Positions 1 through 34,309 of a DNA stretch of 34,309 bases are shown piece by piece. The DNA comes from a virus. Under the pieces are notes generated by a model. It made no database searches, was not told the origin of the DNA, and saw nothing but the letters and a program-made list of their open reading frames with translations. Both the position numbers and the translations under genes were made by a program. Location: positions 1 through 34,309 of the IMG/VR virus record IMGVR_UViG_3300011113_000662. The stretch is one strand, 5' to 3'. How positions within the stretch are numbered: position 1 is the first letter of the stretch; each line of letters begins with the position of its first letter.

Positions 1-75
1 GAGCCATTTCCCGTATCTGTCATTCTCACGTTCGACAAACTCGCCGTACGTGTTCGAATTCAGTTTCTCTTTCAT
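1..75 (-). CDS. N-terminal part of a small early protein, cut by the window edge
   Basis: Twenty-five codons read leftward from an ATG to the edge without a stop, giving a charged start (MKEKLNSNTYGEFVE...) that ends YGKWL at base 1. The partial frame at the other end of the window continues it in phase, and joining them gives a 68-residue protein with an acidic C-terminus ending VEPF. No strong Shine-Dalgarno is visible; a purine stretch (AAGAAAGCG) lies before the ATG. I do not recognise the family. The gene would be the downstream end of the leftward early unit. The start choice is moderate; the joining assumes circularity. Confidence 0.6.
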   Translation of the reverse strand, partial: MKEKLNSNTYGEFVERENDRYGKWL

Positions 76-294
76 GTGTTTCGCTTTCTTGTTAGATCGG
101 CAGGGTTGCCGACAAACCAGACCATGTATGCCACACGCTAAAACACAAGAGGCTTCTTCGAAGTCAGAGAACGTCGCCGACGCAATCGCCCAGGAGGACA
201 TCAAGAGCTGCGAACACCGGTAGACGGTCGACATCAAGGATGGGACCCGCCTCGGGCCCATCCTCCCCCTGCCGGCTTCCGCCGCCCTCCCCCC

Positions 295-540
295 GTGGTC
301 CGGGTGTGGTCCTCCCCGTGGTCCTCCCTTCAGGACCACACCCCCGGGGGGCTCAATCTTGGGGGGGGCGTGGTCCTCCACCCCCGTGGTCCCCGTGGTC
401 CTACCGTGGTCCACCCGTGGTCCCCCCGTGGTCCTGCCCGTGGTCCTCGGATTTTGGGGTGCTTTTAGGGGGGCGTGGTCCCCGTGGTCCCCGTGTTACA
501 TACACGGGACCACGGACCACACCCCCAACCCCCGGACCAC
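295..540. repeat. GTGGTCC repeat array
   Basis: GTGGTCC occurs on the plus strand starting at 295, 306, 318, 370, 386, 395, 406, 417, 428, 440, 475 and 484. Its complement GGACCAC starts at 333, 507, 514 and 534. Spacing is irregular (9 to 52 bp), separated by C- or G-runs, so this is neither a regular tandem repeat nor a CRISPR. The orientation switches at about 500, where a large palindrome sits. Dense short sites of this kind are typical binding arrays for a replication, packaging or partition protein; which one applies here is unknown. Confidence 0.9.
482..515. promoter_or_regulatory. Large imperfect palindrome inside the repeat array
   Basis: The left arm (482-496, CCGTGGTCCCCGTGT) and right arm (502-515, ACACGGGACCACGG) pair over 14 bp with one bulged C and a five-base loop (TACAT). 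It includes one GTGGTCC and one GGACCAC, so it marks where the array changes orientation. No T-run follows, so a simple intrinsic terminator is unlikely. A cruciform or a site for a dimeric protein is more plausible. Confidence 0.75.
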
Positions 541-740
541 ACACCCCTTGACAACGTCGCAACCTTTCGAGCTGCAGCCGGTCCGCACACCCCGACCAGA
601 TCGCGACCCATCCAACCGGGGTCAACCGCACCAGGGGGGGGACACCGATCAGCACGTGCCCCGCAGCCGGCGTGTCAACCGAACGGCTATTTCTCGCTCA
701 GCCCCTTGCGCCTGACATACAACGCCAGCACGGTGCTCGA

Positions 741-773
741 TGTCGTGAAGCTCGAACCCTTCACGACAGGAGA
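741..773 (+). promoter_or_regulatory. Leader hairpin abutting a ribosome-binding site
   Basis: GTCGTGAAG (742-750) and CTTCACGAC (759-767) form a perfect nine-pair stem with an eight-base loop; T741 and A768 can add a tenth pair. The Shine-Dalgarno AGGAGA (768-773) begins at the foot of the stem, six bases before the ATG at 780. The fold could limit or position ribosome access to the small gene downstream. Confidence 0.7.
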
Positions 774-779
774 AGCAAC

Positions 780-956
780 ATGAAGAAGACATGCCAGCAA
801 TGCCGCAGCGAAGCCGGCTTCATCGAAGTCGAAGAGTACGTGAGGACCACGATCACCGGCCCCACGTACAACGTTCGCACCCTCGGCGAATCGTGCTACT
901 ACCAGTGGCAAGAACAGCAAGCCGAGCGCCGACACGAGATGACCTGGGACGAGTGA
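780..956 (+). CDS. Small cysteine-containing protein, unknown function
   Basis: This 58-residue protein begins MKKTCQQCRSEAGF, so it has one N-terminal CxxC pair and a single later Cys (about residue 39, SCYYQW). That is short of a full four-Cys zinc ribbon. The C-terminus is charged (EQQAERRHEMTWDE). The ATG is chosen because AGGAGA lies six bases upstream; an in-frame extension reaching 672 has no such signal. It is the only gene between the repeat array and the terminase leader, and is followed directly by a strong hairpin. The family is not recognised. Confidence 0.7.
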   Translation: MKKTCQQCRSEAGFIEVEEYVRTTITGPTYNVRTLGESCYYQWQEQQAERRHEMTWDE

Positions 957-962
957 GGGCCC

Positions 963-992
963 GGGGCTCCAGGGTCCTGTACCTGGAGCCCC
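963..992 (+). terminator. Perfect 11-bp hairpin after the small gene
   Basis: GGGGCTCCAGG (963-973) pairs exactly with CCTGGAGCCCC (982-992) around an eight-base loop. It starts six bases after the stop codon of the 58-residue gene. C-rich sequence follows rather than a T-run, so it may be a factor-assisted terminator or an RNA-stabilising 3' end. Confidence 0.55.
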
Positions 993-1081
993 CCCACCCC
1001 AACCCCGGCAGAGCCACCCCACCCCCACCCCCACACCGGCGCGAGCTCACAAGTACGCACGCGTAACTACCTAAGCGCAGT

Positions 1082-1141
1082 CACGCGCGCGAGCGCCCGC
1101 ACGTACGCGCGCGCGACCCCCCTGGGGGTCCCCCTCGCGCG
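1082..1141. promoter_or_regulatory. Alternating CG tract with nested GC palindromes
   Basis: The tract contains runs of CGCGCG and ACGTACGCGCG, alternating purine and pyrimidine and therefore Z-DNA-prone. It ends in CGCGCGA (1110-1116) mirrored by TCGCGCG (1135-1141). Inside lies a second palindrome, GACCCCC-CT-GGGGGTC (1115-1130). A packaging-cut or terminase-binding role is possible from position alone. Confidence 0.5.
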
Positions 1142-1276
1142 GCGGGGACCTATGTCTTAGCGAACCGCCACAGATTTTTTATGAGCCACAGACCATCCGC
1201 ACGCGGCTGTTGACCCCGAGTGTCGTGCTCGCCGCCGCCTGGACTGTCTTTGATTGTCAGGTGTCGCCCGCACAGT

Positions 1277-1375
1277 ATGAAACCGTTCGGGCCGTCATCT
1301 GTTCCGGAGGGTGCCGAGTTCCTCCTTGCTCGGTGAGCGGACTGGCTCCGGCTGGACGGTTTCATTTTTGGAGGA
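1277..1375 (+). promoter_or_regulatory. Structured leader of the small terminase gene, possible SD-sequestering pseudoknot
   Basis: Three nested perfect pairings are visible: ATGAAACCGT (1277-1286) with ACGGTTTCAT (1356-1365); CCGGAG (1304-1309) with CTCCGG (1346-1351); CCGAG (1314-1318) with CTCGG (1329-1333). The innermost loop contains TCCTCC (1320-1325), the exact complement of the Shine-Dalgarno GGAGGA (1370-1375). Loop-SD pairing would make a pseudoknot that blocks translation. A five-T run (1365-1369) at the foot of the outer stem also allows an attenuator reading. No known riboswitch class is recognised. Confidence 0.6.
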
Positions 1376-1380
1376 TTGCT

Positions 1381-1905
1381 ATGCCACAAATCGATACAGA
1401 GAAGTACGAGGTGTTGAGGAAGCGTCTGCTGCTTTGGTCTGCGATGACAGAGACGGAGAAAGGGTTGGCCGGTGAGCCGACGACGGTGATCGCGTGGTGT
1501 CAGAAGTATGGGGCGTCGGATCGGTGGGTGTCGAAGCAGCGTGCGAAAGATGACTTCAAAGCGGAGTTGGCGAAGTTGCAGCAGAAGAAGTTTGACCAGA
1601 ATCCGAACAAGCCGATTCCGGGTTTGTCTCGAGATGATGAGCAGAAAGAACTTTCGAACGTCGAGTTGTTTGGTGAGGTGGTGCGCAACCAGTTGATGTT
1701 GGCCGCCCAGGGCGATAAGACGGCGCTCGATTTCATCAAGTCGGCGAACGTGTCGAAGCCGTTTGTGGACCAGTTGATGGCGGAGTTTCAAACCGAGTTT
1801 CCGGAGATGAACGATTCTGAGTTGGCGGAGCGGTTTGTTGATTCGTTTGAGGAGTTGTGTGTCGAGTCTCTACGTGCGAGGGGTTGGGATGTCGTCCGAA
1901 GCTAA
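1381..1905 (+). CDS. terS: Probable terminase small subunit
   Basis: The 174-residue product would recognise phage DNA and load the packaging motor. Around residues 36-60 (TVIAWCQKYGASDRWVSKQRAKDD) it has a helix-turn-helix-like segment, followed by a charged helical region and an acidic C-terminal third. Length and architecture suit small terminases, and it is the first gene of the late unit, five small genes before the large subunit. The ATG is set by GGAGGA five bases upstream; an upstream in-frame extension crosses the structured leader and is rejected. Its end overlaps the next gene by 17 bases. Assignment rests on position and architecture rather than a diagnostic motif. Confidence 0.65.
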   Translation: MPQIDTEKYEVLRKRLLLWSAMTETEKGLAGEPTTVIAWCQKYGASDRWVSKQRAKDDFKAELAKLQQKKFDQNPNKPIPGLSRDDEQKELSNVELFGEVVRNQLMLAAQGDKTALDFIKSANVSKPFVDQLMAEFQTEFPEMNDSELAERFVDSFEELCVESLRARGWDVVRS

Positions 1906-2365
1906 GACGCCTGGCGGTATCCCGGCTGAGGATTGGGCTGTTGTTCAGTCGATTGCTCGTTCCTATGAGGTGGACCCGCTGTTGATTGTCGCGATCGGGT
2001 TTGCTGAAACGCAGTGGTTCAAGACGGGTCTCGGGTTGCAAGGCCTCGGTTTAGGTGTCGGGGCGTATGACAGTGGTCCGACTTTCAAATACGCGGGGGT
2101 TGAGAAGCAGGTGAAGCGTGGCTGCCAGATTCTGCGACGGAACCGGGTGCGGTTCGTCTACGACATTGTGGACGGCAAACTTCATGCGACGGGTCGTTGG
2201 GTGAAGGGTCGCTACGTCGGGCCGCCTGGTTCGGTGAAGTGGGCGTCGGCGGACACTGCTGACGGTGGACCTCACGGCGGTCGCCCGTTTCCGTGGTCGC
2301 ACAATGTGGTCGCTGTGTACCGCCGGCTGTTGGCTGAGTATTCGGGTCAGTTTCCGCCCAAATAG
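1889..2365 (+). CDS. Lysozyme/transglycosylase-like protein
   Basis: The 158-residue product has a segment VDPLLIVAIGFAETQWF (about residues 28-44) that resembles the start of soluble lytic transglycosylase-like domains, with Glu40 in the place of the catalytic glutamate. Gly-rich loops and a Tyr-containing segment (GLGVGAYDSGPTFKYAG) follow, as in that fold. No signal peptide is present. Such an enzyme could open peptidoglycan during entry or assembly. It lies between the terminase genes rather than beside the endolysin at 20163, so a virion-associated role is more likely than lysis. The ATG lies inside the terS end, with GAGGGG nearby. The fold is a motif-based guess. Confidence 0.5.
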   Translation: MSSEAKTPGGIPAEDWAVVQSIARSYEVDPLLIVAIGFAETQWFKTGLGLQGLGLGVGAYDSGPTFKYAGVEKQVKRGCQILRRNRVRFVYDIVDGKLHATGRWVKGRYVGPPGSVKWASADTADGGPHGGRPFPWSHNVVAVYRRLLAEYSGQFPPK

Positions 2366-2367
2366 CC

Positions 2368-2658
2368 ATGACATCGAATCGACAGCGAGCACTCTTGGAA
2401 ATGGCTGGGGTGTCGGGCTTCAATAAACCGAAACGTACCCCTAACCATCCGACGAAGTCGCATGTGGTGGTGGCGAAAGTTGGTGATGAGGTGAAGACGA
2501 TTCGGTTCGGCCAGCAGGGTGTTTCTGGTTCGCCGAAGAAAGCTGGTGAGTCGGAGTCGTATCGGAAGCGTCGCGAGTCGTTCAAGGCGCGGCATGCGAA
2601 GAACATCGCGAAAGGCAAACTGTCGGCCGCGTACTGGGCTGACAAAGTGAAGTGGTAG
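2368..2658 (+). CDS. Small basic phage-conserved protein
   Basis: This 96-residue lysine/arginine-rich protein starts two bases after the preceding stop codon. The C-terminal half, with TIRFGQQGVSGSPKK, SYRKRRESFKARH and SAAYWADKVKW, is of a type I recall as a small conserved domain in marine and cyanophage-like genomes; I do not assign a family number. The basic charge and regularly placed aromatic residues suggest nucleic-acid binding, but no function is established. Tight spacing places it in the late unit. Confidence 0.7.
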   Translation: MTSNRQRALLEMAGVSGFNKPKRTPNHPTKSHVVVAKVGDEVKTIRFGQQGVSGSPKKAGESESYRKRRESFKARHAKNIAKGKLSAAYWADKVKW

Positions 2659-2679
2659 GCAGCGTCCGCCCGTAAGGGC

Positions 2680-2928
2680 ATGGATTGGTTTGCGCTCATG
2701 TTTCTGCGGTCGATTGTGGTTCACACGTGCAGCATTGTCGACGGTGGTCTGGCTGGGACGGTGGATCGGCAGCTGGTCGGTTCGGAGGAAGTGCAGGATT
2801 TGCTGCTCGATATTCGGGCCAGGTTGCAGGATTTGGATGAGACGCTGTTGAACTGGGAGGAGCAGAGTTCCGGTTGCATTCCGGTTCGCAGCGCGGACGG
2901 TGTTGAGGGTGGACAAGAAGCCGTTTGA
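2680..2928 (+). CDS. Small protein of unknown function
   Basis: The 82-residue product has a hydrophobic N-terminus (MDWFALMFLRSIVVHTC) that could be a short membrane helix or buried strand, then an amphipathic stretch with a coiled-coil look (EEVQDLLLDIRARLQDLDETLLNWEEQ, split by no proline). No clear Shine-Dalgarno precedes the ATG. Instead there is a small hairpin, GCCC-GTAA-GGGC, directly before it, resembling the sequence before the gene at 21879. Its 3' end overlaps the next, very small gene by 20 bases. The family is not recognised. Confidence 0.55.
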   Translation: MDWFALMFLRSIVVHTCSIVDGGLAGTVDRQLVGSEEVQDLLLDIRARLQDLDETLLNWEEQSSGCIPVRSADGVEGGQEAV

Positions 2929-3037
2929 GTGTCGCTACTGCCGGACTGTGGTGTGGGTTCCTCGCAAGGAACCAGCCCCGGTCGAGTGCGCTAACTGTGG
3001 CGGTCCTGTGAAACCCCACGTTCGGAGGAAGTCATGA
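2909..3037 (+). CDS. 42-residue zinc-ribbon protein
   Basis: A GTG-started frame encodes a protein with two CxxC pairs, ECRYCRT near residue 8 and ECANCGG near residue 27, about 16 residues apart, followed by a basic tail (VKPHVRRKS). This is the usual four-Cys zinc ribbon spacing. It overlaps the previous gene by 20 bases in another frame, and its TGA overlaps the ATG of the next gene (ATGA), which supports translational coupling. The Shine-Dalgarno is weak. A role in nucleic-acid or protein binding is inferred. Confidence 0.65.
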   Translation: MDKKPFECRYCRTVVWVPRKEPAPVECANCGGPVKPHVRRKS

Positions 3038-3369
3038 AGTTTGTTGTCGCGTCGCTGTTTGTTGCGGTCGGTTCGTTTGTTGCGTTGAGTGAGGCGGATG
3101 ACCAGCTGAAGTCGTTCGTTCCGTCAGCGGCGGAGGCGACGGCCCGTTTTTCCTTGAGGGCCGTCGCCGAGGGCGCGAGGATTGATGCGACGCTTGCCGG
3201 GGAGGGCGACACATCGTCGTTTCTCGACGATGTGGTGGCCCGAACGCCGAACAACGAGGCGTTGACAGTTACCGCTGACGGTTCTGTCGAGTGGTCTGAT
3301 GGGGTTCATTGTTTCCGTCTCTATGGCGGACCGGTGGAGGCGGACGATCGGATCGTTCCGTGTGAGTGA
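3034..3369 (+). CDS. Secreted small protein with signal peptide
   Basis: The 111-residue product opens with MKFVVASLFVAVGSFVALSEA, a Lys-then-hydrophobic stretch ending in a plausible signal-peptidase site near residue 21. The rest is soluble, with two late cysteines (VHCFRLY and the terminal PCE) that could form a disulfide. GGAGG lies six bases before the ATG. An exported product between the terminase genes is unexpected; it could act at the envelope during infection or in exclusion of other phages, but nothing in the sequence identifies the function. The stop codon overlaps the large terminase ATG (TGATG). Confidence 0.75.
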   Translation: MKFVVASLFVAVGSFVALSEADDQLKSFVPSAAEATARFSLRAVAEGARIDATLAGEGDTSSFLDDVVARTPNNEALTVTADGSVEWSDGVHCFRLYGGPVEADDRIVPCE

Positions 3370-5180
3370 TGCAGGCGAATACGTCTTCGCGTCGCCGTCG
3401 CCTGCTTGAAGGTTTTGCTGCTGAGGCGGAGTTGCGCCGCTGCAAAGAAGATAAGCGCTACTTCATTGAGAACTATTGGCACATCCCGGTGGAGGGTGCG
3501 CCTGGTGGTCGGTCGTTGTTCAAGTTTTGGGATTTCCAAGGTGAGGCGTTTGATTCGCTGCAATCGAATAAGCGCGTGGTGATCGCGAAATGTCGTCAGC
3601 TCGGCATGACGACGTTGACGATGGCTGATACTGCGCATTCGCTGCTTTTCGCGGAGGACCGGTTCGAGGCGTTGGTGTTGTCGTGGCGTGAAGACATCGC
3701 CCAATCGACACTCGGGATGATCGAGTTCGGGTATCAGTATCTGCCGCAGTGGATGAGAGCCCGGTTACCGAAACGTGATGACCGAACCAAGGAAAGGATT
3801 ACGTTCCGCCACCGCGATGGTCGCACCACGTCGGCGCAGGCTTTCGCTGGTACCGCCAGGTCGGGTGCGTCGAAGACTGCGACTCGCGTGATTTTGGATG
3901 AGTACGCGCTGATGGATAACCCGGGTGCGGTGTATCGAGCTGTTGAACCGACGACGTTGGCAGCGATGAGAAACCCCGGGAAGGAGGCGGTGTTCATTGT
4001 GTTGTCTACGGCCCGCGGTAATCGCAACCAGTTCGCGCGACTGTTTTGGGATGCGTGGGATAAGAAGACGTCTTGGAAAGGGTTGTTCTATTCGGTGGAG
4101 TGCAACCGGTTTCTCGCTAACGAGGGACAGGATTTGTGGGAGGCGTGGGAGTTGAAACGCCGCGAATATGCGGGACGGGATCACGAGTTTTTTGCCGACT
4201 ATCCACGTAGCGCCGAGGAGGCGTTTCGTGAGTCGGGCCGCGGCCGGTTCGCCAACGTCCCCGAGTTGGCGGACTGCCCCCCGTTTGAGACAGCTGGGTT
4301 TCTGGTTCGGGAGAACGGGAACGTACGGCTCGACTTGGCGAAAAGCGATCTTGATAGCCAAGGTGCCCACATTTGGTTGGCTTGCGAACCGCATGAGTTG
4401 CCGAAGTCGGTGAACTACGTGATTGCTGCCGACCCGTCTGGTGGTGTCGGGAAAGACTTCCACGCCGCCCAGGTGATGTGCCTCGATGAAGATGGCGCCC
4501 GGATCGTCGCATTCATTCACCGAAACGACATCGACCCAACCGAGTTTGCAGACCTCGTCGACGCTGCCGGCCGCTATTTCAAAGGCGGCAATGGTCGCGC
4601 TGCTTTGGTGGTTGTGGAACGCAACGAGAACAACGAAGGTGAAGTGTTGTCCCGGCTACGTCAACGTCGGTATCCGAACCTTTTCCGCTACGCGTCGAGG
4701 GACCGTCCGACGGAACGTCTCGCCCCGGTTTACGGCTGGCCAATCAACAAAGCGACGAAACCTGAAGCCATCAACGCCTTGGCGCGTCTGCTCGGCTCAG
4801 AGCCCGATGGAGCTGGCGGGTTTCGCCCGGCGCCGAAACTGCAAGGCATCTACCCAGAACTTCGCGACGAGCTCGTCAACTACGTCGTGATTGAGAAAGA
4901 GAACGGGCGTATCGAGATGCGTGCCGATGGCAACGGGCATGACGACCTGGTGTCTTCGACTGCTATCGGGTGCGCTGTGCTTGAGCGGCAGAAGCCTCGC
5001 AAAGTGTCAGGTTCTGCCCCCATCACCGAGACCGTCCCTAATGACGGCCCGGTTGTCGCGTTCAACCCCACCGAGTATCTGGATAAAGAGATGGACAGAG
5101 CACGCCGGGCGGAACGTCAACAGAAGGTCGCTTGGAGACGCCTCAATCGGCGGTACCGAGACAGGAGTCCGAGGAACTAA
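3369..5180 (+). CDS. terL: Terminase large subunit, ATPase and nuclease
   Basis: The 603-residue packaging motor has a Walker A-like segment KCRQLGMTT (about 74-82), a Walker B strand RVILDEYA (173-180) and a motif III-like VLSTARGN (211-218). The RNase H-fold nuclease follows: VIAADPSGG (Asp355), VVVERNENNEG (Glu417/Glu419) and GHDDLVSS (Asp525/526). Both halves have their key residues, so it should translocate and cut DNA. The ATG overlapping the previous stop is chosen; a GTG one codon upstream is equally possible. The portal gene begins three bases after its stop, the classic order. Confidence 0.95.
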   Translation: MQANTSSRRRRLLEGFAAEAELRRCKEDKRYFIENYWHIPVEGAPGGRSLFKFWDFQGEAFDSLQSNKRVVIAKCRQLGMTTLTMADTAHSLLFAEDRFEALVLSWREDIAQSTLGMIEFGYQYLPQWMRARLPKRDDRTKERITFRHRDGRTTSAQAFAGTARSGASKTATRVILDEYALMDNPGAVYRAVEPTTLAAMRNPGKEAVFIVLSTARGNRNQFARLFWDAWDKKTSWKGLFYSVECNRFLANEGQDLWEAWELKRREYAGRDHEFFADYPRSAEEAFRESGRGRFANVPELADCPPFETAGFLVRENGNVRLDLAKSDLDSQGAHIWLACEPHELPKSVNYVIAADPSGGVGKDFHAAQVMCLDEDGARIVAFIHRNDIDPTEFADLVDAAGRYFKGGNGRAALVVVERNENNEGEVLSRLRQRRYPNLFRYASRDRPTERLAPVYGWPINKATKPEAINALARLLGSEPDGAGGFRPAPKLQGIYPELRDELVNYVVIEKENGRIEMRADGNGHDDLVSSTAIGCAVLERQKPRKVSGSAPITETVPNDGPVVAFNPTEYLDKEMDRARRAERQQKVAWRRLNRRYRDRSPRN

Positions 5181-5183
5181 CAC

Positions 5184-7031
5184 ATGGCACAGAAAAAGAA
5201 CGCAATCTCTTTCGAGGAGGCCCGCACCCTCGTTCAGTCCGTCGAGCAGAGGGACTCGAAACTGCGAACCTTTGTTGCTTCGATGCGCCACCTGTATCGC
5301 ACCGGGAAACTGAACACGAGTCTGACGGTCCACGAACTGGATCGCTACTTGTGGGAACGAGAGGATTACCGCTCCGACCTTGAGGCTTTGAACCTGGCTT
5401 GCTCGTACATCAACATCATTGTCGCCTCTACTGCTTCCCGCCTCCCCTACATCACTGCTGAGCCGTCTTACATCACACCAGAGACACAGCAGGCCGCCGA
5501 TGCGGTCGCTGCACTGGTTCGAGGGTTCCTCGAAGAAGATGACACGATCGCGGTTGCACGTCGCGCCGGTCTTGACGCCTCCATCTCGGGCGACGGGTTC
5601 GTTCATGTGCAGTGGGAACTCGATGTCGAACCGCTTTCGGAGCAGGAGTACCAGGACGCTGTCGTTGCCGCTGTCGCCGAGTATGAACAGATGGCGCTCT
5701 CCGCTGGGGATGATCCGGTGCCGCCACAGGAGCTTCTCGACACTGTGCCACGCGAGAAGTATTCGAACAACCGCCCGACGGCCCGCTACGTCTCCCCTAT
5801 CGACGTGTATCTACCGGCCCACATTTCGGATGTGAACGAAACCCCCTGGTACGCGATTCGTTCCGTGGTCCGTGTCGAGGACGTGAAGAACAACCCGGTG
5901 TACGACAAAGAGGCTGTTGAGCAGGTGTCTGCCGAGAACGTACTCGCCGACGATCCAGCCCGCCGCCAGAACTACGACACGGCCAACACGTACGCCTCGC
6001 CCTTGTCTGAGGTGACGACGATTTACACGTTCTACGACTGCATCGCGCACCGCATCGTCGTATTCGCAAACGGTGGCGAGAAGCCGCTTTATGACGGTGT
6101 GAACCCGAACGACTTCAAAGACAAGTGTCTGGTTCACCTGCGTGCCTACCGCGACGGTGAGCAGCTGCGCGGGTTCGGCGACTTGGAGCTCGTTGCCGGG
6201 TTGCTCGACAAGTTGAACTTTGTGGTCCGCCAACAGATGGACAACCTCGAGCGCCAAGGCACCGTGTTCGTCACGAAAGAGGATGTGTTCTCCGATGAGG
6301 ACCGCATCGCCCTCGAATCTGCCCGCCCTGGGGATGTGGTTGTCGCCCACGGCCTCGCAGAAGGTGTCCGCCTCGGCGATGTGATCGAAGCATTCCCGGT
6401 GACTGCCCTCTCCCCAGACGTTTACAACGCACGTGAACAGCTGCAGCAAGACATCGTGAAAGTGCTCGGCTTGTCCGAGTTTCAAACCGGGTCTCTCGGG
6501 CCGTCCCGTATGTCTGGTACCGCTGCTGCGATCGCCGACGGGGTTGCCACGCTGCGCGCCCAATCCCGTCTCGAGGCGTACGAAGTGTTTTATGCGCGTA
6601 TCGCGAACCTGTTTTGGAAACTTTGCCGTCAGCACCTCACCGAAGAGCAGGTTGTAAAGATCATCGGACCGGACGGGACGACGTTCCAAGAGACCGTTTC
6701 GATGGAGAACATGTCGATGGACTTCTTTATCCGAGTCAAAACCGGTTCGATGGCTGCAGTCAATCCCGCTACCCGTGCTTCGCGTGGTGCTGAGATGATG
6801 AACCTCGCGGACCGCCTGGAAGCGTCCGGGTATGACGCCGACAACCTGCGCCGCTATGCGCTTCGTGAGATGGGTGTCGACCCAGAGTTGATGGGTGTGC
6901 GCCGCAATCCTCCGGCACCTGCTGCCGATTCTGCTGCCGTTCCCCCGGTCGCGCCTGGTTCACCGCAAGCGTCGATGATGGACGCCGGTGCCCCGGCCCT
7001 CCCCGGCGTCGACGGCGGCTTCGCGTACTGA
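5184..7031 (+). CDS. Portal protein
   Basis: The 615-residue product would form the dodecameric ring at the packaging vertex. Length, acidic composition and position between the large terminase and scaffold-capsid genes fit portals of short-tailed phages. It has an N-terminal helical clip region, a central segment with QQMDNLERQGTVFV typical of portal stems, and a conserved-looking SRMSGTAAAIADGVATLR stretch (about 440-455). The C-terminus is Pro/Ala-rich and disordered-looking. GAGGAAC lies before the ATG. Confidence 0.9.
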   Translation: MAQKKNAISFEEARTLVQSVEQRDSKLRTFVASMRHLYRTGKLNTSLTVHELDRYLWEREDYRSDLEALNLACSYINIIVASTASRLPYITAEPSYITPETQQAADAVAALVRGFLEEDDTIAVARRAGLDASISGDGFVHVQWELDVEPLSEQEYQDAVVAAVAEYEQMALSAGDDPVPPQELLDTVPREKYSNNRPTARYVSPIDVYLPAHISDVNETPWYAIRSVVRVEDVKNNPVYDKEAVEQVSAENVLADDPARRQNYDTANTYASPLSEVTTIYTFYDCIAHRIVVFANGGEKPLYDGVNPNDFKDKCLVHLRAYRDGEQLRGFGDLELVAGLLDKLNFVVRQQMDNLERQGTVFVTKEDVFSDEDRIALESARPGDVVVAHGLAEGVRLGDVIEAFPVTALSPDVYNAREQLQQDIVKVLGLSEFQTGSLGPSRMSGTAAAIADGVATLRAQSRLEAYEVFYARIANLFWKLCRQHLTEEQVVKIIGPDGTTFQETVSMENMSMDFFIRVKTGSMAAVNPATRASRGAEMMNLADRLEASGYDADNLRRYALREMGVDPELMGVRRNPPAPAADSAAVPPVAPGSPQASMMDAGAPALPGVDGGFAY

Positions 7032-7157
7032 CCTGTTGCGTCAGGTGTCGCCCCAAGAATGTGAAAGCGCGTCCATTGCTTTCATTCAGACCAGCCATCC
7101 CCCACTCGACGCGAAGAAGTCGCCATCGAGGGTTTACGGCCTCTGGGAGTGTTGAAC
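7032..7157 (+). promoter_or_regulatory. Leader of the scaffold gene with two hairpins
   Basis: After a copy of the 17-bp late motif (7040-7055) come two potential hairpins. GAATG-(TG)-AAAGC (7057-7068) pairs with GCTTTCATTC (7078-7087). CTCGA-C-GCGA pairs with TCGC-CA-TCGAG at about 7107-7132. The Shine-Dalgarno GGGAG (7145-7149) follows. Scaffold synthesis is usually matched to capsid synthesis, so a regulatory leader would be reasonable (inference). Confidence 0.45.
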
Positions 7158-8279
7158 ATGGAAAAGTCAAACCGCTACGGCGACCTCGATGCAATCGTGG
7201 ATCAAATCTTCGGAAATCCGGAGACACCACAAGACGAGGAAACCAAAGAGGTTCAGCCCGCAGCTGAAACCGAAACCGGCAAGCCAGAAGAGGCCCCGCA
7301 GGAAGTTGAAGCGACTGAGGCAGTCGAGGAGTCCGTTGAGGTCTCCGAAGACGGCTCTGAGGAAACCCCCTCCGACGGGGAGTCCGACGAGGAAACAACC
7401 GAAGTTGCCGAAGAGTCCGATGAGGACGAATCGGTGGAATCAACCGAAGACAGCGAAGACGAGAAGAGTTTTCTCCAAAAGTTGGTGACCGTAAAGGTCA
7501 ACGGCGAGGAGATGCAAGTCCCAGTCGAGCAAGCAGTCAAGGGATACCAGTTGGCCGCCGCCGCGAACAAGAAGTTCGAAGAGGCTGCCACAATCCGGAA
7601 GGAAGCCGCAGAAGCGGTTGAGTTCCGGGAAACCTTCGACCGCTTGTGGAGCTCGGACCAAAAAGAACTGGTTTCGCACTTCGTCTCCATCGCGGATGAC
7701 GTGAATGAGATCGTCGAAGCGGTGATTTTGCAAGCAGCGGCTATGGGGAAACTATCCCCAGCTATCGCCGAAGCGTTGCAGATCACGCCCGAAGTCTCTG
7801 AGCGCCTGGCTATGCAACGTCAGCGTGAGCAGCTCGAAAGTGAGCGACTTGCACTGCAGGCACAGAAGCAGGCTTCGAACGTCAACCCTGATGAGATACC
7901 GGACGAGTACGGCTACACAGTCGCCGATTACAGGGCCGCTATCGACGAGATCGTCAAGGTCGCAGGCCTCAGCGAGGCCTCGCCTGAGGAACGTCGAGCC
8001 CTTATCGAGACCGTGTTCAAGCACGGAGACGAAGTCGGTATCACGAACCCGTATCTCGCTTATGCGAGCTACCGGGATTCGAAAGCTCGGAAAGAAGTCG
8101 AGAGATCTAACCGCGCGAAGAAGGCAGTTGCCAAGGTGGCTTCAACCACCAAGACATCTGCCGCCCTGTCCCCTAAAGGCCAGGTTCAACACACCCCTAC
8201 TGCCCCAGCAATGAAGAGCACGGCTGACGCCGCTGCTTGGGCGTTGCAGGAGCTGGAGCGTCAAGTCGGCGCTCTGTAA
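7158..8279 (+). CDS. Capsid scaffolding protein
   Basis: The 373-residue product guides capsid assembly and normally leaves the mature head. Roughly the first 110 residues are extremely acidic (Glu/Asp/Ser/Thr repeats), then come predicted long helices with coiled-coil periodicity (QRQREQLESERLALQAQ, about 220-236), ending in a basic linker and an amphipathic C-terminal helix (AAWALQELERQVGAL) that would contact the capsid protein. This arrangement, just before the major capsid gene, is characteristic. The ATG at 7158 is preferred over upstream GTG/TTG codons because GGGAG is well spaced from it. Confidence 0.85.
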   Translation: MEKSNRYGDLDAIVDQIFGNPETPQDEETKEVQPAAETETGKPEEAPQEVEATEAVEESVEVSEDGSEETPSDGESDEETTEVAEESDEDESVESTEDSEDEKSFLQKLVTVKVNGEEMQVPVEQAVKGYQLAAAANKKFEEAATIRKEAAEAVEFRETFDRLWSSDQKELVSHFVSIADDVNEIVEAVILQAAAMGKLSPAIAEALQITPEVSERLAMQRQREQLESERLALQAQKQASNVNPDEIPDEYGYTVADYRAAIDEIVKVAGLSEASPEERRALIETVFKHGDEVGITNPYLAYASYRDSKARKEVERSNRAKKAVAKVASTTKTSAALSPKGQVQHTPTAPAMKSTADAAAWALQELERQVGAL

Positions 8280-8323
8280 GCCAAAACCCTTAGTTCCCCA
8301 AACCGGGGAGGAGAAAAACAATC

Positions 8324-9322
8324 ATGGCTGCAATCGGCACTACTGCCTACGGCACGGCTTTGAGCCTTGCCCTCAGGAACTTCCTGAGCAACAAACCCAT
8401 CAATCAGACCTACACGGACCACCCGCTCTTCGACACTTTGAAGAAGAACGCTTCGTCCGCGACCGGTCCGCGCCTCGTGGTCCCCGTCATCGGTGGCTCC
8501 GTGGCTCAACCCAACTTCACGTCGAACGGCTCGGGCCTTTTCGCCCCGACGGTGACTGATGACATCGCTGGCTCTGCTGAGTTCCAGTGGTCTCGTCCGC
8601 TCGTCGGCTTCGTTCGCGTGCGCTACCAGGACCTCGAAGAGAACGCAGGCAAGACGCAGCTCGCCGACCGCCTCCGCGTGAACATCGATGACCTGCTCGA
8701 GCAGACGAAGGTGAAGATCGTGACCTTGCTCCACACGGAGAACGGTTCGCTTCCCTCCGGTTCGTTCTCGTCGCTTGACACTCTGTGCAACGACGCAGTC
8801 ACGACCGTTGGTGGCATCGACTACACCTCCGCTGGCAACTCTTTCTGGCGTCCGGTGACGGAGACCTCTCCGTCCTCTGACCCGAAGGTCGCCATCCGCT
8901 CGATGGTCCAGGCCATCACCAAGAACGCGAAGGGTGTCCGTCCGGACGTCGTTCACGTCGGTGAGGACATCTGGAACGCCATCCAGGAATACATCGACGC
9001 CAAGGCCATCATCACCTCCGGGATTGGCGGCACCGACGTCGAGCTCTCCTGGCAGTCCGTCTCGTTCGGCGGCATCGAAGTCCGTTGGGACTACGACTGC
9101 CCGGCTGACCGTGCGTACTTCCTGCACACCCCGTCCCTCTACTTCAAGTACCTGACCGACAACTTCCTGAAGTCGGCCAGCGCGAAGCAGGTGAACGAGG
9201 CTGTGTCTGGTGTCGTGAACACGTCGCTCGACGAAGTGTTCCCTGTGGTCACCATCATGAGCGTCGGCACTTCACAGCGCCGCGCCCTTGGCATGATCGA
9301 CGGCTTCACCGCCGGCAGCTGA
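8324..9322 (+). CDS. Major capsid protein, probably HK97 fold
   Basis: The 332-residue product has features of podovirus-type capsid proteins: a short N-arm, a segment NFLSNKPINQTYTDHPLFDTLKK (split here as NFLSNKPINQ and TYTDHPLFDT), a helical spine near 100-145 and a C-terminal beta region ending VVTIMSVGTSQRRALGMI. Codons are the most biased in the window (GTC, CTC, AAG, GAC), as expected for the most abundant virion protein. A strong GGGGAGGAG lies upstream. A G/C hairpin follows the gene. No protease domain is attached and none is seen nearby. Confidence 0.85.
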   Translation: MAAIGTTAYGTALSLALRNFLSNKPINQTYTDHPLFDTLKKNASSATGPRLVVPVIGGSVAQPNFTSNGSGLFAPTVTDDIAGSAEFQWSRPLVGFVRVRYQDLEENAGKTQLADRLRVNIDDLLEQTKVKIVTLLHTENGSLPSGSFSSLDTLCNDAVTTVGGIDYTSAGNSFWRPVTETSPSSDPKVAIRSMVQAITKNAKGVRPDVVHVGEDIWNAIQEYIDAKAIITSGIGGTDVELSWQSVSFGGIEVRWDYDCPADRAYFLHTPSLYFKYLTDNFLKSASAKQVNEAVSGVVNTSLDEVFPVVTIMSVGTSQRRALGMIDGFTAGS

Positions 9323-9344
9323 TCCTGCTGAATACACCGGGTTC

Positions 9345-9379
9345 GGGGGTCTGGTCGCCTAATGGCAGGCCAGGCCCCC
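9345..9379 (+). terminator. Stem-loop after the capsid gene
   Basis: GGGGGTCTGG (9345-9354) pairs with CCAGGCCCCC (9370-9379) over ten positions with one G-U pair, around a loop that includes CGCCTAATGGC. No T-run follows, so partial termination or transcript processing, lowering expression downstream of the capsid gene, is the likeliest role. Confidence 0.55.
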
Positions 9380-9404
9380 AATCGGTAAATAAGAGGAACC
9401 AACC

Positions 9405-10037
9405 ATGAACCGAACTTCACTCCGTACCCGTATTCGCGCCCTCACGAACATCAACTCGACGGCGCTGTTGTCTGACACTCAGATCAACGAAGTGCTGAAC
9501 GAAGTTCACCTCGAGATTTGTGGTTCCTTTCAATGGCCGTTCGCCGTCGATTCGACTTCTGTTTCTGTCGTCGCCGGAGATGCCACCTACACCCTGCCTG
9601 CCGACACGAAGGATGTGCTGCTCGTGTCCCGCTCCGGGAACGTCTATGAACCCCGGCAGCTGCAAGCGATCTCCGTGTTTGATGCGGATGTGCTTCCTGA
9701 TACAACTTCGAACTGGCCCCGCTACTACACGGTTGAAGGTTTGACGTTGACGCTGTTTCCGACCCCGGCCGCCAACGAGACGTTGACTGTCCGGTACCAG
9801 GCGAATGTCGAGGCTCTTGACAGCGACGGCGACGTTCCGCCTTTTGACGAAGAGTTCCACCCTGTTTACGCCTACGCCACCGCCGCCCGGTTGCTTGCGG
9901 AGCGCGGGGCACCTGCATCGAAGGTTGGGGCGATGAACAACTTCGCATCCCAGTATCTCGAGCGGATGCGCCGCTCCTATTTGACGAGCACAGACCACGC
10001 GCCCGTCTCTCTCGGTCGGCGGAGGTGGCGCTGGTGA
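9405..10037 (+). CDS. Head-tail adaptor protein
   Basis: The 210-residue product starts with helices (RTSLRTRIRALTNINSTALLSDTQINEVLNEV region) that match the N-terminal helical bundle of connector adaptors binding under the portal. A beta domain (DATYTLPADTKDVLLVSR; NETLTVRYQANVEAL) and a C-terminal helix with a basic tail follow. Size, helix-beta-helix layout and place directly after the capsid gene fit the T7 gp11-like adaptor role. AGAGGAACC lies before the ATG. It ends in a 4-base overlap with the nozzle gene. Confidence 0.75.
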   Translation: MNRTSLRTRIRALTNINSTALLSDTQINEVLNEVHLEICGSFQWPFAVDSTSVSVVAGDATYTLPADTKDVLLVSRSGNVYEPRQLQAISVFDADVLPDTTSNWPRYYTVEGLTLTLFPTPAANETLTVRYQANVEALDSDGDVPPFDEEFHPVYAYATAARLLAERGAPASKVGAMNNFASQYLERMRRSYLTSTDHAPVSLGRRRWRW

Positions 10038-11833
10038 AGATTGATATCACAGACTTTTCCGGAGGCATCCTTGAAGCCGTTTCCCCTGGCGATTTCACTG
10101 AACGCCAGAACGCGGTCGTAAAAGGGTTCGTCCTCGAAGATGAGGTGCGTCTGCGCACCCAAGGCGCGATTCAGCGTATTTCGGCTTTGACAGATGTGAT
10201 TGCGTGCCGGACGTTTCGCGGTGCGTCCCAGTCGTACATCTTGGTGCTGCGCACCGGGGGCGTCCTACAGTACGCAGTTTCGCCTTCTCGGACGGCCACG
10301 AACGCGACGACTGCTGCTTTGACGTTTACGAACCTTGCCACGATCGGAGCTGAAGCCCGGTTTACTGGCGATGCTCGAGCGAAGGTGAGCAACGAGTACA
10401 AGCCTGCGACAATCGTTCATTCACTTGCCGGCTCGGGGAACGGTGTGCTGGTCTATGAGAACGACGCCGGGAACGCTCTCGCGCTGCAGACGTTCACGAA
10501 CTTTTATCCGACGCTCACGAAAGAGGTTGCTCTTGTCCAGGTGACCAATGCTGGTAGCGGGTACACGACTACGCCGACAGTCACTTTCACCGGTGGCTCC
10601 GGGTCAGGTGCGACAGCGACCGCGACACTTGTGAACCAGACAGTTGTCGGCATCACGGTTACGGCTGGTGGGTCTGCTTACACTTCGGCTCCGACGGTCG
10701 GCTTCAGCGGTGGTGGCGGAACAGGCGCGACAGCTGAGGCGATTTTGATGGAGGTTGCCAGCCCCGCTGGCGATGTGCTTCCCCGCCACAACGTTGCTTG
10801 CATGTGGGGCGACACGTTGGTTCTTGGCGACATCCAGTGGTCGGAAGCGAACGCTGTTTCCGGTCTGACCTCTGGGAACGTGAAGCGCTACCCGAACTAC
10901 ATGTGGCACGCCCAAGACCCGACAAACCTGACGATCTTCGACCCGCGCTACCCAGCCCGCGTCGCCGAAGAGGGCTCAATCATTGTGGGGTTGCAAGAAA
11001 CGTTTGAGGGTTTGCTCGTACTGACGACCACAACCACCGGCCAGGCGGGACTCACCTTGTTGCGCGGCACCCCGGATGACTACGCCGTGGAGAAGCTTCG
11101 CCCAGGCCTTGGCCTGCTGCCCGGTATCGATGCCTCGATGCGTAGCGCGGTTCACTGCTGGTGGAACGATGTTGCCTCCACGATGTTTGTCGACAGCCTC
11201 GGGAAGATTTATCAAGTGCGTGGAGGCCAGGCTGAGCGGATTGATCGTTTCGGAGTGCAAGCCCCTGAGCTCGGAAGCGCCACCGACTCGGTGGCTTCTA
11301 TCGGCCAGTGGCTGTTTGCATCCCGCGACAACCGTTTTCTATTGATGCGTTCATTCGGTTCAGATGGAGCGTGGACGGAGCTGGTGAAACCTGCCGGCAC
11401 CCCCACGTCGTTCTCTGTTGACCGCGATTTGCTGAACTTTGTGTCTGACAACAAGTTGTATCGCTACTGCATCGAAGGTCCGACAGCTGAGCGCGGAATG
11501 GTGGATGGCGCGTATGTAGACCTCGAGCTTGGTACTAGGACACTTGGATCGCCTGAGGAGAAGCTGGATAAGTGGTGGACTGAGGCAACAGTCCGTATTC
11601 AGTCGATCACAAGCGGCGTCCTAAAGACTGTCGAGTTGTTTGACCGGGGTGTCCTCGCATCGACTCCCGGCTCGGCGCTGTTCACTCTCAACAAGAACTT
11701 GACGGCCCGAGATTTGACGACGGTGCCCGGTCTTGGTCCGTCGGTGGAGTGTTCAGCGAAACTGACGATTACCGGCGATGTGCGCATTGAGAACGTGTCG
11801 TTCGAAGTTGAGGGTGGGGATGAAGAGCGATGA
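10034..11833 (+). CDS. Tail nozzle/tubular protein
   Basis: The 599-residue product begins KIDITDFSGGILEAVSPGDF, resembling the N-terminus of podovirus tail nozzle proteins (T7 gp12 role), and has beta-propeller-like repeats such as SMRSAVHCWWNDVASTMFVD and SIGQWLFASRDNRFLLMR. Near residues 170-237 it carries two tandem copies of a roughly 36-residue glycine-rich unit with GSGYTTTPTVTFTGG and GSAYTSAPTVGFSGG, an apparent inserted surface module. A GTG overlapping the preceding stop (GTGA) with GGAGG eight bases upstream is preferred to the GTG three codons earlier. Confidence 0.75.
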   Translation: MKIDITDFSGGILEAVSPGDFTERQNAVVKGFVLEDEVRLRTQGAIQRISALTDVIACRTFRGASQSYILVLRTGGVLQYAVSPSRTATNATTAALTFTNLATIGAEARFTGDARAKVSNEYKPATIVHSLAGSGNGVLVYENDAGNALALQTFTNFYPTLTKEVALVQVTNAGSGYTTTPTVTFTGGSGSGATATATLVNQTVVGITVTAGGSAYTSAPTVGFSGGGGTGATAEAILMEVASPAGDVLPRHNVACMWGDTLVLGDIQWSEANAVSGLTSGNVKRYPNYMWHAQDPTNLTIFDPRYPARVAEEGSIIVGLQETFEGLLVLTTTTTGQAGLTLLRGTPDDYAVEKLRPGLGLLPGIDASMRSAVHCWWNDVASTMFVDSLGKIYQVRGGQAERIDRFGVQAPELGSATDSVASIGQWLFASRDNRFLLMRSFGSDGAWTELVKPAGTPTSFSVDRDLLNFVSDNKLYRYCIEGPTAERGMVDGAYVDLELGTRTLGSPEEKLDKWWTEATVRIQSITSGVLKTVELFDRGVLASTPGSALFTLNKNLTARDLTTVPGLGPSVECSAKLTITGDVRIENVSFEVEGGDEER

Positions 11834-13218
11834 CCGAGGAGCGCGTCAAGGATCGCAACCAACTGATCACCGATAGTGGTTCTATTGGCGGCGCTGAGGG
11901 TTCAAACATTTTGGTTGCTGCAGAACCGACGGAGAGTGCGGCTACTTTTCGACGTCTCGCCGCAGCAACCGAGCGGGTAGCGAACAGCATTGGAAAGGAC
12001 CCTGCGAGCGACGCCAATCCGTCGCAACTTTCCACCACCACAACCACTTCTGGGGCGGACGTGTTTACCGGGACAGTCCTCACCTACATCGCCGCCGGCA
12101 CAGGTACCGCAACTGTAAACAGTGTCACCCAATCGTTTACAAACAGCACTGGTATCTCTCTTCTCACCGATGACGTGATCCTCCTCACCAAGAAAGGAAG
12201 CACCTACTACGCGATCGGTTTGATTTCTCGTAGTGGTGTCGGCTACCCGACCAGTAGTACCGCTTCACTGTTTACCCCCACAAACGCGGTACCTGGTTTG
12301 CCGTATCAACCTCTAACCACAATGAGCATTTTTGGCGCCGCCGACGGGTGCGTATGGGCGAGCACTGGGGCGGTGGTGTCGTATTCGGATGCCCAGTCAT
12401 ACACGATTACCCGTCCATCCACTTCGTGGGATCACATGTGGGGCTTGTCAGACGACCCGAACGGGGTGTGGGTGTTTGTAAACCGGAGCGTTACAAGCAA
12501 CGGATTGCATGTCATCTACAACGGAAGTGGCACGACACACAACTACGGAGCCTGCCAGGTGCTCGGTACTCATGATGGGAAGATTTGGTGTTGGGCTGGG
12601 AGAAAGTCCGGTTCTATTGACCGCCGTCTCATCTCGATAAACAGCACGGGCACTGTCGCGGACTATACAAACGCAGCGTTGAGTGTGCTCGCTGACACCG
12701 CTAACGGAACGGTGGGTAGGGCTGGACCGTGGGGAATCGTGCTGTGGGATAGCGCTGATGTGGTGACTGTGAGCATGTCGAGCGGGGCACCAAACACGTA
12801 CACGCAGTACTTGATTGGAGTTTTTCCGAGCCTGCAAACAGGTTCGGGTGCGCACATTTTCTCGACTTGTATGTCCAACAACAGCTTTTTTTACATGTCA
12901 TCTACTACGAACGACCGCGACTACCGTCGCTGGAATCTGGGTAGCGCAACTCTCAGCACTTTCCTTGACGTGCTCCCAGTTGGATTCACGCATTACGAAC
13001 GCATCGCCACAACCGGGGGCACCACCGCTGTCATTTCTGGACATAACGGCGCCGACCAGCAGGCCTGCGTCACGTCTGGCTCTGGGGTGACGGTTACTAC
13101 TTACACAGGCACCACCCACACTGGCCCTCTGACGATTGCGTCGACTCCGACTAACGAAGTGATTGGGGCGGTCCGCAGCGATTCGACCAGCCTGGACACG
13201 CTCATTGGAATCAGCTAA
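11830..13218 (+). CDS. Distal tail or receptor-contacting protein
   Basis: The 462-residue product overlaps the nozzle gene by ATGA, suggesting stoichiometric coupling. Residues 1-65 are helical and could anchor it to the nozzle. The remainder is Ser/Thr/Gly-rich with recurrent strands such as DGCVWASTGAVVSYSD, DPNGVWVFVNRSV and HDGKIWCWAGR that suggest a beta-propeller. The aromatic and Ser/Thr-rich surface and position fit a host-binding or nozzle-tip role. No chaperone or endosialidase domain is seen. The specific function is inferred. Confidence 0.55.
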   Translation: MTEERVKDRNQLITDSGSIGGAEGSNILVAAEPTESAATFRRLAAATERVANSIGKDPASDANPSQLSTTTTTSGADVFTGTVLTYIAAGTGTATVNSVTQSFTNSTGISLLTDDVILLTKKGSTYYAIGLISRSGVGYPTSSTASLFTPTNAVPGLPYQPLTTMSIFGAADGCVWASTGAVVSYSDAQSYTITRPSTSWDHMWGLSDDPNGVWVFVNRSVTSNGLHVIYNGSGTTHNYGACQVLGTHDGKIWCWAGRKSGSIDRRLISINSTGTVADYTNAALSVLADTANGTVGRAGPWGIVLWDSADVVTVSMSSGAPNTYTQYLIGVFPSLQTGSGAHIFSTCMSNNSFFYMSSTTNDRDYRRWNLGSATLSTFLDVLPVGFTHYERIATTGGTTAVISGHNGADQQACVTSGSGVTVTTYTGTTHTGPLTIASTPTNEVIGAVRSDSTSLDTLIGIS

Positions 13219-13284
13219 CTAGGGCCAGCCGTCAGGTGTAGCCCCCAGTGGAGAGGCGCACCCTGTCGCGCCCGAGGACGACCC

Positions 13285-14595
13285 ATGACCCGTAAAGAAG
13301 CCTTTATCGCGCAACGAACGAAAGAACTGCGGGCTGCAGGGAAGCCCGTCAACGTTGCGCAGTTGGAGGCTCGGTTCAATGAGCTGAACGCAACAGACGC
13401 AGGTAAAGCCCAGATTGCTGAAAAGGTTGCTTTGTTCAACGGTCCTGCTAAAACTCCTCTACTCCCCCCAGCATCCGCGACTGCCCCCGCACCAACACCG
13501 ACTACGACACCGACTACGTACGATCCGACTCAGCAAACGGTCGTACCCACTTCGGAAGCCCGCGTCAACACTGGACAAGCACCAGCCCCTGCGCCAACTC
13601 CCGCCGCTACTAACTCCATTCGTGGCTTTACTTTTGGTGCTGCGGCTGCGGCTGAGGCTGTGCCTAAACCGCTGACACCACAGCAAGCTGCCGCTACCTA
13701 CGGAACGTTCAAAGAAGCGCTGGCGGCAATGCACCCGGCGGCAGTTGCAAAATACACCTCTGACGGCACAGGCCTCAGCGCCAACGAAGCCAAAGCACTG
13801 CAGGCACAGTTTCCAAATCTGTACAACGAGTTTGCCAACAAGCCTGGTGGTCTTGGTGGCGCACTGCCGTCGCGCATAGTCACGGGGTCGACTCCTACCG
13901 TGACTCCTGTCCCCTACACGACAGGAGAAACAACCTCCACTTCGAGCACAACGCCGAGCGGCTCCACGACTTCCGGTACTGAGTCGGCTGCTCCTGGAAC
14001 CGCGACTGACAGTGGCGCGACGAACTCCGGACAGTCAGGTGAATCTCTTTGGGAAAAGTACCAAAGGCTCCTGAACGAGAGCAACGAGAAGAACACAGCC
14101 GAGTTCAACAACGCGCTCGCGAAGATAAAGGCGCAGATGGATGAGCAGGCAACCAAGGCCTACAACGAGCAGAAGCTGCTCACCGCCGAACAGATTCGAC
14201 TGATCAACGAAGGAAGAGCCGGCCTCGAACGGGACTTCCAGAACCGCCGCGCGATGACGATGGGCGACATTGCCAACCTGCAAAGCGCTGGGCGTGGCCA
14301 ACTCTCTCAGGTGCTTCGTGATTTCGCCGCCGGCCGGAAAAGCGGTCTCCTCGGGCTCGCTTCACGCAACCGAGGTATCGACCCATCCGCATCTCGACGT
14401 TTCATCAACGAAGCGAACACCAGCCAAGCTGCCGCGCTCGGCGCAACACAGGCCGGAACATTCGGTCAGGTTTCGCGTCTACGTCAGCAACTGGAGCAAG
14501 ATGAGCGCGACAAGGCCACCCGCCTCGCCGACCTTTCACGTATGAGCACCTACTTGGGTACGTCGATACCCAACTACTTCCCGGGGGTTTCCTGA
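13285..14595 (+). CDS. Internal virion protein, Pro/Thr-rich with coiled coil
   Basis: The 436-residue product has a helical N-terminus (KEAFIAQRTKELRAAGK), a long low-complexity region rich in Pro, Thr and Ala (about 53-115 and 205-255), and a C-terminal helical half (KYQRLLNESNEKNTAEFNNA, QEQ-type heptads). It lies in the slot used for ejected core proteins in short-tailed phages and ends with a one-base overlap (TGATG) with the next gene. Low complexity plus coiled coil suits a protein that unfolds to pass through the portal. No enzymatic motif is seen. Confidence 0.55.
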   Translation: MTRKEAFIAQRTKELRAAGKPVNVAQLEARFNELNATDAGKAQIAEKVALFNGPAKTPLLPPASATAPAPTPTTTPTTYDPTQQTVVPTSEARVNTGQAPAPAPTPAATNSIRGFTFGAAAAAEAVPKPLTPQQAAATYGTFKEALAAMHPAAVAKYTSDGTGLSANEAKALQAQFPNLYNEFANKPGGLGGALPSRIVTGSTPTVTPVPYTTGETTSTSSTTPSGSTTSGTESAAPGTATDSGATNSGQSGESLWEKYQRLLNESNEKNTAEFNNALAKIKAQMDEQATKAYNEQKLLTAEQIRLINEGRAGLERDFQNRRAMTMGDIANLQSAGRGQLSQVLRDFAAGRKSGLLGLASRNRGIDPSASRRFINEANTSQAAALGATQAGTFGQVSRLRQQLEQDERDKATRLADLSRMSTYLGTSIPNYFPGVS

Positions 14596-16046
14596 TGACG
14601 AAGACAAAGAACGATAAGAACAAGCCGCCGAAAGGAACGTTGGGTATGACGGCCGACCGCCTCGAGCGAAGCCTCACCACCACGAAGGGAGGCAAAACCA
14701 CACCGACGTCTACGACCCCTCCGCTGACCACCACTACCGTCAACAAGAATCGTCTGGCTGCACTCAACTACAAGCCTTTGCCGTTTACCAATCCCTACCC
14801 CGCGTATCAAACCGGTATCGGGGGCCTTGCTGCCACCGTTTCTGGCAACCTGCAAACAGATCTTGCTCGCGTCAACAGCTCGTTCGAAAACATCAAGAAC
14901 CAAATCATGGCGCAGTACGGCAATACCAACAACCAGGCGCTACTCAACGCCCGAGACTTGGCCCTCGCCGAGCTGGGACGCCAGGCCGATGATGCGACTC
15001 GACAAGTTGCCGCCAACTATCAAGCCGCCCAAGGCCGTCAAGCAGAGTTTGCTAACCGGCAACTTGCGCTTGCCGACGCCGCCGCCCGGGAACAAGAAGC
15101 CCTCACCAATGTCGCCGCCGGCAACATCGGCGCATGGAATCAGCAGTTCGGTGTCACCGACGGTTCGAGCGTCGACCTCGCGTCAGCCCTCGCTGCGCAG
15201 GCCCCCCGCGACGCCGCTCTCGCCCGTGCCCTTGGAGCATCAGCAGCTGGGTTCGAGAACGCGATGGGCACATCTATTGGCGAGCAGCAGATGGCGCTGC
15301 AGGGTCAGATTGCCCGAGACCTGGCCTCCCGCTCTGGTGTCGTTTCTGTCCAGACTGCTCGCGACATTGCGGCTGCAGAGATGGCGGACCGTGAACGTTT
15401 GAATACCGCGCTGCTCGATGCGGCGTACCGTCAGCTGAGCGCCGAAGAAGCCCTGCGCGGCACCGCTGGCGACCGCAGCTTTGCTCTCGAACAGGCAATG
15501 CTCGACGCCGGTCTCAAGGGCGGACTGTTCAGTAATGATCAGTTCCGCTTCGAAGATGACCGCAAGTTCAGATACAACCAGGCTGGCCTTGATGAGCAGG
15601 CCCGCCGGGACTCGCTCGCCGCGTCAGCCGCGCGAGCAGCCGCAGACGATGCGTGGCGAAAGGAGGTGTTCGACTATGAGGCGGGCCAAGACACGATTGC
15701 GAACAACCGCGCCGAAGCAGCCCTCGCGGAGGAAAGGCGTCAGTTCGATGCCAAGAACAACGCGACCGGCGCTTCGGGTGTCTACACACCACCGAAGGGC
15801 TACGGAGCCGCACTCACGATGATGGTCGGCAGCAGCAAAAACAAGACGGTCGCCGCAGACCGCGACAGCATGAGCGCGATCGCGTCGATAGTGCAACCAG
15901 GTTCAGCTGGAACCCTGTCGAAAGAGTCGTACACCGGTGGCTACGCAATCTGGTCACAACTGACTAAAGAGACAAAGGCCGAACTGAAGAAGACGCAAGG
16001 CATCAACAACTACGACGACCTCGTAAGAAGACTGCAGAGGTCGTAA
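14595..16046 (+). CDS. Internal virion protein, Ala/Gln-rich helical
   Basis: The 483-residue product has a basic N-terminal tail (MTKTKNDKNKPPKGT) and then long Ala/Gln/Arg-rich helices (NNQALLNARDLALAELGRQ; YQAAQGRQAEFANRQ; AASAARAAADDAWRKEVFDY), a composition common in phage ejection or core proteins. It contains no lysozyme motif. It sits between two other helical giant-structure genes, all closely spaced, implying a shared complex inside the head. The start overlaps the previous stop. The role is inferred from context. Confidence 0.6.
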   Translation: MTKTKNDKNKPPKGTLGMTADRLERSLTTTKGGKTTPTSTTPPLTTTTVNKNRLAALNYKPLPFTNPYPAYQTGIGGLAATVSGNLQTDLARVNSSFENIKNQIMAQYGNTNNQALLNARDLALAELGRQADDATRQVAANYQAAQGRQAEFANRQLALADAAAREQEALTNVAAGNIGAWNQQFGVTDGSSVDLASALAAQAPRDAALARALGASAAGFENAMGTSIGEQQMALQGQIARDLASRSGVVSVQTARDIAAAEMADRERLNTALLDAAYRQLSAEEALRGTAGDRSFALEQAMLDAGLKGGLFSNDQFRFEDDRKFRYNQAGLDEQARRDSLAASAARAAADDAWRKEVFDYEAGQDTIANNRAEAALAEERRQFDAKNNATGASGVYTPPKGYGAALTMMVGSSKNKTVAADRDSMSAIASIVQPGSAGTLSKESYTGGYAIWSQLTKETKAELKKTQGINNYDDLVRRLQRS

Positions 16047-16049
16047 GCC

Positions 16050-19000
16050 ATGGCAAAGTCTTTTGCCGAGCTATTCCTCGAAGCCCAACGTGGCGGGCCG
16101 TCGGTACTCGACCGCGCCTCCACCCGATACGAAAACAACCGAGGAATCCTTGAACGCCTTGGCTCCGTACCCCGCGCAGGGATGGGTCTCCTAGCCAGAG
16201 TTGCAGCCCCGCTCGACTACTTGGGCGGCATCGCTCGCGCTGGCATCTTCTCCGTCGCAAACGAGGGACTTGGCGGCGTGTTCAAGCCGGCCGGAATCGA
16301 CATCAATATGAGTGGCGACACGTCGGACGACTACTCAATCCTCTCAAACATGAAGCGGGCCATCCTGCAAAACCCGTTCGATCCGAAACAACCGATTGCC
16401 GGATTCGGAGAGGTGCCAGGTTTGCAGTGGCAGGACGACGACCGTTTCATCACGAAGGCCCTCAAAGGCACAGCCGCTTTCGGGCTCGACGTCGCATCCG
16501 ATCCCCTGACTTATCTCACGCTCGGAGTCGGACCGCTCGCAAAGAAGGCTGCGTTGAAAGTTGTTGGCACCAAGACGGCCGCCGAAGCAACCGAGATTCT
16601 TGGCCGAGAGATCGCCGAAAAGGGCTCCCGGGAAGCCGCAGAGAAAATCCTCGAAGACTCCCCCCGAATCGTGAACGCTGCACTTACACAGTTCACCGAT
16701 GATGCGTTGAGTCAAAGCCAGAAAGTATCGAAGTACCTTTCTGCGCTCGGCGCAGACGACCTCGCCAGGGAAGCCGGTGAGGAGCTTGGTGCTCGGGCAA
16801 CCGCAGTGCTCCGCGGACCAGGCAGAGGCGCTCTCCGCACCTACCTTTACTCCGTCGGCAAGGAAACCGGGGTTGACGACTTCAAGCGCCTGTTCGACAA
16901 GTTCGCCGACGACGGACTTGACGACATCGTCGGTGGATTCCGGATTACTACTCCGACCGGGAAGACGATAAAGCGTCTCACTCCTGGTGGTGTCTCGCCC
17001 ATCGAACCAATCCGTGCTCAGCTTGGTGCAAAGTTCGGCGCAACGACCGCCGGTCAAGCTCTCACCCTCGGCGCAGACAGAGCCCTCACCCAGGGAGCCA
17101 AGAAGGCCGCCGCCGTTCTTGCCAAAGAAGCCGTCGGTTCCGAAGCGTTTCAAACGGTGCTACGCAAAGCGGCAGGCCACGAGTCGCAACGCATCGCCCT
17201 ACAAGCTGGTCGCGCTGCTGGACGCCAAGGTGCGGTCGCAATCTCACGCGAAGCACAGGAACTTGTCGCCAACCATCAGGCCTCCATTGCCCGACTCGAA
17301 GCCGAGGTCCCAGGGCGAGGTCAACTACTCCAAGATCTGACGAGCAAATACCACCAGCAGTTCGAACTGGCACCCTCGCAGCGAGCATTCGACGAGGACG
17401 GCGTTCTCCGTATCGCCGTCCCCGATGACGAGAAGGCCATCCACGAACTTGCCGTTGCCACTGCCCAGAAGATGATCGATTCAGATGTGGGCACCTACAT
17501 TGCGAACAAGCAGAAGTTCGGTGGGGCGTTCTCAGAGGCTGGTGTCCGCCAAGGCCCCGCCCGTGTGATGACTAAGGAAGCTCGGGAGTTCAGCAAGCAG
17601 ATTGATACTCAGACACCAGGTACACGTTCGACCGGCAAGTTCAAGGCGTCTGAGAACTACTTCCTCATCGATCCGGAGACTGGTCTTCGTCGTCGCATGA
17701 CAATCGACGAAGCGAACGAGGCGGTTCGACAGAACCTGTTGAAGCGTGGTTTCGCCGAAGAGGACCTGCCGAAGAAGTGGTTCGAGACTGATGCAACCAC
17801 CGTCTACCTCGCGTCGATGGACAAGATTGCGCGTCGCATCGAGAAGGTGTCCCCTATCCAAGCGCTACAGAAGAAGGGGCTACTAGTCAGCCTCGACTCG
17901 ATCGGCGGCATCGACCCGAAGGTTGTAGATGAACGTGCCGCCAAGACGATCAGAGATTTGGCTGACCAAATTGACCAGGCGCTGAAGGCGGGCAACCGGA
18001 CGGAAGCAGACGAAATCCTTGGCGACGCGAACGAACTGCAAGGCCTCGTCGATGAGGCGTGGACGATGGCGGGCGCCGCCCAGAACGAAGCGTTTGCGAA
18101 CGTCATGGAACAGATTGTGAAACTGAAAGGTGCCGAGGCCCGCCGTCTCGAATCTGCCTTAGGTGCAACAGCCCCGGAGACGAAGGCAGTCCGAGCTGCG
18201 TACACCCGGATGCGGAACGAGCTCGCCAAGACCGACGCTCAGTTCGCCGAGAACCTGCGAGGCATGAGCCGCCTCGGCACCCTCGAAGGGGCCGACGGAG
18301 AACTCATACGGATCCAAGACGAGTTCATGAACTTGTTCGCCCAACGAGAGCTGGCCGACGCGCTGACCAACGCCATCCGCGTCTACCCCGAGATGGGTCC
18401 AGTGATGAAACAGTTTGAGGCGGTCCTTGCAGGGTGGCGTCGCGCATTTACTATCGGTCGCGGCCCGGCGTTCGTTCTGCGAAACCTGGGCACCTGGTGG
18501 AACAACGTGGTTGCCGGCGCGACGCGAGCGGACATGAGTGATGCCGTCAGATACATGATGCTTCGTGAAGCGGCAATAAAGGAATACAAACAGTTGCTGC
18601 CGACTATCGACATTCGACAACTCAACACGACCAAAGTCGCCTCAATGCGCGGTGTGGATGAGGCGCTCATCGACGAAGCAGTTGTCGGTGAATCTCTGCT
18701 TGACGAACTTCTGCGCAAACAGATGAAGGACCAGACGCTCGGCGGCGTTGACATGTACAAGGCGCACCTGATGATGGAGCGTCAAGGCATCTTCGGATCA
18801 TCTCTCACCGATACAGCCATTGGCCGCGACGACCAAGGCATCCCGAAGGACATCTCGGCCCGCACCATCGTCGGACGCGGCCGCAGCTCCGTTTTCTCTC
18901 AGACCCGCAAGGGTGAGGTCATTCCGTTGAAAGAACTCCGCAAGCAGGGCTTGACGTTGCGAGAAATCGCCGGCAGCGGCGACCGTCGCATTGCCGCCCG

Positions 19001-20126
19001 CACACTCGACTCAGCGGTAAACAATCCCCTCGTCTACGGAAACGCCTGGCTCTCAGAGCAGTCCGAAGTGTGGCTCCGGTCCACCTCGTTTGCGACCGGC
19101 TTGCGCCGCTACGGAGGCGACGAGATCGGAGGCGAACTTGCCGGAATCCTCACGAAGGCAACCCAGTTCGACTACCGCGACATGAGTGAGATGGAGAAGC
19201 GGTACATCCGTCAGATAGCACCGTTCTACATCTGGACGAAGAACAACGTTCCGTTCCAGTTGCGCGCACTTCTCGCCTCCCCAGGCAAAGTAAACATGGT
19301 TCTCCGCGGAAACGAAACCGTGAAAGACCTCCTCGGCTCGGACGATGAGCAGCTGAACGAATACCTCCCTGGTTGGCTCACGGAACAACTTGGTTTCGCA
19401 TCCAGTTTGAAGAGCGGCGACAACAACATGGCTCTCGGTTTGAACCTGCCGCTTGCTGACTTGAACCGGATGATCGTGGTGCCGGACAGTCTCCCGACGA
19501 GTCCTGGCGCGTTGAAAGAATCAATCCAGGCGGTCCTCGGTGGAACCCGGGACGATGCCGTCGGTTCTCTCAACCCCTTCGCGAAAGCCCTCATGGAGAC
19601 GATTACTGGGACGAACACGTTCACGCAAACTCCGTTCACTGACACTGCAGCCGGCCCACTGTTCTCACGTATCCCGGGCGCAACCTGGATCGACCCGGAG
19701 ACCGGTCGTCGCGAAGGCAGCGGTTATGCGCAGAGTCAGATGAAGAACCTTCTCCCGTTCTTCGGTCAAGCCGAACGTCTGCTGCCCGGCTCTCTCGGCG
19801 CAGAAGGCGTCGAGAACGAGAGACTTGTCGGCAACTGGTTGAGCCAGGCGACCGCCGGTCTTCCAATCTCTATCAACGCGACACTTACCGAGAGTCAGCT
19901 CGCTGGCGAGTTGCGGGGACGCAACAAGGAACTCGAGGCGCGCATCAAGCGGGAGGCTCGCAAACTCGGAGTCACCACCGAGGAACTGCGCAAGGCCTAC
20001 GACGACGAGACGAACTTCTCTCGACTGTTCAAGACTGGGGCCGGGAGCGACACATCGTTTGCTCGCGCGTTCTTGCAGGTTTCGAAGCGTCGCAACACGA
20101 CCGTCGCGGCGGCACTCGCACCGTAA
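16050..20126 (+). CDS. Large internal virion protein
   Basis: At 1358 residues this is the largest gene. It has a Gly/Ala-rich, membrane-active-looking N-terminal zone (GMGLLARVAAPLDYLGGIARAG, presented here in part), long helices with heptads in the middle (residues about 650-760), and a C-terminal region with KRYIRQIAPFYIWTKNN and PFQLRALLASPGK that recalls large core proteins of actinobacterial and marine podoviruses. It probably forms the trans-envelope conduit during DNA ejection. No tape-measure partner or tail tube gene exists nearby, so tape measure is a weaker alternative. Confidence 0.65.
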   Translation: MAKSFAELFLEAQRGGPSVLDRASTRYENNRGILERLGSVPRAGMGLLARVAAPLDYLGGIARAGIFSVANEGLGGVFKPAGIDINMSGDTSDDYSILSNMKRAILQNPFDPKQPIAGFGEVPGLQWQDDDRFITKALKGTAAFGLDVASDPLTYLTLGVGPLAKKAALKVVGTKTAAEATEILGREIAEKGSREAAEKILEDSPRIVNAALTQFTDDALSQSQKVSKYLSALGADDLAREAGEELGARATAVLRGPGRGALRTYLYSVGKETGVDDFKRLFDKFADDGLDDIVGGFRITTPTGKTIKRLTPGGVSPIEPIRAQLGAKFGATTAGQALTLGADRALTQGAKKAAAVLAKEAVGSEAFQTVLRKAAGHESQRIALQAGRAAGRQGAVAISREAQELVANHQASIARLEAEVPGRGQLLQDLTSKYHQQFELAPSQRAFDEDGVLRIAVPDDEKAIHELAVATAQKMIDSDVGTYIANKQKFGGAFSEAGVRQGPARVMTKEAREFSKQIDTQTPGTRSTGKFKASENYFLIDPETGLRRRMTIDEANEAVRQNLLKRGFAEEDLPKKWFETDATTVYLASMDKIARRIEKVSPIQALQKKGLLVSLDSIGGIDPKVVDERAAKTIRDLADQIDQALKAGNRTEADEILGDANELQGLVDEAWTMAGAAQNEAFANVMEQIVKLKGAEARRLESALGATAPETKAVRAAYTRMRNELAKTDAQFAENLRGMSRLGTLEGADGELIRIQDEFMNLFAQRELADALTNAIRVYPEMGPVMKQFEAVLAGWRRAFTIGRGPAFVLRNLGTWWNNVVAGATRADMSDAVRYMMLREAAIKEYKQLLPTIDIRQLNTTKVASMRGVDEALIDEAVVGESLLDELLRKQMKDQTLGGVDMYKAHLMMERQGIFGSSLTDTAIGRDDQGIPKDISARTIVGRGRSSVFSQTRKGEVIPLKELRKQGLTLREIAGSGDRRIAARTLDSAVNNPLVYGNAWLSEQSEVWLRSTSFATGLRRYGGDEIGGELAGILTKATQFDYRDMSEMEKRYIRQIAPFYIWTKNNVPFQLRALLASPGKVNMVLRGNETVKDLLGSDDEQLNEYLPGWLTEQLGFASSLKSGDNNMALGLNLPLADLNRMIVVPDSLPTSPGALKESIQAVLGGTRDDAVGSLNPFAKALMETITGTNTFTQTPFTDTAAGPLFSRIPGATWIDPETGRREGSGYAQSQMKNLLPFFGQAERLLPGSLGAEGVENERLVGNWLSQATAGLPISINATLTESQLAGELRGRNKELEARIKREARKLGVTTEELRKAYDDETNFSRLFKTGAGSDTSFARAFLQVSKRRNTTVAAALAP

Positions 20127-20162
20127 GTCGTCAGTGGGCGCCCCCAAACGTGAGGTGCCCCC

Positions 20163-20735
20163 ATGCGTTTACCTGTTGCGAAAGTTGTTCTGCCATCATG
20201 CTTGAAAGGTGTTGAGAACGGCCGTATCCCTTCGAACCTGCTGACGGGTTGCGGTATCGGGAAGTTTCAGATGGTTGAACCCGCTGCTCGGGCGATGCGC
20301 GCACTTGTCGCAGCTGCCGAAGAGCGCGGTATTCAGGTGCGTGCTACTTCGACGTATCGAACCCATGCGCAGCAGGTCGCGTTGTTCTGTTCGCGCTACA
20401 CAATCAAAGTGCTCCAAGGTCGTCCGACGAAACGTTGGCAAGGCCAAATCTGGTATCAGAAACCGAACACGGCAGTCGCCGCAGTGCCAGGCACATCGAA
20501 CCATGGTCTCGGATTGGCTGTCGATTTCGCTGAGGAACGGGACGGCAGACCGCCAGTTGAATCGGGCGGTGATCGGTTCATCCGTTGGCTGATTAGAAAC
20601 GCCGCGACGTACGGCTACTCCGCCGAGTTGCAGAGCGAGCCGTGGCACTGGCGCTACGTCGCTGGAGACAACATCCCTCAAGCAGTGCTCGACTTCGAAC
20701 TGCAACAGGACAGCCGCCCAAAGGTGGAGCCATAA
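20163..20735 (+). CDS. Endolysin, peptidase M15 (VanY-like)
   Basis: The 190-residue product has the full zinc peptidase M15 signature: STYRTHAQQ (about 63-71), SNHGLGLAVDFA with His114 and Asp121, and EPWHWRY with catalytic Glu159 and zinc ligand His162. It would cut D-Ala-containing peptide cross-bridges of peptidoglycan. No signal peptide or separate cell-wall-binding domain is obvious; the C-terminal tail is short. It is followed by a holin-like gene, making a lysis pair. GTGAGG precedes the ATG. Confidence 0.88.
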   Translation: MRLPVAKVVLPSCLKGVENGRIPSNLLTGCGIGKFQMVEPAARAMRALVAAAEERGIQVRATSTYRTHAQQVALFCSRYTIKVLQGRPTKRWQGQIWYQKPNTAVAAVPGTSNHGLGLAVDFAEERDGRPPVESGGDRFIRWLIRNAATYGYSAELQSEPWHWRYVAGDNIPQAVLDFELQQDSRPKVEP

Positions 20736-20767
20736 CCGGTTCCGGGAGTTCTCTTGGAGAAGCAACT

Positions 20768-21022
20768 ATGGAAAATGCAAACCTGTATCGAACGCTTGGG
20801 GAGTTGGTAGCCGAGGTCCGCGAACTACGCCGGCTCATCGAGACCAACGCCGATCAGGTTGACCGCCGCTTGACCGTTCTCGAAGCCGAAGTATCGGAGA
20901 TTGCTGCCTGGAGGAACCAGGTGAAAGGCGGAACGATTGCAGCCCGCTGGCTGTGGACTCTTGGTGGCACCGGACTTGGCACCATCATCACGACTCTTGT
21001 GCTGCAGGCCATCGGCAAATAG
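20768..21022 (+). CDS. XhlA-like holin or holin accessory protein
   Basis: The 84-residue product is an N-terminal coiled coil (LYRTLGELVAEVRELRRLIE; DQVDRRLTVLEAEVSEIAAW) followed by one transmembrane helix (GGTGLGTIITTLVLQAIGK) at the C-terminus. This is the layout of XhlA/hemolysin-type small holins. It starts 32 bases after the endolysin stop with GGAGA upstream; a longer in-frame extension overlaps the endolysin and lacks a ribosome site. A second holin-like gene lies at 32829, so which one triggers lysis is open. Confidence 0.72.
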   Translation: MENANLYRTLGELVAEVRELRRLIETNADQVDRRLTVLEAEVSEIAAWRNQVKGGTIAARWLWTLGGTGLGTIITTLVLQAIGK

Positions 21023-21051
21023 TCAGGCCAAGCCCCTACTAACGAGGAACC
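21022..21051 (+). repeat. Duplicated late leader, copy 1
   Basis: Thirty bases starting GTCAGGCCAAGCCCC and ending AACGAGGAACC recur with one difference at 21568-21597. Each copy lies between a stop codon and the next late gene. The repeated block includes the 17-bp late intergenic motif and the purine-rich GAGGAAC that can serve as a ribosome site. Confidence 0.85.
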
Positions 21052-21065
21052 TTCGGAGGTATCCA

Positions 21066-21566
21066 ATGGCAATCTTTCAACTTGGCGCAGCAGCCGATGC
21101 GGCTGGAATTTCTTACGACAACGCAACTTCTCAACTTGAAGCAACCGACGTACAGGCCGCCATCGACGAAGTGGCCGACTATGCGCTCAACCCACTGCCT
21201 ACCGGTAATACCACAGGCGATGTACTGACTTGGAACAATGAGATTCCTGCATGGTTGGTTGGAGCCCCGCAACCCGTATCGCTTGTCGTAAACAGTCAGA
21301 ACGGGGACTACACCCTGCAGCAGTCCGACCAGGGTGCGATCGTTGTCTTGACCGCATCCACCACCCACGACTTTACGGTGCCAGCTTTTGGAGAGAACGC
21401 CTATTTCGCGACTGGCGCAGTCATCTATTTGGCAAATGTTAATACAGGAGAAATCCACATCCAGGCAGATGTGGGAGTCACGGTCCACGGTGTCAGCGCG
21501 TTGACCACCCAAGGCGCTGTGGCCATGCTCGTCAACATCAGTCAAGACGAGTGGGTTGCTCACTGA
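21066..21566 (+). CDS. Small virion surface or fibre protein
   Basis: The 166-residue product has an N-terminal segment (QLEATDVQAAIDEVADYAL, in part) matching the ATDVQAAIDEV-type helix common at the shaft of phage fibre or baseplate appendage proteins. It then becomes strand-rich (NGDYTLQQSDQGAIVVLTAS; AVIYLANVNTGEIHIQADVG). It is therefore probably a trimeric appendage or head-decorating protein. It is flanked on both sides by nearly identical leaders. A strong GGAGGT is eight bases before the ATG. Confidence 0.6.
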   Translation: MAIFQLGAAADAAGISYDNATSQLEATDVQAAIDEVADYALNPLPTGNTTGDVLTWNNEIPAWLVGAPQPVSLVVNSQNGDYTLQQSDQGAIVVLTASTTHDFTVPAFGENAYFATGAVIYLANVNTGEIHIQADVGVTVHGVSALTTQGAVAMLVNISQDEWVAH

Positions 21567-21567
21567 G

Positions 21568-21597
21568 GTCAGGCCAAGCCCCCACTAACGAGGAACC
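21568..21597 (+). repeat. Duplicated late leader, copy 2
   Basis: This is the second copy of the 30-base leader, differing from the first by one base in the C-run (CCCCC instead of CCCCT). GAGGAACC at its end serves as the ribosome site for the next gene, whose ATG follows three bases later. Confidence 0.85.
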
Positions 21598-21600
21598 AAA

Positions 21601-21858
21601 ATGACCGTTACCACCACCCCAACCAACCTGCTGGCCGGCAAGCCCGCCAACGCAGAGTGGCTCGTCCAGAACCTTGGCGGCAGCGCCATCTACCTCGCCC
21701 GTACTCAGGCCGAATGCACGACCACCGACGGAGTGAAGGTCGATGCCAACCAGGCGATCTCCCTCGACGAACCCGCTCGACTCCTCTCCCGCACCTCTCA
21801 GCTGTGGGCACGGACCGCTTCCGGCACCGCTGACGTTCGTATCCTTCGCGTCGGCTGA
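21601..21858 (+). CDS. Small beta-rich virion protein
   Basis: The 85-residue product is strand-rich (NAEWLVQNLGGSAIYLARTQ; SRTSQLWARTASGTADVRIL) with one Cys and no membrane segment. The motif of a named beta strand carrying an axis-tagging GSAIYL resembles small decoration or appendage-cap proteins of phages, often produced in high copy. The codon choice (GTC, CTC, AAG) is biased like the capsid gene. Function is inferred from size, fold and place next to another surface protein. Confidence 0.5.
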   Translation: MTVTTTPTNLLAGKPANAEWLVQNLGGSAIYLARTQAECTTTDGVKVDANQAISLDEPARLLSRTSQLWARTASGTADVRILRVG

Positions 21859-21878
21859 AAGTCCGCGCCCCTAATGGC

Positions 21879-22796
21879 GTGGATTCAAAAGTTCAGTTTC
21901 TTGCCTCGCATGAACAGTATGTCGATCATCTTCGCCCTGTGTACGAAGCCCTGCCCGAGGCTGTTCGCGGTGCTTTCGTAACGCGCCGCAACGCCCTCGA
22001 CCCCGACAGGCTGACTGTCGTCTCGTCATACGGGGACCTCATCTCTCTGCGTGGACAGCCCGCCGTCTTCTTCGAACACGGAGCCGGATTCAGATACAAC
22101 GTGAACCACCCCTCCTACGCGGGCTCAGGCAAACGCGACGGGGTTGTTCTGTTTTGCAACGTAAACCAGTTCGTCGCCGAACGGAACGAAGCTGCCCATC
22201 CGAATGTCAAGTCGGCGATTGTCGGCTGCCCAAAACTTGATTACCTGGCGTCGATGACTGCGCCGACTGCGCCGACGCCGCACGTTGCGTTCTCGTGGCA
22301 TTGGGAGTGCCGAGTTGCACCCGAGACAAGGTCGGCGTGGCCGCACTACAAACCTGATCTCGGCAAGATTGCGAAGGCAAACCAGAACCTTTGGGTTCCT
22401 TTGGGCCACGCGCATCCAAAAGCTTGGAGCACCGTCCGATGGGACTACGCACGGTGGGGCTGGACAGTGGCCCGCAAGTTTGACGACGTATGTCGCAGAG
22501 CCTCGGTCTACGTCTGCGACAACAGCTCAACCATCTACGAGTTTGCAGCGCTCGGGCGCCCAGTGGTCGTACTCAACGCCCCGTGGTATCGAAAGACCGA
22601 GCATCATGGTCTTCGATTCTGGGACCACATCCCTGGCATCCAAGTTGACCATCCGTGCGACCTCGAAGGAGCCGTAAAAGTTGCTCTCACCGATGACACC
22701 TGGGCGGAGAAGCGACGCGAAATAACCGGTCTCGTCTACCCCCACCTCGGGTCGGCGGCGAAAGTGGCGGCGGAGGCGATTCTCGGGATCCTTTAG
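21879..22796 (+). CDS. GT-B-like transferase, possibly teichoic-acid type
   Basis: The 305-residue product has the C-terminal signature VYVCDNSSTIYEFAALGRP followed by VVVLNAPWYRK (about 215-245), resembling CDP-glycerol glycerophosphotransferase and GT-B glycosyltransferases in which this loop binds the nucleotide-sugar phosphate. An earlier FFEHGAG (about 66-72) and VGCPKLDYL fit an N-terminal Rossmann half. The start is GTG with no Shine-Dalgarno; a small hairpin (GCGCC-CCTAAT-GGCG) precedes it. Substrate unknown: phage or host surface glycan, or DNA. It is the second last gene of the late unit. Confidence 0.55.
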   Translation: MDSKVQFLASHEQYVDHLRPVYEALPEAVRGAFVTRRNALDPDRLTVVSSYGDLISLRGQPAVFFEHGAGFRYNVNHPSYAGSGKRDGVVLFCNVNQFVAERNEAAHPNVKSAIVGCPKLDYLASMTAPTAPTPHVAFSWHWECRVAPETRSAWPHYKPDLGKIAKANQNLWVPLGHAHPKAWSTVRWDYARWGWTVARKFDDVCRRASVYVCDNSSTIYEFAALGRPVVVLNAPWYRKTEHHGLRFWDHIPGIQVDHPCDLEGAVKVALTDDTWAEKRREITGLVYPHLGSAAKVAAEAILGIL

Positions 22797-22800
22797 GCCG

Positions 22801-22852
22801 GTGCATGATGCACTTGCACGAGCGGTTTTTGCATGCACTGTCCTGGTGCATG
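22801..22852 (+). promoter_or_regulatory. GTGCAT palindrome cluster
   Basis: GTGCAT-G-ATGCAC (22801-22813) is a perfect 13-bp palindrome. TGCATGCA at 22830-22837 and GGTGCATG at 22845-22852 repeat the core. The palindrome spans the first possible ATGs of the phosphoesterase gene, so it could be an operator, or simply codons for a His-rich start. Confidence 0.4.
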
Positions 22853-24100
22853 AAACCAGTTGTACCCACCCACCCCCAGTTCCACAGCATTGTGTCCCGT
22901 CTACGCTCCGGCGAATCACCGAAAGTCGTAGCGCTTGATGTCGAGCCCCGACTTTCCACCAACACTCTTGAGTCTTGGTGGAAGCGGCACCGCCACACCA
23001 TCGAAGCCGTCCCGGCCGAATTGATCGGCCGAGCTGACGAGCCGATTGTCGACGGGCTCGCAACCGAAATCCTCGACGAGCGTCGCAAGCGCGAAGTTGC
23101 GGAGCGGAAACTAAAGGTCCTCGAAGTTCAGTTGCGTGAAGTTGAGGCGGAGATGAACGAGCTGGGCGAGATTGCCGAGCTGCTACGCGGCGCAACCAAC
23201 CGCACTACCACTGCGCCCGATTGGACAATGCCGGGCCGCAACGCCCAGGAGCATCACGCGATCGCCAACCTCGTCCTCTCGGACTTGCACCTCGACGAGG
23301 TGGTAAAGAAGGAGAGCGTCCGCGGCGTCAACGCCTTCAACCGTCGCATCGCCGAGCAGCGTCTACAGCGCACGTTCGAGAAGTCGATAACACTCCCCCG
23401 CGACTTCATGTCCGGTTTGACTTACGACGGCATCATCGTCCACTTGGCAGGCGACACGTTCTCTGGCGACATCCACGAGGAGCTCGCCCGCACGAACGAA
23501 GCCACCCCGCTCGAGACGTTGCTCTACTGGCTCGATCCGTTTGTAGCTGGTATCAACATGCTCGCCGACCACTACAAGAAAGTTCACATCGTTTCGGTTC
23601 CCGGCAACCATGACCGTACGACCCGTAAGCCGGTGATGAAGGGCAGGGTCGAAACCTCGCTGCACTTCCTGTTCACGAAACTTCTCGAGCGCGAGTTCAA
23701 GGGCGACGCCCGGATCACCTGGGATGTTCCGCTTTCTCCGGACGTGTTGACCACCGTATACAACACGCGGATTCTCACCACCCACGGCGACCAGTTCCGC
23801 GGCGGTGGCGGGATCGGTGGCATCTTGATTCCGATTCTGCGCGGTGATGCGAAGAAGCGTCAGCGTCAGCAGGCGGTCGGCGAGCCGTACGACTTGATGG
23901 TGCTCGGCCACTTCCACCAGTACATCTCCGGACCCGGTGTCTTGATCAACGGTTCGTTGAAGGGGTATGACGAGTATGCGTTCGTCAACAACTTCGCATT
24001 TGAGGCTCCGCAGCAGGCCCTGTTTCTGGTGACGCCAGAGAACGGCGCCAGCTTCCAGTTGCCCATCCAATGTGCAAATAAGCGTGAAGAGCGCTGGTAG
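22805..24100 (+). CDS. Calcineurin-like metallophosphoesterase with N-terminal helical domain
   Basis: The 431-residue product has all the metallophosphoesterase motifs: LSDLHLD (Asp160, His162), LAGDTFSG (Asp217), GNHDR (267-271), THGDQF (His327) and GHFHQY (368-373). These bind two metal ions to cleave phosphoesters; the target could be nucleic acid or a nucleotide. Residues 20-70 look like a small DNA-binding-type helical domain and 90-130 is a coiled coil. The first ATG is used; ATG at 22850 is an alternative that removes a His-rich start, and neither has a good ribosome site. It is the final gene of the rightward unit. Confidence 0.8.
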   Translation: MMHLHERFLHALSWCMKPVVPTHPQFHSIVSRLRSGESPKVVALDVEPRLSTNTLESWWKRHRHTIEAVPAELIGRADEPIVDGLATEILDERRKREVAERKLKVLEVQLREVEAEMNELGEIAELLRGATNRTTTAPDWTMPGRNAQEHHAIANLVLSDLHLDEVVKKESVRGVNAFNRRIAEQRLQRTFEKSITLPRDFMSGLTYDGIIVHLAGDTFSGDIHEELARTNEATPLETLLYWLDPFVAGINMLADHYKKVHIVSVPGNHDRTTRKPVMKGRVETSLHFLFTKLLEREFKGDARITWDVPLSPDVLTTVYNTRILTTHGDQFRGGGGIGGILIPILRGDAKKRQRQQAVGEPYDLMVLGHFHQYISGPGVLINGSLKGYDEYAFVNNFAFEAPQQALFLVTPENGASFQLPIQCANKREERW

Positions 24101-24136
24101 GACACGACTGGAGCGCGTTACAGCCTCTTGAAATAG

Positions 24137-24168
24137 GCGGGGGTACATAGAGGTACCCCCGCTTTTTT
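24137..24168 (+). terminator. Strong intrinsic terminator of the late unit
   Basis: GCGGGGGTAC (24137-24146) and GTACCCCCGC (24153-24162) form a perfect ten-pair stem with a six-base loop, followed by six T. It lies between the convergent phosphoesterase and integrase genes. The T-run exists only on the plus side, so it mainly stops rightward transcription. Confidence 0.93.
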
Positions 24169-24174
24169 CATGCC

Positions 24175-25299
24175 CTAAATCGCCTTCTTTACGCGGTCCA
24201 GATACTCCGGGTCCGAGTGCAGATACAGCGTCTGAGTAATCGAAGGATTGGCGTGGCCCATCATCCGGGAGATGTCTTCAAGAGCAATCTTCCCCTCACG
24301 GCGCCACTTGGAGCCCCGATAGTGGCGAAGCGAGTGGAGCGCCATGTTGAGTGGATAGTCGGAGGCACTACGCAACTTACGGAACGTGGTCGACCAGTTG
24401 CCGTTCGACATTGGCGTCCCGTTCTTCGTATCGACGAGGAAGCAATCGTCAGGCTGACTCTCCACCCATTTACGCAGAGCCGGGATTGAGTCGGCAGGAA
24501 TCACTACACGACGAACACCGGCTCCAGTTTTCGTCATCTTCTCCTCGTCAGAGTCCCGCGACGTCCACACAGACACGGTGCGTTGCTCCCAATCGAAGTT
24601 CGGCTTGCGGAGCGCTCGAATCTCAGACCAACGCAGCGCACACAACTGGGCCATCTCAATCACGAACCAGGCTCGGCCACCATCGAATTGCTCACGAGCC
24701 TTCGCGGCCGCCAGGAGGCTCTCCACCTGCGACTCGACAGGTATCGATTTCAGCGGGACGGGTGCGAGCTGCACATTCATGTCGGTCGTGCGCGACTTCG
24801 GAACCGGTACGTCGCGCGTCGGCTCTTGTCCGGCAGTCCACACTCCGTGCTTCACCCCGTGGGCGCCGACCTTCGACAGAATCTTGCGGGCCTTCGCAAC
24901 GGTGTGCTTCGAGTAGCCGGCATCGAAGATGGTGCGCAGCACCGCGGCACAGTCGGCGGTCGACACGAGGCGGGCCTTCTTCGCTCCGAGGCTCGGCATG
25001 ATGTGGATGCGGAGAATAGAACGCAGCGTGTCGTAAGCCTTGTCCGAATAGTTGGGAAGGTTTTCTCGGCGCATCGCCGCATCGGCTACGCCACCAAACG
25101 TGCCCTCCGGGGAGCCGAGCCCGCCCGATGCGAGCCGGGTCTCAACCTGACGGGCGAACGTGCAGGCCTCCTCCCAGGTCGACTTCGAACGCTCGACCGT
25201 CTTACCGTTCTCACGCCACCGGATACGGACCCACGATCCGCGCTCCGCTACTGACACCGCACCGAACGAGGTCTTGCGGCTTCCTTTTTTCTTGCTCAT
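24175..25299 (-). CDS. int: Tyrosine-family integrase
   Basis: The 374-residue product has an N-terminal arm-binding region (GSWVRIRWRENGKTVERSK), a core-binding domain (about 70-160), and the catalytic domain with all expected residues: ALRWSEIRALR (Arg223), Lys near 257, LHSLRHYRGS (His322, Arg325), GHANP (His349) and the nucleophile Tyr359 in ITQTLYLH. It would catalyse phage integration and excision. The start with AAAGGAAAA upstream is chosen; a 29-codon upstream extension overlaps the excisionase-like gene. It is transcribed leftward away from the repeat-rich candidate attachment region. Confidence 0.95.
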   Translation of the reverse strand: MSKKKGSRKTSFGAVSVAERGSWVRIRWRENGKTVERSKSTWEEACTFARQVETRLASGGLGSPEGTFGGVADAAMRRENLPNYSDKAYDTLRSILRIHIMPSLGAKKARLVSTADCAAVLRTIFDAGYSKHTVAKARKILSKVGAHGVKHGVWTAGQEPTRDVPVPKSRTTDMNVQLAPVPLKSIPVESQVESLLAAAKAREQFDGGRAWFVIEMAQLCALRWSEIRALRKPNFDWEQRTVSVWTSRDSDEEKMTKTGAGVRRVVIPADSIPALRKWVESQPDDCFLVDTKNGTPMSNGNWSTTFRKLRSASDYPLNMALHSLRHYRGSKWRREGKIALEDISRMMGHANPSITQTLYLHSDPEYLDRVKKAI

Positions 25300-25315
25300 T
25301 GCTTTTCCTTTCTGG

Positions 25316-25573
25316 TTAGGCCGCAGCCATTCGGGTGCGGCGTTGGGGACCCCGGGCCTTGCCTTGCAGCAAGTCCGGGGAGACATACATGAAGTCGGAG
25401 TTCAAGGCCTTGGATTTCGAAATCCAACGGTCGAGCTCGGCGCTGTTGATGCGAGGGCTCTTCGGCCCGATGTAGACGACGGTCGGAAACGACGGGTCAG
25501 ACTGCGCCCGCCGCCACACCGTGGTCCTGTGCCAGCCAAGTCGGCGGGCTGTTTCTTTGATCGTGATAAGCAT
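25316..25573 (-). CDS. Excisionase-like helix-turn-helix protein
   Basis: The 85-residue product starts with MLITIKETARRLGWHRTTVWRRAQ, a MerR/AlpA-type winged helix-turn-helix, followed by a wing (FPTVVYIGPKSPRINSAELDRWISK). AlpA/Xis proteins of this kind bend DNA at attachment sites and choose excision over integration, or activate integrase transcription. It lies 16 bases upstream of the integrase gene in the same direction. No clear Shine-Dalgarno is seen. The frame stays open upstream to about 26068 but that part crosses repeats and the tRNA, so the short start is preferred. Confidence 0.72.
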   Translation of the reverse strand: MLITIKETARRLGWHRTTVWRRAQSDPSFPTVVYIGPKSPRINSAELDRWISKSKALNSDFMYVSPDLLQGKARGPQRRTRMAAA

Positions 25574-25656
25574 CCAATACGGATGGTGACGGCGCCAGAA
25601 ACGGGCGCACTCCCCGCCAAAGTGGGGAGAGAAGTTGGGAGTGGATTCACAAATAC

Positions 25657-25672
25657 CCTGTAAACACAGGGC
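25657..25672. repeat. TGTAAACA pseudo-palindrome, copy 1
   Basis: CCCTGTAAACACAGGG is a perfect inverted repeat (CCCTGT/ACAGGG) around AAAC. It shares 13 of 16 positions with the copy at 25745 (CCTTGTAAACATTGGG). The pair flanks the candidate crossover site, so it could bind a dimeric protein such as Xis or a repressor. Confidence 0.65.
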
Positions 25673-25690
25673 ATTTATGGGGGTGACTTT

Positions 25691-25705
25691 TTGCCTTCCA
25701 AGCAA
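25691..25705. mobile_element. attP: Candidate attP core matching the tRNA-Gly anticodon loop
   Basis: TTGC-CTTCCAA-GCAA has four-base symmetric arms around seven bases, the usual crossover length for tyrosine integrases. TGCCTTCCAAGCA (25692-25704) is identical to the anticodon stem-loop of the tRNA-Gly gene at 25937-25949. Williams' class of tRNA sites with crossover in the anticodon loop has exactly this symmetry. Sequence beyond the core does not continue the tRNA. Confidence 0.55.
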
Positions 25706-25744
25706 GTTATGTACCTGCCGCCTTTTGGCGTGAAGTAACGAAAA

Positions 25745-25760
25745 CCTTGTAAACATTGGG
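25745..25760. repeat. TGTAAACA pseudo-palindrome, copy 2
   Basis: CCTTGTAAACATTGGG matches copy 1 at 13 of 16 positions, with the central TGTAAACA intact and a less perfect outer inversion. It lies between the candidate core and the right-hand GTTGGGAG cluster. Confidence 0.6.
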
Positions 25761-25909
25761 CTTCTCGGATTTGGCTGCGTAGCGCCAGTCTCCAAAAAGG
25801 TGGGAGAAAACGTGGGAGAGGCACCCTTTTGGGGGTGATGTTGGGAGAAATGTTGGGAGCGTGAGAGAGAGACGTTGGGAGAAAATCGGTAGGTTATGAG
25901 GCACCCAAC

Positions 25910-25983
25910 GCGGCCAAGGTGTTGTGGTGGCACTTCTGCCTTCCAAGCAGACGGCGCGGGTTCGATTCCCGCTGGCCGCTCCA
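25910..25983 (+). tRNA. tRNA-Gly(UCC)
   Basis: A complete cloverleaf of 74 bases with encoded CCA: acceptor GCGGCCA/TGGCCGC pairs perfectly; D arm GTG...CAC; anticodon stem TCTGC/GCAGA with loop CTTCCAA, anticodon TCC (25942-25944); T arm GCGGG-TTCGATT-CCCGC. It decodes GGA and wobble glycine codons. No separate promoter was identified. The minus-strand gene beyond it ends exactly at its 3' border. Either it supports late translation or it replaces a host tRNA broken by integration; the nearby duplicated anticodon loop favours the second. Confidence 0.96.
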
Positions 25984-26316
25984 TCATCGTTTGGGCGGCC
26001 ATTTGTCGCCTTCGGTCCACCCCACCGGGGCGACAAACATCCACTCGCTGCATCGGGGACATTCCCATACCTTGGGGCGATACCTCGATCCAAAGTCCTT
26101 CCAGTTTTCTGGAATAAAGGAGAGCGGAGCCTTGACGGGATATTCCTTCTCACACCGTTCGCAAAACCAGATTTTGGGGTTGTAGGAGGTCTTCTCGAAC
26201 ACCGGCTCCTGGACCTCCTGCGGCGTGGCCTCCGGCTTGGGTGCCATCCGCTGGCGCTCTAATAAGTAGCCACCGGCAGCCAGGACTGCGCCGGCGAGAA
26301 GCAGCAGCCAGCTCAT
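25984..26316 (-). CDS. Membrane-anchored zinc-ribbon protein
   Basis: The 110-residue product starts with one transmembrane helix (MSWLLLLAGAVLAAGGYLLE), then a Pro/Glu linker and a four-Cys domain: FCERCEKEY near residue 51 and ECPRCSEW near residue 86. The rest should be cytoplasmic or exported depending on topology. It lies in the accessory segment beside the methyltransferase, and divergent from it. Membrane-bound zinc proteins near int are common among lysogenic conversion genes, but function is not identified. The TGA abuts the tRNA 3' end. Confidence 0.72.
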   Translation of the reverse strand: MSWLLLLAGAVLAAGGYLLERQRMAPKPEATPQEVQEPVFEKTSYNPKIWFCERCEKEYPVKAPLSFIPENWKDFGSRYRPKVWECPRCSEWMFVAPVGWTEGDKWPPKR

Positions 26317-26369
26317 AACGCGACAGTACCAGTGCTGCCGAGTTACATGTGCTGGCTACGGTGGAGCCG

Positions 26370-27440
26370 ATGCCAAAGAAGAAGCCAAAGTCGAAGAAGC
26401 CGGTCGCCAAGAAGCCCGCCCGCCCGCAACCGAGAACCGCTCCTCGCGACTTGACTGCAGCCAAGACTGCGAAGAAAGACGAGTTCTACACCCAGCTTCC
26501 AGACATCGAGCGGGAACTACGCCACTACAAGCAGCACTTCAAAGACAAAGTCGTCTACCTCAACTGCGACGACCCGAGGGTCAGCAACTTCTTCCACTAC
26601 TTCTCTTACAACTTCGAAGTACTCGGACTGAAGAAGGTGATCGCCACCTGCTACAAGAGCCAAGAAAGAGACCTTTTTAGCCAGAACGACAGTGAGCAAG
26701 CAATCTGGTTGGAATACACCGGGGACAAAGACGGCAACCGTGTCCCGGATCCGAGCGAGATCGGAGTCAAACCACTCGAAGGAGACGGGGACTTCCGCAG
26801 TGATGAGAGCATCGAGTTACTCAAGCAAGCGGACATCGTCGTCACGAACCCACCATTCTCGCTGTTCCGCGAGTACGTGGCTCAGCTAATGACATTCGAC
26901 AAGAAGTTCGTCATTTTAGGAAACATGAATGCCGTGACGTACAAGGAAGTATTTCCCCTGTTTCGGTCAAACCGTATCTGGTACGGACCGAGTATCAGCA
27001 GCGGTGACCGTGAATTCGGTGTGCCAGCAAGTTATCCGTTAGCAGCAGCCGGGTGTCGGGTTGATGAACACGGCAACAAGTTTGTACGAGTGAAGGGTGT
27101 TCGTTGGTTTACAAACCTCGACGTCTCCAAGCGACACGAGGACCTAGTTCTCTACAAGACCTACAACCCAGAGGAGTACCCTACGTATGACAACTACGAC
27201 GCAATCGAAGTGAGCAAGACAAAAGAGATTCCGATGGACTACCCCGGCGTCATGGGAGTACCAATAACGTTTCTCGACAAGTACAACCCGGATCAATTCG
27301 AGATACTTGGGATGGCCGCCTCAAGTTATGACGAGTACATGATGGGTATTCCGTTCAAAGGACAGAAAGATGGTCGTCCGATAGTGGCCGGTGAGAATGT
27401 GTACGCCCGAATCTTTATTCGTCGAAAGAGTAAACCGTGA
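26370..27440 (+). CDS. EcoRI-family adenine methyltransferase
   Basis: The 356-residue product has a Lys/Pro-rich N-terminal tail, then the features of the EcoRI-type adenine-N6 methyltransferase family: DEFYTQLPDIERELRHY (about 37-53), VVYLNCDDPRVSNFF (61-75), the catalytic NPPF (160-163) and ILGNMNAVTYKEVFP. It would methylate adenine in a specific, unknown DNA sequence using S-adenosylmethionine. GGTGGAG lies just before the ATG; a GTG seven codons upstream is possible. It overlaps the nuclease gene by 4 bases (GTGA), implying joint expression as a modification-restriction pair. Confidence 0.88.
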   Translation: MPKKKPKSKKPVAKKPARPQPRTAPRDLTAAKTAKKDEFYTQLPDIERELRHYKQHFKDKVVYLNCDDPRVSNFFHYFSYNFEVLGLKKVIATCYKSQERDLFSQNDSEQAIWLEYTGDKDGNRVPDPSEIGVKPLEGDGDFRSDESIELLKQADIVVTNPPFSLFREYVAQLMTFDKKFVILGNMNAVTYKEVFPLFRSNRIWYGPSISSGDREFGVPASYPLAAAGCRVDEHGNKFVRVKGVRWFTNLDVSKRHEDLVLYKTYNPEEYPTYDNYDAIEVSKTKEIPMDYPGVMGVPITFLDKYNPDQFEILGMAASSYDEYMMGIPFKGQKDGRPIVAGENVYARIFIRRKSKP

Positions 27441-28519
27441 AAATTGAACTAACCAGCGTCTCTATCCGCGAGCTCGCAACTGGGTACTTAGACAACCAAG
27501 AAGATGGAGTCGTCGGATACGGCGGCAAACTCGACATTCGACCCCCCTACCAGCGTGAGTTCGTCTACAAGGACAAACAACGCGACGCCGTCGTCGACAC
27601 CGTCTTCAAGACCTACCCGCTCAACGTCTTCTACTGGGCCGTCCGCCTCGACGGCGGGTTTGAAATCATCGACGGCCAGCAGCGCACAATCTCCGTCTGC
27701 CAGTACGTGAACAACGACTTCTCCTTCGAAGGCCGCTACTTCAACAACCTGCAAGACGACGAGCAGGAGAAGTTTCTCAACTACGAGATAACCGTGTACC
27801 GCTGCTCCGGAACCGACAGCGAGAAGCTCGCATGGTTCCGAACCATCAACATCGCCGGCGAGAAGCTCACCGAGCAGGAGCTGCGCAACGCTGTCTACTC
27901 CGGCTCATGGGTTTCGGCCGCCAAGCGAATCTTCAGTAAGAGCAACTGCGCCGCCTACCTCCTCGGCAGCGACTATGTAGACGGCTCACCGATCCGACAG
28001 CACTACCTCGAAGAAGTCATCACCTGGCTGTCCGACGGCGACATCGAGGGCTACATGGCTTCACACCAACACGACACGGATGCGAGCGCCGAATGGGACT
28101 ACTTCCAAAAAGTGATCGCGTGGGTGAAAGCGACGTTCACCGAGTACCGGTCCGAAATGAAGGGCCTGCCCTGGGGAACGCTCTACAACAAACACAAAGA
28201 CAAGGCCCTCGACCCGAAGAAGGTTGAGAGAGACGTCGCGAAACTCATGGAAGACGAGGACGTGACCAGCAAGAAAGGCATCTACGCCTACATCCTCACC
28301 GGCGAGGAGCGCAACCTAAACATCCGTACGTTCGACAAGAAGCAGAAGCGGGAAGCGTACGAACGGCAGAAAGGCATCTGCGTCAAATGCAAGAAGAAGT
28401 TCACCATCGAGGAGATGGAAGCTGACCACATCACCCCGTGGAGCAAGGGTGGCCCGACCGAAGCCGACAACTGCCAACTGCTCTGCATCGAAGACAATCG
28501 GCGCAAAGGCGGCAAGTAG
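27437..28519 (+). CDS. DUF262-HNH endonuclease
   Basis: The 360-residue product has an N-terminal DUF262 (ParB/sulfiredoxin-like) domain with PPYQREFVY (36-44) and IIDGQQRT (77-84), the nucleotide-binding or hydrolysing motif. The C-terminal HNH has CVKC (315-318), EADHITPWSKGG (Asp330, His331), Asn345 and a second Cys pair region NCQLLC. DUF262 plus HNH occurs in type IV (GmrSD-like) and SspE-like nucleases; here it starts within the stop of an adenine methyltransferase. It probably cuts DNA lacking, or carrying, the partner's methyl mark. The start is GTG. Confidence 0.88.
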   Translation: MKIELTSVSIRELATGYLDNQEDGVVGYGGKLDIRPPYQREFVYKDKQRDAVVDTVFKTYPLNVFYWAVRLDGGFEIIDGQQRTISVCQYVNNDFSFEGRYFNNLQDDEQEKFLNYEITVYRCSGTDSEKLAWFRTINIAGEKLTEQELRNAVYSGSWVSAAKRIFSKSNCAAYLLGSDYVDGSPIRQHYLEEVITWLSDGDIEGYMASHQHDTDASAEWDYFQKVIAWVKATFTEYRSEMKGLPWGTLYNKHKDKALDPKKVERDVAKLMEDEDVTSKKGIYAYILTGEERNLNIRTFDKKQKREAYERQKGICVKCKKKFTIEEMEADHITPWSKGGPTEADNCQLLCIEDNRRKGGK

Positions 28520-28529
28520 TCGGTCGCGT

Positions 28530-28733
28530 TCACTGCTCGGTGCCGTTGCGCATGTCTTGCAAAATGCGGCGCTCTTCTTCAAACATAAACCCAGCAGAGA
28601 GCTGGAATCCGAGCACGACCCCCAAGGTGAAGTCGAGAAGGCTGATCAAGTCAAACGCGTCGGACACAACGTCTACCGCAAACGCACCAAAGTAGCCAAG
28701 CACGAACCATTTCAGGATCTTGCGCCCCATCAT
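28530..28733 (-). CDS. Small membrane protein
   Basis: The 67-residue product has a basic start (MMGRKILK) and two hydrophobic stretches (WFVLGYFGAFAVDVV; LISLLDFTLGVVLGFQL) separated by a short loop, then a charged tail. It could be a two-helix membrane protein. It overlaps the upstream gene by ATGA and forms the last gene of the leftward early unit, tail to tail with the nuclease gene (10 bases apart). A role in superinfection exclusion would suit its location but is not shown by the sequence. Confidence 0.7.
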   Translation of the reverse strand: MMGRKILKWFVLGYFGAFAVDVVSDAFDLISLLDFTLGVVLGFQLSAGFMFEEERRILQDMRNGTEQ

Positions 28734-29191
28734 CGAGGCATCGACTGCATCAAGATAAGTCGATCCATGCAGCGCACGAGCGCCTCCGCGAGACTCCCAT
28801 TCCCCGTCGTATTGGTCAACACATTCTCCATGTCATCGCGAAACGCCATCGCCGAAGCCACTTCCTTCTCGCGATTCACCACGCTCACTAGGCGAACTCG
28901 CCGCCGACCTGGATGCTCTGAGGGGGCGACGTCATCATCGTTCTCGTTCTCGACTGGGGCGGCCCAACCACACGTTTCGATACCGACAATAGGCACCGGG
29001 CCAATCTGTTCGTATCCGGCAGGCAGGACCTGGAGTCCGAGATAGACATCTCCGGTCTGAATGTGGAACGTCAGCTCCCCATCATCCGACACGCTAAACA
29101 GGCGCGCCTGGCGGATGTCGAACGGGTCGTCGTCAGTTAGAGCAGCTGATTGGTAGTAAGCGAGCAGTGCGGTTGCTTCCAAAGGGGTCAT
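28730..29191 (-). CDS. Early protein of unknown function
   Basis: The 153-residue product has a helical N-terminus (TPLEATALLAYYQSAAL), a beta-like centre (DDGELTFHIQTGDVYLGLQVL), an acidic/charged linker (NENDDDVAPSEHPGRRR) and a C-terminal helix. It has no recognised motif. It shares a 4-base overlap with the next small membrane gene, so the two are probably coexpressed. Its ATG lacks a clear Shine-Dalgarno and is divergent from the plus-strand gene at 29296, with about 100 bases between them for promoters. Confidence 0.7.
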   Translation of the reverse strand: MTPLEATALLAYYQSAALTDDDPFDIRQARLFSVSDDGELTFHIQTGDVYLGLQVLPAGYEQIGPVPIVGIETCGWAAPVENENDDDVAPSEHPGRRRVRLVSVVNREKEVASAMAFRDDMENVLTNTTGNGSLAEALVRCMDRLILMQSMPR

Positions 29192-29295
29192 CGGTTACCA
29201 AGGTGACTGCAGGCGGCGATGTAGACACACCCCGCAAGAGGGGCTCTCCCGATGCAGGGAATGCACCACGAGGTTGCCCCGGGCACCATGAAGCC

Positions 29296-29712
29296 ATGCT
29301 CAACCCAAAGACTCCTCGACAGGCCCATATCCAAAAAGTTCTGGTCAAAGCGATGATTCGCGATGGCTTACGACCACCGACTACGGTCGTAGCGGCCGTC
29401 TACTCCCGAGTCGTCCGAGAAGCGCTTGAGAAGGGCCAACTCGATTCCGAAGTACTTCGCGACCCTCGGCTCATCCCGCTCGCCATCAACTACACGGCCA
29501 GCCACGACTTTGACAAGGCGTTCATCAAGGCGGTTGAAGCTCTCCTAATACTTCAACGAGTTGAACGAGAGAGGCGAGCTAAAGCGGCCGCGGCGAGAGA
29601 GACACAATCACCCGCTCTGCCCGAACCAGCACCGGCTCCGCGATCGAGACGTACTCCCCCGTGTCGTCCGGCCACAACCCGGCGTCGACCAAACCGTCGA
29701 CAATCGCCTTGA
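29296..29712 (+). CDS. Plus-strand protein of unknown function, tail overlaps rusA
   Basis: Within a leftward operon this rightward frame encodes 138 residues. Residues 1-95 look like a real folded helical protein (AHIQKVLVKAMIRDGLRPPT, REALEKGQLDSEVLRDPRLI, HDFDKAFIKAVEALLILQ). From about residue 96 it runs antiparallel to the resolvase gene for 134 bases and becomes low-complexity Pro/Arg, so the tail may be unimportant or the true end may lie in another frame. The Shine-Dalgarno is weak. Its solitary opposing direction would suit a regulator, but no DNA-binding motif is clear. Confidence 0.5.
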   Translation: MLNPKTPRQAHIQKVLVKAMIRDGLRPPTTVVAAVYSRVVREALEKGQLDSEVLRDPRLIPLAINYTASHDFDKAFIKAVEALLILQRVERERRAKAAAARETQSPALPEPAPAPRSRRTPPCRPATTRRRPNRRQSP

Positions 29713-29938
29713 CCGCAGGCAGGTAGTTCGACGGGTCGCGGCGACTTGACCCCTTCGCGAACGGCAGCTCGACTCGCACCGTTGAAGCCGGCTGCGGTCC
29801 GATCCCGGCGTTTCTTGCTGCCACCATCGCAGCGAAGCGGTAGTCGCGGGCCCGCTTCGCACGCCAGGACCAGTGCTTCGTTCTCTCCATGTTCAACGAC
29901 CACGGCTCATACGGTGGGTAGAACTCGAAGGTAATCAC
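29579..29938 (-). CDS. rusA: RusA-family Holliday junction resolvase
   Basis: The 119-residue product has the RusA family layout: an N-terminal substrate strand (FEFYPPYEPWSLNM), and the catalytic segment RRDPSNYLPAVKAIVDGLVD then AGLWPDD, with Asp68, Asn71, Lys77, Asp81 and Asp91/92 in the positions expected for the metal-binding Asp residues and Lys of E. coli RusA (about 120 residues). It resolves four-way junctions in phage recombination and replication. The GTG start overlaps the previous stop (GTGA), indicating coupled translation; the longer frame upstream is rejected. Confidence 0.85.
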   Translation of the reverse strand: MITFEFYPPYEPWSLNMERTKHWSWRAKRARDYRFAAMVAARNAGIGPQPASTVRVELPFAKGSSRRDPSNYLPAVKAIVDGLVDAGLWPDDTGEYVSIAEPVLVRAERVIVSLSPRPL

Positions 29939-30342
29939 TGCACATCCTCGAGGAGCGGAAAGAACGGAGCGATGGCGACTGCAATCTGGTCCACAATCCG
30001 CTCCAACGAATACGACAGCGACGTTGACAACACCGAAGCCGCCTGCTCCTGCAAGACGTCTCTCCCTATGTCGCCCACTAACTCCGACAGCTGCTCGGTA
30101 TGCACATGCAGCAGCTCGTGAACCACCGTCGAGCGGAGGTCTTCTCTCTTCCACTCGCTCCACTTCTCGTTGAACCGGAGAACAGCGTGGCGCTGCCCGT
30201 ACGTACACTCCGTCTCCGCCAGGGTGTCCTCATCGCAGAAGTTGGCGGCGACAACAATCTCCCAGTCGCGCAAACCAAACAGGTCGGACATCACCCGGAC
30301 GTACCGGGTGAGGGTGTCATGTGTCGAAAGTTTGCTGGACAC
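29935..30342 (-). CDS. HExxH zinc metalloprotease-like protein
   Basis: The 135-residue product has VVHELLHVHTEQL (about 73-85), with HELLH as the HExxH zinc motif and an additional His. The preceding WEIVVAANFCDED and YGQRHAVLRFNEKW resemble the substrate-strand region of small phage zincins seen in actinobacterial phages; the third ligand is not certain. It may process an early protein or bind metal without activity. GTG is selected because AGGAG lies seven bases upstream; ATG 17 codons later is the alternative. It overlaps the upstream gene by 26 bases and rusA by four. Confidence 0.65.
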   Translation of the reverse strand: MSSKLSTHDTLTRYVRVMSDLFGLRDWEIVVAANFCDEDTLAETECTYGQRHAVLRFNEKWSEWKREDLRSTVVHELLHVHTEQLSELVGDIGRDVLQEQAASVLSTSLSYSLERIVDQIAVAIAPFFPLLEDVQ

Positions 30343-30556
30343 GGCCAGGCTCCTGTGGGCCAATCTTTCGGTTAGCCAGTTCACGATCCGGGTGGCGCGC
30401 CCAACCTGCGCCACGCAACTTGACACCGCCTTGCCATCTGATGACACGCTTTGCCGGGCGGCCTTCGTGCTCCAACTCGTCAGGCGCTTGACCGAACGGG
30501 AAGTCGAGGTCGAACTCGCCGCCCTCGTCGTCGGTCCATTTGAACGAATAAAGCAT
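30317..30556 (-). CDS. FmdB-like small protein without cysteines
   Basis: The 79-residue product starts LYSFKWTDDEGGEFDLDFPF and continues ELEHEGRPAKRVIRW-GG, the same strand-turn-strand and helix pattern as FmdB-type zinc ribbons, but the four zinc-binding cysteines are replaced (Asp, Glu, His, Lys). It would therefore be a zinc-free version, possibly binding nucleic acid. It begins one base after the stop of the previous gene and its end overlaps the next by 26 bases. Family call is tentative. Confidence 0.5.
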   Translation of the reverse strand: MLYSFKWTDDEGGEFDLDFPFGQAPDELEHEGRPAKRVIRWQGGVKLRGAGWARHPDRELANRKIGPQEPGRVQQTFDT

Positions 30557-30557
30557 T

Positions 30558-30980
30558 TCACGACACCTCGGTGATGCGACCCTTGTGGGTGATCTTCTTC
30601 GTTGTTTTTGTGTCCGGCACGATCAACTTCGACGCCTCTGGCTTCGCTTCGACGAGCGGCTGACCCTCAGCCAGGAGACCTTCACGGCGGAGCAGACCCT
30701 CAATCAAGCCGATGAGTTTGGTGTTTTTGGTTCGGTCAGCTGCATAGATGACCCCATCGAGGACGCTCGCCATCGCCGCAAACGCGCCGGTGCTCACCAC
30801 CACCTGGTTGCGCAGAAGAAGGTTCTCAGTGGAGAGTTCATTGATGGCGTGGGCGGCGCGCTCGTTCGACTCTTCACACTCGCTGGCGATCTCGACTATC
30901 TCAAGAAGGCGTTCAGTGGAAAGCCACTCGTCGTTGTAGTCGCCATCGGCGTCGGATTGGGGGGTGGTCTCGTCAGTCAT
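30558..30980 (-). CDS. Early protein with helical core, unknown function
   Basis: The 140-residue product is acidic at the N-terminus (TDETTPQSDADGDYNDEW), then helical (TERLLEIVEIASECEESNER; ENLLLRNQVVVSTGAFAAM) and ends in a basic tail (KTTKKITHKGRITEVS). No motif is recognised. The ATG used excludes an upstream in-frame extension that overlaps the hairpin after the winged-helix gene. No good Shine-Dalgarno is seen. It is the first gene after the terminator-like hairpin at 31034, so it may have its own promoter. Confidence 0.65.
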   Translation of the reverse strand: MTDETTPQSDADGDYNDEWLSTERLLEIVEIASECEESNERAAHAINELSTENLLLRNQVVVSTGAFAAMASVLDGVIYAADRTKNTKLIGLIEGLLRREGLLAEGQPLVEAKPEASKLIVPDTKTTKKITHKGRITEVS

Positions 30981-31033
30981 ATGTAGAACCGTCCGGGCGA
31001 AATGTCGCCCCGCAAGACCTATTCCCAAACAGC

Positions 31034-31070
31034 CAAAACCCCCAGCCGCCACACAGGCGACCGGGGGTTT
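31034..31070 (-). terminator. Terminator-like hairpin after the winged-helix gene
   Basis: On the minus strand CAAACCCCC-G-GTCGCC and GGCGGC-T-GGGGGTTTTG pair over about 15 positions with a short loop. The 3' arm ends in four T. It lies four bases past the winged-helix stop codon and may partly separate the upstream small genes from those downstream. Confidence 0.7.
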
Positions 31071-31073
31071 GGG

Positions 31074-31373
31074 CTACTTGCTTCGCTTTAGGTATTCCGC
31101 ACGGCGCAGCTCCGAAAGGTGATCGGCCAGCGCCCTGGCGCGGTCTCGATCCACGGTTACCGAATACCGGCCTCCGCGTCGACCGCTGCGCTGCCAAGAC
31201 GTTCGAATCACCTCGGTGCGTTCCAGCTCCGAGAGCGCCCTCGACGTCGAACGGCGAGAAATACCGGCTCTCTTGGCGAGCTTGTCGATGTTGACGTCGA
31301 CGAGGTCGCTGTCATGTTCGGCAAGCAAAGCCTCGAGCAGGTTCTGAACAGAAGGCTGATGCGCAATCATCAC
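31074..31373 (-). CDS. Winged-helix DNA-binding protein
   Basis: The 99-residue product has a helix-turn-helix (VNIDKLAKRAGISRRSTSRALSELE, in part; about 27-52) followed by a basic wing (RSGRRGGRYSVTVDR). The first half resembles MarR/GntR-type or replication-initiator winged helices. It would bind DNA near an early promoter or origin and is the best candidate regulator in the window, though no classic cI repressor is seen. It overlaps the upstream gene by ATGA, and a Gly-rich leader is missing. Confidence 0.75.
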   Translation of the reverse strand: MMIAHQPSVQNLLEALLAEHDSDLVDVNIDKLAKRAGISRRSTSRALSELERTEVIRTSWQRSGRRGGRYSVTVDRDRARALADHLSELRRAEYLKRSK

Positions 31374-31573
31374 AGGGCCTCCTGGATGCTCCGATCCACG
31401 TAGCTGATTAGTTCCCGGACCGTCGTAGCGGCGGCCACTTCAACCGCCGCCTGGGCGGCTTCGGGGCTCATCGCTTGCAAGTTCTTGAACCCGATCTCGT
31501 GCATCGCGAGGCGGCGCACTTGAAAGTTCAGATAGTTCAGTTCGACCTGAACGGCGTCACTCTTGCGGCTCAT
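31370..31573 (-). CDS. Small helical early protein
   Basis: The 67-residue product is almost all helical: VQVELNYLNFQVRRLAMHEI and PEAAQAAVEVAAATTVRELISYVDRSI (split from one run). It has no motif. Four-base overlaps with both neighbours (ATGA) place it in a tightly coupled set with the zinc protein and the winged-helix protein, so it may act with one of them. Confidence 0.7.
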   Translation of the reverse strand: MSRKSDAVQVELNYLNFQVRRLAMHEIGFKNLQAMSPEAAQAAVEVAAATTVRELISYVDRSIQEAL

Positions 31574-31779
31574 ACTCCCACCTCCGAATAGAACAGACGC
31601 AACGCACCGACACGGAACGGGGCCGACTCAACTGCAGTTGGCAGCCTGCCCTCGACACCGGCGGCTTCGCGCCTGCAAACTGTGCAGCGATCGAAGTGAA
31701 GCCACCACGAGCAGTCGGTCAGGTACTCCCATCCCCGACCGCAGCGCTCGCACGTTTGAATGATTTCGCGATGCTTCAT
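31570..31779 (-). CDS. Small zinc-finger protein
   Basis: The 69-residue product has CERCGRGW (about 10-17) and RCTVCRREA (about 31-39), a four-Cys ribbon with Trp/His residues between. This would bind one zinc. The C-terminal half is Val/Ala-rich without motif. It overlaps the ATPase gene by four bases (ATGA) and the next small gene by four, so it is translated together with the Sak4-like protein and may be its partner. Confidence 0.75.
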   Translation of the reverse strand: MKHREIIQTCERCGRGWEYLTDCSWWLHFDRCTVCRREAAGVEGRLPTAVESAPFRVGALRLFYSEVGV

Positions 31780-32708
31780 GACGCCACTTCCTCGGACGCA
31801 ACCGTGAACACGTCGACATCAACGACAGCAGTCGGCACTCTGGCGAGCAGAGCGTCGAGGTCGTCTTGGCTGACTTTGTCGCCAGAGACCTTCGCCTCCG
31901 ACCACAAGTGTGCAGCTTGCGCCTTTGCTTCCTTCTGGTCCCATCCTTTCTCGATGAACGTGTTGAACAGACGCACCTTCGCGGTCTTCACCGGGACGGT
32001 CGCAGTGTCACCTTCGCCGAGCCAGGCGATGAACGTGCTGATCAGGTTTGGCAGGTCCGAGCCGTTGACAAACCCGGTCGTCTCGAGTGCAGCGCAGCGG
32101 GTCTTAGAGATACCGACACTGTGGTCGCGGTCCAAGTCGAGCACGAGAGTGAACTCGTATTCGAGGCCGTCGCGCTGAATCGGAGCTTGACCGACTTTGC
32201 GAGGGATGGCTTTGCCGCCCGACGAGTCAACCGCGTACGCGGTCTTGGAACGCAACGTCACGATGACATGACCCGGGTAGGCGAGAATCTTTTCGACCAT
32301 GCGGTTCTGCACCGGGGTCATCTGACCCCAGCCGTTCGTGAACTTGTTGTTGCCCGCCTTGTCAACTTGTTCGAGCACGCCACCCTCGCCCGACCAAAAG
32401 TGCGAAAGCGAATCGATGACGAGCACCTTGAAGCCGGCCGCAGCGGCCGCGTCGATGGCGTCGCACAAGTTCCGTGGGTCGTACGGCGGAGTGAAGTCCA
32501 CCGTCTGAAAGCCAGGGAACCGGTCTGAATAGAGCGAGGCGCTGCCCCGCTCGGTGTCGATGACGGCGACGTCTTCGAGGGAACCGACAAGCGCTTTCGC
32601 AAACTGCAGAGCGTTAGTCGTCTTACCCGAACCAGCCGGGCCACTGATCGCGACGCGAGCACGCATCTGCTGCTTCGTCGCTTTCTGGAATGTGTATTGC
32701 TTGGACAT
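31776..32708 (-). CDS. Sak4/RecA-like ATPase, single-strand annealing type
   Basis: The 310-residue product has Walker A GPAGSGKT (23-30), an acidic strand VAVIDTERGSASLYSD (46-61), Walker B KVLVIDSLSHFW (94-105), and a sensor segment HVIVTLRSKTAY (147-158), typical of the AAA_24/Sak4 family of RecA-like recombinases found in phages. It probably pairs ssDNA in phage recombination, with RusA resolving the junctions. The ATG is set by AAGGAGGT six bases upstream, a strong site; the longer frame is rejected. It begins the tight group of leftward early genes. Confidence 0.88.
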   Translation of the reverse strand: MSKQYTFQKATKQQMRARVAISGPAGSGKTTNALQFAKALVGSLEDVAVIDTERGSASLYSDRFPGFQTVDFTPPYDPRNLCDAIDAAAAAGFKVLVIDSLSHFWSGEGGVLEQVDKAGNNKFTNGWGQMTPVQNRMVEKILAYPGHVIVTLRSKTAYAVDSSGGKAIPRKVGQAPIQRDGLEYEFTLVLDLDRDHSVGISKTRCAALETTGFVNGSDLPNLISTFIAWLGEGDTATVPVKTAKVRLFNTFIEKGWDQKEAKAQAAHLWSEAKVSGDKVSQDDLDALLARVPTAVVDVDVFTVASEEVAS

Positions 32709-32720
32709 GTGAATACCTCC

Positions 32721-32766
32721 TTGGTATCGGTTAGCCACCAGCGACTGTCCATCGCTGGCTTGGTAT
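32721..32766. promoter_or_regulatory. Palindrome with flanking repeats in the divergent early region
   Basis: CCAGCGA (32738-32744) and TCGCTGG (32752-32758) form a perfect palindrome with a seven-base loop, and TTGGTAT occurs on each side (32721-32727 and 32760-32766). It sits between the Sak4-like and holin-like genes, which diverge. An operator for both directions is plausible; no convincing promoter boxes are visible. Confidence 0.5.
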
Positions 32767-32828
32767 GACACAGTCCGGGCGCAAGGTGCAAAAGCAACCC
32801 CTAATTGTCAGCCGTCGCCCCCACAGGT

Positions 32829-33020
32829 ATGAGCACCAACGTCCGAGACATTCTCATCCGCGCCTCCAAAACCGCCCTCCAGGCGGGCCTCTCCGTCGTC
32901 GTCGCCGCCGGCACCGGCTACATCGACATTCAGGTGTGGAAGGTTGCCGGGATCGCCGCCGGAGCAGCGTTCTTCTCCGCCCTCCAAAACGCCCTAACCA
33001 ACGCCGTCCGCGGGGAGTAG
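32829..33020 (+). CDS. Small holin-like membrane protein
   Basis: The 63-residue product begins STNVRDILIRASKTALQAGL, then a hydrophobic segment, a short turn with Asp (GYIDIQVWK), and a second hydrophobic segment (VAGIAAGAAFFSALQNAL). This matches the r1t-type phage holin layout. With the coiled-coil holin at 20768 it would be the second holin, outside the lysis cassette. It is on the plus strand within leftward genes, so it has its own promoter. An ATG eight codons upstream is possible; the weak ribosome site does not decide. Confidence 0.58.
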   Translation: MSTNVRDILIRASKTALQAGLSVVVAAGTGYIDIQVWKVAGIAAGAAFFSALQNALTNAVRGE

Positions 33021-33185
33021 CCAGGACCTGGCCTTATTTCCGCCAGAGTCCCGGCAAGACCCGCCATGTGGGGTGAGTGTGAGGAAACGTCAAGTCGGCA
33101 CAATCCCTTATGGCGCCGCGCTTTCAGGCGAATAGCAAACTGGCAACCGAGGGGCCAAAGACGCACACAACCTAAGGAGACAAGA

Positions 33186-33596
33186 TTGGAGACCATCCCG
33201 CTACAACCACTACACACCTTGCAAGCCGAAGGTGGAGCCATCTACGCCTTCTGCTCCGACCTCTGCTTTGAGGAATACCACCGCGACGTCGAGATGGAAG
33301 CCAGCTACGTCTCCGTCAAACCACCCGCCTACGAATGCTTGGCCTGCTACTGGTGCGGCCGCAACCTCCACCGGGTAGACCACTGCTTCCGCCACGACCG
33401 GCGCTGCCCCGACATCGACTGGACGATGACCTACCAGGCCAACACAGTCATCTACGCCCTCGCCCAACTCATTGACGGCGAAATCCCCGACGAACTCATC
33501 GACGACTGCGAACACCTCGCCACTCGGATGGCACCCGGCACCGACGGTCGGATCATCGCCCGCGCCTGCTGGACCGGCTGGAAACTCTTCGAGTAA
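33186..33596 (+). CDS. Cysteine-rich zinc-finger-like protein with TTG start
   Basis: The 136-residue product has CSDLCFEEYHRD (about 22-33) and CLACYWCGRNLHRVDHC (about 56-72), together giving six Cys and several His, similar to TRASH/MYM-type metal-binding segments. The C-terminal half is helical. TTG is chosen since AAGGAG lies six bases upstream, while the ATG 40 codons earlier has none and adds an unlikely Arg-rich segment. The gene stands alone with a perfect hairpin after it. Function unknown. Confidence 0.7.
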   Translation: METIPLQPLHTLQAEGGAIYAFCSDLCFEEYHRDVEMEASYVSVKPPAYECLACYWCGRNLHRVDHCFRHDRRCPDIDWTMTYQANTVIYALAQLIDGEIPDELIDDCEHLATRMAPGTDGRIIARACWTGWKLFE

Positions 33597-33600
33597 CGAA

Positions 33601-33629
33601 ACGTTCCCGGCGCATTGCGCCGGGAACGT
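33601..33629. terminator. Perfect 13-bp hairpin between convergent genes
   Basis: ACGTTCCCGGCGC (33601-33613) pairs exactly with GCGCCGGGAACGT (33617-33629) around ATT. It is symmetric, so it can act in both directions between the plus-strand zinc gene and the leftward gene at 33647. No T-run follows on either side; its stability still suggests transcript ends. Confidence 0.7.
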
Positions 33630-33646
33630 CAAGGTTGAAACCTGGG

Positions 33647-34036
33647 TTAGGCCGAAACCATTTCCCAAGTTGATTTGTCGCGAAGCAGCCACACGTCTGA
33701 AAGGTTCAGACATACAGCGCACTCCGGTCCGTGCCCGAGATCATCGATCAAGTCGATGCACTCGTCAAACATGTCAAGGTCCGCATGGTTTCCCATGCAT
33801 GCGACTTTCAACGACGTATCGTCGAACACTTCGCGCGCCTCGTGAAGACGAGGTGCGTGGTCAGGTAGACCACCGTTTCGCTCATGCCAGGTGATGCAGT
33901 GCATCATCTGTTTTGCTGCCAACGCCACTCGGACAAGTGCCCCCAGCTGTGCTGGAAGACCTTTCATCCAAGAGCGTCGGTATTCGGCAGAGTGTTCACA
34001 TTCGTCGAGAATGTCATCAAACTCATTGTGTTTCAT
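33647..34036 (-). CDS. Early acidic protein, unknown function
   Basis: The 129-residue product has an acidic helical start (HNEFDDILDECEHSAEYRRS), a hydrophobic helix (AQLGALVRVALAAKQMMHCI), and a C-terminal part with several Cys (CMGN, CIDL, CAVC) that do not form an obvious zinc site. No family recognised. AAAGGAAACAG forms the ribosome site, yet this sequence lies in a hairpin (34042-34087). Codon usage is like the other early genes. Confidence 0.72.
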   Translation of the reverse strand: MKHNEFDDILDECEHSAEYRRSWMKGLPAQLGALVRVALAAKQMMHCITWHERNGGLPDHAPRLHEAREVFDDTSLKVACMGNHADLDMFDECIDLIDDLGHGPECAVCLNLSDVWLLRDKSTWEMVSA

Positions 34037-34041
34037 GGTTG

Positions 34042-34087
34042 CTGTTTCCTTTGTGATGTCGCTCTCCTAGAGCGACACTGGAAACAG
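34042..34087 (-). promoter_or_regulatory. Nested leader hairpin that buries a Shine-Dalgarno
   Basis: On the minus-strand RNA CTGTTTCC (34080-34087) pairs fully with GGAAACAG (34042-34049), and inside it TGTCGCTCT pairs with AGAGCGACA (34057-34077, three-base loop). GGAAACAG is part of the ribosome site of the gene starting at 34036, so the outer stem would hide it. The inner loop also shows AGG-AG, a decoy-like element. Confidence 0.68.
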
Positions 34088-34120
34088 TCAGCGCCAGATC
34101 CCCAAAAGCAAGGGGGTGGA

Positions 34121-34162
34121 AAAGAAAAGAGACCGGGGCGGCCATTGCCAACCACCCCGGTC
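34121..34162 (-). terminator. Intrinsic terminator for the leftward edge gene
   Basis: GACCGGGG and CCCCGGTC (34131-34138 and 34155-34162) pair as an eight-base stem with further G-C pairs, followed on the minus strand by TCTTTTCTTT. It lies 16 bases beyond the stop of the edge gene. Confidence 0.8.
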
Positions 34163-34177
34163 CCTAATCTCGCTTCG

Positions 34178-34309
34178 TCAGAACGGCTCGACTGCCTCCA
34201 CGTCCGAAGGCTCACGAGGTGTACGTCGAGGGTCGTCCGCTTCTCGGTACGCGCGCACGTGCTCAATCTGCGCACCTTTCGGCCACGAGATGAAGCCCTC
34301 GTCGCGCAA
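34178..34309 (-). CDS. C-terminal part of a small early protein, cut by the window edge
   Basis: Forty-three codons run from the edge to TGA, encoding RDEGFISWPKGAQIEHVRAY and a tail REPSDVEAVEPF. The acidic tail ending in Pro-Phe is reminiscent of single-strand DNA-binding proteins, whose last residues recruit partners, but no OB-fold is visible in this short piece. The frame is in phase with the partial gene at base 1, and joined they make 68 residues. A terminator follows. Confidence 0.6.
   Translation of the reverse strand: MRDEGFISWPKGAQIEHVRAYREADDPRRTPREPSDVEAVEPF

Follow-up and report, generated by a model that had tools for sequence, protein, structure and literature searches.

The definition of tRNA-dependent lysogeny stems from work on cultured phages of Mycobacterium and Gordonia (Guerrero-Bustamante & Hatfull 2024, PMC10865867), the published examples being mycobacteriophages Fionnbharth (K4), LeBron/Gabriela (L) and Gaia (X), and the Gordonia phages BrutonGaster, OneUp and Mollymur (PMC10865867). 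For Fionnbharth and others, experimental work has established cores of 8-17 bp, no rebuilding of the tRNA gene, a cognate phage-encoded tRNA and the presence of arm sites, while lysogeny was shown to be lost without the phage tRNA (PMC10865867). None of the tRNA-dependent entries in the table of that study concerns tRNA-Gly, and the authors raised the question of how common this form of lysogeny is (PMC10865867).

In the 34.3-kb virus record analyzed here (the window, i.e., the whole of that stretch of DNA), a region composed of int, xis, attP and tRNA-Gly (Table 1) very probably represents the integration cassette of a temperate phage that employs tRNA-dependent lysogeny, as judged from sequence comparisons.

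Table 1. Features of the predicted integration cassette (positions in the window; offsets relative to the attP core)
Feature	Position	Strand	Supporting data and remarks
Tyrosine integrase, 374 aa	24175..25299	-	Pfam PF00589 5e-19; PHROG 1 integrase 1.5e-40
Excisionase-like HTH protein, 85 aa	25316..25573	-	PHROG 66 excisionase/regulator 7e-8; Pfam HTH_17 2e-4
Left (int-side) arm-type pair, GTGGGGAG AGAA GTTGGGAG	25622..25641	+	Direct repeats; ~-68/-55 from core
attP core	25691..25705	+	CTTCCAA 7-bp overlap between inverted TTGC/GCAA; without tRNA 3' half
First right-side arm-type pair	25799..25818	+	+110/+122; direct repeats; identical offsets in G167
Second right-side arm-type pair	25840..25859	+	+151/+163; direct repeats; identical offsets in G167
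Extra single right-side arm-like site	25873..25881	+	+185; absent from G167
Complete tRNA-Gly(UCC), CCA encoded	25910..25983	+	ARAGORN; Rfam RF00005 60.5 bits; same place in G167

Organisation of the predicted cassette and its presence in related phages

The cassette is bordered on one side by genes encoding a terminase, a P22/SU10-type portal and a capsid protein, and on the other by those for an EcoRI-type methylase and a Sak4-like ATPase. The possibility that the window represents the edge of a prophage was rejected, as phage genes border the cassette at either end and the window is collinear with a complete circular relative. This relative, IMGVR_UViG_3300035670_000690 (G167), encodes an integrase and a portal with 60% and 91% identity, respectively, to those of the window, and was taken to be a complete circular genome because it possesses a 127-bp terminal repeat.

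An earlier note, made from the sequence of the window, had placed an integrase and an excisionase-like gene next to the attachment site, and both identifications are borne out by the profile matches and by the complete tyrosine recombinase set of catalytic residues (R223, H322, R325, H349 and Y359). A search of phages and plasmids with the integrase returned only distant relatives exhibiting 20-30% identity, the phage records thus matched numbering 39. The attP lies beside this phage-encoded integrase with arm sites on both flanks, and the arm-like repeats of the earlier note were found to retain their offsets from the core in G167 (-67/-55, +110/+122 and +151/+163), where the motif reads TGGGGAA as compared to TTGGGAG in the window. 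Such a co-varied motif at constant spacing is what would be expected for sites that are read by a diverging arm-binding domain of the integrase. As a separate observation, TGTAAACA flanks the attP core on both sides (25659-25666 and 25748-25755), with the int-side copy also present in the bacterial contig L097 described below, and these repeats possibly represent putative accessory-factor sites, bound by Xis or by a host protein.

The complete tRNA-Gly(UCC) gene which the earlier note had reported near this site is the single tRNA detected by ARAGORN in the window (tRNA-Gly(TCC)), and its score exceeds the RF00005 cut-off of 29 bits. It is separated from the attP core by a gap of 204 bp and points in the direction of the host tRNA gene that it would follow once integrated. 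In G167 a tRNA-Gly(UCC) gene occurs in the same place and orientation, 182 bp downstream of the core. The tRNAs of the window and G167 are 82% identical to each other, while the comparison with the host copies which the note had suggested yielded 65-76% identity to host tRNA-Gly(UCC) genes, and the phage tRNAs are therefore not fresh copies of the target. A blastn search of the cassette against phages, with settings for distant matches, returned only the tRNA-Gly part of the query among the matches listed. Adjoining the tRNA, an EcoRI-type adenine methylase gene is followed by a gene for a GmrSD_N (DUF262) and HNH protein (26349-28519), a possible defence or self-protection pair in the tRNA block.

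A further relative, IMGVR_UViG_3300007216_000280 (G524; 39,954 bp), aligns collinearly with the window along most of its genome, at 69-85% nucleotide identity. It lacks the block corresponding to about 24.1-29.6 kb of the window, and no such integrase, tRNA or core was found in it; the methylase and GmrSD_N/HNH genes are also missing. Integrase, attP and tRNA are thus co-present or co-absent in the three genomes compared.

The attP core and its relationship to tRNA-Gly(UCC)

Phages that target tRNA genes usually carry the 3' half of the tRNA in their attP. For a conventional tRNA-restoring attP, approximately 30-45 bp or more of this 3' half would be expected to the right of the core, while the sequences found there, GCAAGTTATG... 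in the window and GCAAGTTACG... in G167, do not correspond to a tRNA 3' half, consistent with what the earlier note had read from the window. The core itself, TTGCCTTCCAAGCAA at 25691-25705, is the symmetric TTGC-CTTCCAA-GCAA site of that note and lies between xis/int and the complete tRNA-Gly(UCC) gene; a stretch of 19 bases, TTGCCTTCCAAGCAAGTTA, is identical in the window and G167 amid otherwise poorly conserved DNA, and the core is thus also present in a relative with an integrase of the same kind.

Within the 34.3-kb window, TGCCTTCCAAGCA occurs in two exact copies, at 25692-25704 in the core and at 25937-25949 in the tRNA, while all other matches carry three mismatches. When the intergenic stretch was dinucleotide-shuffled 400 times, no shuffle matched the tRNA over 13 bases (the maximum, 12, was reached in 3/400), and a chance origin of the match between core and tRNA is excluded on that basis. 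The 13-base identity previously noted therefore holds for the phage's own tRNA, while in the case of host tRNAs it is reduced to 11 bp, GCCTTCCAAGC, i.e., attP is closer to its own tRNA than to the host attB. The 16-base core was encountered 84 times inside ARAGORN-predicted tRNAs in IMG/VR, those among the matches listed being tRNA-Gly(UCC), from which it follows that the core originates from an anticodon arm; outside tRNAs, it was accompanied by a related integrase nearby only in the window and in G167 (which appears twice). The 18-base pattern TTTTGCCTTCCAAGCAAG was without a match in IMG/VR. In both phages a paired change separates the arm of the phage tRNA (TCTGC/GCAGA, 25934-25951) from that of the attP core (TTGC/GCAA, 25690-25706), a difference which could serve to limit self-recombination.

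A different arrangement was observed in IMGVR_UViG_3300031999_000050 (about 2779-4101), where a tRNA-Gly-like 3' half, TTGCCTTCCAAGCTGG...TTCAATTCCC..., directly precedes an integrase-like ORF and no complete tRNA was found near this ORF. This locus probably employs the same anticodon crossover in the conventional manner, with the tRNA being restored.

A probable phage/host junction in an actinobacterial contig

The sole match to the integrase in the genome collection was located in contig JAQCBM010000175.1 (L097) of Actinomycetota bacterium MAG casp15-mb.155, which, given the same naming scheme, probably derives from the Caspian Sea MAG study (PMC9726936). Its int side is 97% identical to positions 24503-25711 of the window, and its order is phage xis, the left half of attP, CTTCCAA and the 3' half of a host-type tRNA-Gly(UCC). 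Past the core, the contig does not enter the phage right arm but proceeds, in the direction of the window, to CTTCCAAGCTGGCTATGCGGGTTCGATTCCCGTCACCCGCTCCA and 22 further bases. The CTTCCAAGCTGGCTATGCGGGTTCGATTCCCGTCACCCGCTCCA 3' half, which has a GCTGG stem, is 100% identical over 46 nt to chromosomal tRNA-Gly(UCC) sequences from four other genomes of the order, three of which yielded a complete gene; the tRNA-Gly(UCC) genes inspected across the order have the arms CCAGC-CTTCCAA-GCTGG or CTAGC-CTTCCAA-GCTAG. The 22-base tail is without a match in the window, G167 or G524 at up to six mismatches, and is not common to the flanks of the related hosts inspected.

The split host tRNA-Gly(TCC) that the earlier note had predicted was thus encountered, with the break at CTTCCAA, at an int-side junction, and the relative that provides it switches to a host-type tRNA-Gly at the core, and is thus not integrated at another site. 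As the stem of this junction is GCTGG, while that of the phage tRNA is GCAGA, the attB is not the phage copy at 25910. Judged from this one contig and its int-side junction, attB is the anticodon loop of tRNA-Gly(UCC) in the host, sharing the 11-bp core with attP. An exact-match attB was dropped as a candidate, the 15-bp attP core being absent from 166 genomes of the order. Of the two junctions anticipated by the note only the int-side one was recovered; neither G001 nor IMG/VR yielded the attL (5' half) junction. Searches of IMG/VR for attL-like CCAGCCTTCCAAGCAA and attR-like TTGCCTTCCAAGCTGG junctions revealed no phage of the window's kind, and alignment of the integrase across the 166 genomes and a 395-genome sample of the class produced no second integrated copy.

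Over contig positions 1-4980 L097 is a mosaic, in which the integrase match ends at residue 266 with an in-frame fusion to about 100 unrelated residues; the contig lacks window positions 24503-29672, with the ends and their order kept, and carries an extra 568 bp. Either a decayed prophage, which would remain dependent on its tRNA, or a chimeric or misassembled contig could account for this structure. The break point at the core is a feature separate from this mosaicism and is located at the opposite end of the contig, which stops short of the expected position of the phage tRNA. The 3' half is 100% identical to that of another group of the order as compared to 92% at best for the MAG's own genus, and the binning of L097 is uncertain; the class Acidimicrobiia, taken from the source study, is a guess for the host.

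Proposed mode of integration and alternative explanations

According to the proposed mechanism, the tyrosine integrase would bind the paired arm sites on both flanks of attP and catalyse recombination between the 7-bp overlap CTTCCAA and the anticodon-loop portion of the host's tRNA-Gly(UCC) gene, the exact positions of strand exchange being predicted. The host gene would thereby be cut in two, with the 5' half adjoining the phage right arm (a predicted junction) and the 3' half adjoining xis/int. Since the attP of both free phages is without the tRNA 3' half, neither junction could rebuild the tRNA, and because integration would not restore the host gene, the phage tRNA would have to stand in for it. 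By the standard rules of decoding, GGA is no longer read once the UCC species is lost, and one tRNA-Gly(TCC) gene per genome was present in the five related draft genomes in which one was found. The phage tRNA-Gly(UCC), if expressed and required as presumed, would replace the lost GGA decoder and keep the lysogen alive. The reading of the earlier note, i.e., insertion paired with a rescue tRNA, is supported as to mechanism, while the novelty that it claimed is not, the strategy having been published (PMC10865867).

It is conceivable, if unlikely, that the host tRNA-Gly promoter drives the rescue tRNA, in which case its expression would depend on integration. After integration, the phage tRNA would lie downstream of the disrupted 5' half of the host gene, at a distance of about 210 bp and in the same direction. 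As the tRNA is located beyond attP and is co-oriented with the host gene, read-through from the host promoter is possible; orientation and spacing are conserved in the window and G167. A consensus scan of positions 25280-26100 returned neither a promoter nor a terminator. Against such promoter capture, TAGGTT (window) and TATAGT (G167) are located shortly upstream of the tRNAs and could be candidate -10 elements of a private tRNA promoter.

The absence of a tRNA 3' half from the attP of the window and of the complete G167 genome argues against an ordinary tRNA-restoring integration, in which the attP of this family would hold that half, L097 would represent such an attP and the complete tRNA would be incidental. 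Restoring and non-restoring attP sites are known to differ among close relatives, as is the case for Cain and Ximenita (PMC10865867), and with only 22 bp beyond the tRNA half L097 by itself does not distinguish attP from attR, and could in principle be a phage variant with the 3' half in its attP; yet the core is precisely the point at which it diverges from the window, and the final 22 bp of the contig are absent from all three phage genomes, rendering this explanation very unlikely. Slightly less probable again is a role of the phage tRNA in lytic translation or against tRNA-cutting defences, with its position beside attP being due only to history. Phage tRNAs often serve in such roles, and GGA and GGG together make up 30% of the Gly codons in the main phage genes, but GGA alone accounts for just 15.5%, the tRNA is the only one in the window and shares its isotype with the host gene under attack, it accompanies the integrase and is missing along with it from G524, and a split host gene would need a replacement in any case.

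The least probable explanation is that the tRNA at 25910 is itself the recombination site, either attB-like or a remnant of tandem integration, with the 25691 site as its attP. The greater identity of attP to the phage tRNA than to host tRNAs would fit this proposal, as would published work suggesting a second integration into a phage tRNA for integrating plasmids, but the sole observed junction carries the host-type stem, and phage genes border the tRNA on both sides in the complete circular relative.

Implications

If correct, tRNA-dependent lysogeny would extend to Gly-UCC, to another integrase lineage and to aquatic Actinomycetota that are uncultured, a natural junction being provided by metagenomic DNA. 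The state would be readable directly from DNA by a short anticodon-loop core, paired arm sites and a cognate tRNA by attP. It would furthermore provide one clear reason for a small temperate phage to keep a single tRNA gene, while the lysogen would depend on prophage DNA for an essential tRNA, favouring retention even if the prophage decayed.

Comparison with known systems

The strategy itself was already described in 2024, while the isotype and integrase lineage encountered here are not among the published examples. Similar to the cases of PMC10865867, the window phage has a tyrosine integrase, a predicted attB in a host tRNA gene, a short non-rebuilding core, actinobacterial hosts, a complete cognate tRNA and arm-type sites around attP, a pattern in line with the published core lengths, phage tRNAs and flanking arm sites. 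It differs in isotype, the published cases being Lys-TTT, Ile2-CAT and Leu-CAA, and none of the tRNA-dependent phages of PMC10865867 is among the phage records matched by the window integrase. A new isotype and a different integrase lineage are therefore indicated, as the published table contains no tRNA-dependent case for tRNA-Gly and the named phages fall outside those records. The position of the tRNA is also distinct, since in the window it directly adjoins attP and has the orientation of the host gene, while that of Fionnbharth overlaps gene 37 on the opposite strand and has its own promoter (PMC10865867).

The actinophages Whitney, Kuwabara and Jace employ a tyrosine integrase and a related target, tRNA-Gly(TCC/CCC), and integrate conventionally (PMC10865867 Table 2); they rebuild the gene and have 47-51 bp in common with attB, as opposed to 11 bp for the window phage. 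The Lactobacillus johnsonii prophage Lj965 (cited in PMC10865867), likened here by its description, resembles the window phage in that the tRNA is not rebuilt and a cognate tRNA is encoded, while its host belongs to the Firmicutes.
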